NCBI GenBank assembly: GCA_030248065.1 | Contig: JASAMV010008290.1 | Span: 1 to 64,000 of the forward strand | Direction of reading: 5' to 3' | DNA: 64,000 nt | Origin: Rhynchonema sp. JSB1_4 | Taxonomy: Eukaryota; Nematoda; Chromadorea; Monhysterida; Xyalidae | Shown here: positions 1-64,000 of the stretch, in pieces | Layout: each line of letters begins with the position of its first letter | Position numbering within the stretch: position 1 is the first letter of the stretch | Translations under genes and position numbers: made by a program | Notes under the pieces: generated by a model | Seen by the model: the letters and a program-made list of their open reading frames with translations, nothing else | Database searches by the model: none | Told to the model about the DNA's origin: nothing

Positions 1-621
1 TTGGAATAACGTCAAAAAAAGACGTGCATTTGGAGAGTGCCTTCCGTTCTGAATTAATTGGTGCGCTACTTTTGTTTAACTGCCAACCAAACACATCGAT
101 ATTCACGTCAGTGGACGCATCTAATGTTTCAGTTTCGTGCTGTGGGACGGTTCCTACGTTGTGTGGCACACATTGGTGGCAGTCACATTCATGCAGGCGG
201 CACGCGCTGTGCACATCAAGAGCACTCGGTCGAAGAAGTCGCTAATGCATTACGCTGGCGCGAGACTACCTGCCATTCACATCACTGATGAGCACAATGT
301 ATGATTTTGGCCAATTTTGAAACACCATTTAGTTGAACTGTCGCAATCTAGGGTGTCATTCTCAGTGATCGCTCTCGGAGAACTTTCTGAGTTTCGAAGT
401 TTGTTCTCAGCACCGTAAAAGTTCTTACTGTATTATTGGCTTTATGGTTATGGTACAGGTTTTATGCTGCCTGAAATCGGCAGTGTCTCTTGTTCACAAT
501 GTCTTCAATCACATTCCGACAGACAGAGATCAAAGTTCGATCATCAAGCTGGGAATGAAGTTTGACGGGACTCTCTGAAAAAAAATAGCAAAAAATGCGT
601 CTCCGATAAACAGATTGAAAA
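1..621. other. No gene recognised
   Basis: I see no exon, RNA gene or clear repeat here. The stretch may hold the promoter and 5' exons of the membrane-protein gene that follows. Confidence 0.4.
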
Positions 622-2358
622 ATGGAAGGCCAAACGTTATTATTTCGATCATCCATCCAGGTTACCGTCAAAGTGCAGCTGCAACGCAGCAGTTCGATGG
701 GAGTAACGATCGGCAATTTGACCGGCGAAGACAACGGCGACATAGGGAAGAGACGGAAGATTAGCAATGAATGCGAATTGGAACGGAACATCAAAACCTG
801 CGAGTTGTTGAGGTTGGTGGTGTTTCATGGCAGCATGAGTATCATCTTTGAAAACGTTGTGCTACATCGCTTACAACATCGGTGATACACGCTGTTCCAG
901 ATGAAGTAATGTGAATTGTACAGCAATGTGCTTTTTGGTTGCCCGCTTCGACCTGCCTTCGCAGACGGGTGGTGCACCAGGTCATCGCCAGTGCGAATGC
1001 ACAAGGTAGCCACGTGACCACAAAAGGATACACGAACTGGTTTTATGCTTTGTGTAAATTTGATAGATGATCACTGCTTTGTGCAAACTTGACAAAGCTG
1101 GCATAACTCGTGGTGGGTGATGGTGATTCAAGTGTAAGTGTGTGACCAGAACCAAAAAAGCGCGTTCTCGTGTGTTTTGAAATTGTTTCTACGTTTCAGT
1201 TTGCACCATTCTCGAAGTGCGCCACAAATCCGCAACCACAACAACGGCAACCGTGCCGCCGCCGGCAGATTTCCTTCCGAGTCACAGCCTTTGGTGCACA
1301 AGAAAATCAGCAAACAGAATGGTGTCAGGTGCCCTGAATTGCGCTTTTTCTAGTTTATTTTTGGTTTGTTGCACTCTGTTGACAGACCTCATCGTTTATT
1401 TTACTTCATGAACGCCCGAGTCGTCATTACGGCATCTGTACACTGGTATGATGAATGTGTTCAAGTGCATATGGGCAGCGTTTTTTAACACAAAAATCGC
1501 CTGCACGCGAAACATCACCACAAAGGGCTTTGCAGGTGTAACAAACTGCCGTGGAAAGCATAAACGCGGTTGATTTTCAAATCTTGGGTCTACTCTTGAC
1601 AAAGAGAGCAGATCTTTCTCATCTGCTCCCTCCCTGATCGGGTCAGATCCGTTTCAAACAATTATCTTCCCATGTGATGTTTCACAGATTCGTCTTCCCG
1701 CCCACAGCCATATCGAACCCGAGTCCGCCTATCAGCACTCCTCCGCCGACGTCAACAATCGACTCTCCTCCGCCGACACGACGTTCGCTGAAACATTCCC
1801 TCAGCGTCGACAACGATAACGACACGATTGTCGAGTGTCGGGAACAGCAGAATGCGACATTTCCCAAACGATACCGACATTTGACAACGGCCGTCTTTTA
1901 TCTGACAGTCGGCTGTATCTGCAGCACTGCGTCAGTTGTCTGTTTCCTCGCTGAAAAGGCGGCTGTGAACATCGGGTGGGACAGAGTGTTCGGCACACCC
2001 AAACAATGGATTATTGCCATGAGCGTAGTCAGGTTGGTAGTGGAACCGAGACACATTTATGTACCTCAGGCTGATAAACACGGACGAAACGGGTTATGCC
2101 TTTGTTTGGTGCTAATTGCATCCTGGACCTTTGACGTAAACAAATGCCATGTTATGAGTGGTCGGCCAGAGTAGATCAGTAACGTCGGTCCTCAATAACT
2201 CATGGCTAAAAGGGATGGTTGTTTTACGCTCCAAGCTTACATACTGTATGTGGCATATACGCTTTTTCTAGGAATTAATATGCTTGGATTTCAGATTGCT
2301 TGAGCTGATTGTCTCTGCGTGCATTGTAACAGCCGGAGGACTGCTGTCGAACACATGA
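622..2358 (+). CDS. Small proline-rich membrane protein, four predicted exons
   Basis: I do not recognise the family. Predicted exons are 622-812, 1200-1328, 1688-2032 and 2295-2358. All three introns are phase 2 and the joined frame is open for 242 codons, which is the main support for the model. The N-terminal half is polar and low in complexity, with a proline/serine/threonine stretch just after the third exon begins. This is followed by a hydrophobic segment (AVFYLTVGCICSTASVVCF) that should span a membrane. A second hydrophobic stretch (LLELIVSACIVTAGGLLS) lies at the very C-terminus, across the last intron. The last acceptor is preceded by tttcag and the frame ends LLSNT-stop. The start is the first ATG in frame with no stop before the donor; an upstream exon is possible because the window edge is close. 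The opposite strand also has open frames here, but none shows splice-consistent structure. Confidence 0.5.
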
Positions 2359-2762
2359 ACTGCTGGACTTCCCGCGAAACTTATAGTTTTCATATTTTGT
2401 GCTTCCTGTGTATTGTTGCCAAAAGCAGAGTATGATTGCACATCTCATTACTTGTTACTCTGGCATACACATATTACATGTGCCCAATGTAGCCGCCAGC
2501 CAAGTTGTGTGTGTTGTATTTCGTTGAGATCTGCTTGTTGTTGTTGGATGGGTGATGTCTCATCATCGCATCAAATCGGTATGGTAAAATATTCTCAGTT
2601 GAACCGAGGCGTAGTCAGAAATTTGGAAATTCTTTTTCAATTTATTTTTTACACAAAACTGCAGCAAACCCTCACAACAACTTAGGCCATGATATGTACG
2701 TCTGCAGTTACAGCCGATCCTGTTTGTGGTGACATGATCAGGGAGTCAGCAGTCATTGCTAT

Positions 2763-3569
2763 AATAAGAAAGCAAGGCTTTCTTTCTAGCTTTTATCAAT
2801 AATAACTGATATGGGTTGACAAATACAATCGGCCCATATCACTACTCCTCCTTCCGCCAGGGGAGGTGTACCAAATGGAAGATAATCTCAAATACAATCA
2901 AAATACTCAGCGGATGATCACACAATCACAATATTACTCAAATATCATACCACACAATCATACATTCGCAAAATACACATTCATACCATTACTGGATCCA
3001 TCCACATTTACGCTGATCACAAAGCACAAATTCAAGCATTTCAAATTCATGCAATAAAATCACAATAATATTCTTCACCCAAAAAATCATATTTGTACAC
3101 TCTCCAAACAATTTCTTTATTTTTTCTATTTTTTCTTGTTTTTTTTCAATTTTCTCAGTGCACAACACCTTTCTCAATTCGGGGCTCCCCCAACTTTCTC
3201 AAATCTCCATTTCATTCACTCTTTATTCTTCGTTTCTCTCTTCTTTCTCGTCTTCCTTTCTCTTCGATTTCTTTTCCTCTTTTCTTTCTCTTCGTCTTCT
3301 CGTCCTTTCTCTATCTCCTTGCGTTTTTCCTTTTCCTTCTTCTATTCCTTTCTCTTTTTCTTCGTCTCCTTTTCCTTTCTCGCTCGTGCCACAAATTCTT
3401 CTTTCTTATTGTGCCACCAACAGCAACGGGCCGCGCCCTGGCACACGCGAAGTCCCGAGGACTCGCTACCTCGCAGAAATCCACCAATAAGAAAGCAAGC
3501 CTTTCTCTCTAGCTTTTATCAATAATAACTGATATGGGTTGACAAATACAATCGGCCCATATCACTACT
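2763..3569 (-). mobile_element. TRIM-like element with 84-bp terminal direct repeats
   Basis: Two near-identical 84-bp direct repeats (2763-2846 and 3486-3569) flank about 640 bp. The four bases CTAT occur immediately outside both ends, like a target duplication. Read on the minus strand, a purine tract (GGCGGAAGGAGG) abuts one repeat, as a polypurine tract abuts a 3' LTR, and a TGG-containing sequence follows the other. No coding capacity is seen: the interior is an A-rich half and a pyrimidine-rich half (about 3100-3400). The repeats do not begin TG and end CA, so the LTR assignment is an inference. Confidence 0.5.
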
Positions 3570-5146
3570 CTATGAAGAACGTTCACTGTCCACAACAATA
3601 TGGAGCATATCAAAAATGATTGACTAAACATCGTTCTCTGAGACAACCGTAAATGCATGGGCTTTCAGCGACATTATGTAACCATAACATTGAGTTGCTG
3701 GTGATGGTGACTGTAAAAAGGGTAGACCGCATGTATTTAGAGAATCTAAAGTACGGCCAGCCCAACAGTCAACGCACCCTGACGGCCTGACATATGGCCC
3801 TATTGGCCCAAATTCTCGAGAGCGCAACCGCCAGGGGGGTGGTTGCACCTCCAAAACACGGTGATGAAAACTTCTAGCTGGCTGACCTGAACAGGGTCTG
3901 TGCTTACGCGAACAGCAGCGTTGTTCAACGCACGCGCACGCTTTGGGAATAAAAGGGAATTTAAGGTCGGTTAGTGACTTCTCCGGATTTTGACTTCTAC
4001 TTCCCGGAAGTCAGAAGTATAAATCGACCTTAACGCACCGAGATGGAGAGCGTCGGATATCAAATATCAACAGACACGTTTTTTTTCAAAAAATCGTTTT
4101 TTTAAAACACGGCACAACCCGCAAGATAATTACGTGGCCCGAACTCCGACCGACACGAGGAAAACACGAGGGCCGACCCGACCCCGATGTTCGTCACTGG
4201 TCTGAAACAGGCTACAAATGCACTGGGAGCAAAAAACACGCATTTTGGACTGTTTAACGCCGATTTAAAGTGGTCGTGAAAACATTATTTTGCGACCTTG
4301 GAAAATTTTCCGGAATCGGGCCTGTCAGCGTTCAAGTTGCAGTTCTGTAATAATAATGGCACGACGATAAAAAGTTGACAATAGTTGAATCAATTGCTTA
4401 TTGTGTCGCATTAGCTTTTCGGCCGGTCATAGATTCAGTAGTTAAGCTACCGCGCATGCCCTGATATGCCTGGACATATGCCAACTCATTCAATTCAGCA
4501 TTAAGTCATTTTATCAGAAGCATTTTCCGGATGCTTGACACATTTGCGGCCAGATAGTCTGTTCACTGTTGGACTTAAAATTTTCTCTTACAACCATTGA
4601 TAAACTGTTCTGCTACCATTGCCTGTGTTTGACAGAGAAAATTGCTGCATCGGTTCTTTCTTGATTCCATTGCTTTTCACATACTGCAGGTGCACCGACC
4701 AAAGTGCTTTGAGCCAAATCATTTGTTAAAAACGTATATGCTGGCATTGAACCAGTCTATTATTGCATGACGTTGTTTTTTTATACACTTTACCAGCCAA
4801 TGTACAATGTCTGAGTTTAAGCAAATTTTCAGCAAAGGAACACGTCCATTCTTACAAACAATCAAGGTGTCGTACCTTTTATTTTCTTAGATTATCATTA
4901 AGGTCTAAAACTATGACAGTGCTGTGCTGTGGCATGCACCCAAACAACGGTTTTCAGAGTTGAATAGAGGCCAGCAGTTACGGTTAGCATAATAATACTT
5001 CATACTGCTAATGGTCGCGGGGTGAATGAACGCAAAATGTTGCACTAAAATGAGAATAAGTTTTATGCACCATTAGAAGCACTTACCAATCAACAATCTG
5101 AGTGGCTATACAAAGGCTGCTTTGTCGCAATGAGATCCATATTGCT
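3570..5146. other. No gene recognised; intergenic DNA
   Basis: No convincing exon is seen. About 3865-4040 resembles 53025-53150 and, more weakly, the core of the MITEs at 13.2 and 41.6 kb (shared ctggctgacct and acgcgaacagca words), so it is probably an old repeat copy. The segment closest to 5147 is presumably promoter of the ShK gene. Confidence 0.35.
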
Positions 5147-5153
5147 TATAAAA
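5147..5153 (+). promoter_or_regulatory. TATA box of first ShK gene
   Basis: TATAAAA followed by GCCAA lies about 100 bp before the start codon. The second tandem gene has the same TATAAAAGCCAA at 16544. The shared element in otherwise diverged upstream DNA supports a real core promoter. Confidence 0.6.
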
Positions 5154-5248
5154 GCCAAAAATGTTTGCACTTTCAACTCAGTTTGAATTGCGATACCAAA
5201 ACAAAAAACTTTCAACAAAAAAGTAGATCATCAAATAATTTGTCAAAA

Positions 5249-8200
5249 ATGCAGTTCAATCCCCTTGTCCTGCTGGTCTTAGCCCATGTCTGCTCCGGAC
5301 ATCGAATAGCTGGTGCCCCTCATCCGCGCACGTGTGCCGAGCGAGATTGGTCCAGATGCACGAAGGAGATGTGTGAAAGCTACAACTACAAACATCCCTA
5401 TCGCACCGCGTGCAATCACTTGTGTGGCGACTGCCAAATTCCACAACCACCACCGGCTACGCCTGGTAAATTTTTGATCGATCTTGTGACTTTTTTTCAT
5501 CCAGGTTTCCAGTTGCATTTGTGTTGCACTTTTGCAAACTGCGAGACTTGAAAAAACACAAGCCATCGCGTGCGCAGTGAGGCTCAAATTTTGTAAACCT
5601 TCATGAAAAAGCTAACATTGAATAAAAACACCTATAGCTTTAACACATGCTGTTTTGTTGTGATACTGCACGCTGCCAGATCTTGAACAGGGTAGTCCCG
5701 TCATTTTACGAGTATTCCTCCAAACTGAGAATAGTACAAAGATAAAGACCACCTTTCAAGTTTGATAGGTAATAGAGCGTGACACCCATGTCTTTGGTCG
5801 CATGAGTTCCGTGAATTAATGAAGTTACAAATTCTCGCTGGAAGTCTTTTCTGAAAGTTTCAGCCCCCAAGCCACGACTCATTACACTGTATCGGAAATT
5901 CCACGCAGCGACAGGCGATCACATGGCCACCATTGACCCAAGTGTGTAAACAATACACCTTTCTTTACAAATTTTAGAGACGATTATACAATCATTCTTT
6001 GGTTATTATCATCGTGGTGCGCTTTTAACAGTTTGACCAATAGAAGTTTGTCGAAGTAAAGAAATACGCACATGAAATAGCAACTTTTGGCATCGATTTG
6101 GATAACATTATACCTGACAATTCCGCAGCTTACATTTGAATTCTTTTCCGCAATCTTGAGACGAGGGCCTGGGTCGTTACGTCCACGAGGGCCCTTTTGG
6201 CAAGATCATCCCAGCGTCATACAGATCGCCGAGTAAGTTTGGGGTAGGGGCCCGCGAAAACTGAGTGCCCCGCGGGGCACGCGGGTGGTGCGGGTGACCT
6301 TTCTATAACACACGGGCATATGCCCCCCGCAGCGTCCGCGGGTCCCCCGCACCCACCCGCAGCACACGCGGGGCCCCCGCGGGTGGCGCGGGGCCCGCAC
6401 TCCCCCGCGCTGGCCGGCGCAGGCTGTTTTTAATGAATATTTGGTTTTTTAAGTGAAGCTTTACAGCTGAATGGGTGAAATAAATGCAGAGTTGAATTTA
6501 TATGTTGTTTACCGTGATAAAAACGTGTGTTTAGCAAAGAGCTGGGATTTTTGGATTTGTAACAAAGTCATTATGGCAGCACAAAAAGACCAAAAGTGCG
6601 TCATTTGTTTACGTGTATTTACTTGTAAATGCAATGTCAAAAGCAAAATCACCCTGAAACAAGAATTGCTGATGCATTTTAGTCGAAGACGGATACGGCA
6701 TTAATTTCCAGCTAACCGCAGAACAAGTAATAGTTGTGAAACTCCACGGCAAAAACAGTGATTCAGTGAAACAGTGAAACAGCTGCTAGATTCCAAAGTA
6801 CAGAAACATAGGTATGACGATACATTTGTCCCCAAAAACAGTAATTTGCGCTGAACAGTAATTTAAACAGCAAAAGTGTGTGACGAAACAAATGGTGAAA
6901 CATCATCTTTGACCATAAAAATTAAGTCAACATAAGCAGTTGATCAGTACCCTGCATATTCGCGATTCACGGGGTTCGCATTTTCAGCGATGTACCTACA
7001 TATGTAGTTTTGCGTCGTGTCTCGCTTGTTTCGCACTGGTCCTTTTTGGTACAGTACTTTATGTCTGGTGATTATGTGCCATTTGCTAATTGCAGCTAGC
7101 CTGTCGAAGACTATCTATAGCTTCGAATTTGCTTTTTTTGAGCAGATTTTTGTATCATAAGTCTACATTTTATCGTGCGTTTTAGTCAAAAAGTGCAAAT
7201 TTTACATCATGTTTCATGTGCAATTTATTCGTCAATCACAGGTTTTATCGATCAGTTATCATTTAGATCATGTAGTTTTGTTCAATATCGATACTTTAAT
7301 GCCATCATTAACATTTATACTTGCGCGCAAATGAAGAAGTAAAAGCTATTTTCCTGTATAATAACCTGCATTATTAGCTTTGATGTGGACTTTAGATGCA
7401 GAATTATGCTGCCAAACTGACTTTGTTACACGTCCAAAAATCCCAGCTCTGGGCTAACGGCGAACTTAGGTTAAATCCGGAATCCGGAATCCGGAAATAA
7501 TTACATGCAAAAATAATAAACTATTTCCGGATGCAGAACACCACGTGCGTTTTCCGGAAATATTTCCGGATTCCGGTTTCCGGATGAAATTTTGGTTTTG
7601 CGTTTTCCGGAAATATTTCCGGATTCCGGATTCCGGATGAAATTTTGGTTTTGCGTTTTCCGGAAATGAAATCTGGACGTCAAGTCATCAGGTCCCTCGA
7701 ACGAACAAAGAATATTTATGTCCAAAAGGAATTTAAAACGCACATGGTAATGATTGTGTACATTGTCGTTCTGTCGTTGAGTCTTTTGTTTATTATTGTT
7801 GGATTTGTACGCATTTTGTCGTCTCAATGAAAAATGATCAATTTAGTTGGGTTATTGCTGAAATAAAGTTTTCTAGCGGAGGACAGATCAAACTGGTGAA
7901 CATTTTTATACGGTAATGCCAAATATTTTGAACAGACCTCAACATGGTGATAACAGTTATGGAAATCAGCCTGTACTATATTACATGACTATGAAACAAT
8001 CTGTCCTGTGTTGTCGCAAACTTTTTAATCAAGTTGCTCGCTCACCTGCACCACCCGCACATTTTGCCTACCGTACCTTGCTGTTCATCGAAGAGTTTGG
8101 TTGTAGGTTAGCAGAAGTTCGCCCTTGTACCTACCTACATCTGCAGTTTATCTGTTCATTTGTTTGTTACGATGCATATCTCATCATATGCGACTAAAAT

Positions 8201-10810
8201 GACGTTTCACATTCGTGAACAAAATGCAGTTAAAAACAACAAGGTATTAAATCTGGAGCAAAAGTCACATCGCTTACAATAAACTTGCACCAAATACTTA
8301 AAAAAGTGATTGGTTTGAAAAAGCAATGTATCCCTAGATCGTGTTATGTAATTTAAACAAATCAGCAACAAAGGTCATGCAGCGCAGCTTATTGTAATGT
8401 ATAGTATGTATTTATCAGGTGCATAAAACACAAGGAGCGAACACATCAACGACAACACCGAACAGCAGTTTCCGCGTGCTGTTTGGTCGAAATATTTCCG
8501 GAAAACGCAAAAATAAAATAGTCATCCGGAAACCGGAATCCGGAAATATTTCCGGATTCCGGATTCCGGATGAAATTTTGGTTTTGCGTTTTCCGGAAAT
8601 ATTTCCGGAAAACGCAAAAATAAAAAAGTCATCCGGAAATCGGAATCCGGAAATATTTCCGGATTCCGGATTCCGTGTTCTACCTAAGTCCGCCCTAAAC
8701 ACACGTTTTTATCTTCGACAGGCTAGCTGCAATTAGCAAATGGCACATAATCACCAAACATAAAGTACTGTACCAAAAAGGACCAGTGCGAAACAAGCGA
8801 GACACGACGCAAAACTAGGTACATCGCTGAAAATGCGAACCCAGTGAATCGTGAATATGCAGGGTACTGATCAACTGCTTATGTTGACTTAATTTTGATG
8901 GTCAAAGATGATGTTTCACCATTTGTTTCGTCACATACTTTTGCTGTTTAAATTACTGTTCAGCGCAAATTACTGTTTTTGGGGACAAATGTATCGTCAT
9001 ACCTATGTTTCTGTACTTTGGAATCTAGCAGCCGATCACTGTTTTTGCCGTGGAGTTTCACAACTATTACCTGCTCTGCGGTTAGCTGGAAATTAATGCC
9101 GTATCCGTCTTCGACTAAAATGCATCAGCAATTCTTGTTTCAGGGTGATTTTGCTTTTGACATTGCATTTACAAGCAAATACACATAAACAAATGACGCA
9201 CTTTTGGTCTTTTTGTGCTGCCATAATGACTTTGCTACATATCCAAAAATCCCAGCTCTGGGCTAAACACACGTTTTTATCACGGTAAACAACATATAAA
9301 TTCAACTCTGCATTTATTTCACCCATTCAGCAGTAAAGCTTCACTTAAAAAACCAAATATTCATTAAAAACAGCCTGCGCCGGCCAGCGCGGGGGAGTGC
9401 GGGCCCCGCGCCACCCGCGGGGGCCCCGCGTGTGCTGCGGGTGGGTGCGGGGGACCCGCGGACGCTGCGGGGGGCATATGCCCGTGTGTTATAGAAAGGT
9501 CACCCGCACCACCCGCGTGCCCCGCGGGGCACTCGGTTTTCGCGGGCCCCTACCCCCAAACTTACTCGGAGATCTGTACGAGGGCGGTTGGTGCCCCAAA
9601 CGAGTGGAGTTGGTTCGTGCGTACTCTCAATCGCAAAATGATAACATGATGACGTTGAAAAAGCATGGTTCGCCAAGAGTAGCTCAAGGTTCGGTGTTCC
9701 TGTTCTGTTCTGTTCATAACTCACAAAAATTTTAGGGTCACAAGTGAGATTGAAAGGTGACCGTGGTTGGCTTTACAGCTGGAATGGCCGAACCCGGCGG
9801 TTAACATGGAGAAAGCAAAATCAATTGTACAGTGGGTGGCATTTTCGAAACGCTGTAAAGCTCAGTTGGGTGTAAAGGTCGGTGTAAGCTCGGTCGAAAG
9901 CTCGGTCGGTGTCAGCTCGGTGTAAACATGAAACATTGCACAGCAGGCAATGTTTCATGTTTACACCGAGCTGACACCGACCGAGCTTTCGATTGAGCTT
10001 ACACCGATCTTTACACCCAACTCACCTTTACACCGTTTCGAAAATATCACCCAGTGTCTTGTGCTCAACATTGGTCGAGTCCTGGCAAGTGGCAAATACT
10101 TTTTAGTGAAGGAGAAATTGTTATACTAGGCCGCCCTAGACAAACGCGAAGAGCGAAAGCGAAAAGTTGGAGTTGCTGTTGTGCTTAACTTTTAGCTTTT
10201 CGCGTTTGTCTTAGGGCGGACTTAATGCACAGTTCGTGTGTCCTACTGTAAATACTTTTTTCTATTTTTCGAAAAAAAAAGATCACGAGTTAGTTCTCCC
10301 TTCTTAGCGATCGTGAACGACGGTGTCCGATTTTTTATACCGTTTTGAGTTGGTTTCCCAACGTTTCAGATTACCGATTCAAGCACACGCTCGGCTACTG
10401 CATGCAGTCACAAACATGCGGAGCCAACATTCCGATCTACGGAGTGCGATTCTGGAACTTTTGGAAACAACAACATGATCACCATTACACCAAGGATGAG
10501 GGAGAATACAACGGAAACATTGTTGGTGCTATTTTTTGTACACACGCAATTCTGTTTCGTTTATGACAGGCACCGCCGAACTTAATATCATGAATTCGCC
10601 ACAAGTGGAAGTTGAAAGTGGACATAACAGCAAAAGAAAATGTCCGCCAAAACGAAAAAGTTTTCCAATTGCTTTTTCCCGCAAGAGATTCACACGATTC
10701 CACCATGGTTGCGCTTGGTCCAATGATTTTCTGGGATCAAATTTCTCTTAATTATTTTGCAGAAAAGCGGCGGCCAACCACTTGGCATCGTATGCTACGT
10801 GTGGCCTTGA
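5249..10810 (+). CDS. Secreted ShK + DUF5648-like repeat protein, gene 1 (exon 3 split by a transposon)
   Basis: Predicted exons: 5249-5465, 5864-5941, 6161-6232, 9572-9667 (or to 9688), 10370-10521 and 10763-10810. Exon 1 encodes a signal peptide (MQFNPLVLLVLAHVCSG) and a six-cysteine ShK domain ending CGDC, then a proline-rich linker. Later exons carry three repeats of the kind seen in DUF5648: LYRKF...GDHMATIDP, GGWCPKRVELVRAYS and IPIYGVRF...HHYTKD. The protein ends CYVWP. The start is the ATG that opens the signal peptide. All exon phases match the tandem paralogue at 16.6 kb. Exon 3, continuous in the paralogue, is interrupted at the second base of a Tyr codon by the foldback element 6222-9576. 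The donor and acceptor I list for it lie in the element's ends and keep frame. The alternative is that the gene is simply broken. Function is unknown; a secreted, disulphide-stabilised sugar- or protein-binding role is a guess. Confidence 0.7.
6222..9576. mobile_element. Foldback DNA transposon with TA duplication inside a coding exon
   Basis: The ends are inverted copies (CAGATC, one mismatch, then CCGAGTAAGTTTGGGG) flanked by TA on both sides (6220-6221, 9577-9578), a Tc1/mariner-style target. Arms of roughly 0.9 kb (about 6222-7119 and 8715-9576) are near-perfect inverted repeats. They include a very GC-rich outer 150 bp and a 77-codon open frame that is the same in both arms. No transposase was recognised. 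The centre holds a second element (7458-8695). The left end contains GTAAGT at 6233-6238 and the right end contains an AG at 9570-9571. Confidence 0.85.
7458..8695. mobile_element. Nested element with CCGGA-rich termini and TAA duplication
   Basis: It sits within the foldback element. TAA flanks both ends (7455-7457 and 8696-8698), splitting the sequence GGGCTAAACACACG that is intact in the other arm at about 9259. The terminal repeat is near GGGCGGACTTAGGTTAAA followed by tandem CCGGAATCCGGAAATATTTCC words that form many small palindromes. Three-base TAA targets suggest the PIF/Harbinger group. The interior has no recognised gene. A 179-bp relative lies at 21095-21273. Confidence 0.65.
9834..10052. 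mobile_element. MITE (GGGTGATATTTTCG family), copy 1
   Basis: A long imperfect hairpin of 219 bp in intron 3 of the first ShK gene. The two arms contain CGGTGTAAAGGT and AGCTCGGTCGGTGT words. It is flanked by AGT on both sides, a 3-bp duplication. The same family is found at 17072-17274. Confidence 0.75.
10130..10222. mobile_element. Short hairpin MITE (ACAAACGCGAA arms)
   Basis: About 93 bp with inverted arms CCGCCCTAGACAAACGCGAA and TTCGCGTTTGTCTTAGGGCGG. It is in the same intron as the previous MITE. The outer GGGCGGACTTA matches the terminus of the element at 7458-8695, suggesting a related transposase. Confidence 0.6.
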
Positions 10811-10830
10811 ACGTGAGCAAAAGAAAAAGA

Positions 10831-10836
10831 AATAAA
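10831..10836 (+). terminator. Poly(A) signal of first ShK gene
   Basis: AATAAA lies 20 bp after the stop codon, immediately before a MITE that begins at 10845. Confidence 0.45.
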
Positions 10837-10844
10837 CTGAAGTA

Positions 10845-11101
10845 TAGTAAGTGTTTAATTTCGTTGCCTCATGCATTTCCACAGACGCAGGAAACCCCCG
10901 TTCGAAGTCGAGGCAGACAACAAGCTCAACACACAGTCATCAAGCCACGCACAGCTTGTGCGACTGAAACATTCGAAACGCACACGAGCCAGCTGCGTGG
11001 CTTGTTGACTGTGTGTTGAGCTTGTTGTCTGCCTCGACTTCGAACGGGAGTTTTCCTGCGTCTGTAGAAATGCGTGAGGCAACGAAATTAGAAACTTACC
11101 A
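10845..11101. mobile_element. MITE (TAGTAAG...CTTACTA family), copy 1
   Basis: A 257-bp hairpin whose arms contain TTCGTTGCCTCATGCATTTC and its complement, flanked by TA on both sides. It is about 85-90% alike by eye to the copy at 51100-51367. It lies directly behind the first ShK gene and may provide or disturb its 3' end. Confidence 0.75.
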
Positions 11102-11564
11102 TACCAGTGGTTGTCCCGTGACGCTGTGGTTGTGTTGTGAAAAATGCATGATGATCGCAGTTCCTCTGTGGACAATCTTCGATTTGGCGACTGTATGCGT
11201 ATTCAATAACTTTTCACACATTCTTTGCCAAGCTTGATCCTTGCACCACACCTTTATGAATTGCTCTATTTCTGTAAACGTCAGAGACCCCTTGGTGTTT
11301 CAAAATATAATTTTATTTTTTGCGTTTATGGTCTGTGTGTGCAAGATTCGTGTGACTTTGAGAAGTGTCTTTTAAACACATACTCGTGGTAATAACATAA
11401 GGTGTTGAAGCCAAAATCGCGTCAAGCGAAAGCTTCAACGGATCCCTGAATCATGTGATTGCCTCTGAATAAATTGAACAGCCCGATAGAAACGGGGAGT
11501 GCTGAAAATTATTCATAATAAAACTGACTGGCCCAATCAGAACACATTTTGGTCCGTTGAACTT

Positions 11565-11735
11565 TTTGGACTGCAGTCACCACAGGGGCGTTTTTGGAAC
11601 GATAGTGATAGAAATATGTACTGTACATCTCCAATTCGCGCATTTACCAGTATACCAACCCAATTCGGCGCGCATAAAACGTTGCCAAATAACCGCGGAT
11701 GGGTGCCACCAAGGAGGACCATGTGTGTGAGCTTT
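11565..11735 (+). pseudogene. Possible remnant of a third DUF5648-like exon
   Basis: A frame reading GRFWNDSDRNMYCTSP, and further on FGAHKTLPNNRGWVP, follows the spacing of the repeat in the two neighbouring ShK genes (LYRKF...GDHMATIDP, then FG..IIPASY.GGWCP). No signal-peptide exon or splice-consistent neighbours were found, so this would be a degraded copy. The resemblance is short and may be chance. Confidence 0.25.
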
Positions 11736-11745
11736 CTCTTTGACG

Positions 11746-11880
11746 CAGGGTTGGGCAAAAAAAATAAAAAAAATTTTTAGAAAAAAGGTTTTTTTTTCAA
11801 AAATAAAAAAACTTTTTAAAATTTTTTTCGGGAAAACCAACTGTTCTAAAACGTCCAAAAATGGCCTTTTGGGGGGTATT
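11746..11880. mobile_element. One end of a CAGGGTTGGGC hAT-type element
   Basis: CAGGGTTGGGCAAAAAAAAT followed by A/T homopolymer runs is the same terminus as the element at 30435-30943. I found no matching right end, so the extent is uncertain. Confidence 0.4.
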
Positions 11881-12965
11881 TTTTGGGGTTATCAACCATT
11901 GCACTTTTGCACTGGTTTTCGTTGTTTACCACGAGAAAAGGATAATTACATTTAAAAGTTTAAATGTAGTCGAAGAATGTCGAAATGCCCTTCTAAAAGT
12001 GCAAACCGACAAAGATACTAATGAAACAGGCATAGCGGAGCCACACAAACAACAAGCAAACAAAAGGAACCAATTCTTGGGCCGAGGAACGCATGCTTAA
12101 TCAATAGCTATAGGTAGATTACTAACACCATCCTCTCAATTTTCCCAAAAAAAGACATTTTGAACAGCGCTGCACATTGGGCCCTATGCTTCTGCAAGCA
12201 ATTGCGATTTTTCCGAAGTGCAAGTTTCCTTCTGTGCGTCATTAATGTATGCTTCATAGCTGTGTTTTCAGATGTACTATTGGGCGCGCAATGACTTTAT
12301 AAGAATTGGTCAAATTTTTTTTTCCTGAATCGTGAAGCAGGAAAGTGACGGGGCAATGACGTTGCGTTGCGCGATCACACACAAAGAATGCAGTCACCAA
12401 AATGTTTCAGACCCACAGCAACGTGGGTGCTCTGCTAGATTATTTTCAGCCGAAAATGTTTTGTGAGAAGTACAAATAACCCACCAGTTAAGAGTGACTG
12501 AACATGAAAATCAGGATCGATTTGATGAATTCTTATATGGTCATTGTACGACCAATACCCAACTAACGTATATTTTTCTGAAGAGCAAAACGCCACATCC
12601 AATATCTTCTTTTTAGCTGGTCAAATAATCAACGCAGTTTTTATTCTTGTTTTTTTTCTCAAGACAATGCTTTCCGAACAGAATATTGCACCTACGTTGT
12701 TATCCAGAATTAAATGACCGTATTTGAAGTGCTTGTGCGTGTTGTTTGGTTTTACCAAAGCAATTTTTATTGCAAAAGCAACTTAGGTTTTATTCAACGC
12801 CTGTTCGGTTCATTCTAAATATACCTATACATGGGCATAGACACCTGAGACTGAGTTCGCCGAAAAATGGGTGGGTACAGTACCTTTGTGTATACATATA
12901 TAGTTTGAACATTTACCAAATCCAAAGTTGAACTTCAAGAAAAGCAGCAATGAATCTGCCACTCT
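11881..12965. other. No gene recognised; intergenic
   Basis: No exon or clear repeat was identified between the hAT remnant and the minus-strand peptide gene. Confidence 0.35.
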
Positions 12966-13207
12966 TCAGAAGACGTAGACTTTGCAATTTCTTTCGCATA
13001 GCGATTCCACTGTTCCTGCAAGAGGTGTGCATCAGGCATCGATGTCGGTGTTTATAGTTTGCGATAGAAGGTCTACATGCTCACCACGATAATATTTGAG
13101 TCGATAAGCGCAAGCTGGCAGTTGAAGTTTGCACTGACAAGCGGCTTTGCACTGATCGCGACCTCGGTGGTGGTTGCAAGCCTCTTTTACCGCAGCGAGG
13201 CACAGTT
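12966..13207 (-). CDS. Cysteine-rich small secreted peptide, family member 2 (5' exon not found)
   Basis: Two predicted exons, 13207-13085 and 13015-12966, are separated by a 69-bp intron (phase 1, GTGAGC...TTGCAG). The translated part has cysteines spaced C-7-C-8-C-3-C-1-C-6-C, then LCERNC after the intron and a stop after KVYVF. The core C-3-C-1-C-6-C and the final C-3-C equal those of the intact member at 13.8-14.6 kb, and the intron sits at the same place and phase. No signal-peptide exon was found upstream. A MITE (13220-13523) lies 12 bp before the acceptor, so the first exon may be missing or further away. Function unknown. Confidence 0.5.
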
Positions 13208-13219
13208 CTGAAAGTGTCA

Positions 13220-13523
13220 GGCTGCGATTAGATAAATGCGGAATGGCAAATTTCTGCATTCCGCATTCCGCGTTTATCTGCTCACCTTTGCGGAATTTTG
13301 AATTTCTGCAAGCAAATTTATGCCTTTAGTCAAACATCTCAGTTGCTGTTTGTGTTAACACGCAACATTTGAGGTCAGCATGCTGGAAGTTGTCATCGTC
13401 ACCCAAACACGCACCATTCCGCAAAGGTGAGCAGATAAACGCGGAATGCGGAATGCAGAAATTTGCCATTCCGCATTTATCTGCTCACCAATTTTCGCAT
13501 TCCGCATTTATCTAATCGCAGCC
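13220..13523. mobile_element. MITE (GGCTGCGATTAGATAAATGC family), copy 1
   Basis: A 304-bp element with termini GGCTGCGATTAGATAAATGC and the inverse, and internal CATTCCGC palindromes. Flanks are TCA and TAA, an imperfect 3-bp duplication. The copy at 41643-41923 is flanked by TTA on both sides, which suggests the PIF/Harbinger group. Confidence 0.75.
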
Positions 13524-13689
13524 TAAGAGCACACGTTCTCCGCCAACGGGCCCGATATACTAGTGACACGGGGGTAGACTTGATATTAATTTCACTCCCC
13601 TGTTCGCGTCGCGATCGTAAAATAGATTGTCGATTTTTCATCCTCAGACCGAAATCTCATAAAGTTTTTCAATTGGATTATACGATCTT

Positions 13690-13695
13690 TTTATT
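13690..13695 (-). terminator. Poly(A) signal of cysteine-rich peptide gene 1
   Basis: AATAAA on the minus strand, about 130 bp past the stop codon of the peptide gene. Confidence 0.35.
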
Positions 13696-13826
13696 CGACT
13701 TAGGTCTTCAATCGCACAACTTTCGTGACATGGCATTCCTTCGCATTCATTCGGTGCACAAAGGAATAGGGCGCGTCCATGGGTTTCAACTTGGCATTGC
13801 AAAGCACCCGAAATGTGACGATTGAA

Positions 13827-14637
13827 CTATATGTATGCACCTTCTTCTCCTGCGCTGAAGGAACAACAGTTATTACGCTGATCAGAATTAGTTTGCCAGC
13901 CCTAACGGAAAATAACGCAAATTTGCCTGTGCCTAGGCCAGTCTATGCCATAGAACTTGCATGTAAACACTTACCTGCTCGGCAATGCTTTTTGCATACA
14001 GATTCTGGTTTGAAGCGTTCTGCAAGACACAATTTGGTGTAAGATGATTATCGGATTATCGGAGAATAATGTACATCACTTACTGGGAAATTTGGCTGGT
14101 GGATTAGGGCGGTTGCCACACTCGGGTATTTCCATATGGCACGTGCAGCGGCCTACGCAGTCTTTTGGGCATTTTTTGTCCATCCTGAGGTGTGATGTAA
14201 ATACATATGTTTGTTTGGTTCATTTAAGGCACGCTTGGCACAAGGTAAGCAGATCTCACCAAAATTTCAAACTGACTCCGTTATTTTTGCAAACAAATTT
14301 AAGCAAGTGTTTAAAAAGTGTTTTTATTTAGCGCCATGCATGTGCGTGCCAACCTATGTATATATGCAACTTTACAAAGCCTACGGATGGGGTACTGGTT
14401 TGAATTGTATGATTTTTTATTTGCCATTGTTCATTTACCTACCTTTGCCTTTATATACCGAATTGAATCCAATGGAGGCTGCTGCCGGAAAACTTCTGCG
14501 GAAAACATCATTGTGAATAAAGTCATACTCAACAAGAGAAGGACTTACTCGGCTTTGCACTTGGAGTTTGGCCGTTGCGAAAAGACGCTGACTGCCGCAA
14601 CCATCAGAACGACGAGAAACAGTGCCAGAACACGCAT
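13827..14637 (-). CDS. Cysteine-rich small secreted peptide, family member 1 (85 aa)
   Basis: Predicted exons are 14637-14549, 14184-14084, 14019-13975 and 13849-13827. Exon 1 encodes a clear signal peptide (MRVLALFLVVLMVAAVSVFS) and ends in GTAAGT. The mature part has eight cysteines in the pattern C-7-C-3-C-3-C-1-C-6-C...C-3-C and many lysines, so a compact disulphide-bonded basic peptide is expected. Each donor is GTAAGT-like, the acceptors are pyrimidine-rich, and phases agree throughout. The last exon could instead start five bases earlier at a nearby AG, giving a longer C-terminus. I do not recognise the family. Small secreted peptides of this design include antimicrobial and protease-inhibitor types, but nothing here decides between them. 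It lies between the two ShK genes, on the opposite strand. Confidence 0.65.
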
Positions 14638-15498
14638 GCTTGACAAACTGACAATTCCGTTGTGTTCTAAAAGCTCTACCTGGATAAAAACTTATCCGAT
14701 TAGCAATTATACCATATCTAAACTAAAGCAGCGAGCTAGTCCTTCAAACAGCAGTATCAGCCGTTAACATATTCCACACAAGTTTTCGTGTTGAAATTCC
14801 AGCAAGAAATGACTGACATAGCAATCTTCGAATTGTATTCAGCTGCCAGTCTTTAGGAATTCCCCCCGAAAAAGCTTTTGTGAACTACATATCCGTTTCA
14901 CAGTCGACTCTCTTCATAGAGACATGATCATGACCCAGCATTTGAAAATGTTGTCTACAGAACACCCACGCAAGAGTTGTGATCCGGAGGTTTGCGCCAG
15001 ATTAGGGCCCAATGTGAAAATATCCACTGTAAGGTTCCACCACACAGAGGGACACTTTAATGAGCGCAGGCAGTACTTGGATTACAACTGTCGCTATATT
15101 GGTGGACTAGTGATTCTTTGACTCATTCTGATATTTTTAACTATAAGAAGTGTAAAAGATAAACATAAAATTCAAATATCAAAGATAGAATGCTATGCCT
15201 CGTTAATGTATTCCTGGCACTTTGTTTTTACACACAGACGCGTGTTTCACAAAAAGCAGAAGAACGCCGCTTCAGAAGAATCAGGAGAGATATTCAACGC
15301 ATCTTTCCACTTGCTCATTCGCAACATTGTTGCAGAAAGAAGCTTTGTCCATACTTCGTGACTGCGTTCGTGTCGGAATCAGCTGCCACTCTGTCGAATA
15401 TTCTACATATATTTACACATGTATGTACATACATATGTTGCATACCGATCAAATCCAAACTTGAATTTCATGAAAAGTGGCAAGGAATCGGTGATTTT
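14638..15498. other. No gene recognised; promoter side of peptide gene
   Basis: This should contain the promoter of the minus-strand peptide gene. I saw no unambiguous TATA box or exon. Confidence 0.35.
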
Positions 15499-15720
15499 TC
15501 ATATTTGATTACAGGCAGGCGTTGCAACTTTGCATTTGGATTCGACTGGTTCTGCAAGAGTGCATTTGGTATCGAGGTCGACATAATCTCCTTGCCTCTA
15601 CCATTCGGTATTTGAGCTGGTTAGCGCAAACTGGCTGTCCTAGTTCACATTGACAAAACGGTCTCGACACTGGTTACGATCATTCAGATGGCCAACAACA
15701 CCAGTTCATTGTTGTTGTTG
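15499..15720 (-). pseudogene. Cysteine-rich peptide family member 3, degraded
   Basis: On the minus strand a segment encoding CQCELGQPVCANQLKY matches CQCKLQLPACAYRLKY of member 2, and an intron with GTAGAG donor and TTGCAG acceptor (exon starting at 15551) lies at the same site. The downstream piece reads PVESKCKV and ends at 15499. Upstream, the match continues in another frame (RNQCRDRF) after a frameshift and past a stop codon. No signal-peptide exon was seen. It is best read as a pseudogene, though an alternative start within the exon cannot be excluded. Confidence 0.5.
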
Positions 15721-16543
15721 TTTCACTGAATGACTCAAGTCTCGCGTGATACTACTTCAGGTTATGCTTTTGCTAAAGTTTGCCTGCTCAAATTGCGACT
15801 ATTATCAGTTAAAGTTTGCTTTGCTGATTTTCAGTTTCTATTCATGTCAAATAACATATGCATTATGTGCGATTATTTGGTTTACGCTACTGCACTATCG
15901 TATTTCATGAATATTGAGAAACCATTGGCCGTGTCAACTTTAAAGCCCATGCCAAGTCCATGAATATATGCAGACGGATTTGCCTTATTCAGTTGTGATG
16001 TTGATATTCAATGTTGACATGTTGTACACAATAGGTCGATGTGTTGTCCATGTTAAATCCCAAATGCTTACATTTGTATTTTTACAAAATCGTTCTAACC
16101 CCTTTCAATTTATTGGACATTGTGATGAAATTCCGATTTAAAGGCCTAGCGTATTGCGCCAAATATAATATGTCTGATCTCAACATATAATTCACACAAA
16201 ACATCCTTGCGTAACGGTTGTTGTTCGGTGTTGTCATGCTGCAACCTCAGGCAGCCAGCGTTCAACAATAGATTAACAGCTCACAACGCAATATCGGTAA
16301 AAGATCATTGGTAGACCATTAGACCATTTTCCCATGGAAGGCCTGGTGAAAACGGTAGCGCATGGGCAGACCAATAAACGTGAAACTTACCGCGCAGGTG
16401 TGAATGAATCAAAGGCAGTCTTGTCTATTTTTTTGAAGCCGTTAAGTTGAAGTCGTTAAGCCATTCAAAACTGCTGATTAGTTCTTTATCAGCCATTTGA
16501 ATGGACAAGAATAAACCGATCTCATACAATGGACTATGCCGTG
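15721..16543. other. No gene recognised; upstream region of second ShK gene
   Basis: No exon identified. The proximal part is the presumed promoter of the gene starting at 16609. Confidence 0.35.
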
Positions 16544-16550
16544 TATAAAA
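16544..16550 (+). promoter_or_regulatory. TATA box of second ShK gene
   Basis: TATAAAA followed by GCCAA, about 65 bp before the start codon, matching the element at 5147 before the first gene. Confidence 0.6.
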
Positions 16551-16608
16551 GCCAAGCATATCCGCTCATGGTTCATTCTTCGATAACTAAAACTTGAGCG
16601 GTTCCAAG

Positions 16609-19184
16609 ATGCACTTGCTCAGACCCCTATTAGGTCTTGCAGTAGCCCACGTGTGCTTCGGTTACAATATACCGCTGAACAGTTGCCATTTATCGGACTC
16701 AAGGAACTGCAATCTTCGATGGTGCGATGATCGCTTTTATCGGTCGTTCTGCCTGCATTTGTGTGGCGACTGCGAAGAAGAGGAGACCACCGAAGAGCCT
16801 CGCACAACACCAAAGCCAACGCCTGGTAAAATTTTCGCGCTGATTGTTGATGACTGGAGAAAGACAAGTCCAAGCCTAAGCCTAAGCCTGTAGAAAATTT
16901 TATGCAGATTTGCAGTTTCTTTGGTCTGATGAGTTTGTTATACAGCGCTCAACTGGCTTAACATTGACAGATATTGTAACAATTTTCAGCGCCACGCCCA
17001 ACGCTCATCCCATTGTATCGGCGTTTCAACCTGTTGATATTCGATCATATGGCCACAACCGATCCAAGTATGGGTGATATTTTCGAAACGGTGTAAAGGT
17101 CAGTTGGGTAGGCGGAAAGCTCGGTCGACAGCTCGATCTAAACTTGAAACATTCCACGTTAATAACAGGCAATGTTTCACGTTTACACCGAGCTACGCCG
17201 ACCGAGCTTTCGACCGAACTTTACAACGACCTTTACACCCAACTGACCTTTACACCGTTTCGAAAATATCACCCTATGACGGCGACTTTGTTGGCAATAA
17301 ATCGTATGAAAGCTACGACATTGCTCTGACAACGTTCTTGAACATTATCGACAGACGCTCGGTAGCCAAAGAAAAATCAACACCCTTTAGCAGGAGCAAT
17401 ACTTTCGAAAAATTTCCAAATATGTGTAGGACAGTGCACTAATCAAAGGACATTATAAGGCTATAGAAAATAAAAGCGTTGTCAAAGAACGTGATCATAG
17501 TATTAGCCTGCAAAGATGGTACAACGTTCTGAATTACATTGAACGGACAAAAAATCTAGAAGCGGCCTTAAAGTTAGTACCATATCCCAGATGAGGGAGC
17601 GGGTCGCTACGGAAATGAAGGCACGTTTGGCAATATCATCCCTGCTTCCTACAAGGGCGGTTGGTGCCCCAAAAAAGTCGAGTTGATTCGCGCATACTCC
17701 AGGGCAGGACAGGACAACATGTTGACTGTGTCGCGAAACAACCTGCCATCAGGTGAGCGTTGCGGCTTGATGGCATCACCCATGGCAAAAGATCACCTCT
17801 GTCATGGACCATGGCAAATCGACCTTGGATGTGGGCTGTGTTGGCATATTCCACTTTTAACAAAGAGCTTTTTGATGCCATAGAATATCCAAATTGACTG
17901 CTTTCACACAAGAAATGTATGATGCTGGATGATGGATCTTTCTCAGGCTACACCATCGATAAGACACTCGGCTACTGCGTGAAATCGAGCGCGTGTGGCG
18001 CCACGGTCCCGATTTATGGGATACGATTCAGCAAATGGGTGACTCATTTCAATCACCATTACACCAAGGACGTAAACGAGTACAACCTCAACAAGGTTGG
18101 GAGGGATATTATGTAGACTGGAAATCTGCTACCCTGCACAACGTGTAGCGCTGTGGCGATTAAAGCAGTGTGTGTCTGCACGGTTGCATGGGTATAAGTG
18201 GCAACTTTGAGCCACAGCCAGACCGCGTTCCCGTAGCTCAGATGGTAGAGGAACTGACTGTCCAGGCCTGGTGGCTGGTAGGTCGCAGGTTCGAGTCCTT
18301 CCGGGAGCAAGACATTCTGCAAAAGAACGGCAAACTGCACAGTGCCAGTGGTTAATAAAAAAATTTTTTTATTCAAACCCCATTTTTTTTTAAAAAAAAA
18401 TTTTTTTTTTTAATTTAAAAAAAAATTTTTTTATTCCAGCCAAAAACTGCCAGAAACGAAAAAAAAATGAGCGCTAAAGCAAAAAATAGTGGCATTTTTC
18501 TTCCATAACGTGTGGTAAGTGCATATAAAGCACTCACGACACGAAAACAATACTAAACAATGGTCAATGAGTACCAACAGTAGTCAGGTACACACCCGTA
18601 CACTTCCTCCACGTGGTGTGGGTGCCTTGGTGTGGCTTTGTGACACTCAAGACGGTAAATTTGGGTGAAACTATTGCCTCTTGGTACACGACCAATGCAA
18701 ATATGTGACAAACAGTGTAAATATAGAGTGAATATCACACCGAATCACTGCTTTCGGGTCTGTTGCATGGATAAATGCATGCCCACCCAGTCACATGTAC
18801 ATGTGTAATCATATGAGAGGCCATGTGAGTGTGTGCACTATGTCTAGATGCCACAAAACAACGATTATGGCACCCAATACACCCATGGTAGGGTCGGGTG
18901 ATGTTAACAGTAGCAATTTTTATGCAAAAAATAGCACTTTTAGAGCAAAAAAATAGAGAAATTTTCGAATTTTGAAATAATAAAAAAAAAAATTTTTTTT
19001 TTAACTTTTGGAACGAATTTTTTTTTTTAAAAAAAAAATTTTTTTTTTAATAAAAAAAAAAAATTTTTTTTTTTAAAAAACCACTGCACAGTGCAACTGC
19101 AACTAGGAATCACAATAATCTTTCTCTTTGCAGCTGGCGCTCTTCAGTCATCCCCTCGACATTCTGTGCTATGTATGGCCTTGA
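16609..19184 (+). CDS. Secreted ShK + DUF5648-like repeat protein, gene 2 (218 aa)
   Basis: Predicted exons: 16609-16825, 16990-17067, 17591-17752, 17947-18095 and 19134-19184, open throughout for 218 codons. Exon 1 is exactly as long as in gene 1 (217 nt) and encodes a signal peptide (MHLLRPLLGLAVAHVCFG), a six-cysteine ShK domain (C-7-C-4-C-8-C-3-C-2-C) and an acidic/threonine-proline linker. The remainder has the repeats LYRRF...DHMATTDP, GGWCPKKVELIRAYS and VPIYGIRF...HHYTKD, ending CYVWP. Such Y-R...DHxxTTDP...G..P repeats are typical of DUF5648. Introns 1-3 are phase 1 and intron 4 phase 0, as in gene 1. A MITE occupies intron 2 from three bases after the exon; intron 4 holds a tRNA-like repeat and a hAT-type element. 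Probably secreted; ligand unknown. Confidence 0.75.
17072..17274. mobile_element. MITE (GGGTGATATTTTCG family), copy 2, touching a splice donor
   Basis: A 203-bp hairpin flanked by TAT on both sides (17069-17071 and 17275-17277). The left TAT is part of the donor of exon 2 (GTAT), so the element begins three bases into the intron and supplies donor positions beyond +4. Confidence 0.8.
18227..18308 (+). repeat. tRNA-derived repeat (SINE head or tRNA pseudogene)
   Basis: The ends GTTCCCG and CGGGAGC pair as an acceptor stem. A box A (TAGCTCAGATGGTAGAG) and a perfect box B (GGTTCGAGTCC) are present. The middle, CCAGGCCTGGTGGCTGGTAGG, does not form an anticodon stem with a seven-base loop. It is therefore likely a tRNA-derived promoter unit and not a working tRNA. 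It lies in intron 4 of the second ShK gene. Confidence 0.55.
18346..19086. mobile_element. hAT-type non-autonomous element, A/T-rich
   Basis: Termini CAGTGGTTAATAAAAAAA and the inverse, with an exact 8-bp duplication CACAGTGC (18338-18345 and 19087-19094). CAGNG ends and 8-bp duplications are typical of hAT. It contains long runs of A and T that form hairpins and no gene. It ends 47 bp before the last exon of the second ShK gene. Confidence 0.8.
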
Positions 19185-19636
19185 AAGGGAAACCAACGTA
19201 CACTGTATGCGCTTTATTTTAATATTTACTTATATTTGGTACATAACTCATTTTATAGCTATTTTTAGTTGGTAAATTGGTGTAGTTATGGAATAAGACT
19301 ATACTAGATCATTAATTCGAACAACCATTTGGGCGTCTTACGCACCAGCGATACCATGACGATGGCAGAAACAAACAGTTTTCAGGCCCACGTCTCATGA
19401 ACGCTATTATTGTGACGTAATTCACAGACGCCAAACTGGGCTAAAATTTCATATGAAGAACAACTTGTTTCGTTTCAGAAAGGTCTTTGAAAATGCAGTG
19501 CGTTTAAACAGTAGGTTCAATTTATTTTGCTGTTTACTGGCACAGTACATAAAATTGAAGTTATGGAAAATGGCAGCACGGATTTTATTTATTCAAAAAA
19601 GTAGACAATCTAACCAAATCTACACACAGTTAGCGC
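19185..19636. other. Intergenic; no gene recognised
   Basis: A short gap between two convergent genes (ShK gene 2 on plus, scramblase A on minus). No exon or repeat identified. Confidence 0.4.
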
Positions 19637-22520
19637 TCAGCTGGAGTAATTTCTGTTCGACGGAAACTTTTGAAACATCAAAAACGAATTTTCATCACTC
19701 TCCGCCACCGTCTCCATCCCAATCATCTCCCGTGTTTTCAAATGCCAAGAAATCCTGAAAACACGTACATATAAGGTATTCCAAAAAATGGTAAACGTTT
19801 GGACAAAAATCAAACGACCAACAATTAGGAACAGAGCTCCTATCATTGTGGCCTTCATTCTGACGTCCAAATCCATCGGAACTGAAACATAAGAAACGTT
19901 CTGAACTTGAGTTCCAGTTCTTCGGTATTCGTCTTGCAGAGAACCACTCACACGTGACTCCAAAATTGTCAGCTTCTGTGAAGAACTCTTTTGCCAACCC
20001 ACTCCACTGCTTGGTGATGCTTCCCACCTTTGACGTCTTTCCAGCGTCAGAGTAAACCTGAAGTGATTTTTTAAGATTGGCATTGTCAATCTGTTCTTTA
20101 TTGTCAATGTCAATTGTGATTTGACAATTCAAATCTTGTTGTTGCCAATTGTCCTTCATAGCCATGAACACGGGAAAAGTTATAAAAAAATCAGAGCTAA
20201 CCGAGAACTCGACATCTGCGCAACATCTGCAGGTGCAGAATGGCCCGTCAATGTACAATTGTGCTGCGCCATTTTCGTCCTGCAGCTCAAAGTTGAACGC
20301 ACAAACGGCGGAGGTTTGTTGGATGTTGCCGATTATGTTGCCTGTTTTTTAGCCAATGTGTGTATTTGGTGCCTAGCCAATTTTGAAATGAAGGCATGTG
20401 AAAAGGTAGTGAAAAAATCAGCAGCTTTTAATCCGCATGCTGCCTTAGGCATAGCTATTTTGGTCCCAAGCCGAAAGAAAACCATTGATCAATTCACCCG
20501 GTGTTTTGTGCGCACGCGAATCTTGTCCTAAAATTGTGACACTACATGGTACCAATAAATTCTATCTGTGTTTTTACCTGGTGGCGCCTCTACGGTGAGT
20601 TGTTCGGCAAAACAAGCTCCCAGGCTCGCACAAACGTTGCAACCGGAGCACGGTTTGAATGGGCGATGGAGACGCATTACGGTCTGCAAGCAATCATTCC
20701 GCGCAATCAGATAGATTTACAAACACAGCGAGCTTCACGACGACCTTTTGTGCGCCCGTCCATTAACAAAGGGGTTTGACCAGTACAAAAATTGTTTTTT
20801 TTCTGCTCTCGGGCACATGAGCATCTGAACTGCTCGAACTCGCACGCGGTCCGTCGGTTAAAACAGAAATAAACGCGCCACAAACAAAAAAAGATTGCAT
20901 TGGTCTATGCCGTTGCTTAATATTCGTCACAACCGCCCTGCGTGCAAACGTCGATCTCGAAGTTCGAGATCCCGATGGTTCTTCAATTCTGGTACCAAAG
21001 CTTTATTTTTAAGTTTTTTGAATACATAAAACTAAACTGTCGATTATATCCCACAGACTAAACTGTCAAACGTAAGCTACAAACGTAGTCCTCAGGGCAG
21101 ACTTAGACTAAATGCGGAATCCGGAACACGGAAATAATTTGCATGCAAAAACACGACACTTTTTCGGTCTCCGAAAGCATTTCCGGATTCAGCAAAATTT
21201 TCCATGCACAAGTCATCAGGAATCCGGAAATGGCCTTCGATTCAAGTTTCCGGGATTTAACCTAAGTCGGCCCTTAGAGATTTTGTGACCTCACCTGATT
21301 CTGATTGTCGACCACGTTGATATCGAACGATCGATGATGTTGACACCAAAACCGACAACAACAGCCGGACTCCTCAAACGCGTAGTAGATCTGCTGGCCC
21401 ATCGTGTTCTTGATGACATAGCTGTTGTTGCCCTCCCAATCAACGAATGCTTCCAGCAGTTCCACTACCTGGAATTTTTATTTTAGGCGCGATATATTGC
21501 TGTAATAAACATCAACTTGATTTGGTTTAGTCTAGACTTGAGGTTGGGCCACATTTTCGGATGAGGCGTTTTCGAAATTCCTTGCGGGTCAAACGTTCGA
21601 CAAGAATAACAGATGCATTGTCAACTATAGGTTCGGAACCAATTTTGTCACTGCAAAGCGTATATTGTCCAAATATTAATTCGAAATACATAGAACAAGA
21701 CTGCCATGCTGAACAAAGTCAAGCAAATAGATTTTACAACGTGCCGTTCCCCAAAGACCACGCACAATTGGGATAGAGCGGACGGGTTGGTTGTGGTGTG
21801 TGGCACTTGAGCAAAGCGAGTTGTAACTAAAGAGATGTCAACGCGTTATGCGTGCCACAAGCACCACAACCTTTGGTTACAATTGAGATTGTACACGGCA
21901 ATGTGTCAATCAGGAAACGGAATAAAATCGGGACTGAGGCCATTTGAATCGTGTACCTGATGTGCGACGACTTGATCAATCTGCGTTAGGTATTCGAGTC
22001 CAGGAGGGCAATTTGCTGGTTTGATCGGCGCATCCATCCATCCCGCTTGTGACAGGTCTGAAATAAACAATTTTATTTGCTTTTTAGTCATGCTTGGGTT
22101 CCGACAGAGCTAAAAAGCTAAGAAGCACACCAAACTCAGATTATAACCCCAATCTTAATTTTTGTGTCATAGAATGAGCTTAAGACAAACCTCTAGGAGA
22201 ACACAACAGTAATATTCGATTTATTCATCAGTTTTAATTCAAGATCTGAAGGCAAAACGCGTCCCTTATAACACCTACCTCCGGGCTGCGTGGTCACGGC
22301 ATGCACTGCCATATTGCAGATCTAAACTTGCCTGTGGTACCTCAATGCTCGTCCTTGTGTGAATTTCTTGGTCATCTTTTTGTCAGAAATTTGCTACATA
22401 TGTACATACATGTAGATACTGATTGTTCTGGGGTGAGCTAGCGCGTGTACTTTCTTTGTTCGTTGGAAACACATTCCAAAAGACACGGTTTTCCGTACCT
22501 TGGAGCTCATGAATGCTCAT
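19637..22520 (-). CDS. PLSCR: Phospholipid scramblase, paralogue A
   Basis: Scramblases are tail-anchored membrane proteins that move phospholipids between bilayer leaflets in response to calcium. Exons: 22520-22499 (tentative, seven codons), 22057-21957, 21468-21295, 20683-20578, 20341-20202, 20057-19952, 19881-19637. Family landmarks in order: [131 protein letters not shown] and a hydrophobic C-terminal helix. The total is about 297 aa, slightly short for the family because the proline-rich N-terminus is nearly absent. After the helix an extra tail of about 50 residues follows. Five internal exons match paralogue B in boundaries and phase. The first exon rests on a GTACGG donor in the right phase only. 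Confidence 0.8.
21095..21273. mobile_element. Short MITE related to the CCGGA element
   Basis: 179 bp with ends GGGCAGACTTAGACTAAATG and CTAAGTCGGCCC (inverse). It shares GGAATCCGG and ATTTGCATGCAAAAA-like words with the element at 7458-8695. Flanks are TCA and TTA. It lies in a scramblase A intron, 21 bp from the exon ending at 21295. Confidence 0.6.
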
Positions 22521-23046
22521 AGTAACTGTGTTGCCGATGGTGCCATGACGACCCAACACCAACAGTTTCACACGGAGCCGCCCCTGGATGGAAAGCGAAA
22601 GTTGGAAAATAAGCTGCACACAAGAAATAAGAAAATCGACTTTCCGCTGTGCGCCACAGTTTATCACGTTCGATCTGTTTTCTTTTCAATGGAAGGTTTC
22701 TATCATAGTACGTTTTAGTTCGCAATTTTTCTGACACACCGCGCAAACACGCAACGTCAAACTAACCGGCATGAAAATGAAAAACACTACCAGCAGCTAA
22801 GGGGTAAAAGCAGCTGCTTCCATTCGAACATGTGAAAAGTACGGGTTGTCAATTTTTGCTACTCACTGACTTCTGAATCTGCATGAAGACCTAGGTGCAT
22901 CTATACATACGTTTAATTTCCACAGCTCTGCATTACAGTATTTACATTTGGACAATGGTCAGCAGGTCGTGCATTAAGAGTGTTGTTTCGAAATGGCTAA
23001 AAATAAAAACCTACAATTTCACACTTATTGGTCTGTCCACTTCCAT
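22521..23046. other. Upstream region of scramblase A
   Basis: Presumed promoter of the minus-strand scramblase gene. No element was recognised. Confidence 0.3.
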
Positions 23047-23502
23047 GCCCGAGCACCTCGTCGATGGATGAGCACCCGGTTGAAAGATACATACCCCTCG
23101 AAAGATATTGTATGTCCGTCGAAAGATGGTCGCCCCGTTTAAAGAAATGGTATGCCCGTTAAATGTATGTATGCCCGTTGAAAGATGAGCACCTCGTTGA
23201 GAGATATGATATGCCCGTCAATAGATGAGCACCCCATCGAAAGATCAAGTATGTCCGTCAAAACATATAGCATGCCCGTCGAAAGATAAGCACCTCGTCG
23301 AAGGATACGGTATGCCCGTCGAAAGATGAGCACCCCGTCGAATGATACGGTATGCCCGTCGAAAGATATAGTATGCCCGTCGAAAGATGAGTACCCGTTT
23401 CGAGAGATATAGTATGCCCGTCTAAAGATAAGCATCACGTCGAATGATACAGTATGCCGTCGAAAGATATAATATGCCCGTCGAAAGATGAGCATCCCGT
23501 CG

Positions 23503-23687
23503 TGTTGTGACAACTTTGTGTGGGCTAATGTTGTGACTAGGCAGCATGTGAGCTTAGAACACTCACATGACTGATAACAGCTTGTGAACGCTTATAATGT
23601 GTGATCTTACGTTGAATGTTCAGTTGCAGTGCAGTTCGGACTTGTGTATCTTGTGAATGTAAAATGTACGTAACTTTCGTCGCGACA
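23503..23687 (+). repeat. 5' LTR of the TRIM element
   Basis: 185 bp, nearly identical to the 3' LTR at 24538-24724 apart from a few changes near the end (TATCTTGTGAATGTAAAATG versus TATTTTGTGAATATATAAAA), which indicates a fairly recent insertion. Confidence 0.85.
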
Positions 23688-24537
23688 TGTGGCATAACCT
23701 AACCGAGCGAATCGGCGGCAACCGGGAATTGTGAAAAAGAAGTCCAATGTCCCCATGTAGTGCAGCCGCTTGTTATGCGGTCTGACACACAAATTTGTAC
23801 TGCCTGAAGTGCAGTCTGGAAAGAGCACATTTTGTGACGTGCTCCTGGAAATTTGGTCTAAAATTGAATTTCAACATTGAACTGTCGCGCGAAATTGATC
23901 TAATCGTGATTGGAACGTCGTCAATGGCTAGTCGAGAGGGGGAGGAATGATCGTGTCGCCTGCTTGCAACTCCTGGAGGGCCGTCTCACCTCCAGTACAA
24001 CACTCCAACACTGGTCTATCGATCGCCAACGAGCCTCTCTCTCATCTTCATCTCAATAGTCAATTCGATGCTACAACCTTTCAACAACAGTCGAGTGATG
24101 TCAATGCAACGAACTGCAACGAAATCGATGGTCGAATCGAAACCCCGCGATGTCACCCACCAGAAAGCAAGCGCACGAAGCGCACCTGGGAATGTTCAAA
24201 TGGAATGGTCGAAACTGGCTGCTCTCCACCACGGGCGTGCACCAGCTACATGTAAATCTGCTCTGCACTGTGGACTTGTGCATCAGATATCAAGCCGACA
24301 TGCTGTCTGCGGTAGAGGGTACTGGGCCGATTGGGATTCGTGCACCGGACCGAGGCCAAAGATAGTTTGGAGTGCCACAGCTGGATCCATTGAGAGCCTG
24401 TGGTATCTCAAGGCATCTGAACTGGTTGGGTTTGACACCAATTGTGATTATTGATGCATATTCACAACCTTTGGAAATATTCCTTTGAGACGTGCATAAT
24501 TCAGTTCTGTCTGAGTCTCAATATGAGGCGGGGAGGA

Positions 24538-24724
24538 TGTTGTGACAACTTTGTGTGGGCTAATGTTGTGACTAGGCAGCATGTGAGCTTAGAACACTCA
24601 CATGACTGATAACAGCTTGTGAACGCTTATAATGTGTGATCTTACGTTGAATGTTCAGTTGCAGTGCAGTTCGGACTTGTGTATTTTGTGAATATATAAA
24701 ATGTACCACTCTTTCGTCGCGACA
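24538..24724 (+). repeat. 3' LTR of the TRIM element
   Basis: 187 bp, preceded by the purine tract and followed by the duplicated CGTCG that resumes the minisatellite. Confidence 0.85.
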
Positions 24725-24948
24725 CGTCGAAAGATATAGTATGCCCGTCGAAAGATGAGTACCCCATCGAAAGAAATAGCATGCCCGTCGAAAGATGAGT
24801 ACCCCGTCAAGAGATATAGTGTGCCCGTCGAAAGATAAGCACCCCGTCGAATCAATGGGTGAGTTTGCTTGTTGGCAGCAGACGATGTTGAATAATAACG
24901 GGGAGCGCGTGTACATTCCAAAATCCTTTGTGAACAAAAAATGGCTTT

Positions 24949-25019
24949 CTTCGACTGGGGCTCGAACCTAGGTCCTCCGCCTAACCGGGGCATTGCTCTA
25001 CCACCTGAGCTATCGAAGT
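24949..25019 (-). tRNA. tRNA-like sequence, probably not functional
   Basis: Mirror image of the unit at 25119-25190, with the same box A and box B and the same unusual anticodon loop; it differs by one base in the T arm (CGAACCTAGG against CGAACCCAGG). Confidence 0.4.
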
Positions 25020-25118
25020 GCCTGCCCTTGGACGCAAAGTTTTTGGTCATATACATACAGAAACGGCAATCACAATTGCGTATGTATATGACCAAAAACT
25101 TTGCGTCCAAGGGCAGGC

Positions 25119-25190
25119 ACTTCGATAGCTCAGGTGGTAGAGCAATGCCCCGGTTAGGCGGAGGACCTGGGTTCGAGCCCCAGTCGAAGA
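25119..25190 (+). tRNA. tRNA-like sequence, probably not functional
   Basis: It folds with an acceptor stem (six pairs and one A-A mismatch), a perfect D arm (GCTC/GAGC) and a perfect T arm (CTGGG TTCGAGC CCCAG). The anticodon arm is weak (ATGCC/GGCGG) and the loop CCGGTTA has C where U33 is required; read literally the anticodon would be GGU (Thr). Box A and box B are intact. I think it is a tRNA-derived unit of a repeat, but a live tRNA cannot be fully excluded. Confidence 0.45.
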
Positions 25191-25697
25191 AAGCCATTTT
25201 TTGTTCACAAAGGATTTTGGAATGTACATGCGCTCCCCGTTATTACCCCGTCGAATGATACGGTATACCCGTCGAAAGATGAGTACCCCGTCGAAAGAAA
25301 TAGCATGCCCGTCGAAAGATGAGTACCACGTCGAGAGATATAGTATGCCCTCTAAAGATAAGCCCCCGTCGAATGATACAGTTTGCCGTCGAAAAATATA
25401 ATATGCCCGTCGAAAGATGATTACCCCGTCAAAAGATATGGTATGCCCGTCGAAAGACGAGCACCCCATCGAAAGATACAGTATGCCGTCGAAGGATAAA
25501 CACCCCGTCGAAAGATATAGTATGTCCGTCGAAAAATGAGTACCCCGCCGAAAGATATAGTATAGTATGCCCGTCGAAAAACGAGCACCCGCCGAAAGAT
25601 ATGGTATGCCCGTCGAAAGATGTGCATCCCATCGAAAGATCTATGTTTGTCAAAAGATGAGCACCCGTCGAAAGATATGGTATGCCCGTCGAAAGCG

Positions 25698-26883
25698 CCC
25701 TGACGAAAGTAATACCGTAATATAACCATTTTCTAACCATTTTTATCGTAATATAACCATTTTCTTTATATAAATTGCGTGTGATTGTGCAGGTTGTCAA
25801 TGATTTTCAGTGAACCATTATTCCAGTCAGTCATTTCTCTTCTGGATTCTGATACGTTTTCGTTATTTTGGGCATATTTGGGATTTTGTACAGCCATCAT
25901 GCCATGCCAACGATCCCCAATGTCTATCTGGCGGCTTTTTCTGTGTGCCCATTGATGAGTAAGGTTTGCTTTTTTGTCCCCTTATATTACGATGCAGAGC
26001 TCGTTTCTTGAATTTATACGCTCGTTATTTTGTGCGAAAATACTCATTTTGTGGTGACTCGGTAAATTACTCAGCATTTTGATGGGAATGCTCGTACGTT
26101 GAATGCAGAACGTATGTGCATAAAATTTATTTATTTTGCAACTTCAAAACGGCCGTGTATTACCTTATGTGTTAACTCAATCAAATGACGTACAAAATTA
26201 AAATGTTAAACAAGCAACACACACACACAAAATGTTGAGACTAAAAATCGGTTTAAATTTGATCTGTTCGCGCGCGCGCCAAAATGTTCCCAGGCACGAA
26301 GTAGACCAAATGTGAGTCCAAAATTGGTCACACTCACTCAGCATTTAAGCGCGAGATCAGTTGTGACTTCTTTTTTGGTCTACATTGCTCAAGGTCAAAG
26401 TAGACATCATTTAGAGTTAGTATAGAGAGTATACCATATACATTAACAAAAACACTGTCATGACAGAAACTACATACATGGCGACAAACAAAGTGAACAC
26501 TTCGATCGGAAAAAGTATCGTAACAGCAATGATAATCCTCCGTATTCTCCACGCGAAACCAAACCCCACTTGGATTAACACAAGTCAGAAATCGAGATGG
26601 AGAGGAAGTTGAAACCCAAAACAAGTCAGTCGCAACATTGTCAGGTACGTTATATTGACACTGAGCTAGTTTTCACTCAGGTTCACTCGGAGCTCAACTC
26701 AACGAGAACCGAGGAAAGAGAAAAATGTGAGTCTATTGCGTTTTGAGAAAAAAAGAGAACTCGTCAGTGTACATACCTCAAAACACACGCAACTAATATG
26801 ATTTCATCTATTTCATTCCTGAAGAAGCCAATTTTTGTGTGGTCCGTAATCAAACAGTGACTTTAAAAAAATTACACGTTGTT
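25698..26883. other. Intergenic; simple repeats only
   Basis: No gene was recognised. There is a short CA run near 26218 and a CG run near 26270. This is the 3' flank of the secreted mosaic gene. Confidence 0.35.
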
Positions 26884-29800
26884 TCAAGGTTCGATAATAA
26901 GAGAATTCTCATCCAACCCTGGCTCCGAGATCGTGGGCCAATCCCAACAATTATCAAGGTATTTTGAAAAATTGGGATCCCTGGCGGGTGAAACGGCCAT
27001 TCGTTCCCAGTACACGTATCCCGATGCTGTTTGTGCATTCCCCCCGCCGTTGTAGGTTCCATTGTGCAACATGCAGGTGTTGCTTGCCACGTCAATGCTG
27101 AAGCCTTTGCACACGGCTTCATTGGTACATGCGCGCGCTGCAAGATGGGCATTCATTGTGGGTGTGGGTCTGCGGACGTGGAGACGAAGATTTCAAACAC
27201 ATTCAAACGGCCCAATCAATTCTGAAAGCTGTTTGTCCACAGCAACACGAAGGCAATTTTCTGTTTGGCAATTTCGCCTGCTGTTAACGGTAAACGCAAG
27301 CTAAACGCACGTGGCGGCAGTTCAAAAAATAATCTTCTAAGTGATCCTCGGGGCCGGCTTTATTTGATCGAACAAGCACGTCACTCAACACTCACTAATG
27401 GATGTCCACCACGTCAACACTTGTTTGGACGAAAAGCTCTTGGAGACACTTCGACCCACACGCCAGGCCCTATTGACTGATCACCCAGTATGCGATGACG
27501 CGAAAAGCAGTACACCACTTATTTCATAAATATCTCTAAGTTTCTCCTCTCGATTCTCTTTCGACCAACTTCACCGCTTTTAGAAACTTTTCTGTTCAAA
27601 TTCAAGGGCAATGTCCCCTTGACCATTCAGGAATTTTGTGGCTACCTATCTACAACGAACCACACGCCCAGTCACTCAGTGCCCGTGTGTCGTACACAAT
27701 GCCCGCCACCGCTTGTGTGTCCTGTGCCACGAGATCGAAACGCTTGGGACTGTCTGCAAACAACTGTGGGTAATAAGTCACTGAGGTCTGTCATTTTGTT
27801 CGAAGTCTTATTGAAAGTCATCCAAACGATGGTGTCCAAAATCATTTTGTAATATGATTCAAAAGACCTCATCCCAGTGGCGGATCCAACTGTTGGCAAA
27901 GGCAGGGGCCAAGTCCAAAAAGTCATTTATGTTCAATCCTTGTTCCTTTTGCGAAAAGTCGTTTTTTTGCAGTGATTTTGTTTGAAATTCCGCGTTTTTT
28001 ACACCGAATGTTGTACAAAATATAACAATGCGCGCTGGCAAAATTTTACGGCCATATGGACCAAAGGGGTGGGGGAGAACACGTCATCTGTGGCTCCTCT
28101 GGATCCGCCCTGGTCTCACCCTTCATGCAAACCGTCGACACGACGCCCTCCCATGTACCACCGGTTGTTTTTGCACACGTCATGTACGCGTCACCGTCCC
28201 AGGGCGAGGAACCGGGCGGACAAACAAAGTAAGCCTGCATTAGTAATGGTTACTGTTTTGGAGGCAAGTGGTCACCGCCATTTGAAGGGCTCTAAGCTGA
28301 GCACACCGCAGAGGACATTGTTATGACCTTTGTGTAATAACTTAATATAAATTATATTAATTTAATTAATAGATTAATTAAATTAATAACTTATAATAAT
28401 AACCTTTGTATCGGGTGCGTACGTTCCGTTCCGGGCCGTCTCAAGATCATCATAGTGGGCTGCCAGGTCGTATTGGATTGCGATCACGTCACCGGTCGGT
28501 GCCAGTGGCTGACAACCTGTGGCGGCCATGTGTTTTGAACCCAAAATTGTTCGGGCCGGGCCTTCATCGATTCCGGTCCAAAAGTGTCGGACCAAATAAT
28601 TGTGTTCACATTCGCATTCACCATGGTCGAAAACCCGCGAGTGGTGTGATATTCATCGAAATCGGTGAACTTTTTATTTTTTGGGCCCAAGTTAAAAGAA
28701 TGTCGGTACCAAAAAAAACTAAGAACGGATTCGCGATCCCCAGACCTGAACACCCCATGGAATTTTTTCAATTAGTTTTTTAAGTCCAAAATTACAAAAA
28801 ACATCGAAAAAAACATGCTTTCAGCCAGCTACCGCCATTCACTTGTCTGGTACAAAATGCTGATATCACTCATTTAAATGTCCTCAAGTCGGGGTTCTGT
28901 ATTCTCAAGTACGATCAAACATACTTACAAATAAAATTTTGACAATTTTTCATGCTAAGAACCGAAATTTTTGTTGTCCGAAAAAAAGTACAATCTTGAA
29001 AAAAATTCTAAAAATTCTGCAAAGTTAAAAACGTTCGGCATGAAATTTTTTTAATCCAACTCTGCCTCAAGTGCAGCGCTTCACGATATATGTATATGGA
29101 ATTTCGATAAAAGAAAAAAACATGCCCTGAGCGCATGACGCCAGGGTTTACCACTTGATGAAATTGCAGAAAACTTTAACCCCAGAGCTATGTACCGCAT
29201 TTGGATCTCAAATTCCGCAGTGGTACAGTCTTTATTCAGCGTTGGAAGCGTAACCTGAACGAAGGCTACTTTTCGACTGAAGAGGTGGATTCGAGGCTCA
29301 ACTTGCCCCAGCATCGAAATTCTGCGTATACTTTCATCAGGTCGCATAGCCTAGTTTTATGCTCTTAGGGCATTATTCCTCTACTTCTCCTGATATCCTG
29401 CATTACGAAAAAATCAAGACAAAAATGGCCAAGCCAAGACCTGTCCAGATGCGATCATCATGTCAAAAGACCGTGTCGCGGACAAAACAGCGGTGGAAAA
29501 AACAGCGTGGGCAAAACCAGCGGCTTTTCAAAAACAGCGGCCGCACTCAAGGAGACTGATGTGTATTTAGATGTGCTTTTATACACTCAAGCGTGTGTAG
29601 CTGAATGAGGGGACGCAGGGGCTAAGCCCAAGCTCTATCACGAGTTTAAGCTCAAACCCATGTAGCTTAATAAAAAAAGCGCCCGCTGTTTTTTCCGCCC
29701 GCTGGCTTTTTCACCGCTGTATTTTTCGTACTCCAACAAGCATACTTTGACTTACCGGCAGCACAATCTGGCCAGGGTCCCCCGTCCTGCCGTCCATCGT

Positions 29801-32800
29801 GACCCAAGTGTCAGTGCCCGAACAGACCAGCGAAACGCGAACGAAATTCGGACGACCGCGCATAAGACCGGGCGTCCAGCTGCATCTACAGTTCAAAAGA
29901 AGAGTCTTGGCAAACTTTGCTGATAATTCTGTGATATTTGTGCTGCAGAGAGCGAATGATTTATTCTAAACCTACCCCTATGATGCACATGGCCGGCGTA
30001 GATTGTCGGTTATCCACTCAAGAGTCTTATGGTCTACGGTGAGACGATGTAGTATAACTACTATTCATTTCCCCCACGTTAGTCAACATGTTTGACCTGT
30101 ACATGCGCACACGTGGCGATTATCTCTCGATTTTGAATCATCTCTGTAACCTTGAAAATAAAGCGGGTTTTCCCGCTCTCAAAATGAACACCGCTAACCG
30201 AATTCCGTTGACTGACACAGACCTGATCATGCTGTGCAGCTTCCCGTCAGTGTGCACCCAATCGAGCTCGTTCTGCGTGCCGGACAGCAGTGTAGCGGCA
30301 CTGGAGCACACTGAAACATTACGTCACGATAATTGCCTATGTAATGCACGCCTGTCTGTTTACGGCATCAAATCGAATCTGTCTTGGTCATGTGACCTTT
30401 ATTTGAATCAGTGATGCAGCGATGCACCTGGGAGCAGGGTTGGGCAAAAAAACGACGGCGTTTTTTCTTAAAAAAACGACGTTTTTTTAAAAAAACGCCT
30501 GGGTCGTTTTCCGTTTTTTTTAAATCCTGAATTTCCTTGATTTTCCCTGATTTTTTAAGGAAAGTACCCTGATTTTCAAGGAAAATCAATTTTTTGTCCC
30601 ATTTTTTTCTAAAAAATTTCGACCAATTTTTACTTTGTCGAGATACGTCGATATACGGAGTTTGACTTTCAGTGATGACCCCGGCCAAAGTTGGTCCCAT
30701 GATGCGGGTCTGATATGGGATCTTAGCAACTCGCTAGAAATGGGATGAAACCCGTTTATTTTGCCTCAGAACACATAGAATTACTTCATTTAACCACGTT
30801 TTCTACCCAACATGAGCGTTTTCCAATTTTTTGGGGGGCATATTTTGGTCATCTGGGCGTTTTAAAAAAAACGTTTTTTTAAAAAAAAACGTTTTTTAAA
30901 AAAAAACGATTTTTTGGAAAAAAACGTTTTTTGCCCAACCCTGCCTGGGAGTGGACAAATTGGATACCAGCCAGGCCAAGGGTGTGGCCAAACTGCACAT
31001 CTTGGACAATTTTACTGCAGTACGAGGTTGGCGCCAGTGTGTTAGACAAAGCTTTTACACTGGGCAAAACTACTGACGTAAGCAGTGTGAGCTGCAATGC
31101 CGTCAAACCTCAATATCGGTTTGATCGGGACGTGGCATCTTGTTCACTATGGGCCGTACCAACCTTGAAGGCAAGTGCAATAATGGCATGGATTTCACAA
31201 TAGGTTGAAGAGAGAGTTCACTAACGATCACTATGGGGAGGGTATACTGGACATCCTTAATTCAAAAAATAACAGTCGCTCGTGACGTGGAACAGGCTGG
31301 CCCACAATCGTATCCGATCACCATATTTGTTACCAATATCAGCAAATAAAATTAGAAAATAGCCATTTTACGCACGTATCGGATGGCAAGAGTAGCCACT
31401 GAATCCAACACCAGGCAGACAGTACTCGGTCGCGAGGCACGGATTGGAGTTGCAATGCTGATCGGCTGCGAAAAAACGAATAGTTTTAAACCTTCCCATT
31501 ATTCCAGGGGGTTAAAGGTAAAGGGTCACTGAAAGATACTTTTACTGAAGCCAACAGGCGATGGAAAAGTCAGTCTTTAATCGCTTGAATTGGGTGATGG
31601 ATTTTTTGCATGTTTTGTAGTAGACCTTGGTGTGCCCCCCTATGATGTCCAAAAATACTACAACAACACACAGCCCGAACTATGGTGGTGGTGGTGCCAG
31701 AGCCAAGACAGTGAGCTGATCTAAAGCAAATGCTTTATCAGTAGTGGGTGAGCGTTCTGGGGACCAAGCCCAGAGCAGGGATGGGTTAAAAAAAAGTAAA
31801 AAAATTTTTATAAAAAAAACATTTTTTTAAAAAAAGTTCGCCACTTTTTCGGTTTATAAAAATTAGAAAAGTAAGTTCACTTTTTTTTATTGTTTCACAA
31901 CTTTTTTTTAATTATTTTCCCTCTTTTTTGTTGTGAAATGCATGTTTTTATGCATGTTTTTCCTTGTTTTTCTCAAGAAATCACCAGCGGCGCTTGTATT
32001 TCGCATCGGTACAATGTCATTACAACGTTAGACAGTCCGTGGCTCTACTAAACTACCTAAGCAGACGTCATTATGTGCGCATTCAGTTCTTCCAACAAGC
32101 CAAATCGGCTTGAAATCTAAAATTATGATCCAAAACCGCGGGTTATGCAGCTGTTTTCATGTAACTTTGCTAGAAATATGCGCCAATTATTGAGCTTTCC
32201 CGTGACACGCCTTCACTTTTCATACTACAATCTACATGTGTATGTAGGTACATGTGGTGGACAGACTATCCCCAACGCAAATTGTCACGTTATCTGGCTC
32301 ATCGTAAAAAATATCATCCTCGCTACTGCCCGTTTGTGAACACAACTGGTCGGTGTCAACTATTCCTATTTTCTCCAGTACAATCAAATATACTGTACTT
32401 GCAAAAATTTCGACAATTTTTCACATTGAGAACCGAATTTTTTGTGGTCCGGAATAAAAAATCTTAAAAAAAAGTTTTTTTAAAAATTCAAAAAAGTTAA
32501 AAAAAGTTCGATAATAAAAAAAATTTTAATCCAACCCTGGCCCAGAGCATGTGCCAAGTTTCAGTGAGATTGATTTAGGTCGCACTAGATATACGGCTGG
32601 GACCCTTTCTTTGGCAATATGTAAATCGAATGTCAGTCAATTTGCACCGTGATGTTCGCAAATCCTGTGAGTCTCCTGCGTCGGCCAATTCACGCCGAAA
32701 CTATCCCGATTTGTATTGTCCATTCCGAAGAACTGGTCCTTATATTGAATGTGGTTCAGGTTGCTGAGCATTGCTAGGCGACCGGCACCTGAAATGGATG

Positions 32801-35800
32801 TACAGTACTAATAAACGGGGGAGCGCATGTACATTCCAAAATCCCTTGTGAACAAAAAATGGCTTTCTTCGACTGGGGCTCGAACCCAGGTCCTCCGCCT
32901 AACCGTTCATATGCGCTTCTCCGTTATTATTCATCATCGTCTGCTGCCAACAAGCAAACTCAACCATTGCATGTACAGTACTGTATTTACAGGTTGTTGT
33001 ACATAATCAGCATGAAACGAAGTGGCTTGTTCTGTTAGCCATATTTTTCTGGTCAGAAATGTAAGTCGGAATAAAATTATTGAAAGAGTGAGTTCACATA
33101 CGAAACCTTTTTTCCATTCAAGTTTTACGAAGGTGAGCAATACATTATGTAAATGTGACTTTGGCTCTCTTTTCATTTCAGCTTATTGGCATCAGTGAAA
33201 ATGAGTGTTACAGTACTTCAACCTATGTATACTCTGACAATTCTTTTGGGAGAAACTTTTCAACCGCGTTGCCTGATCCGTAAAGCGCATGATGCGTGCA
33301 CTGGCTATAGCGGTCACGTGACTTCTGTAGCCAGTGCACGCATAATGCGCTTTACGGATCAGGCAACGCGGTAGAAAAGTTTCTCCCAAAAGAATTGCCA
33401 GAGTATATGTACTCTTGAACAACCACTACCATCATGCCGTTCCACTGACCAAAATCGCTGACAAAGCCATTCGGAATGCATCACTACCAACCCTGTGTGT
33501 TTTCCGGCCAGGCTTCCACTGCGGTCACAATATTCGACTCGCCCACCCACACCGTGTAGAAGTTCTCGTAATATTTGACGGGTAGAGTTTCGGCCTTGAC
33601 CGGCTGTGCGGCGGCCACCCACATCCACGTAAATGGCGCCAGCTAAATTAGGTATGGGGCGCACTTATTGTTTTGAATGACCCTCTCTGGTTCGTACATA
33701 TTATTCTGAAGACCCTTATTTCGGTCTTGACAGTGCATATCACTTATCCCGCCACATTTAGGCCTGGAAATTCAGGACTAACCTTTTCAGGACCGACCGA
33801 TTCAGGCCCATTAAGTTTGACCTACCTATAGGCTTAGGTTCCAGCCGAACCTCAACGGCCGTGCCTGAACCTGTGCCCCGGGACTGAACCGTTGCACAAT
33901 TCAAATGCTGCACGTGACCAAAACAAATATGGGCGGTGCCTTTTCCACCTTTAAAGGTGCTGGTCAACAACCCTTCGACCGCGCTTGATCTTGGGGGGTA
34001 GTATATATAAACAAAGTTTGGACATCGTGTTACTCGACCCTAATCTGGCCAGCCGATTGGTTGCTTCCTGATGTTTCACGGCCACGTTGAAGTTTGCACC
34101 TGGCGAAAAAAACCGAAAAAATTTGAAACGCTGCTGTGACACGAATAGGCTGTTTCAAAGTTTGATACTGGAGTGACAGCAACCTCCAACATTGTGACAA
34201 AAACCGCAATGCACAATAGCTATTGAAACGTACGCATTGTTGAATAAAAAAATAAAAGGTTTCAGAAACCTGGTCATTTTTTGCTAGGATTTTGTACTCG
34301 TGTAATTTTAAGCATCTGTGGTGAATGAAATAAGTTGTCAATTACAAATAAAAATTATCTAATTATCAAGTTCCTTGTTTGTGCTACCCAGTTTTGAAAA
34401 CCCTACACAGCTCACACAATGTTTACCACAACCTGCACAAGGCAGCCATTCCACAGCGCACACACACAAAGCTGGCCAGCTGTGAAACATTGCTGTGTTA
34501 TCGCTGTGCCGGCTGTGTATTGTCGTTGTGTGCGCTTTGAGAATGGCTGCCTTGCGCATGTTGTGGTAAACATTGTGTGAGCTGTGTAGGGTTTTGAAAA
34601 CTGGGAAGCACAAACAAGGAACTTGATAATTAGAGGATTTTTATTTGTAATTGACAACTTATTTCATTTACCACAGATGCTTAAAATTACACGAGTAGAA
34701 AATCCTAGCAAAAAATGACCAGGTTTCTGAAATCTTTTATTTTTTTATTCAACAATGCGGACGTTTCAATAGCTATTGTGCATTGCGGTTTTTTCCACAA
34801 TGTTGGAGGTTGCTGTGACTTTAGTATCAAACTTTGAAACAGCCTATTCGTGTCACAGCAGCGTTTCAAATTTCTTCGGTTTTTTTCACCAGGTGCAAAC
34901 TTCAACGTGGCCGTGAAACATCAGGAAGCAACCAATCGGCTCGCCAGACTAGGGTCGAGTAACACGATGTCCAAACTTTTTTTATATATTCTACCCCCTA
35001 GATCAAGCGCGGTCGAAGGGTTGTTGACCAGCAGCTTTAAGGGGGCAGGCTGCGCATTCATTGACGGCGCTCGTTTTCTTCTTAACAAACCAGTGTCCAA
35101 CTTTCTCGACAATCATTTTTTCCACCAAAGAGGTTTTTCAATTGTGTTCGGTTGACTCAAAGAACCCTGCTGCTTTCGTACCGTAAGCGCGGGCACAACG
35201 GTTCCATAGTTGGTGGCGTCAATCGTGATCAGTTGTCCTTTACCCAAGAGGCCGCCTCGGTCCGGACATCTAACGCCCGCTGGGTCACCGCTCGAATTCT
35301 TGCCTGACAACGAAAGGGCATCGGGCTTTAGAAATTCATGGTGCTATGCTAGCATTTGCAGATATATTTACGCTTGGATAGCACGCAACGCAATGGTGGT
35401 AAGTAACAATTTTGGGCACCCGCCGACGGGAAGCTTCTAATTTTCTGGTGGTCGCACAAACGGTTATCCATGATGCACCATTCCAGGTGCACGCTGGCAG
35501 AGCCTGTACGCTGGTCAAACACCGTGGGCTCAACTACAGTATATCTTAAACTACGCGCAACTCAAATGAATGCCACCTAATTCGCGCGGAAGCGAAAAAG
35601 TTGTAATGGCCCAAAACTGCTAGGTAGCGAACAAACACCAACCGCTCGGATTAGCCGTGATGTACGGGCTGGGCCCTTCGTAACAGACATTGTTGATGAA
35701 GTAATTGTTGACTGACAATGCTGCGCACTCGCTTTGTAGGGCTGAAAACAAGGTTGGTACCGAAGTTTTCCATATGGAGCCCTGAAAATGGCTCTAAGCG

Positions 35801-36301
35801 GAATCGATTCTGAACAGAGCCCCGGGGGTTTTAGTTGAGTTAGAAAGTTTCTCAAAAAGCAACCAAACACCAGCGGGTTTTCTTCATAAATGAGAGTATA
35901 AACAGGCCATTTTCGCACAGGTTTTGCTGCGAAAGATCGAGTTACACGTGCTTTGAAAGCCACAAAAAGCGATTGTGATATAAGATTCGATGAAACCATC
36001 GATGATTTCCAGCAGATTGGCTCCAAAATTTTTCCAAACAGAGCCATGGGGAATTGCAACAAAAAGCTGACTTTAGTCCCTTTTTCAATAACACGGGAGC
36101 TTTATGCAGAATACTCCGGCATACATGTACATGTGGAACGGTTTGACCACGTTTGGACCAGTGGTGAAAGGTGACATACGGTAAACATGCATGACCCATA
36201 TATTGTTTTGTTGCAGTAAACTCACTTGACTCAACGTCATCGAGTAAACCAGCGATTGTCGCGATCATTAGAAGCCATTTGGCAAAACAAGCAGACGCCA
36301 T
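26884..36301 (-). CDS. Large secreted mosaic protein with EGF, sushi and PAN-like domains
   Basis: Predicted exons: 36301-36226 (signal peptide MASACFAKWLLMIATIAGLL), 35741-35639, 35510-35428, 35303-35182, 33642-33488, 32788-32648, 31465-31376, 31072-30968, 30310-30223, 29885-29756, 28516-28404 (start could be 28561), 28234-28120, 27137-26884. Exon 31465 is one EGF-like module (HCNSNPCLATEYCLPG) with phase 1 at both ends. Exons 28516 and 28234 form a sushi/CCP domain: GCQPL, AYFVCPPGS, AYMTCAKTTGGTW, STVC. The last exon is PAN-like: ACTNEAVCKGFSIDVASNTC then SGYVYWER. Exon 35303 (GQLITIDATNYG) recalls SUEL lectins, weakly. Phases agree except at two joins (33488 to 32788, and 29756 to 28516), where an exon is probably missing. 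The donor at 35428 is weak. Likely an extracellular adhesion or recognition protein; no orthologue recognised. Confidence 0.6.
28880..29062. mobile_element. Truncated CAGGG/ATCCAACCCTG hAT-type remnant
   Basis: It matches the right part of the element at 31776-32539 (shared ACAATTTTTCA, GAGAACCGAA-like and GGTCCG words) and ends TTTAATCCAACTCTG. No left end was found. It lies in an intron of the mosaic gene. Confidence 0.5.
30435..30943. mobile_element. hAT-type element, CAGGGTTGGGC termini
   Basis: 509 bp, ends CAGGGTTGGGCAAAAAA and inverse, with an exact 8-bp duplication CCTGGGAG (30427-30434 and 30944-30951). It carries runs of AAAAAACG/CGTTTTTT. It lies in an intron of the mosaic gene, 24 bp from the exon edge at 30968. 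Confidence 0.85.
31776..32539. mobile_element. hAT-type element, CAGGGATGGGTTAAAA termini
   Basis: 764 bp with an exact 8-bp duplication GCCCAGAG (31768-31775 and 32540-32547). The interior is A/T-rich and lacks a gene. It lies in an intron of the mosaic gene. Confidence 0.85.
32819..32960. repeat. Rearranged third copy of the tRNA-like palindrome
   Basis: One arm up to the middle of the tRNA-like unit is fused to the inverse of the opposite outer flank (TGCTGCCAACAAGCAAACTC). The central part of the palindrome is missing, as expected from deletion of a hairpin. Confidence 0.65.
33230..33405. mobile_element. MITE, 176 bp, TA duplication
   Basis: A near-perfect hairpin whose arms start TACTCTGACAATTCTTTTGG, flanked by TA. 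The arm contains GCGCTTTACGGATCAGGCAA; a short relative of that word appears at about 57630. Confidence 0.75.
33955..35036. mobile_element. 1.08-kb palindromic element with TTAA duplication
   Basis: Arms of about 520 bp meet near 34497 with a ~48-bp spacer. Ends are AGGTGCTGGTCAACAACCCT and near-inverse, flanked by TTAA at 33951-33954 and 35037-35040. TTAA is the piggyBac target, but the end sequence is not the classic CCYT type. Each arm has a 63-codon frame with no known domain. It lies in an intron of the mosaic gene. Confidence 0.75.
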
Positions 36302-39300
36302 TTTCAGTGTAAAGTCTTGAAACCTGGTAGCGGATTCTCAATATATGTACGTGCAGGCCGAGCTTTGGGCAACCCAACCAGCAAATGAAGTTCACAAATG
36401 TTTTGAGCTGTGGGTAGCCTAAACTGTATGACAGTGTTTGGGATTGGGACAGCTTGTTCACCTCGATTATTCATTTTGGGGCCCGTCACTTTTGATGCCT
36501 GTTTCGCTGCAGCTGAGACTCCGGGGGCCCTGAGTGCGAGCATGGAATACCCGGACAAACATACATATGCTGCACCAAAGTTGGTTGTTTTGTATTGATT
36601 TATTGAATTATTTGCATTGATGTTACTGTTAGTGCGATGAATTAATCTGATGCAGACAGCAAGCTAACTAATTGGATCGACATGAAAACAATTCAGTTTC
36701 GCATGCCGGCGTATGAGTGCGGGCAATCCACCAGGCTTTGTGATCTGTGGCGATATTTTGTCTCAGTTCGATATTTTTCCAAAACTAGTTGCCAGAACCA
36801 TAAAGGCATTCCTTATCTTGTGCTGTGTGGTCGATTGAGTGCAACTTGCGCGCTGTGTTTTGTGTGATAACTCAAGTCAGAATGTTACTGCCATGTGCGT
36901 ATTGTGCCACTTTCCTGGCTGGTGGTGCCACAAAAATTCAAGCGAACAAACAAAATTTGGAAATAATCGAGGTACATAACGTACAGCCAAATTTACAAAT
37001 TATGGACTTTGTGGTTAAAAAACAAGATCAACCTTTCGAAAACAGAGCACAAGCATCAAAGGAAAAGGGAATCACACCATTAAAATTTTGAGATTATACT
37101 TTCTTTTACAGCATATGAACATAACAAATATGAAAATTTTAAAATTTGCAAAAGTATCAAAAGACTACCTTATGGTGTCATCACTATGCAGTGCGTGATC
37201 GCGTAATGTTCGAAACCTCCGAGCGGACATTGTTTTGTTGGCGCAGCAAGCCAAAAAACATCAATTTTTTATCATCTCGAGAATTTGACCATATTAACCA
37301 AAGCAATGTCATGTGAAAACAAAATGGCAAGAAAAACACCATGAAAATTTCGATTGGAAATAATATGCGAACAGCAATAACAATAATTGCTCATAAGAAA
37401 CTCCCAAGAAGAGGTACGATGTGACCACAGTGGCAAAACAAGCCAGTTTAAACATGAGATTAAACTGAAGTTGGATTTGCTATCCAAAAATGCCGAATCA
37501 GTTACCCATCACCCATACATGTGTTTTGGTGCTTATTTGGCACACACCGCAAGCCACAAAACAATTGAACTCTCCAAAATATTATGCACATAGTTTGACA
37601 TTGACAGTAACAATGATAATAAGAAATTGCACAAAATGACAAACGAACACAAGCCAAAATGCAACTTGCAAAAGGACAGCAAAAACGCGAAAAAAGCAAG
37701 CACAATACTGTGGTGTGGTTACTCAACAAACAGCAATAATGCAGTCAAACAACAAAATCAAGCACAACATTTGAAACCCAGCCCGCAACAACAGTCTAAA
37801 GGCAACGCTGTTATTCGGAGACCACAAGAACACCAAACAAACAGTGGAAAGCCCGCATCAAATTTGGTTATCGGATCTGCCTTGGTTCGGGTCACGTTAC
37901 TTTTTTTGAATTGAGGATATTTCGAGCTTGGAACATTGCATACTTTACGCTGGTCAAAGTGTTTAGAGGCATCAGAAAAATGTCGAGACACCCTTTGTAC
38001 CGGAGTTTTCCGGCTACAGCCCCTGGGGCTCTATTCGGTAGTAGGTGGGAAATCGGATTTTGAAATTTATTTTTATTCCCAAATAAAGCCTCATGGGGCT
38101 TTATTCGAACCATCTTCCGAATAGAGCCCCACGTAAAATTTTTGCACTTTTTCGAATATGGTTCATGCCTAATTGCAACATATTTTGTTCCTTCTAGATG
38201 CTTGATATAGACTGTTTCTGGGCACCATTGGGCACCAGAACGAAAAAAATCCCGTGGGGCTCTATTCGGGGGGGGGCTGTAACCGGAAAAATCCGGTATG
38301 TGGAAAAAATGTGCCGACCACGAATGATCGTAGGCAGGATCGATGCGAACACCACATTTGATACCATCGATCTGAGCACAATGGGTCTCACGTCAGCGCG
38401 TCAAATAGACCGCTGCTCGTGTTATTGTTCTGTTGTTGCTCAAACGCGATGAAATCCTGTAAGGACTGATCACGAATAGAAAATAAATGCTTTAATGGTG
38501 ATAACAATTCTGAATCAGTCCACGCTCTTTGCCGTGAACAGAAGTTATTGGAAATTGGACGATAGATTTCGAGATAATAAATATCCATCATGTTTTCATT
38601 AAAAAATGTCTAGCCCCGAGTACTTCACCATAAAGAGGGTAGACTGCAAGAACCCTGATTCCCAGAAAAGAACAGAGATCAACGCATAGCAAGGTAAGAA
38701 GCTGGTTAGTAGCGTGCGTGACCATAGGTTAAGAGATTGAGATAGAGATACTGAGTGATATCAAACTTGGTGATTGGATCGGATGTGACTTGCCTTGATC
38801 ACGTGTGATTCTCACACTAAGCGCTCCCTTAGTCATAGTGGAAAATGGAAATGAAAATATTTTCTGTGTCCAAGTTTTCCATTTCCATTCTCCAGTATGA
38901 CCAAGGGCATATTGGAAAATGAAAAATGGAAATGAAACAAAACATTTTCTGCAGCAGTCCTGTTTTGACATATGACAAAAACATTTTCTGTTCCGCTCAA
39001 TTTTCGGCCGCTGATTGGTCAGCATTTACGCAGAAAACGTTTTGGTTCATTTCCATTTTCCACTGCAACTAAGGGAGCCCTGAGGATATAACGAAATTTC
39101 CTTCAGCCATTAACTACGTCCATGATCAATTTAGGTCGGGGAACATCTACGCTGGTCGAAATTAGAGGCATCACTAAATTTCCTAATCCTCAACTCAAAA
39201 AAGTCACGTGGTGACCAAGACAGGGGCCCGATCCGATAGCCAAGTTCGATATCGGTCAGACAGAATGCTTGACCAAAAACATGCACAAGCGAAAAATAGG

Positions 39301-39487
39301 GCGGGCGCTGTTGTTGGTAGTCACTCCCACCCGGCCCTAATTGTTGTTTTGTTGTTCAAACGCCATGAAGTCCTGCAAAGGAGGAGCGAGCTTCATTGAC
39401 TTTTCACCCGAATGATGTCAGAAAAGAAGACCACACGCCGTGGTGTTCACGACCCTTGAGCCGGCATTGATTCAAATTTCTTGCATG
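36302..39487. other. No gene recognised; dispersed short repeats
   Basis: No splice-consistent exons found. Words of the type GGGGCTCTATTCGG and its inverse recur near 38025, 38092, 38120 and 38255, and again at 47.1, 59.9 and 62.9-63.2 kb. A 38.8-39.1 kb segment has inverted GGAAAATGGAAATGAAA stretches, probably another hairpin element. Confidence 0.35.
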
Positions 39488-41014
39488 CAGTGGTGTCGTT
39501 GGGAAATGAAAAAGTCAGGATACCGGATACACAAAATGAAAAATCTCGCATACCAGGGGGGGGTTGCTCCCCAAAATAAAAAATCTCGGATACCCAGGGG
39601 GGGTTGTTCGAAAAAGGTTAATTTTTTAGAGGAAAATTGAGCAAAATTGGTGTTGGAAGCGCACAAAATGACCATTTTTGGGGTTAAGCTTGCGCCAGCA
39701 AGCGATTTTGGGCATTTTGGGGGTAAAAATGGGCTATTTTTACGGATTTTGGAAAAATTTTAGGGTAGGATACCCCTGGACAAAAAGTCAGGATACCGGA
39801 TACCCCTGGGTGAAAAAATCAAGATACCGGATACTAGAGGGGGGTCATAGTTTTTTTAGACACTTTTTAGGTGCAATTTGCACCTAAAAAATCAGAATTG
39901 CACCTAAAAATTCAGGGTTAGGTGCAAGGTTGCACCTAAAATTTTGGGCCCTTATTTGCTTAATTTAGCATTTATACAGCATCTTTTAAGGTTGGAAAGC
40001 TTAGAAACAAAAAAAATGCGCTGCGCGGCTTTTCATTCCTTCCAATAAATTCCATCGAAGCATTTGGTCGACATCGACAAAAAATATTGATCTGATTGAT
40101 TGATTTTGTACACAGTTAGTACCTGGTGTGCTGGTGATAAGATTCAAAACAAATACATGCTGTACTAGGATCAGTGTAGTTCCTGGTCCGGCGAGGCAGT
40201 TAGTGAACCTACCCACTTTGTCGGTGCGGCGGTTAGTGTACCTCCCGGTGGGGGGAAGGAGGGGGAAGACCAAAATTCAGAAAAAAGTCCTTCCTTGAGG
40301 AAAAAAATTGACCTATTTTTGCCCTTTTTGGAAAAAATTCTCCATAAATAGGGTATTTTGGCGACTTTTGACAACATTGACCTGAAAATTACCCATTTTA
40401 GGCCTAAAATGCCTATCTTGGGCTAAAAAAGCCTATTTCAGGCAAAAATTGCGGCGGTTAGTGTACCTGGTGCGGTGGTTAGTGTACTAGTGTACCTTGG
40501 TCGCGGCGGTTAGTGTACCTTAGGAGGGGACCCCCTCCCCCCAGGAACTACACTGACTAGAACTAGAGCAGAGCATGACAACAGTATTAGATACCCACAC
40601 AGTAAATGAACAGCGAAAGTAATTGATTCGTATGTGACCGTGACCCCCAAATGTGGATATGGTGACCTGAAAATTTTACTGTTTCGTTTTCTTCTCAATC
40701 GGTTCTCAATAATGAAACTAGTACAAAATGTGCTACAAAATGTTGAACTTTCCCTGAAAAGTTTGCTTTTGCTAAAGGAAAAGGCATTTATTGCATTACA
40801 ACTTTATTGAACTTCTAAAAGCACGCAAATAGCATTGAACACCCAACCTGGCAAAAAAAGCCTAAAATTGGCGTTTTTTGTCCAAAATAGGGGTTGCACC
40901 TACTTTGGCCAGCTTGCACCTAAAAATTGGGGGGTTGCACCTAAGTTGCACCTAGTGAATTTTGAAAAAAAAAACCCTGAGGGGGTAACCCTCCCCCCCC
41001 CAACGACACCACTG
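39488..41014. mobile_element. hAT-type element with exact CTTGCATG duplication and a nested copy
   Basis: Ends CAGTGGTGTCGTTGGG and CCAACGACACCACTG; exact 8-bp duplication CTTGCATG (39480-39487 and 41015-41022). It contains repeated GGATACC and TTGCACCTA words, no gene, and a second element at 40172-40555. Confidence 0.85.
40172..40555. mobile_element. hAT-type MITE (CAGTGTAGTTCCTGG family), copy 1
   Basis: 384 bp, nested in the previous element. Left flank ACTAGGAT and right flank ACTAGAAC are a partial 8-bp match. The interior has GGTTAGTGTACC and TTTTGGCGACTTTTGA words shared with copies 2 and 3. Confidence 0.75.
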
Positions 41015-41121
41015 CTTGCATGTGAAACTCGTTTCTTAATTTTCGCGAGAATTGAAAATTTGGCCGGCGTCACAATCTGTTTTCGTGTGATCAAGACCCG
41101 CAAATAGGAATAATAAGAGAA

Positions 41122-44100
41122 CTAAAAAATAATGAAACCCGACCGAGACCAAGGCTCATATGCCCACCGCGGCCCAAGCAAGGGAAAAATGACAAAAAGA
41201 CCAACGATGAGGAACATGGCTCCGAGCAGTGTGGCCTTCATTTTCACGTCCAGATCCATTGGGACTGAAATAGGTTACGTTCGTTTGGGGCGTTGAAACA
41301 AAAAATACGCCTTTGGTCATAAATGACAACAAAAACCAACATGAAATTCCGAAGTTGTCGGCTTGTGTGAACATTTCACGTACGAGCCCGCTCCACTGTT
41401 TCGTCACCATACCGATTTTCTGCGACCGATCCGCTGTCCACACCTGAATAAAAAGGAACGACAACACATAATCTTGGACACTGGAACAAATTGCCAAAAC
41501 AGCAACACTGACAGCTGGGAACTTCTCTTTCAGTACCAATTTCAATGATACTGGACCAGTCTTGTATGTTTTGAACCAGTAGTAGAGATACACCGAAGTC
41601 AGCGGATGGGTTGGAGTTTGGTCAGTGAAATTCTATTTCTTAGGCTGCGATTAGATAAATGCGGAATGCGAAAATTGGTGAGCAGATAAACGGGGAATGG
41701 TAAATTTCTGCATTCCGCATTACGCGTTTATCTGCTCAACTTTGCGGAATGGTGCGTGCTTGGGTGACGATGACAACTTCCAACGTGCTGACCTCAAATG
41801 CTGTGTGTCAACGCAAACAGCAACTGAGCAGTTTAACCAAAAGCATAAATTTAATTCCGCAAAGGTGAGCAAATAACCGCGGAATGCGGACATTTACCAT
41901 TCCGCATTTATCTAATGGCAGTCTTAGCGTTCTGCCCAAAACTTTGGTGCGTGGTCCGTCAGATATGAATTGTGCGCGTGTTTTCGGCTGCGCGCGTGTT
42001 TCGACCCGTTTTCACAGGCGCGAGCGGTGCACCAGGTCATCGTCAGTGCGAATGCACCAGACAGATGAGAGATGACTCGTGTGACCCCAAACACACATTC
42101 CACGTAAAAAATTCGAACCGGAAACTCGACGTCGGCACAGCAACGACACATGAGACACGGTCCCTCGATGTACATGTGTGAATTGCCGGCAGCGTCCTGC
42201 ACCTCGAAATTGAAATTGCACGCGCCGCCCGCCTGGCGGACGACACCCACGATCTGGCCTGAATTAAAACAACAATATTTCCATTTTTTTATTTCTAAAT
42301 TTTCCACTTGGGAGCTGGAAGTTGGGAAGTTCAGGTAAAATTTGCGCCTATCCATTTTACTTATTCTAGAATTCTTGCAACTCCACCGTGAAAGGTGAAT
42401 CCAATTGGATGTGGTAAATTTTAACCAAATTTACCAGCCAGTGGCAAGTAAAATTTCAGCTGACTAGTGGATGTTCAGGTTTAGTAGCCACAGCCAGTTG
42501 GCTTGGTTAGTGAAATTTTGAGATTTTCTTCCGCTCGCGAGGCTTTCTGCCACTCTGGCTAGTAGACTTTCCTATTTTACTAGCCAATGGTCAGTGGACG
42601 AATTTGAAACGAAAAACCCATCTTATGGGACGCGTGGATTTATAATTCTCAGCTTACTTGGCATAGTGAAAAGAAAAGATCTTGAGGAAGGACTAAAGAA
42701 ACATTAGAAAAATTTTACTCAGGTGTCAGAAGTATAGCTGCGGTGCAGTCATGCATGCAGCAGATGTTAAAGGCAAACCAGCCGTGCTTTGCAGTCTTAG
42801 ACCATAACCGTATCACCATGAATTCTTACACACCTAAAATGGTTCTGGTTACTGTAGCCACGTCTCGCGTGGTTTGCGCGTGACGCCGATAAACAACACA
42901 CACACGACGACAACATGCGCCAAATGTTTATGATCTTGCCACTTTCACAAACCACGCGAGACAGTAACCCGTGTGTAAGAATTCAGGGTGTTAGGGTATG
43001 GTCTAAAACTGGAAAGCACGGCTGGTTTGCATTTAGAGTCTTTTTTGAGAGTTTAGACCAGTTTTTTCAGATTAATAATTAAAGGAACGCACCCATTGAA
43101 CGACAAGCTAACTCCAAGCTTTCTTCAGGTACACCCAAAACATTTTTGGTGCCCTAACTGCCACAAACAGTGGTGCCGTTAGGGGACGCCAGGAAGGGGC
43201 GTTCCGAACCCGGTATTGGTATCCCGAATTTCGGCTGTGGGGCTATTCTTGTTGTTTGGCCAAAAGTAAGCCTAACCCCTAAGCGGAAAAAAATGGAAGA
43301 AATTGACCATTTTGCCGTAAATTTGCCAGAAATCGCTGAAAGCAAGCACTGCCCCCTCCAAAATGTCATTTGTTTAGCTATCTCAAAAGCACTTTCGTTC
43401 CAATTGCCTTGCAAATTGGCTCATTTTCGAGGCATTTTATGGGGTATCCTGCCTTCTTGGAGCCAACACCAACCCAATAGCCGGGTATATGATATCCTGA
43501 ATTATCGGCCAGAGGCATACCGGTTGCAGATGAAAAAAACGGGAAGAAACCTTTTTTCTGAGGCCAAAATAACGAACAGATATTTTTCCGGGCGCTGGAA
43601 AAAATTTAAAATTTTCCAAAAAAACTTGGAAAGTCGTGAGGTCAGTTTCTCAAATCTGGCAAAACCGCCATTTTTGTGAGTTTTGGTCGACTTGCCCAGC
43701 ATGGCTTTTCCTCACGAAGTAATTTTAGACCATATTTTGCCGAAACGTACCCCCATTTGAAAATGCGACCAAAACTTTTGGCCCGGAACAATATCGGAAA
43801 AAACGTTTTTTGCCAGTAAATATATTTTTCCGGGAAAAAATGCAACAAAAAACCGGTATCCTGATTGTCTGATTGCCCCACAACACCACTGGTCACAAAA
43901 ACAGCTTAAAAATGACAGGAACTTACCCGGCGGTGCTTCGACGTAGACTTCATGTGCACAACATTCGCAGCTGCCAGCGCACCAGCAACAACCGGCACAG
44001 ATCTTGAGCGGGCGGTAGACTTTCATCACTTCCTGCGAACGCACAATTATTTATGTGAGAATTTGAAAAGACAAACAGGAAATATGCACCGTGTATTTAT

Positions 44101-47100
44101 GCATGTTCATGTCGGGATTTTTTTTCAATATATACGGACAGTGGAGTGTCGTGTCGTGTCTCGGTGTGATATTGAGTTTATTTTTCAAAAACAATATTTT
44201 CCACAACCACTTTGAACAAAAGATGCCATTTTAGCTGCAAGTCTGAGCTGCAATGTCACGTAAATTGACTGGTTTACAGCTAAAATAAGAAGTCGACGTG
44301 CACGCAAAAAGCCAGGCACTTATTCAGTCATCTTGCGCCTCCGACCACAGTCAGACTGACGGAAAGGTGTTTTCAGTCATTTTTGATATTTTTTGGCAAA
44401 CACAAAAAGATGGATATTTTTCATCCGCAAGCACGCAATCAGAAAAAAAACAAAACGCACCCGATTATAATTATCGACAATGTGCATCGTGAACTCGCGA
44501 TTGTTCTTGCAGCACAGCCGCATACACAAGTCGGTCTCTTCAAACGCGTAGTAGATCTGCTGCCCCATTGAGTTCTTCAGCGCGTACTTGTTCTTCGTCT
44601 CCCAACCGGTGAACGCTTGCAGAAGTTCAACAACCTGAAATGATGACGTAAATTCACTTTCATTCAGCAAACAGGGTCAAAAATTTCAGCACGGGTTAAA
44701 ATAGGAATCAGGGCCGGCTCTGGCCGGTGCCCCAAAAATATGTCTGCTGTTTGCCGAAATTAAAAAAGATTGTAGCTTATCATGGATGGGAATCTTCAGC
44801 ACTGCCTGAACGGTTGGATCTGGGATTTCGATTTCAGGCTTTAGTCATGTCGGAAAACGGAAATCAAATTTTCTTTAGTGTCCAAGTTTTCCATGCACGT
44901 TTTCCAATATGACTACAGTTTGAGACCCGAAATTTAGCGATGCCACGAATTTCGACCAGCGTCAAAGTTGTTCCTTGACAAGCAGTGCTGTGGCTACTTC
45001 TGAGGGGGAGATAGCGTCAAAGTTGTTCCTTGACAAGCAGTGCTGTGGCTACTTCTGAGGGGGAGATACTGTACCCAGAATTTTGGGGGAATCCAATTTG
45101 GGGGGGAAGAAATTTTAGGGGGAGATACTGTAACTGTACCATACTACTTTCGCGAGAATTCAATTTTATAGGTTAAAATTGAGCGCGCAAACTTTTGCAC
45201 TTTTGGTCGATTTTGACCAGTGATGTAGTTGGTCCGAGCAAGAAAGCTAGCTAGCTGGAGGGGTCCGGCACAAGAAAGCTAGCTAGCTAGCCGGGTACCC
45301 CGATTTGGGGGGTATTGGTCCAGAAGTCAAAAACAGGGGTTTAAAATTTGGTCTAAATTATGCTAAAATAAGCCTTAAAATGCGTATTTTTGTGCACGTG
45401 CGAGAAAATTTGAACGAATTTGAGCATTTTGGCCCATAAAATGGTCATTTTGGCACTAAAATCAACACTTTTCTTACTTGATGACCGGAGCAAGAAAGCT
45501 AGCTAGCCAGTTTGGGGGGGTATGGGTTTCGGAGCAAGAAAGCTACCTAGCAGTTGGGGGGGGTAATACCCCCCCATACCCCCCCAACCACATCACTGAT
45601 TTTGACCCAATTTTGGACTAAAAAGGGTACTTTTGGGGTGAAATTTTGGAAAAATTGGGGGAGATACCGTACCAGAGGGGGAGGTACTGTACCTCAGCGC
45701 GGGAGGTCACATACCGTACCGGCGAGGGCAGTGTAGTTCTTGGTCCGGAGGGGGAGATAGCGGACCAGCCGTTCTTTTTCGGAGGGAGAGACAGTGTACC
45801 CCCGAGGGGAAGGGGGAAGACCCAAATTCAGGAAAAAGTCACTTTTTGAAGCAGAAAATTTGACCTATTTTTGCCCCTTTTTGGAAAAAAAATCTTCATA
45901 AAAAGGATATTTTGGCGACTTTTGAGAACATTGAACTGAAAATCACACATTTTAGGCCGAAAAATGCCCATTTTAGGCCTCAAAATGCCTATTTTAGGCA
46001 AAAATTGGGGGAGATAGTGTACCCGGAGGGGAGATAGGGGGATAGTGTACCACCTGAGGGGGAGACAGCGTACCCGAGGGGGGCCTCCCCCTCCCCCCAG
46101 GAACTACACTGGGCGAGGAGGAGATACTGTGCCTTTGGGGGGACCCCCCCCAGCCACAGCACTGTTGACAAATGCTGTGGCTGCTCCTGACTGAGGGGAA
46201 GATTCCAGGGTATTCTACCCTCCGTTCCCAGCCAAAGCACTGGCGCAGCTGCAGGTGTGCCTTAAATTGAATTGAATCGGGGGATTACCGTATTCCCTAA
46301 AGTACAAGGGGCATTATTTTTCACACACTTCGATTTTCGTTCCCTGCGCAAGGGCAGTGTAGTGGCTGGGGGATGGGGGATTCCCCCCTAAGGAGTAGGT
46401 ACCTTGCAACCACCCCTTGGGGGGTGCAACCACCCCGGAGGGTACCTTGCAACCATAAATTTATGGTTTTTATAGGCAAAAAATGGGTGTTTTTCGACCT
46501 CAAAACCCCAAAAATCGCGCGCTCCGCGCGCAAACCGCCATATAAAAGGTATTTTAGGCAAATTTTCGGCCAAAATGCAAAAAAGTACCATTTCTTCGGC
46601 CAAGTTTGCAGTATAATGCATGCAAAAAACACCTTTTTTCGGACCTCAGGGGTACCTTGCAACCTTCCGGAGCCTGGGTACGGGGGTACCTTGCAACCAT
46701 CTGGATCCATCCCCCCAAGGGTACCTTGCAACCATTTGCCTGCCACTACACTGGACAGGGGTTCTATATTTGGGGGCTCTATTTTAGGGAATGCGGTAAT
46801 ATCGGTCGGCAGACACAGAACCGACCCGATTCCCACCCCGAAATCGATGAAATGAACAGTACCTGATGAGCGAGTATCTGGTCAATCATTGTGAGATACT
46901 CAAGTCCTGGAGGACAGCCGGGGATTGTAGATTCTGGAGGCTGCATCCAACCACCTGAAAATCAAAAACACAACCAATTTGGCCTCGCAATCGTTTTCAT
47001 TACATTTTTGAAAAGTGACCAGCTGGAAAAAAACATTTTTTTTCGGGAAAACGGAAAATACCGATCTTTTAGAGCCCCCCGTAATACAACAGCCCCCCAA

Positions 47101-49330
47101 AAAAGGGCCGGTGAATTAATAGAGCCCCCCTCGGAATAGCGCCCCATAAGTAAAATCTCATATATACATAGTAATGTGTATTAAGGCTTGATAGTTATGC
47201 ACAGGTACATTTATGCATGTTTATTGTTCGTTTGGAGCATATAATACGCCTCTTAATGATGAATAAACGCGAATAAATGCGATTATAAGCGAAAAAACAA
47301 CCCTTCACCCATACTGGCCGAAAAACCGGTTTTTTTTGAATTCGTGAAAAAACTGAGAAAAAACGAAAAAAACGATAAAGAACCGCAGTGTATAAGGATA
47401 GGGGAAGCCCAAATAAGGTATTTTTGACACATAGTAATGTTAGCACAGACACCACAGTGGTGCCTATGGATGTTTTTGATGCTTATTGTGACTAAAATAG
47501 TTGAAACAAGCCACATTGACATCGCTCGCACTTATACTGTCATAAAGAACCGTTCTTTATTTTTCGTGAAAAAAAAAACGGTTTTTTTTTCCGAAAAAAA
47601 ACCGTTTTTTTTCCAAATACTTTTCCAGTACTTAAGAGCGTAATTTCGAAAAATATAACAATTTCAGTGCAAAATTTGTTCGAAGTGACGAGAGTGCTCT
47701 TGAAGAGTGTTGAAGTCAGTCGAAAACACTTGGTTTACACGCTTTTTGGCCCATTTTGGGCCGGTTAATTTTTGTGCTCGAGCCAATTTTTCACTGAAAT
47801 CGAAAAACTCATCAAATTTGCATTACAATTTGTTGGAAAAATTGGAATAAAGTACCGATATTTTTCCGATCAAAAACCGAAAAGGTACCCACGGAAAAAT
47901 AAATGGAAAAGTATTCGGGTCTCGGAGAAAAAACGGTTTTTTTTCGGTGTTTTTTCCGGAAAAAAACCGGTTTTTTTTTCGCCTGCCAGTATACTCGCAC
48001 TTGGTCAAAGTTGTTCTGAACAAAAATATTTTCCAACTTCTGTCAAAAATTGTAAAATTTCGTGAAAAAAGACCGATGTTTCCCGGGGCTCAAGTTTTTT
48101 TTCGGTTTTTTCACGTCCCAGATGGACCCGGTTTTTTTTCGGTTTTTTTTCGTGACAAAAACGGTATTTTTCCATCCGCCAGTATACTTCAACCCTCTTT
48201 ATAGGGGTATTTCTGGGAACAAGTTTTCAGTTTCGGGTCAGTGAATTAACAGAGCCAGCCCACCCCCGGAATAAAGCCCCAAAACGGGGTCAACGAATTG
48301 ATAGAGCCCAGTTGTATTTAGATCCTGAGAAAATGTGTTTTTTTGGTTTGAAATGGCGAAACATTTTTTGAGGGTTCGCACCTATCCTGCATAATAGTTT
48401 TAAAAATGCCTAAAACAGCTGAAAGCAATTCGTTTTCAGTGTAGTTCCTGGGGGGAGGGGGGACCCACCCTAAGGTACACTAATTTCCCCGACCAAGGTA
48501 CACTAGTACACTAATTTCCCCTCCGGGTACACTAATTTCCCCAATTTTTGCCTAAAATGGCCATTTTTAGGCCTAAAATGGGCATTTTTAGGCCTAAAAT
48601 GGGCATTTTTAGGCCTAAAATGGGCATTTTTAGGCCTAAAATGTGTGGTTTTTAGGTCAATGTTCTCAAAAGTCGCCAAAATACCCTTTTTATGAAGAAT
48701 TTTTTCCAAAAAGGGGTAAAAATAGGTCAAATTTTCCACCTCAAAAAGTGACTTTTTCCTGATTTTGGGTCTTCCCCCCCTTCCCCCCAGGGAGGAACAC
48801 TAATTTCCCCTCCGAAAAAGTAGGGAGGTACACTAATTTCCCCGCCGGACCAGGAACTACACTGTTCGTTTTTGTGCCTGAAACACGCAGGCGGCGATTA
48901 ACGAACCAAAAGTACAGAGGTCGCAATCGGGCCGGGTTTGGCCGGCCCGGCCCGGCCCGAACTCCGAACCCCCAAATCTTCGGCCCGGGCCGGCCCGGCC
49001 CGAATTTTTGGCTCAGATTTTAAGAACCCAATTTTTGTCATAATTTTTGCGATTTTTTTGAACCTACATTTTTGGTTGAAAATTCACTGTTTTCCATGAA
49101 AAAGTCGTCAGATAGACAATACTGATCACTTAATTGCCGAATCCGTCTGAAATTTTAGTATTTAGGACAAAAATTTTTGGTAATTTGTCTGAAACAAAAA
49201 TGGTTTTTTTCTGAAAAAAACACCGTTTTTTCGAAAATTGAAATTCCCGTATTTTTAGTCACTATAATTTTTGGTTTTCGAAAAACCCACCTGGAGGAGC
49301 GCCTGGTTGATTTGTAACTGGCTGTGCCAT
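41122..49330 (-). CDS. PLSCR: Phospholipid scramblase, paralogue B (265 aa, complete)
   Basis: Seven exons: 49330-49291, 46954-46863, 44634-44461, 44032-43927, 42258-42119, 41443-41341, 41264-41122. They join without a frame break into 265 codons plus stop, ending SGFIIF. Exon 1 encodes only MAQPVTNQPGAPP, a vestige of the proline-rich N-terminus of vertebrate scramblases. Core motifs: [117 protein letters not shown], then a hydrophobic helix. The cysteine-rich segment would be a palmitoylation site in known members. Exons 3, 4 and 5 have the same lengths (174, 106, 140) as in paralogue A, and the phases agree at every shared intron. The 2.3-kb introns 1 and 2 are full of hAT-type elements. 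Confidence 0.88.
41643..41923. mobile_element. MITE (GGCTGCGATTAGATAAATGC family), copy 2
   Basis: 281 bp, flanked by TTA on both sides (41640-41642 and 41924-41926). It is in the scramblase B intron between exons 5 and 6. Confidence 0.8.
43168..43891. mobile_element. hAT-type element (CAGTGGTGCCGTTAGG)
   Basis: 724 bp, 8-bp duplication GCCACAAA / GTCACAAA (7 of 8). Ends resemble the 39488 element. It is in scramblase B intron 4, 36 bp from the exon edge at 43927. Confidence 0.8.
44959..45068. repeat. Tandem duplication, 2 x 55 bp
   Basis: The unit GCGTCAAAGTTGTTCC... through GAGGGGGAGATA occurs twice head to tail and includes the left end of the hAT-type element starting at 45038. Confidence 0.85.
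45218..45598. mobile_element. hAT-type MITE (CAGTGATGTAGTTGG), nested
   Basis: 381 bp with an exact 8-bp duplication ATTTTGAC (45210-45217, 45599-45606). It contains repeated AGCAAGAAAGCTAGCTAG words near both ends. Confidence 0.85.
45729..46111. mobile_element. hAT-type MITE (CAGTGTAGTTCCTGG family), copy 2, nested
   Basis: 383 bp, duplication GGCGAGGG / GGCGAGGA. It shares its interior with copies at 40172 and 48437. Confidence 0.8.
46355..46753. mobile_element. hAT-like element with GGTACCTTGCAACCA repeats
   Basis: Ends CAGTGTAGTGGCTGG and inverse CCACTACACTG; flanks CGCAAGGG and GACAGGGG agree at only 5 of 8 positions. GGTACCTTGCAACC recurs five times inside. Confidence 0.6.
47280..48200. 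repeat. AAAACCGGTTTT-rich low-complexity hairpins
   Basis: Runs such as AAAAAACGG and CCGGTTTTTTTT alternate and are mutually complementary, with GCCAGTATAC repeated near 47982 and 48179. They look like one or more decayed hairpin elements in scramblase B intron 1. No coding sequence. Confidence 0.45.
48437..48864. mobile_element. hAT-type MITE (CAGTGTAGTTCCTGG family), copy 3
   Basis: 428 bp, exact 8-bp duplication TTCGTTTT (48429-48436, 48865-48872). An internal 23-bp unit (TTTTTAGGCCTAAAATGGGCA) is repeated four to five times. It is inverted relative to copies 1 and 2. Confidence 0.9.
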
Positions 49331-51099
49331 TCTTCACTCGATTAACCAGCCGCACAATGTCGAACTAATTTTGGCAGATGAATGAAGACCCCACACGACC
49401 TTGTGGTACCGACGTCCAGAGAGCTTGATTGCTTGATCTCGCTCACCTCAACAAACGCCAAGCTCAAATTCCAATTTCACAATCTCTTTCTTTACGTTTC
49501 TTCGTTCAGTTGGCCCAAGCCGGCGCAAACTGGGAAAAGAAAGTCCAGTGTTGGTTAGATGGAGAGAGATAAAACACAAACTATCGATTTCACAAGAGAA
49601 GGCAAAGTTTGGGCAGGGTTTGGCCAAAGCCTGACTAATAGCAAGCCTAAAGCCTTCGCACAAGCTTAGGCATGAGAACAAGGGAGGTCAATTTCGAAAC
49701 TGGACTAGCTTTTCCCAAGATGCCGGCGGTGATCTTGCATTAGAGGATAAAAATTGCTGCTTCGACCAGCATCCACGTCCGTTTTTTCTTTCTCTGGTGG
49801 AGTTAAGCTCAGGCTTAATTTCAGGCTTAGGCTTTGGGTCCGGAAGGTATGTCCACAGAAACACAAAACTTCACGAAAGGTTCGAGTTTAACATGAGGTC
49901 GAGGCCCGGTTCTCGAATCCGTGGATTGCTTATTATCTGCGCTTGTGTCCTTCAAAGGAATGTGCAGAAATAAAAATGAGTGTCTCAGAGAATGCTGTAA
50001 ATCACAAATAGCTGAAAATGGCGATTTTTTTATCGAGCTGCGAGGGTTGATGCACAACAAAAATCAGAAAGTCACACTCCCTCAGCGCTGTGAAATAACT
50101 CTACAAGCTCATGGGTTTTTATTCTGACGGATCGCGGGATCCATGGACCGTTTGAATCGGTCATTGGATTGATAAGCTTTGTCGCTTCCGAAACACATTC
50201 AGTCCGGCGTTTCTCTTCATTTTCACCGCGCAAATCATAACAGATTCAAGTGGGAGCTCGGTGGCGTTGGGAAACGGGGGCTGTTAGATCAACAAATTCA
50301 TCCCTTTCGATTAGTTAGTTTCATCCCTTTAGTTATCTGTTTAGTTTCATATCGTCAACTCTTTCAACATACAGGTTGGAAACGATTTGATCATGTCAAA
50401 AACCACCCACGTCACCTGAAGTGCCAAAAATGCACAACTGTGTGTGACCTGAACCAAACCAAATGATGACTCCTCTCCGCAAAATTCTGCATCTGCCCTG
50501 TTCCCTGGACACTAATTCTCAACAGGTTACGCAATGCAGCGTTGCCATGGCTGCACACAAGGTACGCCTTTGGGAAAAACATGCGCAGCAACTTAAGGTT
50601 TGGGGAAAGGGCTCGAGTGAAAATAATCGTGGCTGGCTGCTTGCTTGTCTTCACATATCAGCCGATGAACTAATTTAAATAAATGCGCTACGTCAGATTG
50701 TAAAACACGCTGTGGTAACGTGGTATACTTTAATTTCAGCCCTCAATATCTATTCTGTTTAACACTCTGCTGACTGGACTGATAAACCACGGTGTACACG
50801 ATTAAACCAAAAAACCCCGATCCACCCATGCCCTGGTTATTTTGCTGCATGATAGTGACAAACTAAAAACGAAAATGAAAAACCAAACATTGCAACGGCT
50901 GTTTAGTCAATAAAATGACACCCACGCCGAGCGGTACGGATGGACATTATAAACACGTTGTGCAGTGTACCATCTTTTTAGTGCCCATCTACACAGTTTG
51001 TTCTTGCAAATGACGCTTTCTCAATTATGTATACAAAGGAGGTAGACAACATTTTTGAAATGATCTTGTCCAGTCATCATTGACTGGTTTGTTATTGTA
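49331..51099. other. No gene recognised; intergenic between divergent genes
   Basis: Presumed promoter region of scramblase B on its left edge. No convincing exon or mobile element was identified. Confidence 0.35.
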
Positions 51100-51367
51100 T
51101 AGTAAGTTTCTAATTTCGTTGCCTCATGCATTTCTACAGACGCAGGGAAACTCCCGTTCGAAGTCGAGGCAGGCAACAAACTCAACACACAGTCAACAAG
51201 CCGCGCAGCTGACATACACAGCTTGTGTGACTGAAACAGTCGAAATGCACACGAGCCAGCTGCGAGGCTTTTTGACTGTGTGTTGAGCTTGTTGCCTGCC
51301 TCGACTTCGAACGGGAGTTTCCCTGCGTCTGTAAAATGCATGAGGCAACGAAATTAGAAATTTACTA
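51100..51367. mobile_element. MITE (TAGTAAG...CTTACTA family), copy 2
   Basis: 268-bp hairpin flanked by TA; sister of 10845-11101. Confidence 0.8.
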
Positions 51368-51540
51368 TACACGTTGTGATCTGATTTCATTTAAAGCTCA
51401 ATAAGTCCGGTTTGTGTGCTCCAGTGACTGGAACCAGAGACCAAAAAAGTAATGAACTTGAAACTGTGAACGTGGTGCCGTGCAGGTACGACTTGGCATG
51501 CATCGAGCCACTAAAAGGTGCACCTGCCCAACCGTTTGGA

Positions 51541-51920
51541 AAAGTGCTCGAACGGGATTGCTTATCGGGATCCGGATCCGGATTGCTAATCGCGAGATCG
51601 GGATCGGTAATTTTTTTAACGGGATTGAAATTTTTACGGATCGTGATCGGGATTACAGATTTTGACATATTAGTCACCTCACCTTACAGATGACTTTTCA
51701 TTATTGGACCCCGTTGTCGGGCTACAGTACATCCGCACCAAAAAAGACGCCGAATTGTACAAAAAAAAACAGCGTAAAAGTGGCTATTTTTCCTAAACGT
51801 TTTTGTCGTGTCATACTCAGTTCCATACCGTACAAAAGTGATATAACTGCATATCGGGATCGGGATTTCCGGATTTTATCGGGATTGAAGCTCCCCGGAC
51901 CGGGTCCCGTTCGAGCACTC
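51541..51920. mobile_element. Hairpin-ended element with GGGATCGGGAT-rich interior
   Basis: Ends AAGTGCTCGAACGGGA and TCCCGTTCGAGCACT are inverse. The interior has repeated ATCGGGATC/GGATCCGG words. No clear target duplication was found. Confidence 0.5.
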
Positions 51921-53798
51921 CTTTGCCAGATTATAAAAATCACGCATGATCATCAAAAAATAAAAAAATCGTCTCCAAACAGAACACTGTGGTTTGCAGC
52001 GAAGTCTGATAACGGATTACCCACAAAGGATCAGAGCGTCCAGGCATAGATGAACGTGGTCAGCCCATATCCATACAAGCGCCCAATTTGTGATGATGCG
52101 CACATTCATTTGATGATGTGCAGAATAACAACAACAGCGTGCCCACGCATACAGTATATCCTTTCCAGTCATCATCAAAACCCTGACAAATTTACACAGC
52201 TGCTACTTTGAAACCAACAGTCAATCGTCGCACAGAAAAGCGCAAGCCAATGAGCTTGACGCAGCTAAAGTCCGCATCATTTGGCCATTTTCAAGGTGCA
52301 TCATTGCATCTCAAACCTGACCAAATCCCCAAAACGAACACAGTCAGGCTCATTGCAAGCACAAAAGCTGCACACACGTGTGCACGCGCACTGGCTTGGA
52401 ACAACATGTTTCACACAAACAGCGCCACAGTTGGATGCGTTTGGTAGAGAAGCAGACGATAGCTGAGCAGCATTGAAAAGCTAAGTTTTGGGCATCAGTC
52501 TGAAATTTGTTGTCCAATCCTGGTACTGCAAATCCATAAGGAAAATTTGAAAAGGGTTGCGTTTGAATTATTATTCACCATTCCCGCTTCTGATATACAT
52601 CCCCCAATCACCTCTTTATGTCATCCACGCAAGCATGCAGAAACACAGCGGCTGCCTGATGCTTCATCTGACCAATATAACACGCCGAACTGAAAGTTAG
52701 AAACATTTCTTCAAAATGGCGAAAGTTTAGAAGATACCATCTGACAGGTTGCGTCAGTCAGTCATGTAAATCTGACCCAAGCCGCCAAGCGAACAGCATT
52801 GCAAGCTGCACAGGTGCACCTGGCTAATTGTTTTGTCGTTAACGCCTGTGGTCATGTCAATGCAGCCAGACACCAAAATGATCCTTAAGAGAGCGCGCGG
52901 AGATGCACACGTATAGTTCAACCACGAGCTCATGAGACGACTTTTTTACAGCTTGCTTGGCCAGATTAAAAAATGCACCGGTTACACGTGTTTTCGCGGA
53001 CAAAAGAAAGAGATTGGGCCGTGAGAGATGATGACAAGTTCCAGCTGGCTGACCTCAATTTGTTGCGTGCTTACGCGAACAGCAACATCGTTCAACACAC
53101 AAATGTTTTGTGAGTCGAAAGGGAATTTACGCACCGAGGCGGAGAGCGTGTTTTTTTTAAATACGCGCGTTTCTCTCTGTTTCATTTTCGAAATACGTGG
53201 AACCGGTACGTTGTTGTATCTGTACAAGTCAACTTGCTCGTGCCTGACATTGGACTGCGTGTTGACGAGGCGGCATCGGCGCTGGACGTTAATGACATGA
53301 ATGTCAGCCAGGCATCTCTAAGCCACAGCATCTAAAGCCAAGCTTGTCCAACGTACAGTACTAGTTGGTAAACTCTCTGTACCTAACGCCAAAGCAACTG
53401 AAATAAAGCGTGTTCGCGTCAGTCTTGCCTGTGGCTTGCATGATGTTGAATTCCCAAAATAGTTTGGGATCCACTTCAATATGGAGCATCCTTTCGATCT
53501 TTTTTCCAACACAGCGCGCAAAATATCTTCATGCTCTTAATTTTTGTAGGTTGAGAGCACGTATATGCACGCTGGTGGCAAATCCCCAGATTCCTTTTTC
53601 CTTTGCAGATTTTAATCTCAAATCCAAATATATAAATAACGAAACATGGTGGCGGTTGGCTGTTATGAAAGTCAAGGCGAAACGATCACCTAGGGCATCC
53701 CCTTGGGTGATCGGAAATGTTGCGTTTCAAGAAGCATAAATAAAGCGTTTTTTTGAAAAACTATAATCGATCCAAAAAAATTAATTTAAAAAATCAAT
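51921..53798. other. No gene recognised; promoter side of synaptotagmin-like gene
   Basis: About 53025-53150 is an old repeat copy related to 3865-4040. Nothing else was recognised. Confidence 0.35.
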
Positions 53799-56700
53799 AT
53801 GGCAACAACAGCTACATCCGAATCGGTTTTGGTCGACGAATTGGCTTCAATTAATCATGACGACAGAATGGTGATCCTAGCGGCGGCGATTGCGGCCGTT
53901 TTGGCCACGGCAATGATCATCGCGTGCAAAGTGTGTCCCGGGTGCTTTCTGAGACGGTATTGTCCGCTCAGGGCCAAATATCCGTATGACAGCGATTACA
54001 GTGAGGAAGGTTGGTCTGCTTGTCTTTGGTTTTTTATGTTTGAGTTGCGAATGTTGTTTCTTTGGTTGTGGGCGAGAATGTTCATTTTGTTCGTTTGCTT
54101 TTGGCACACGCGCCACAATTCCAAAACCAAATCAAATGGTATGGTTTATGACGTTTTCGCTACCACCAGAGCAGCATCATCAGATAAATACCCAATCAAT
54201 TTGTATGAGTAAAACAAATGGGTTTGGTTTTTTGTGCTCAACTTTGCGCGCTTGTCGTGTTGTGCTCTACACATAATTTTGAAATTACCAGACGGGACCC
54301 GTGCCTACGGCCCGGCTACAGCGCCGCGCCCGTGCCATGCCACCCCCCCCCCCCCGAAGACCCGTTAGCATACCCAAAGGTACCCGTGAAAATTGAAACC
54401 GTCCGCACCTCCGAGGGAGGGGGCTACAGACAGACAGACAGACATACATACTGTATTATATGTACGTCTTCCTGTTTTAGTAGTATAGATATGAAACTAT
54501 GGTATACCCCGTTATTCTGTGCTGGCTACCAAAATTCGGCTGCAAATATGTGAAAACACAGCCATAATCTTAAACATTCCACAATATGATGCCAGGATAT
54601 TTTTTTCAACTCAATGCTCATGCATGAAGCTTCATCATCGCACTGATTTGACATTCCACAAACTTTGTGGCTTGCTTCGTCCCCCCGTGAAACATCCAGT
54701 CGACAAGTGTTGCGCTTCTTTTCATGCTTGGCCGATGCTTCACCAACTATATAAATATACATAATAACAATAAAATTCTTCATCACCACATATTCGAAGC
54801 GCTTTGCAGACCCGATTCAAAGAGCGATCAAGCCATCATCGGACATCACCAACGCAGCGGTCCTGTCCAAATATCAACAACAACATCTTCAACCAGTTGC
54901 CGGCGGTCGCGGGCGTGGCGCGTCCCGCAGTACGATTTCGCCAACTTCAGACTACGGTACCGCCGACAGTGGGTACCGACGAGCAGGTGTGTGGTCGGGC
55001 TGTGATACACGCCACTGTTGCCAGCGACGCTGCTCGTTCCTTTATTGGGTCACAACCGAAAAATTCCATCAATAGTGAGTTTTGCCCGTTTCGACCGGTT
55101 TTCACAGACGAGCGAGGTGCCAGGCCTCGTCCGTGCGAACACCTCTGGCCAGTTGACATCCAAAAAGCACCGCACGAGCAGAACTTATTTGCTCGTGTAA
55201 AACATCAGTTGCGGCGCACAAATGTGCATGCCCAGTGAGAGAGTGCAACTGGTCACGCACACAACCACAAGTCAGCCAAAGTCCCGGGTGTACAATGTCG
55301 AGACAGACGTTTGTCTCGCAAATAATCCAGAATGTCCGCTATGAGTGCTCACTTGGCACACACTTGACAGAGAGAGACTGATTTTGTTTCCTGGAAGGAA
55401 ACATCGCAAACATGAAGAGAAACGGAAAAGTGAGGTTGTAGTGAAGCCAAACAAACATGAGAACTCATAAAATATGAGGCATACAAAAAGTGCACACATA
55501 TAAGGCAGCGCACCATTAAAACGTATACTGTAGTTATGTAACGTAAAGTGATCATCAATTACAGTAGGTATGTATCTTGTAGCTTCCGAGAATTAACAAC
55601 TAAGATTCTTTTACTATTCTCTCCAGGTGGCGGCATGGGTCTGACCCCGCCTCTAAGTCATAAACGACCACATTCGTTGCTGAGGGACAGCTATGGACTC
55701 GTCCGGACAGAGTCGACAGGGGGCTCCACCACGAATCTGTCTGTGAGCAGTGATGGGGTTCGTGTAAAGCTGGGCGTTTTGAAAATTTGAATTTTGGAGG
55801 GAGGGTTTGAAAAAAATGGCTGTTATCGAGCGTGTACAACCTTTGTACAGTCACACAGGGATTGGCGGTGCACCAGGTCATCGTCAGGGCTAATGGACCA
55901 ATTGGCTGCCACCAAACTACAGTCTAAGGATTGCGGGCTCCGATTGTTTGCCTCTTTTTATTTTCAAAACCTATTCTTGCTGATTGAACCCACTTTTCTG
56001 CAATATCGGTGTATCAGATTACCAAGGTATTATATAGTGTATCCTGTTTTTCTTGGTCCAAGGAAACAAACGACCCCGTGTTATAAATGAACTTCTAGTT
56101 GAGGTCGAGATTACAATTTCGAGTCAATCACGCAGCTGACAAAAACGTGTCAAAGTTTGCCTGTGGAATCTACAGTAAAGGCCTAACTATACTTCGTTCG
56201 CTCAGAGAACAAAGAACAAATTCTCGCGCGCTGATTGGTCCACGTATGTTCAACAGCCAATCAGCGCGCGAGAATTTGTTCTTTGTTCTCTGAGAGAACG
56301 AAGTATAGTTAGGCCTTTACAACAACAATGTTTCACATGCCAGCTGTGAGCGTTGTATAGTCCATCCATCAGCTCATGGCACTTTTGGTTGGGAGGTTCA
56401 AGTTATGTTGTGAAGAATTATTCCTCCGCAAGGCAATGTCAGAGAAAACGGCGCACAAAAATAAAATAAAAACCGATTTCGCTTTCTTTTCTTTTTCGTA
56501 AGCCAACCGGAGCCGGGACAGCACTGGATCCTGTCAAGCTTTTCAGCTGACAAAAAGTGTCATGAGTTGAGTGGATGGACTATATGTGTGCGCTGCCAGC
56601 ATGTCAATGAAACATTCCATTGCTTGCTGCTAAGTGTCGTGCTTGGTTTAACAAGGACACATTCTTAATCTCTTTCATTAGTTTCCTGAAATCTCGGCCC

Positions 56701-59700
56701 CAAACTGGAGTTGAGTTATAACGTGTGGTCGCTTGTTTCCTTTGACTTGCATAAAAAGGAAACACTATACATGCACCGCGCAGACGAAAAAAGTCTGCTT
56801 TGGAATTGGAAAACTTGGCAGGAAATTCAAACGTCAGTAGGTTTCTTGGCAGTTTTGTGAGTTTTGGGTGAGACGTTTTGGGTCAAAATCTCACAAGTCA
56901 CCAAGTTCAACTTGAAGCCCAAAACATGATAAAAACTGCAAATATTTATTTTCAGAGCCCTCGATCCAAACTTGACGCGCCATTCAAATTTGGCGCCGAT
57001 CCCGGCCCCGAAATGCGACCAGCCATGTTGGACTTTGCGCTGCACTACAACCCGATCGACGAAAAACTGGCCATTTATATAAAGAACGTGAAACATCTGC
57101 CAGCCAACTTGGATGGTCACACGACCGATTGTTGGCTGCGTGTGGTCATTGTGCGGGATCTGAAAAAGGGATGGGTGCGAAAACGGCCGAGTAGTATTTC
57201 GATGGAGGTGGGTGCACCTTCTTGTGGTGACCATTATCGAAGCATATCTACGCAGGATGAAAGGTCAACCGATTAGCGCCACAAGCTGTTGTACACATAC
57301 ATATATGATGCATTAGTAGCCAACGCAGAATTTATGGCAGCCGCACTGCCTGATTGGTAAAGCGGAAAATTATAAGTGATGAGCTTGCACGGTTTTCTTG
57401 CCCTTCTTCATCTTCAGACTTGGTTTATTCAACGCTTCGGTGGTACCTTCAAAAAGCTTTTATTTAATTTTTGGCTGGCAGCCACTTCATTTGATTGCCT
57501 TCTTTTGTGTAGTTATGCTGAAAATTTGATGCCTTGGCAACCTCATCATTTTTCCCGCGGTTTTTTGCTTGCTACCGTAGCCCAGTCGAACCATTCCCGC
57601 GATTCATGTCTGGAACGAGCGCGTACGTGTTGCGCTTTACGGATCAAGCCGTTTGACTGCCATAAATTCTGCGTGAGTTGCTGTCCGACTATACTGTGTA
57701 TATTTCGTCAACAGATCTAATATGACAAGCTTGACACTGCAGTAGCTCGTTTTTTTTGTCGGTTTTCGCATGTCACTGGCCGGTCCGTGCACCAGGGCAT
57801 CGTCGGTGCGAAATGTTCTGGATATGGTTCATGATCGAACATAAAGAGAAAACGTTTGGTGTCTTTCCTACTTTCAAATAAAGATTACAGTTAATTAAAA
57901 TGTTCTCATGTCAATCTGAAAAACTAGTGCTGCACAAAAATCAAACCTTAAAAAATCACAACTAATTTGTAAATTCGCAGGATCTAACAGCACCGGGCGC
58001 AACGTTCGACATGTCCGAATTCCGGACACAGACCGTACGTCGAAACAAATGTCCGGTCTTCAACGAGTACTTCTCGGTGGATCTGAGGGAAAGGGACAGG
58101 AAATACGCCATTTTGAAGTTCATCGCTTGTCATCAGGTGCAGTATATTTCAAAAATTTCTCTTGGGGTTTTGTTGGATGGAATAGGCAGAACTGTTTCCT
58201 AAAAAAACATCGCTTGTAGTGCGTAATGGCGATAGCCATCACCTTTCATCAAAAAACTGTATTTTCATCTGCCGCTCGTATGTGTGGGTGTCAACCATCT
58301 TACAATAACCCGAAATCAGCAGCATTCCCTCTCGCAGGATCGTCGTGGTCGACAATACACAAGCGCACAATGTCATCTGAGTTTGGGACGAGTGGATGTG
58401 ACGGAATTGAAGGACTTCACCTTGCCCATGGTCGATTACAGACCGGTGAAGTGCTTTACAGTCAACCCACTTTATTCAGTGGTTACATACCCTCGACAGA
58501 GAATGTCAATTACAGTACTTGCTGCTTCAACGGGGTAAAGCAATCGAGTTTCAGTTACTTTCAGCTTAAAACTGATTACCATGCTTTGCATACGAGTATC
58601 GATGTTTTCGATTTTTCAAGATTAAAACCGATTACTAATTTGGTGCGCGCCTTAAGATTGTAATCAGTTTTAATCTGAAATCAGATGAAAAACGCGCTCC
58701 GGCTATTGCAATCTTAAGTACCAGGCGCGCACCAAATTTGTAATCGGTTTTAATCTTAAAAAATCGAAAACATCGATGCTCGTATGCAAAGCGTGGTAAT
58801 CAGTTTTATACTGAAAGTAACTGAAACTCGATATTGCTTTACCCCGTTGACGCATAAAGTACTGTAGCTGCCTAACACGGTCAATATCAGTTTTAGGGGC
58901 CAAGGTTGACGATTGTATACAATTCACTATGAACAGGCCTATATCTCCATACATGCATGTAGCTGTACTGTATGGGCAAAAATGATTTTAGCCATAACTG
59001 GATGACTAACGGAACGGCTGTTTTGAAAATATTATTCAACAATTTCTTTTTATTATTTTAGGAACTCGGCGAGCTCGAAGTGATGCTCAATTATTTGCCA
59101 ACAGCCGAACGTTTATGCGTTGTGTTGGGCCGCGCGACGGGTTTGAGAATGCAGGGATTGCAGGGCGAAAAGAGTTTGAGTGCGTTTGTGTTGTTTTTCG
59201 CGGTGACTGGCGGAAATCAACGGTCGGAATGTCACTTTGATGGCCTCAGGGTCGGGCTTGGTCTTGTCTCCGACCATGGGATTCGTATTCTGTAACTTTC
59301 TGATAATGAGAGCATAAAAGATGCAGTTTCACACTTGTCTACATAGGGGAAGAAGCTTCACGCTGATTTAGATTTCCAGCTCCGAACTTCAAGCAAATTA
59401 CCGAACTTATTCGTATTAAAAATAAACTTGCGTTGGGGCACAAGAGCAAGCTCGGCCCCGATACCCTATAAGCTTACACACCGATCCACATAAAATGTTT
59501 CGATAATTTCCGCCGATTTTTACTCCTGTTCTTTTTCACAGATCCATTTGTCAAATTAACGCTGCTACATCGAGGAAAACCGACGCAAAAATATTGCACA
59601 CCCGTCATGACCGGTTCGAGCGCGCCAGATTTTGCCGAAACATTCACATTTGATTTGCCGCAGTCGGAACTGGAACGAAGCACACTCTTGGTGGTGGTGG

Positions 59701-61351
59701 CGAATGAAGACTTCCAGAAACACGAGTGAGTGACTTGCGTTGAGTTATTTAGTTACCGAATGATTGACTTGTTGTTTTGATAGGCCAAGCTTTAGACCGT
59801 CCAATAGACTGATTGCTTAATTGATTGAGCCCTTCATCAATTATTTGTGGTATTGTTTGATCTTCCGAAGTTTTCCAGATAAAGCCCCCCCCCCCCCGAA
59901 TAAAGCCCTCAGGGCCTTTGTGGAAAACTTTCCGAAAAGTTCAAAATATCAACTTTTTACCTGACAATAAACTTGTCAAAATTTCCTCAAATCAGTGCAT
60001 CATCACCAAAATGTTGAGCTTTTCCATTGTTTTTCGCTTGTTTTCCCACGTTTAGATTAAAAATTGTTGTACTCAGGGTTAAATATGATCGCAGAATGCC
60101 GAAAGGCAGTTCTAAAATGTCCCCACTGGGAATGTGTGAAAAAACCGAACTTTCCGCTTATAAGCCCCCGAGGGCTGTAAATGGAAACGTTTCCACTTGA
60201 GCCCACGGGGCTCTAATTGGATTTGTTTGTCGGAGGGCCCATTTTTTCATCAATTTCCACTTCGAGCTCCAGTTGCTTTGTGTGGAAAACACCGGTGAGG
60301 ATTATACTGATTAAATACATATGTACCTGATTGATTAAGAAATAATCGGTATTGATCGCCTGACCGATCAATAACGGGCAGAGTGGCACATGTTCCAATT
60401 CACCAATCGATTTTCGAATTCATTGCTTGACTGATCACTTCCAGTTCGTCGTGTACGGCCGATTCATCCACTTCCTCCTCCTCCGCTGGTGGCGCGCAAT
60501 CGGACGCCGACCCAAATTTGGGCGACAAATCGTCCTCGGGCAGCACAAATGGGGCTCGAGCCCGAACGCTCTCGAAATCGCAACGACGAAAATCGATGGG
60601 CAATTTGATGGAGGCGTCAGCACGTTAGTTCGCCTGGCTGCTCGATGTTTCAATATTTCTGTTTGTTCGTTCTACGCATTGAGTGTGTGTTTGGTGAGGA
60701 AAGATTGGAAAGTCTGCGATGAGTATGATAAAACCGAGCGATTATATGAGTCTGCCAGCCAAAGATGAAACAAGACTTTCACGAGTGGACTATCACTGAT
60801 ATCCCTGACGATCCACCTGTGGCACCCATGGTCTGCATAAATAGGCAAAGCAAAAGTAGACAAATGTAATAAGCACGATCGGTTTTGATTTGAATCACAG
60901 TCCACATTCCGGCAGTATAATCATAAAGTCCTGGTGACCTCTTTTTTAATGGTAAAGGTTCTTCATTGTGTAAGGGGCTCAAAAATACCTTGGACGAAAT
61001 CAACCTTGGTGATTCCGGTCGGTCTTGTCCTGTCTCCAAGACCAATTAATGACCAAGCTTGACATCGCTCACAATTTCGATCATGTCACTGTCAAAGAAA
61101 GTTAATCTGCAACTGCGCAGGATCAGAAACCTCCAAAAACACTATGTATTATCCCCCTTGCTGTGTCAGGCACGCGTGTCTCAGCGAACCCGCTCAAAGC
61201 GCGCAGTGCAATTAATGTTCACTCGAAAATATCGATTATCGGGCGATTGGCGTTCGGGATTCACGCACCGGGCGAATTGGCTGACCATTGGTTGACCATG
61301 ATGCGGGCACCGCGAATACAAACGACAAGGGTGCACAAGCTCGTGCCCTAG
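53799..61351 (+). CDS. Synaptotagmin-like protein with two degenerate C2 domains (~565 aa)
   Basis: Synaptotagmins are membrane-anchored tandem-C2 proteins of vesicle traffic. Exons: 53799-54009, 54810-54986, 55627-55757 (or 55763), 56956-57207, 57981-58136, 58338-58445, 59062-59179 (or 59173), 59542-59725, 60445-60623, 61170-61351 (start could be 61185). Phases agree at every join. Residues 24-42 form a membrane segment followed by CKVCPGC, a likely palmitoylation site. A Ser/Gly/Arg-rich linker precedes C2A (LDFALHYNPIDEKLAIYIK, then NKCPVFNEYFSVDL). C2B reads LGELEVMLNYLPTAERLCVV, PFVKLTLLHRGKPTQKY, APDFAETFTFDL and ends GIHAPGELADHW...VHKLVP. Calcium-binding loops lack most acidic residues (CHQDRRGRQYT, ANEDFQKH), so calcium-independent action is inferred. 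An exon of about 60 Ser-rich residues is inserted in a C2B loop. The subfamily could not be assigned. Confidence 0.75.
54427..54446. repeat. CAGA/CATA microsatellite
   Basis: Five CAGA units followed by CATA units, in intron 1 of the synaptotagmin-like gene. Confidence 0.7.
56178..56317. mobile_element. Palindromic MITE, 140 bp
   Basis: Near-perfect hairpin with arms AAGGCCTAACTATACTTCGT, flanked by TA. It is in a synaptotagmin-like gene intron. The near identity of its arms suggests recent insertion. Confidence 0.8.
58513..58864. mobile_element. Tc1/mariner-type MITE, 352 bp
   Basis: Ends CAGTACTT and inverse, TA duplication (58511-58512 and 58865-58866). The long arms carry AACGGGGTAAAGCAAT and GATTAAAACCGATTAC words. 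It begins 67 bp after the exon that ends at 58445. Confidence 0.8.
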
Positions 61352-64000
61352 GTGCAACTTGGAACCCGTGGAGGGGAACTGGATCCAGTTTTTGAGAACA
61401 CGAACTGACTATTACACCTATATACGTAACTGTGCACTTTCTTCTTCTTTTTAATGATTATCGAATTCCGCAAGAGTGCAAGATCGGGTTTTGTCAAGAT
61501 CTGGTGACGTGATGTTTCAAGTACCGACTGGTTCTTAGTGGCGGGTTTGCTCATGCACTTGTGCAATGCTTGGAGTATTGCTCTTTTTACTTTCCCAACT
61601 AATTTGATCTTCTTTTGGTTTTCTTTCATAATTATAGTCCTGAATGGAACGGTTCTTATATATTGTACACACAAATTCTTGTGCCTTCTCTATTAATTTC
61701 TATTGTACTGTATCTCCGCTCGAAGTTTCAAGATAAAAAAAACCCCGTGGTACATGAACACATCTTTCTGCAGAAGAAATGCTAATACATAGATCTGGAA
61801 AGGTTGCTGCAAAAGGGCAGCATGCATACCGTATGGGGTGCCTCATTTTGAAAGTTTCTTCCAAAATGTAATTTGAGAGCAACGCCAAAATTTGACTTGT
61901 CAAAAGCAAATTTGTCATCAATAGAAAAACTACACTAGCTTGTGCAGCACGGCTACCTACATACATATATACCACACAAGGTTTGGATAGCGGGTGTCAA
62001 AACACCGTCGTGTAGAACAACTTGCCAAAATTGATTCTGTTGGTACCTGGGCAGGTGGATGCAAGCAGTAGTAAAACACGGCCTCATTGTCAACTTCTAT
62101 CGTGTGTTTTTTTGCAGGCGGGGAGGCAACTGAAGCGCCAGTGCGAATAAATATAACAAGCCATCCACTTCTCTGTCACACGTCGGAGAATGCCAAACAA
62201 GTCCCCCCGTGGCTTGCTTACTTTGGCCTCGCTTTAAGATTTGAGACTTCATAGAAAAAGGTGATTGATGCACGATTGTGGTGAACATTGAGCACTTCAA
62301 ACAATTATGAAAACTAATTGGCACAGTGCCAATTTCAAATAAGCAACCTAATGTGACACTGTAAGGCATACGAAACATTTCTAAAAAAAGCCAGTTGGGC
62401 TTTGTCGAGGCGTGGGGGCACTATTTTGGCATTTTCCGGTACCTACAGTGTCTATGTATGTACATGTTTGCCATGAGCCCAATGTATGTAGTACATACAT
62501 TGGGCTCATGGCAAACCCATCCCATCAAAACTCGTGCTGTGCGCGTGTGTGCGGTAGCATTATCAGCGGGTTTGCCTTCCGCACTATGCTTGAATATTCA
62601 TTTCACTTCAGTTGCTCCGAACTTTTCCCTGCGTTCCACTATGAGTATGATGTTTTTTTTGAAGTGTTGCAGAAATGCAGTTAGTTCAACAACAAAAACA
62701 TGAGCCAGCGAACGAATGCGCCAAATCTTTTTCCGTAACGGTTCCTCGGGGAGACTTCAAGCGACTGCGAGTGGATTAGCGTGCACGCGTCGCTGAACCA
62801 AATTCTGAAGTTCTGGACCTTCTGCATCGCTCACTGTCCTGAAGCAATGCGAGACAGAAATCAAACACCTGAGTTTGCCGCATAAAGCCCCGGGGCTGTT
62901 TATTCGGAAAAGGTGGAAAATCAGTCTTATGGTTTACAACATTCGACCTAAATCGAGCCCCCGGGGCTCTATTCGGACTTTTTTCCGCCCGGCTCGGGGT
63001 TCGTGGGTATGTTTTTGACATTGCTGGAAATCAAGGCTAATGTTATTAAATGTGATCACAATGAGTTTTTGTTCATATCAAATCACGTATTGCTCGATCT
63101 TGGAGAAGTTTCTGCTATAAAAATGTGCGAAAGTGGCCTGTTTATGTTCTTTTCGGAGTATAAACCTCTGATTTACTAGTCGATTTTTGCAAAACATTTT
63201 ACTCCAAATAGAGCACCGGGAGCTTTATTCGGAAACATTTCCCATTAGAGCTCTCGGCAGGGTTGAAAAAACTTTTTTTTTAAATTAACGAGCTTTTTAA
63301 AAAAAAATTTTTTTTTGACGAAAAATTTTTTTATTAGAAAAAGTGTTGCAAACGACGTTTCAGGATAAATGAAATCTATGCAACATATTTTTCAAAAATT
63401 GAAAAATTTTCGCCTGAGACCGAACTTGTGTGGTGACACCGGTAGTGTTGTGCAGATTCCAGGGTCTCCGACCAGTCTGAGGTTGATGTTCACTAGCGAT
63501 GTTACTCTGATGTATTGTAGCATGCCGTACAACGTATTTTAATGCATCTAATGCCGTATATCTGATATACGACCATCAAAATATCGATTACAGCCCAAAT
63601 CTTGCGCGTCAGATCGACTTTGCGCGCCCGGTTTTGCACCAGACCTGCATCTATACATGTGTAGTAGCATGCAGTAGTACATTATCGGTGCCACATCACT
63701 ATAAAAGACCAGCCCCGCGCATCCCTGTACGGATTTGGGGTCAATACAGGGCGCAGCAGGCGCGATTTTGGAAAAATTGTCCCGTCCACAGAAAAAAGTG
63801 CCAATTTTTTTGCCTCGAAAAAGGCCATTTTTGGACATTTCAGCCCATTTTGGGCAACTTTTTTTATTAAAAAAAGCAAAATCTGAGTTTCAAAAAAATT
63901 TTTTTTTTAATTTTTTTAGTTAACCACTTTTTTTGAAACAACCCTTGGAGTGCTCTAGGGGGCTCCATATGGAAAACTCCGGTAAACAGTTTTCATGGCC
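61352..64000. other. No gene recognised; repeats only
   Basis: Contains GGGGCTCTATTCGG-type words near 62890, 62955 and 63215 and A/T homopolymer hairpins near 63260-63330 and 63860-63930. An inverted ATGTATGTACATGTTTGCCATG block lies near 62455-62515. No exon was supported. Confidence 0.4.

Follow-up and report, generated by a model that had tools for sequence, protein, structure and literature searches.

A foldback transposon in a predicted coding exon of a nematode gene carries candidate splice sites in its terminal repeats

A foldback DNA transposon of 3355 bp (6222..9576, no strand assigned) splits predicted exon 3 of a gene that matches the DUF5648 family. The insertion, the TA duplication at its borders, a homologous site without the element, splice signals inside the terminal repeats and a length that would keep the reading frame are read directly from the DNA. 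On these features, the element is best called a splice-capable transposon insertion. The tentative explanation offered here is that a recent foldback insertion carries terminal-repeat signals that may lead to its removal by the spliceosome from some transcripts, with six residues added in frame. Partial splicing is narrowly preferred over a plain null allele. Positions are those of the window, which is the whole stretch of DNA analysed (64 kb of contig C5083); the genome searched is 204 Mb in 5747 contigs.

The ends of the element are mutually inverted and start with CAGATC[G/T]CCGAGTAAGTTTGGGG. The left inverted arm (6222..7110, forward strand) and the right inverted arm (8712..9576, reverse strand) match at 95% across 890 columns of a self-alignment. 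Each arm is about 0.87 kb and together they account for about half of the 3355 bp, which makes this a foldback element. The TA target-site duplication, read in the sequence and by comparison with the empty copy, is located at 6220..6221 on the left and 9577..9578 on the right (neither copy has a strand). Insertion of a transposon inside a coding exon of a predicted gene is close to certain. A second palindromic element is nested in the foldback transposon (7458..8692, no strand assigned) between TAA duplications at 7455-7457 and 8693-8695. It is rich in TTCCGGAAATATTTCCGGA, and its 3-bp duplication suggests a PIF/Harbinger-like origin. The window's copy is of the 2.1-kb type, close to copies L055 and L045, plus this nested element. 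L055 (2131 bp) has uninterrupted sequence where the nested element lies in the window.

The host gene (gene 1) has four predicted coding exons, all on the forward strand, based on comparison with its paralogs, among them the neighbouring gene 2. Exon 1 (5249..5465) is the cysteine-rich part and is modelled from gene 2 and the copy on contig C3860. Exon 2 (5864..5941) holds the start of DUF5648, and is placed by the four-exon frame and by its effect on the DUF5648 score of gene 2. The left half of exon 3 (6161..6221, TA target included) is joined to 9579-9688 in the empty copy. The right half (9577..9688) ends at the predicted donor CAAG/GTTCGG, and exon 3 as modelled is in phase 1 at its start and at its end. 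The last part of predicted exon 4 (10370..10566) has an indel relative to the C3860 copy. Inclusion of the exon-2 equivalent raises the match of gene 2 to DUF5648 (Pfam PF18885, cut-off 25 bits) from 21.5 to 29.3 bits. With the element taken out, the four-exon model of gene 1 scores 36.5 bits, above the cut-off. This model replaced a three-exon model without exon 2, in which gene 2 fell below the cut-off for DUF5648 and the partial gene 1 was unmatched. A sequence-only reading of this DNA had named the host 'ShK gene 1', and here Pfam gave a different answer: DUF5648, and no match to an ShK family up to an E of 1. Because Pfam finds no ShK domain, the name is a mere label. The cysteine pattern of exon 1 could be ShK-like, a resemblance that is only suggestive. 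No protein relatives were found for the three-exon model of gene 2 or the four-exon model of gene 1, and a search for a solved structure for gene 2 returned none.

The copy of the gene on contig C3860 has a single TA at the position of the window's element and is therefore an empty site. It is collinear with the window on both sides of the element over about 8.9 kb of C3860, with indels present. Identity is 92-97% over most of the gene (97% over 752 aligned positions across the site and 92% over the following 575) and 76-89% farther out. Exon 3 is also unbroken in gene 2 (17591..17752, forward strand, by sequence comparison) and in the related exons on C3860, C2394, C658, and C4336. These four contigs carry all the related exons, besides gene 1, that were returned by a genome search with exon 3 of gene 2. 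The sequence-only reading had placed the element at 6222-9576 with its TA duplication, splitting an exon 3 that is continuous in gene 2; the comparison bears this out, and self-alignment adds the inverted arms. Judged from the alignments, the C3860 copy is the pre-insertion site, in either an allele or a duplicate. Because it is empty and the four other paralogous exons are uninterrupted, the insertion is derived and recent, younger than the split of the gene 1 and C3860 copies. An assembly artefact was considered and is ruled out by the perfect TA duplication, the 127 family ends described below, and the separate contig with the empty site.

A genome search for other ends of the CAGATC type had been proposed with the sequence-only reading. 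The pattern CAGATC-CCGAGTAAG, which is the terminal repeat of the family, has 127 ends genome-wide (58 + 69) when up to 3 mismatches are allowed; a control with the pattern reversed has 0. A TA lies outside all 65 distinct ends with a readable flank; a few of these flanks are alike, so the 65 are not all independent events. Both ends were located at 25 sites, and the rest of the 127 ends have their flank read on one side or neither. A TA is present on both sides in 25 of the 25 sites, two of which have imperfect flanks (mirrored at C2772, and only 3 bases long on the right at L044). These counts, with the single TA of the empty site, agree with the TA target-site duplication of the Tc1/mariner superfamily. 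Terminal repeats starting with CAG are typical of Tc1/mariner-like elements. The window's insertion is the only known exonic one among the 25 sites.

Copies range in length from 143 bp (from end positions) to about 5 kb. Fifteen of the 16 copies read contain no stop-free frame longer than 116 aa, and in this and in the TA duplication the family is like Tc1/mariner-like non-autonomous and foldback elements. It differs from them in that an autonomous partner was not found here among the DDE_3 matches, which occur at 9 places in the genome; of the contigs with such a match, C2366 alone also has a listed family end, about 12 kb away. A DDE_1 search was silent, as was its control. Three copies have unusual features. 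L051 (C1517, 2426-7427) is a 5-kb copy with an interior frame that has CCHC-like zinc knuckles, giving the impression of a Pao/BEL-type gag. L054 (C2088:8800-17700) consists of two foldback-family copies with mirrored flanks. At L060 (C2772:6026-7700), one copy has flanks that mirror each other in 25 of 25 bases. The mirrored flanks of L054 and L060 may be an inverted duplication or an assembly effect.

The left terminal repeat contains a candidate donor, GTAAGT (6233..6238, forward strand), read in the sequence after the first base of a codon. The right terminal repeat contains a candidate acceptor AG (9570..9571, forward strand) in the weak context CTCGGAG. Together they define a predicted phase 1 intron of 3339 bp (6233..9571, forward strand). 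Joining 6232 to 9572 would lengthen exon 3 from 171 nt in the empty copy to 189 nt in the spliced form, as modelled, which is 18 nt or six codons in frame. The sequence-only reading had described both signals at these positions and both within the terminal repeats, the left end and its inverse, and had predicted that removal of 6233-9571 keeps the frame. All of this agrees with the sequence, and its count of 15 extra nucleotides is corrected to 18. Location of both candidate sites within the terminal repeats, with the frame kept, is what is expected of an introner as far as the DNA itself can tell. The predicted spliced product is open through the four predicted exons and scores 35.9 bits for DUF5648, against 36.5 for the empty gene (cut-off 25). 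The consensus end of the family would leave an 18-nt residue with zero stops in all three frames, and for this reason an in-frame outcome is expected at any landing site and in either orientation. Among 200,000 random 26-nt terminal repeats starting with CAG, a GTAAGT donor occurred in 0.5%, the donor with a frame-keeping AG in 0.14%, and the donor and AG with all frames open in 0.07%; this last share rises to 2.9% when a loose donor (GTRNG) is allowed. The splice-ready layout is thus uncommon for a random terminal repeat, which is suggestive only, being judged post hoc among many repeat families.

The donor hexamer is retained in 91 of the 100 listed ends; 27 further ends, counted but unlisted, are more diverged. 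The 26 variant ends among the 100 have 37 mismatches, 9 of which fall in the hexamer, where 10.1 are expected. The donor is conserved no better than the rest of the terminal repeat, and selection for splicing is not apparent in the family. Four related ends have CGCGCAAGT and lack the GT donor. Most simply, the splice signals would be a by-product of the sequence of the terminal repeat, since a donor in an inverted repeat serves either orientation and the consensus residue has a length and content that suit every frame. Variant ends with CAGATCTCCGCGCAAGTTTGGGG (4 listed; C538, C699, C1694) are two substitutions away from the GTAAGT donor. With these ends it could be asked whether the donor had a single origin that preceded the spread of the young copies.

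Partial splicing, the preferred explanation, would require that gene 1 is transcribed. U1 would recognise GTAAGT close to the left end, whose full complement follows in the transcript only after about 3.3 kb. The acceptor would be the first AG past a C-rich tract. Removal of the 3339 nt from part of the transcripts would then give a product with six extra residues and the frame kept. The efficiency of such splicing would probably be low: the acceptor is poor, the complete RNA is predicted to enclose donor and acceptor in a single stem, and even an incomplete transcript is predicted to have most of the donor paired locally. The acceptor CTCGGAG differs from those of the other predicted introns in the gene family, which end in CAG and in several cases in TTTCAG. 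A GAG ending is otherwise predicted only in intron 2 of gene 1 and of the C3860 copy, where the model may be weak or wrong. The predicted intron is also long: its 3339 nt compare with 164-681 nt in four other introns predicted in this gene family.

The RNA from 6161-9690 has a predicted fold energy of -2240 kcal/mol. In the full fold every donor base has its partner in the sequence immediately preceding the acceptor, and a very stable predicted hairpin buries both splice sites. With folding limited to the first 200 to 2400 nt of the element, five bases of the donor hexamer are already paired, their partners lying in 6409-6414. Two opposed forces would meet in one RNA: placement in inverted repeats makes the splice signals usable in either orientation, but is also predicted to bury them in a hairpin.

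An ordinary loss-of-function insertion, in which the transposon is left unspliced and the loss is tolerable, is nearly as probable as partial splicing, and each of the two is held at somewhat less than an even chance. Translation of unspliced RNA would run through 13 codons of the element and then meet a stop. Loss could be tolerable because an intact, nearly identical copy is present on C3860 (allele or duplicate) along with the other paralogs. The weak acceptor and the very stable predicted hairpin fit a null allele, as does a second transposon nested inside, as found in unconstrained DNA. The conservation of the donor hexamer, not beyond chance, fits it as well. Against a null allele, the remaining coding sequence of gene 1 is open, and dN/dS between gene 1 and the C3860 copy is about 0.30 (0.025/0.083), a value that also takes in the time preceding the insertion. 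The two copies differ in 21 of 212 codons, 11 with an amino-acid change; exons 1-3 are free of gaps, and the last two differing codons adjoin an indel. Constraint is not seen in exon 3 taken alone, since it has four amino-acid differences and one silent difference. Also against a null allele, Rushforth and Anderson, in 1996, reportedly found Tc1 insertions removed from most mutant pre-mRNAs in C. elegans.

A different splicing outcome, with exon 3 skipped or with cryptic sites used in the element or the exon, would leave DUF5648 partly lost or altered and is considered unlikely. The phase 1 ends of exon 3 would allow exon 2 to join exon 4 in frame. The exon-skipped protein scores 22.7 bits for DUF5648 and would probably be non-functional because this is under the cut-off of 25. 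Mixed products have a precedent in the C. elegans allele rsd-3(pk2013), which has Tc1 in exon 1. As reported in the part of the paper dealing with this allele, three of five sequenced cDNA clones retained a residue of 48 bp in frame, and the other two were frameshifted (PMC4910058). The in-frame clones are likewise a nematode precedent for partial splicing. The same part states that the authors could not rule out excision from the transgene array (PMC4910058).

A true introner family, with terminal repeats selected for splicing and copies that create introns genome-wide, is very improbable here. It would be a young nematode family in which the foldback terminal repeats act as an orientation-free, frame-neutral splice cassette, with an empty site still in the genome. 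A perfect GTAAGT, its retention in most of the listed ends, signals in both orientations and a frame-neutral residue free of stops in three frames are all in keeping with it. Standing against it are the lack of excess conservation of the donor and the related ends without GT. Little weight falls on a Pfam scan of the longest junction-spanning frame at 16 of the 24 other sites, which left out 8 with frames of 57 aa or shorter: it found 0 domains above the cut-off, and also missed exon 3 of the window and exon 3 of gene 2. As a genome query, exon 3 of gene 2 does recover the paralogs, unlike the Pfam scan. Copies elsewhere may therefore also interrupt exons. Published introner families have medians of 30-654 nt and are gene-enriched in 161 of 175 genomes, in the portion of the survey used here (PMC9860276); the intron predicted here has about fivefold the length of the highest of these medians. 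The sequence-only reading had seen in the element the layout of a splice-competent DNA transposon similar in principle to introners. The transposon layout stands, with a recent exonic insertion, signals in the repeats and the frame kept. The likeness to a working introner family has so far gained no support, given the ordinary conservation of the donor, the CGCGCAAGT ends and the predicted pairing of the splice sites in a hairpin. A young introner family, if true, would be a source of new nematode introns.

Several known systems resemble the insertion in part. Tc1 has a TA target, as the window's element does. Giroux et al., in 1994, reportedly described maize Ds as a transposon synthesising an intron; Ds belongs to another superfamily and another host than the element studied here. 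With Tc1 in C. elegans exons, the window's insertion shares a nematode host, a position in a coding exon and a residue that keeps the frame, of 48 nt in the rsd-3 cDNA and a predicted 18 nt in the present case. It differs in size and evidence: Tc1 is 1.6 kb and its removal was read from cDNA, according to the account of the rsd-3 allele (PMC4910058), whereas the element here is 3.4 kb with arms of about 0.87 kb and its splicing is predicted. Introners of Aureococcus carry both splice sites and, in the legend of Fig. 2F, add 12 bp (PMC9860276). The window's element is like them in having both sites inside the element and codons added to the protein, as far as that legend describes them (PMC9860276). 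They form families of similar introns in genes, in contrast with the one known exonic case here, whose splicing is predicted. By analogy, splicing here would work like that of a spliceable Tc1 insertion or of an introner of the Fig. 2F type (PMC9860276, legend).

In a survey of 3,325 genomes, introners were found in only two animal groups (PMC9860276). The main text of Gozashti 2022 has no word starting with 'nematode', and a search of the literature on introners and nematode intron gain showed no title on nematode introners among the papers listed. In the results cited here from a study of 104 nematode genomes, a source sequence was found for 0 of 168 novel Caenorhabditis introns (PMC9169325). 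The present case is in a phylum where the sources of new introns are reported missing, going by that portion of the study (PMC9169325). New introns with a nameable source are rare. In the present case a single genome holds the filled and the empty site, the source family and the predicted junction.

Other repeats were noted in the window and the genome. TTAGGC is the nematode telomere unit. Four units of it have 698 matches genome-wide (overlaps counted singly) and the control has 0. This is the main sign of a nematode host in the DNA itself, with the several predicted TTTCAG acceptors as a further one. Interstitial TTAGGC arrays are many and, among the matches listed, are often paired 30 bp apart; one array in the window lies near 16868-16890. 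A genome search with an SL1 model gave no match, and its control was equally silent. Hairpin elements starting with GGTG(G/A)(C/T)ATTTTCGAAACG are present in the window at 9835-10051 and about 17070-17275. The first lies within intron 3 of gene 1, is missing from C3860, and has CAGTG on either side in the window. The second adjoins the predicted intron-2 donor of gene 2.
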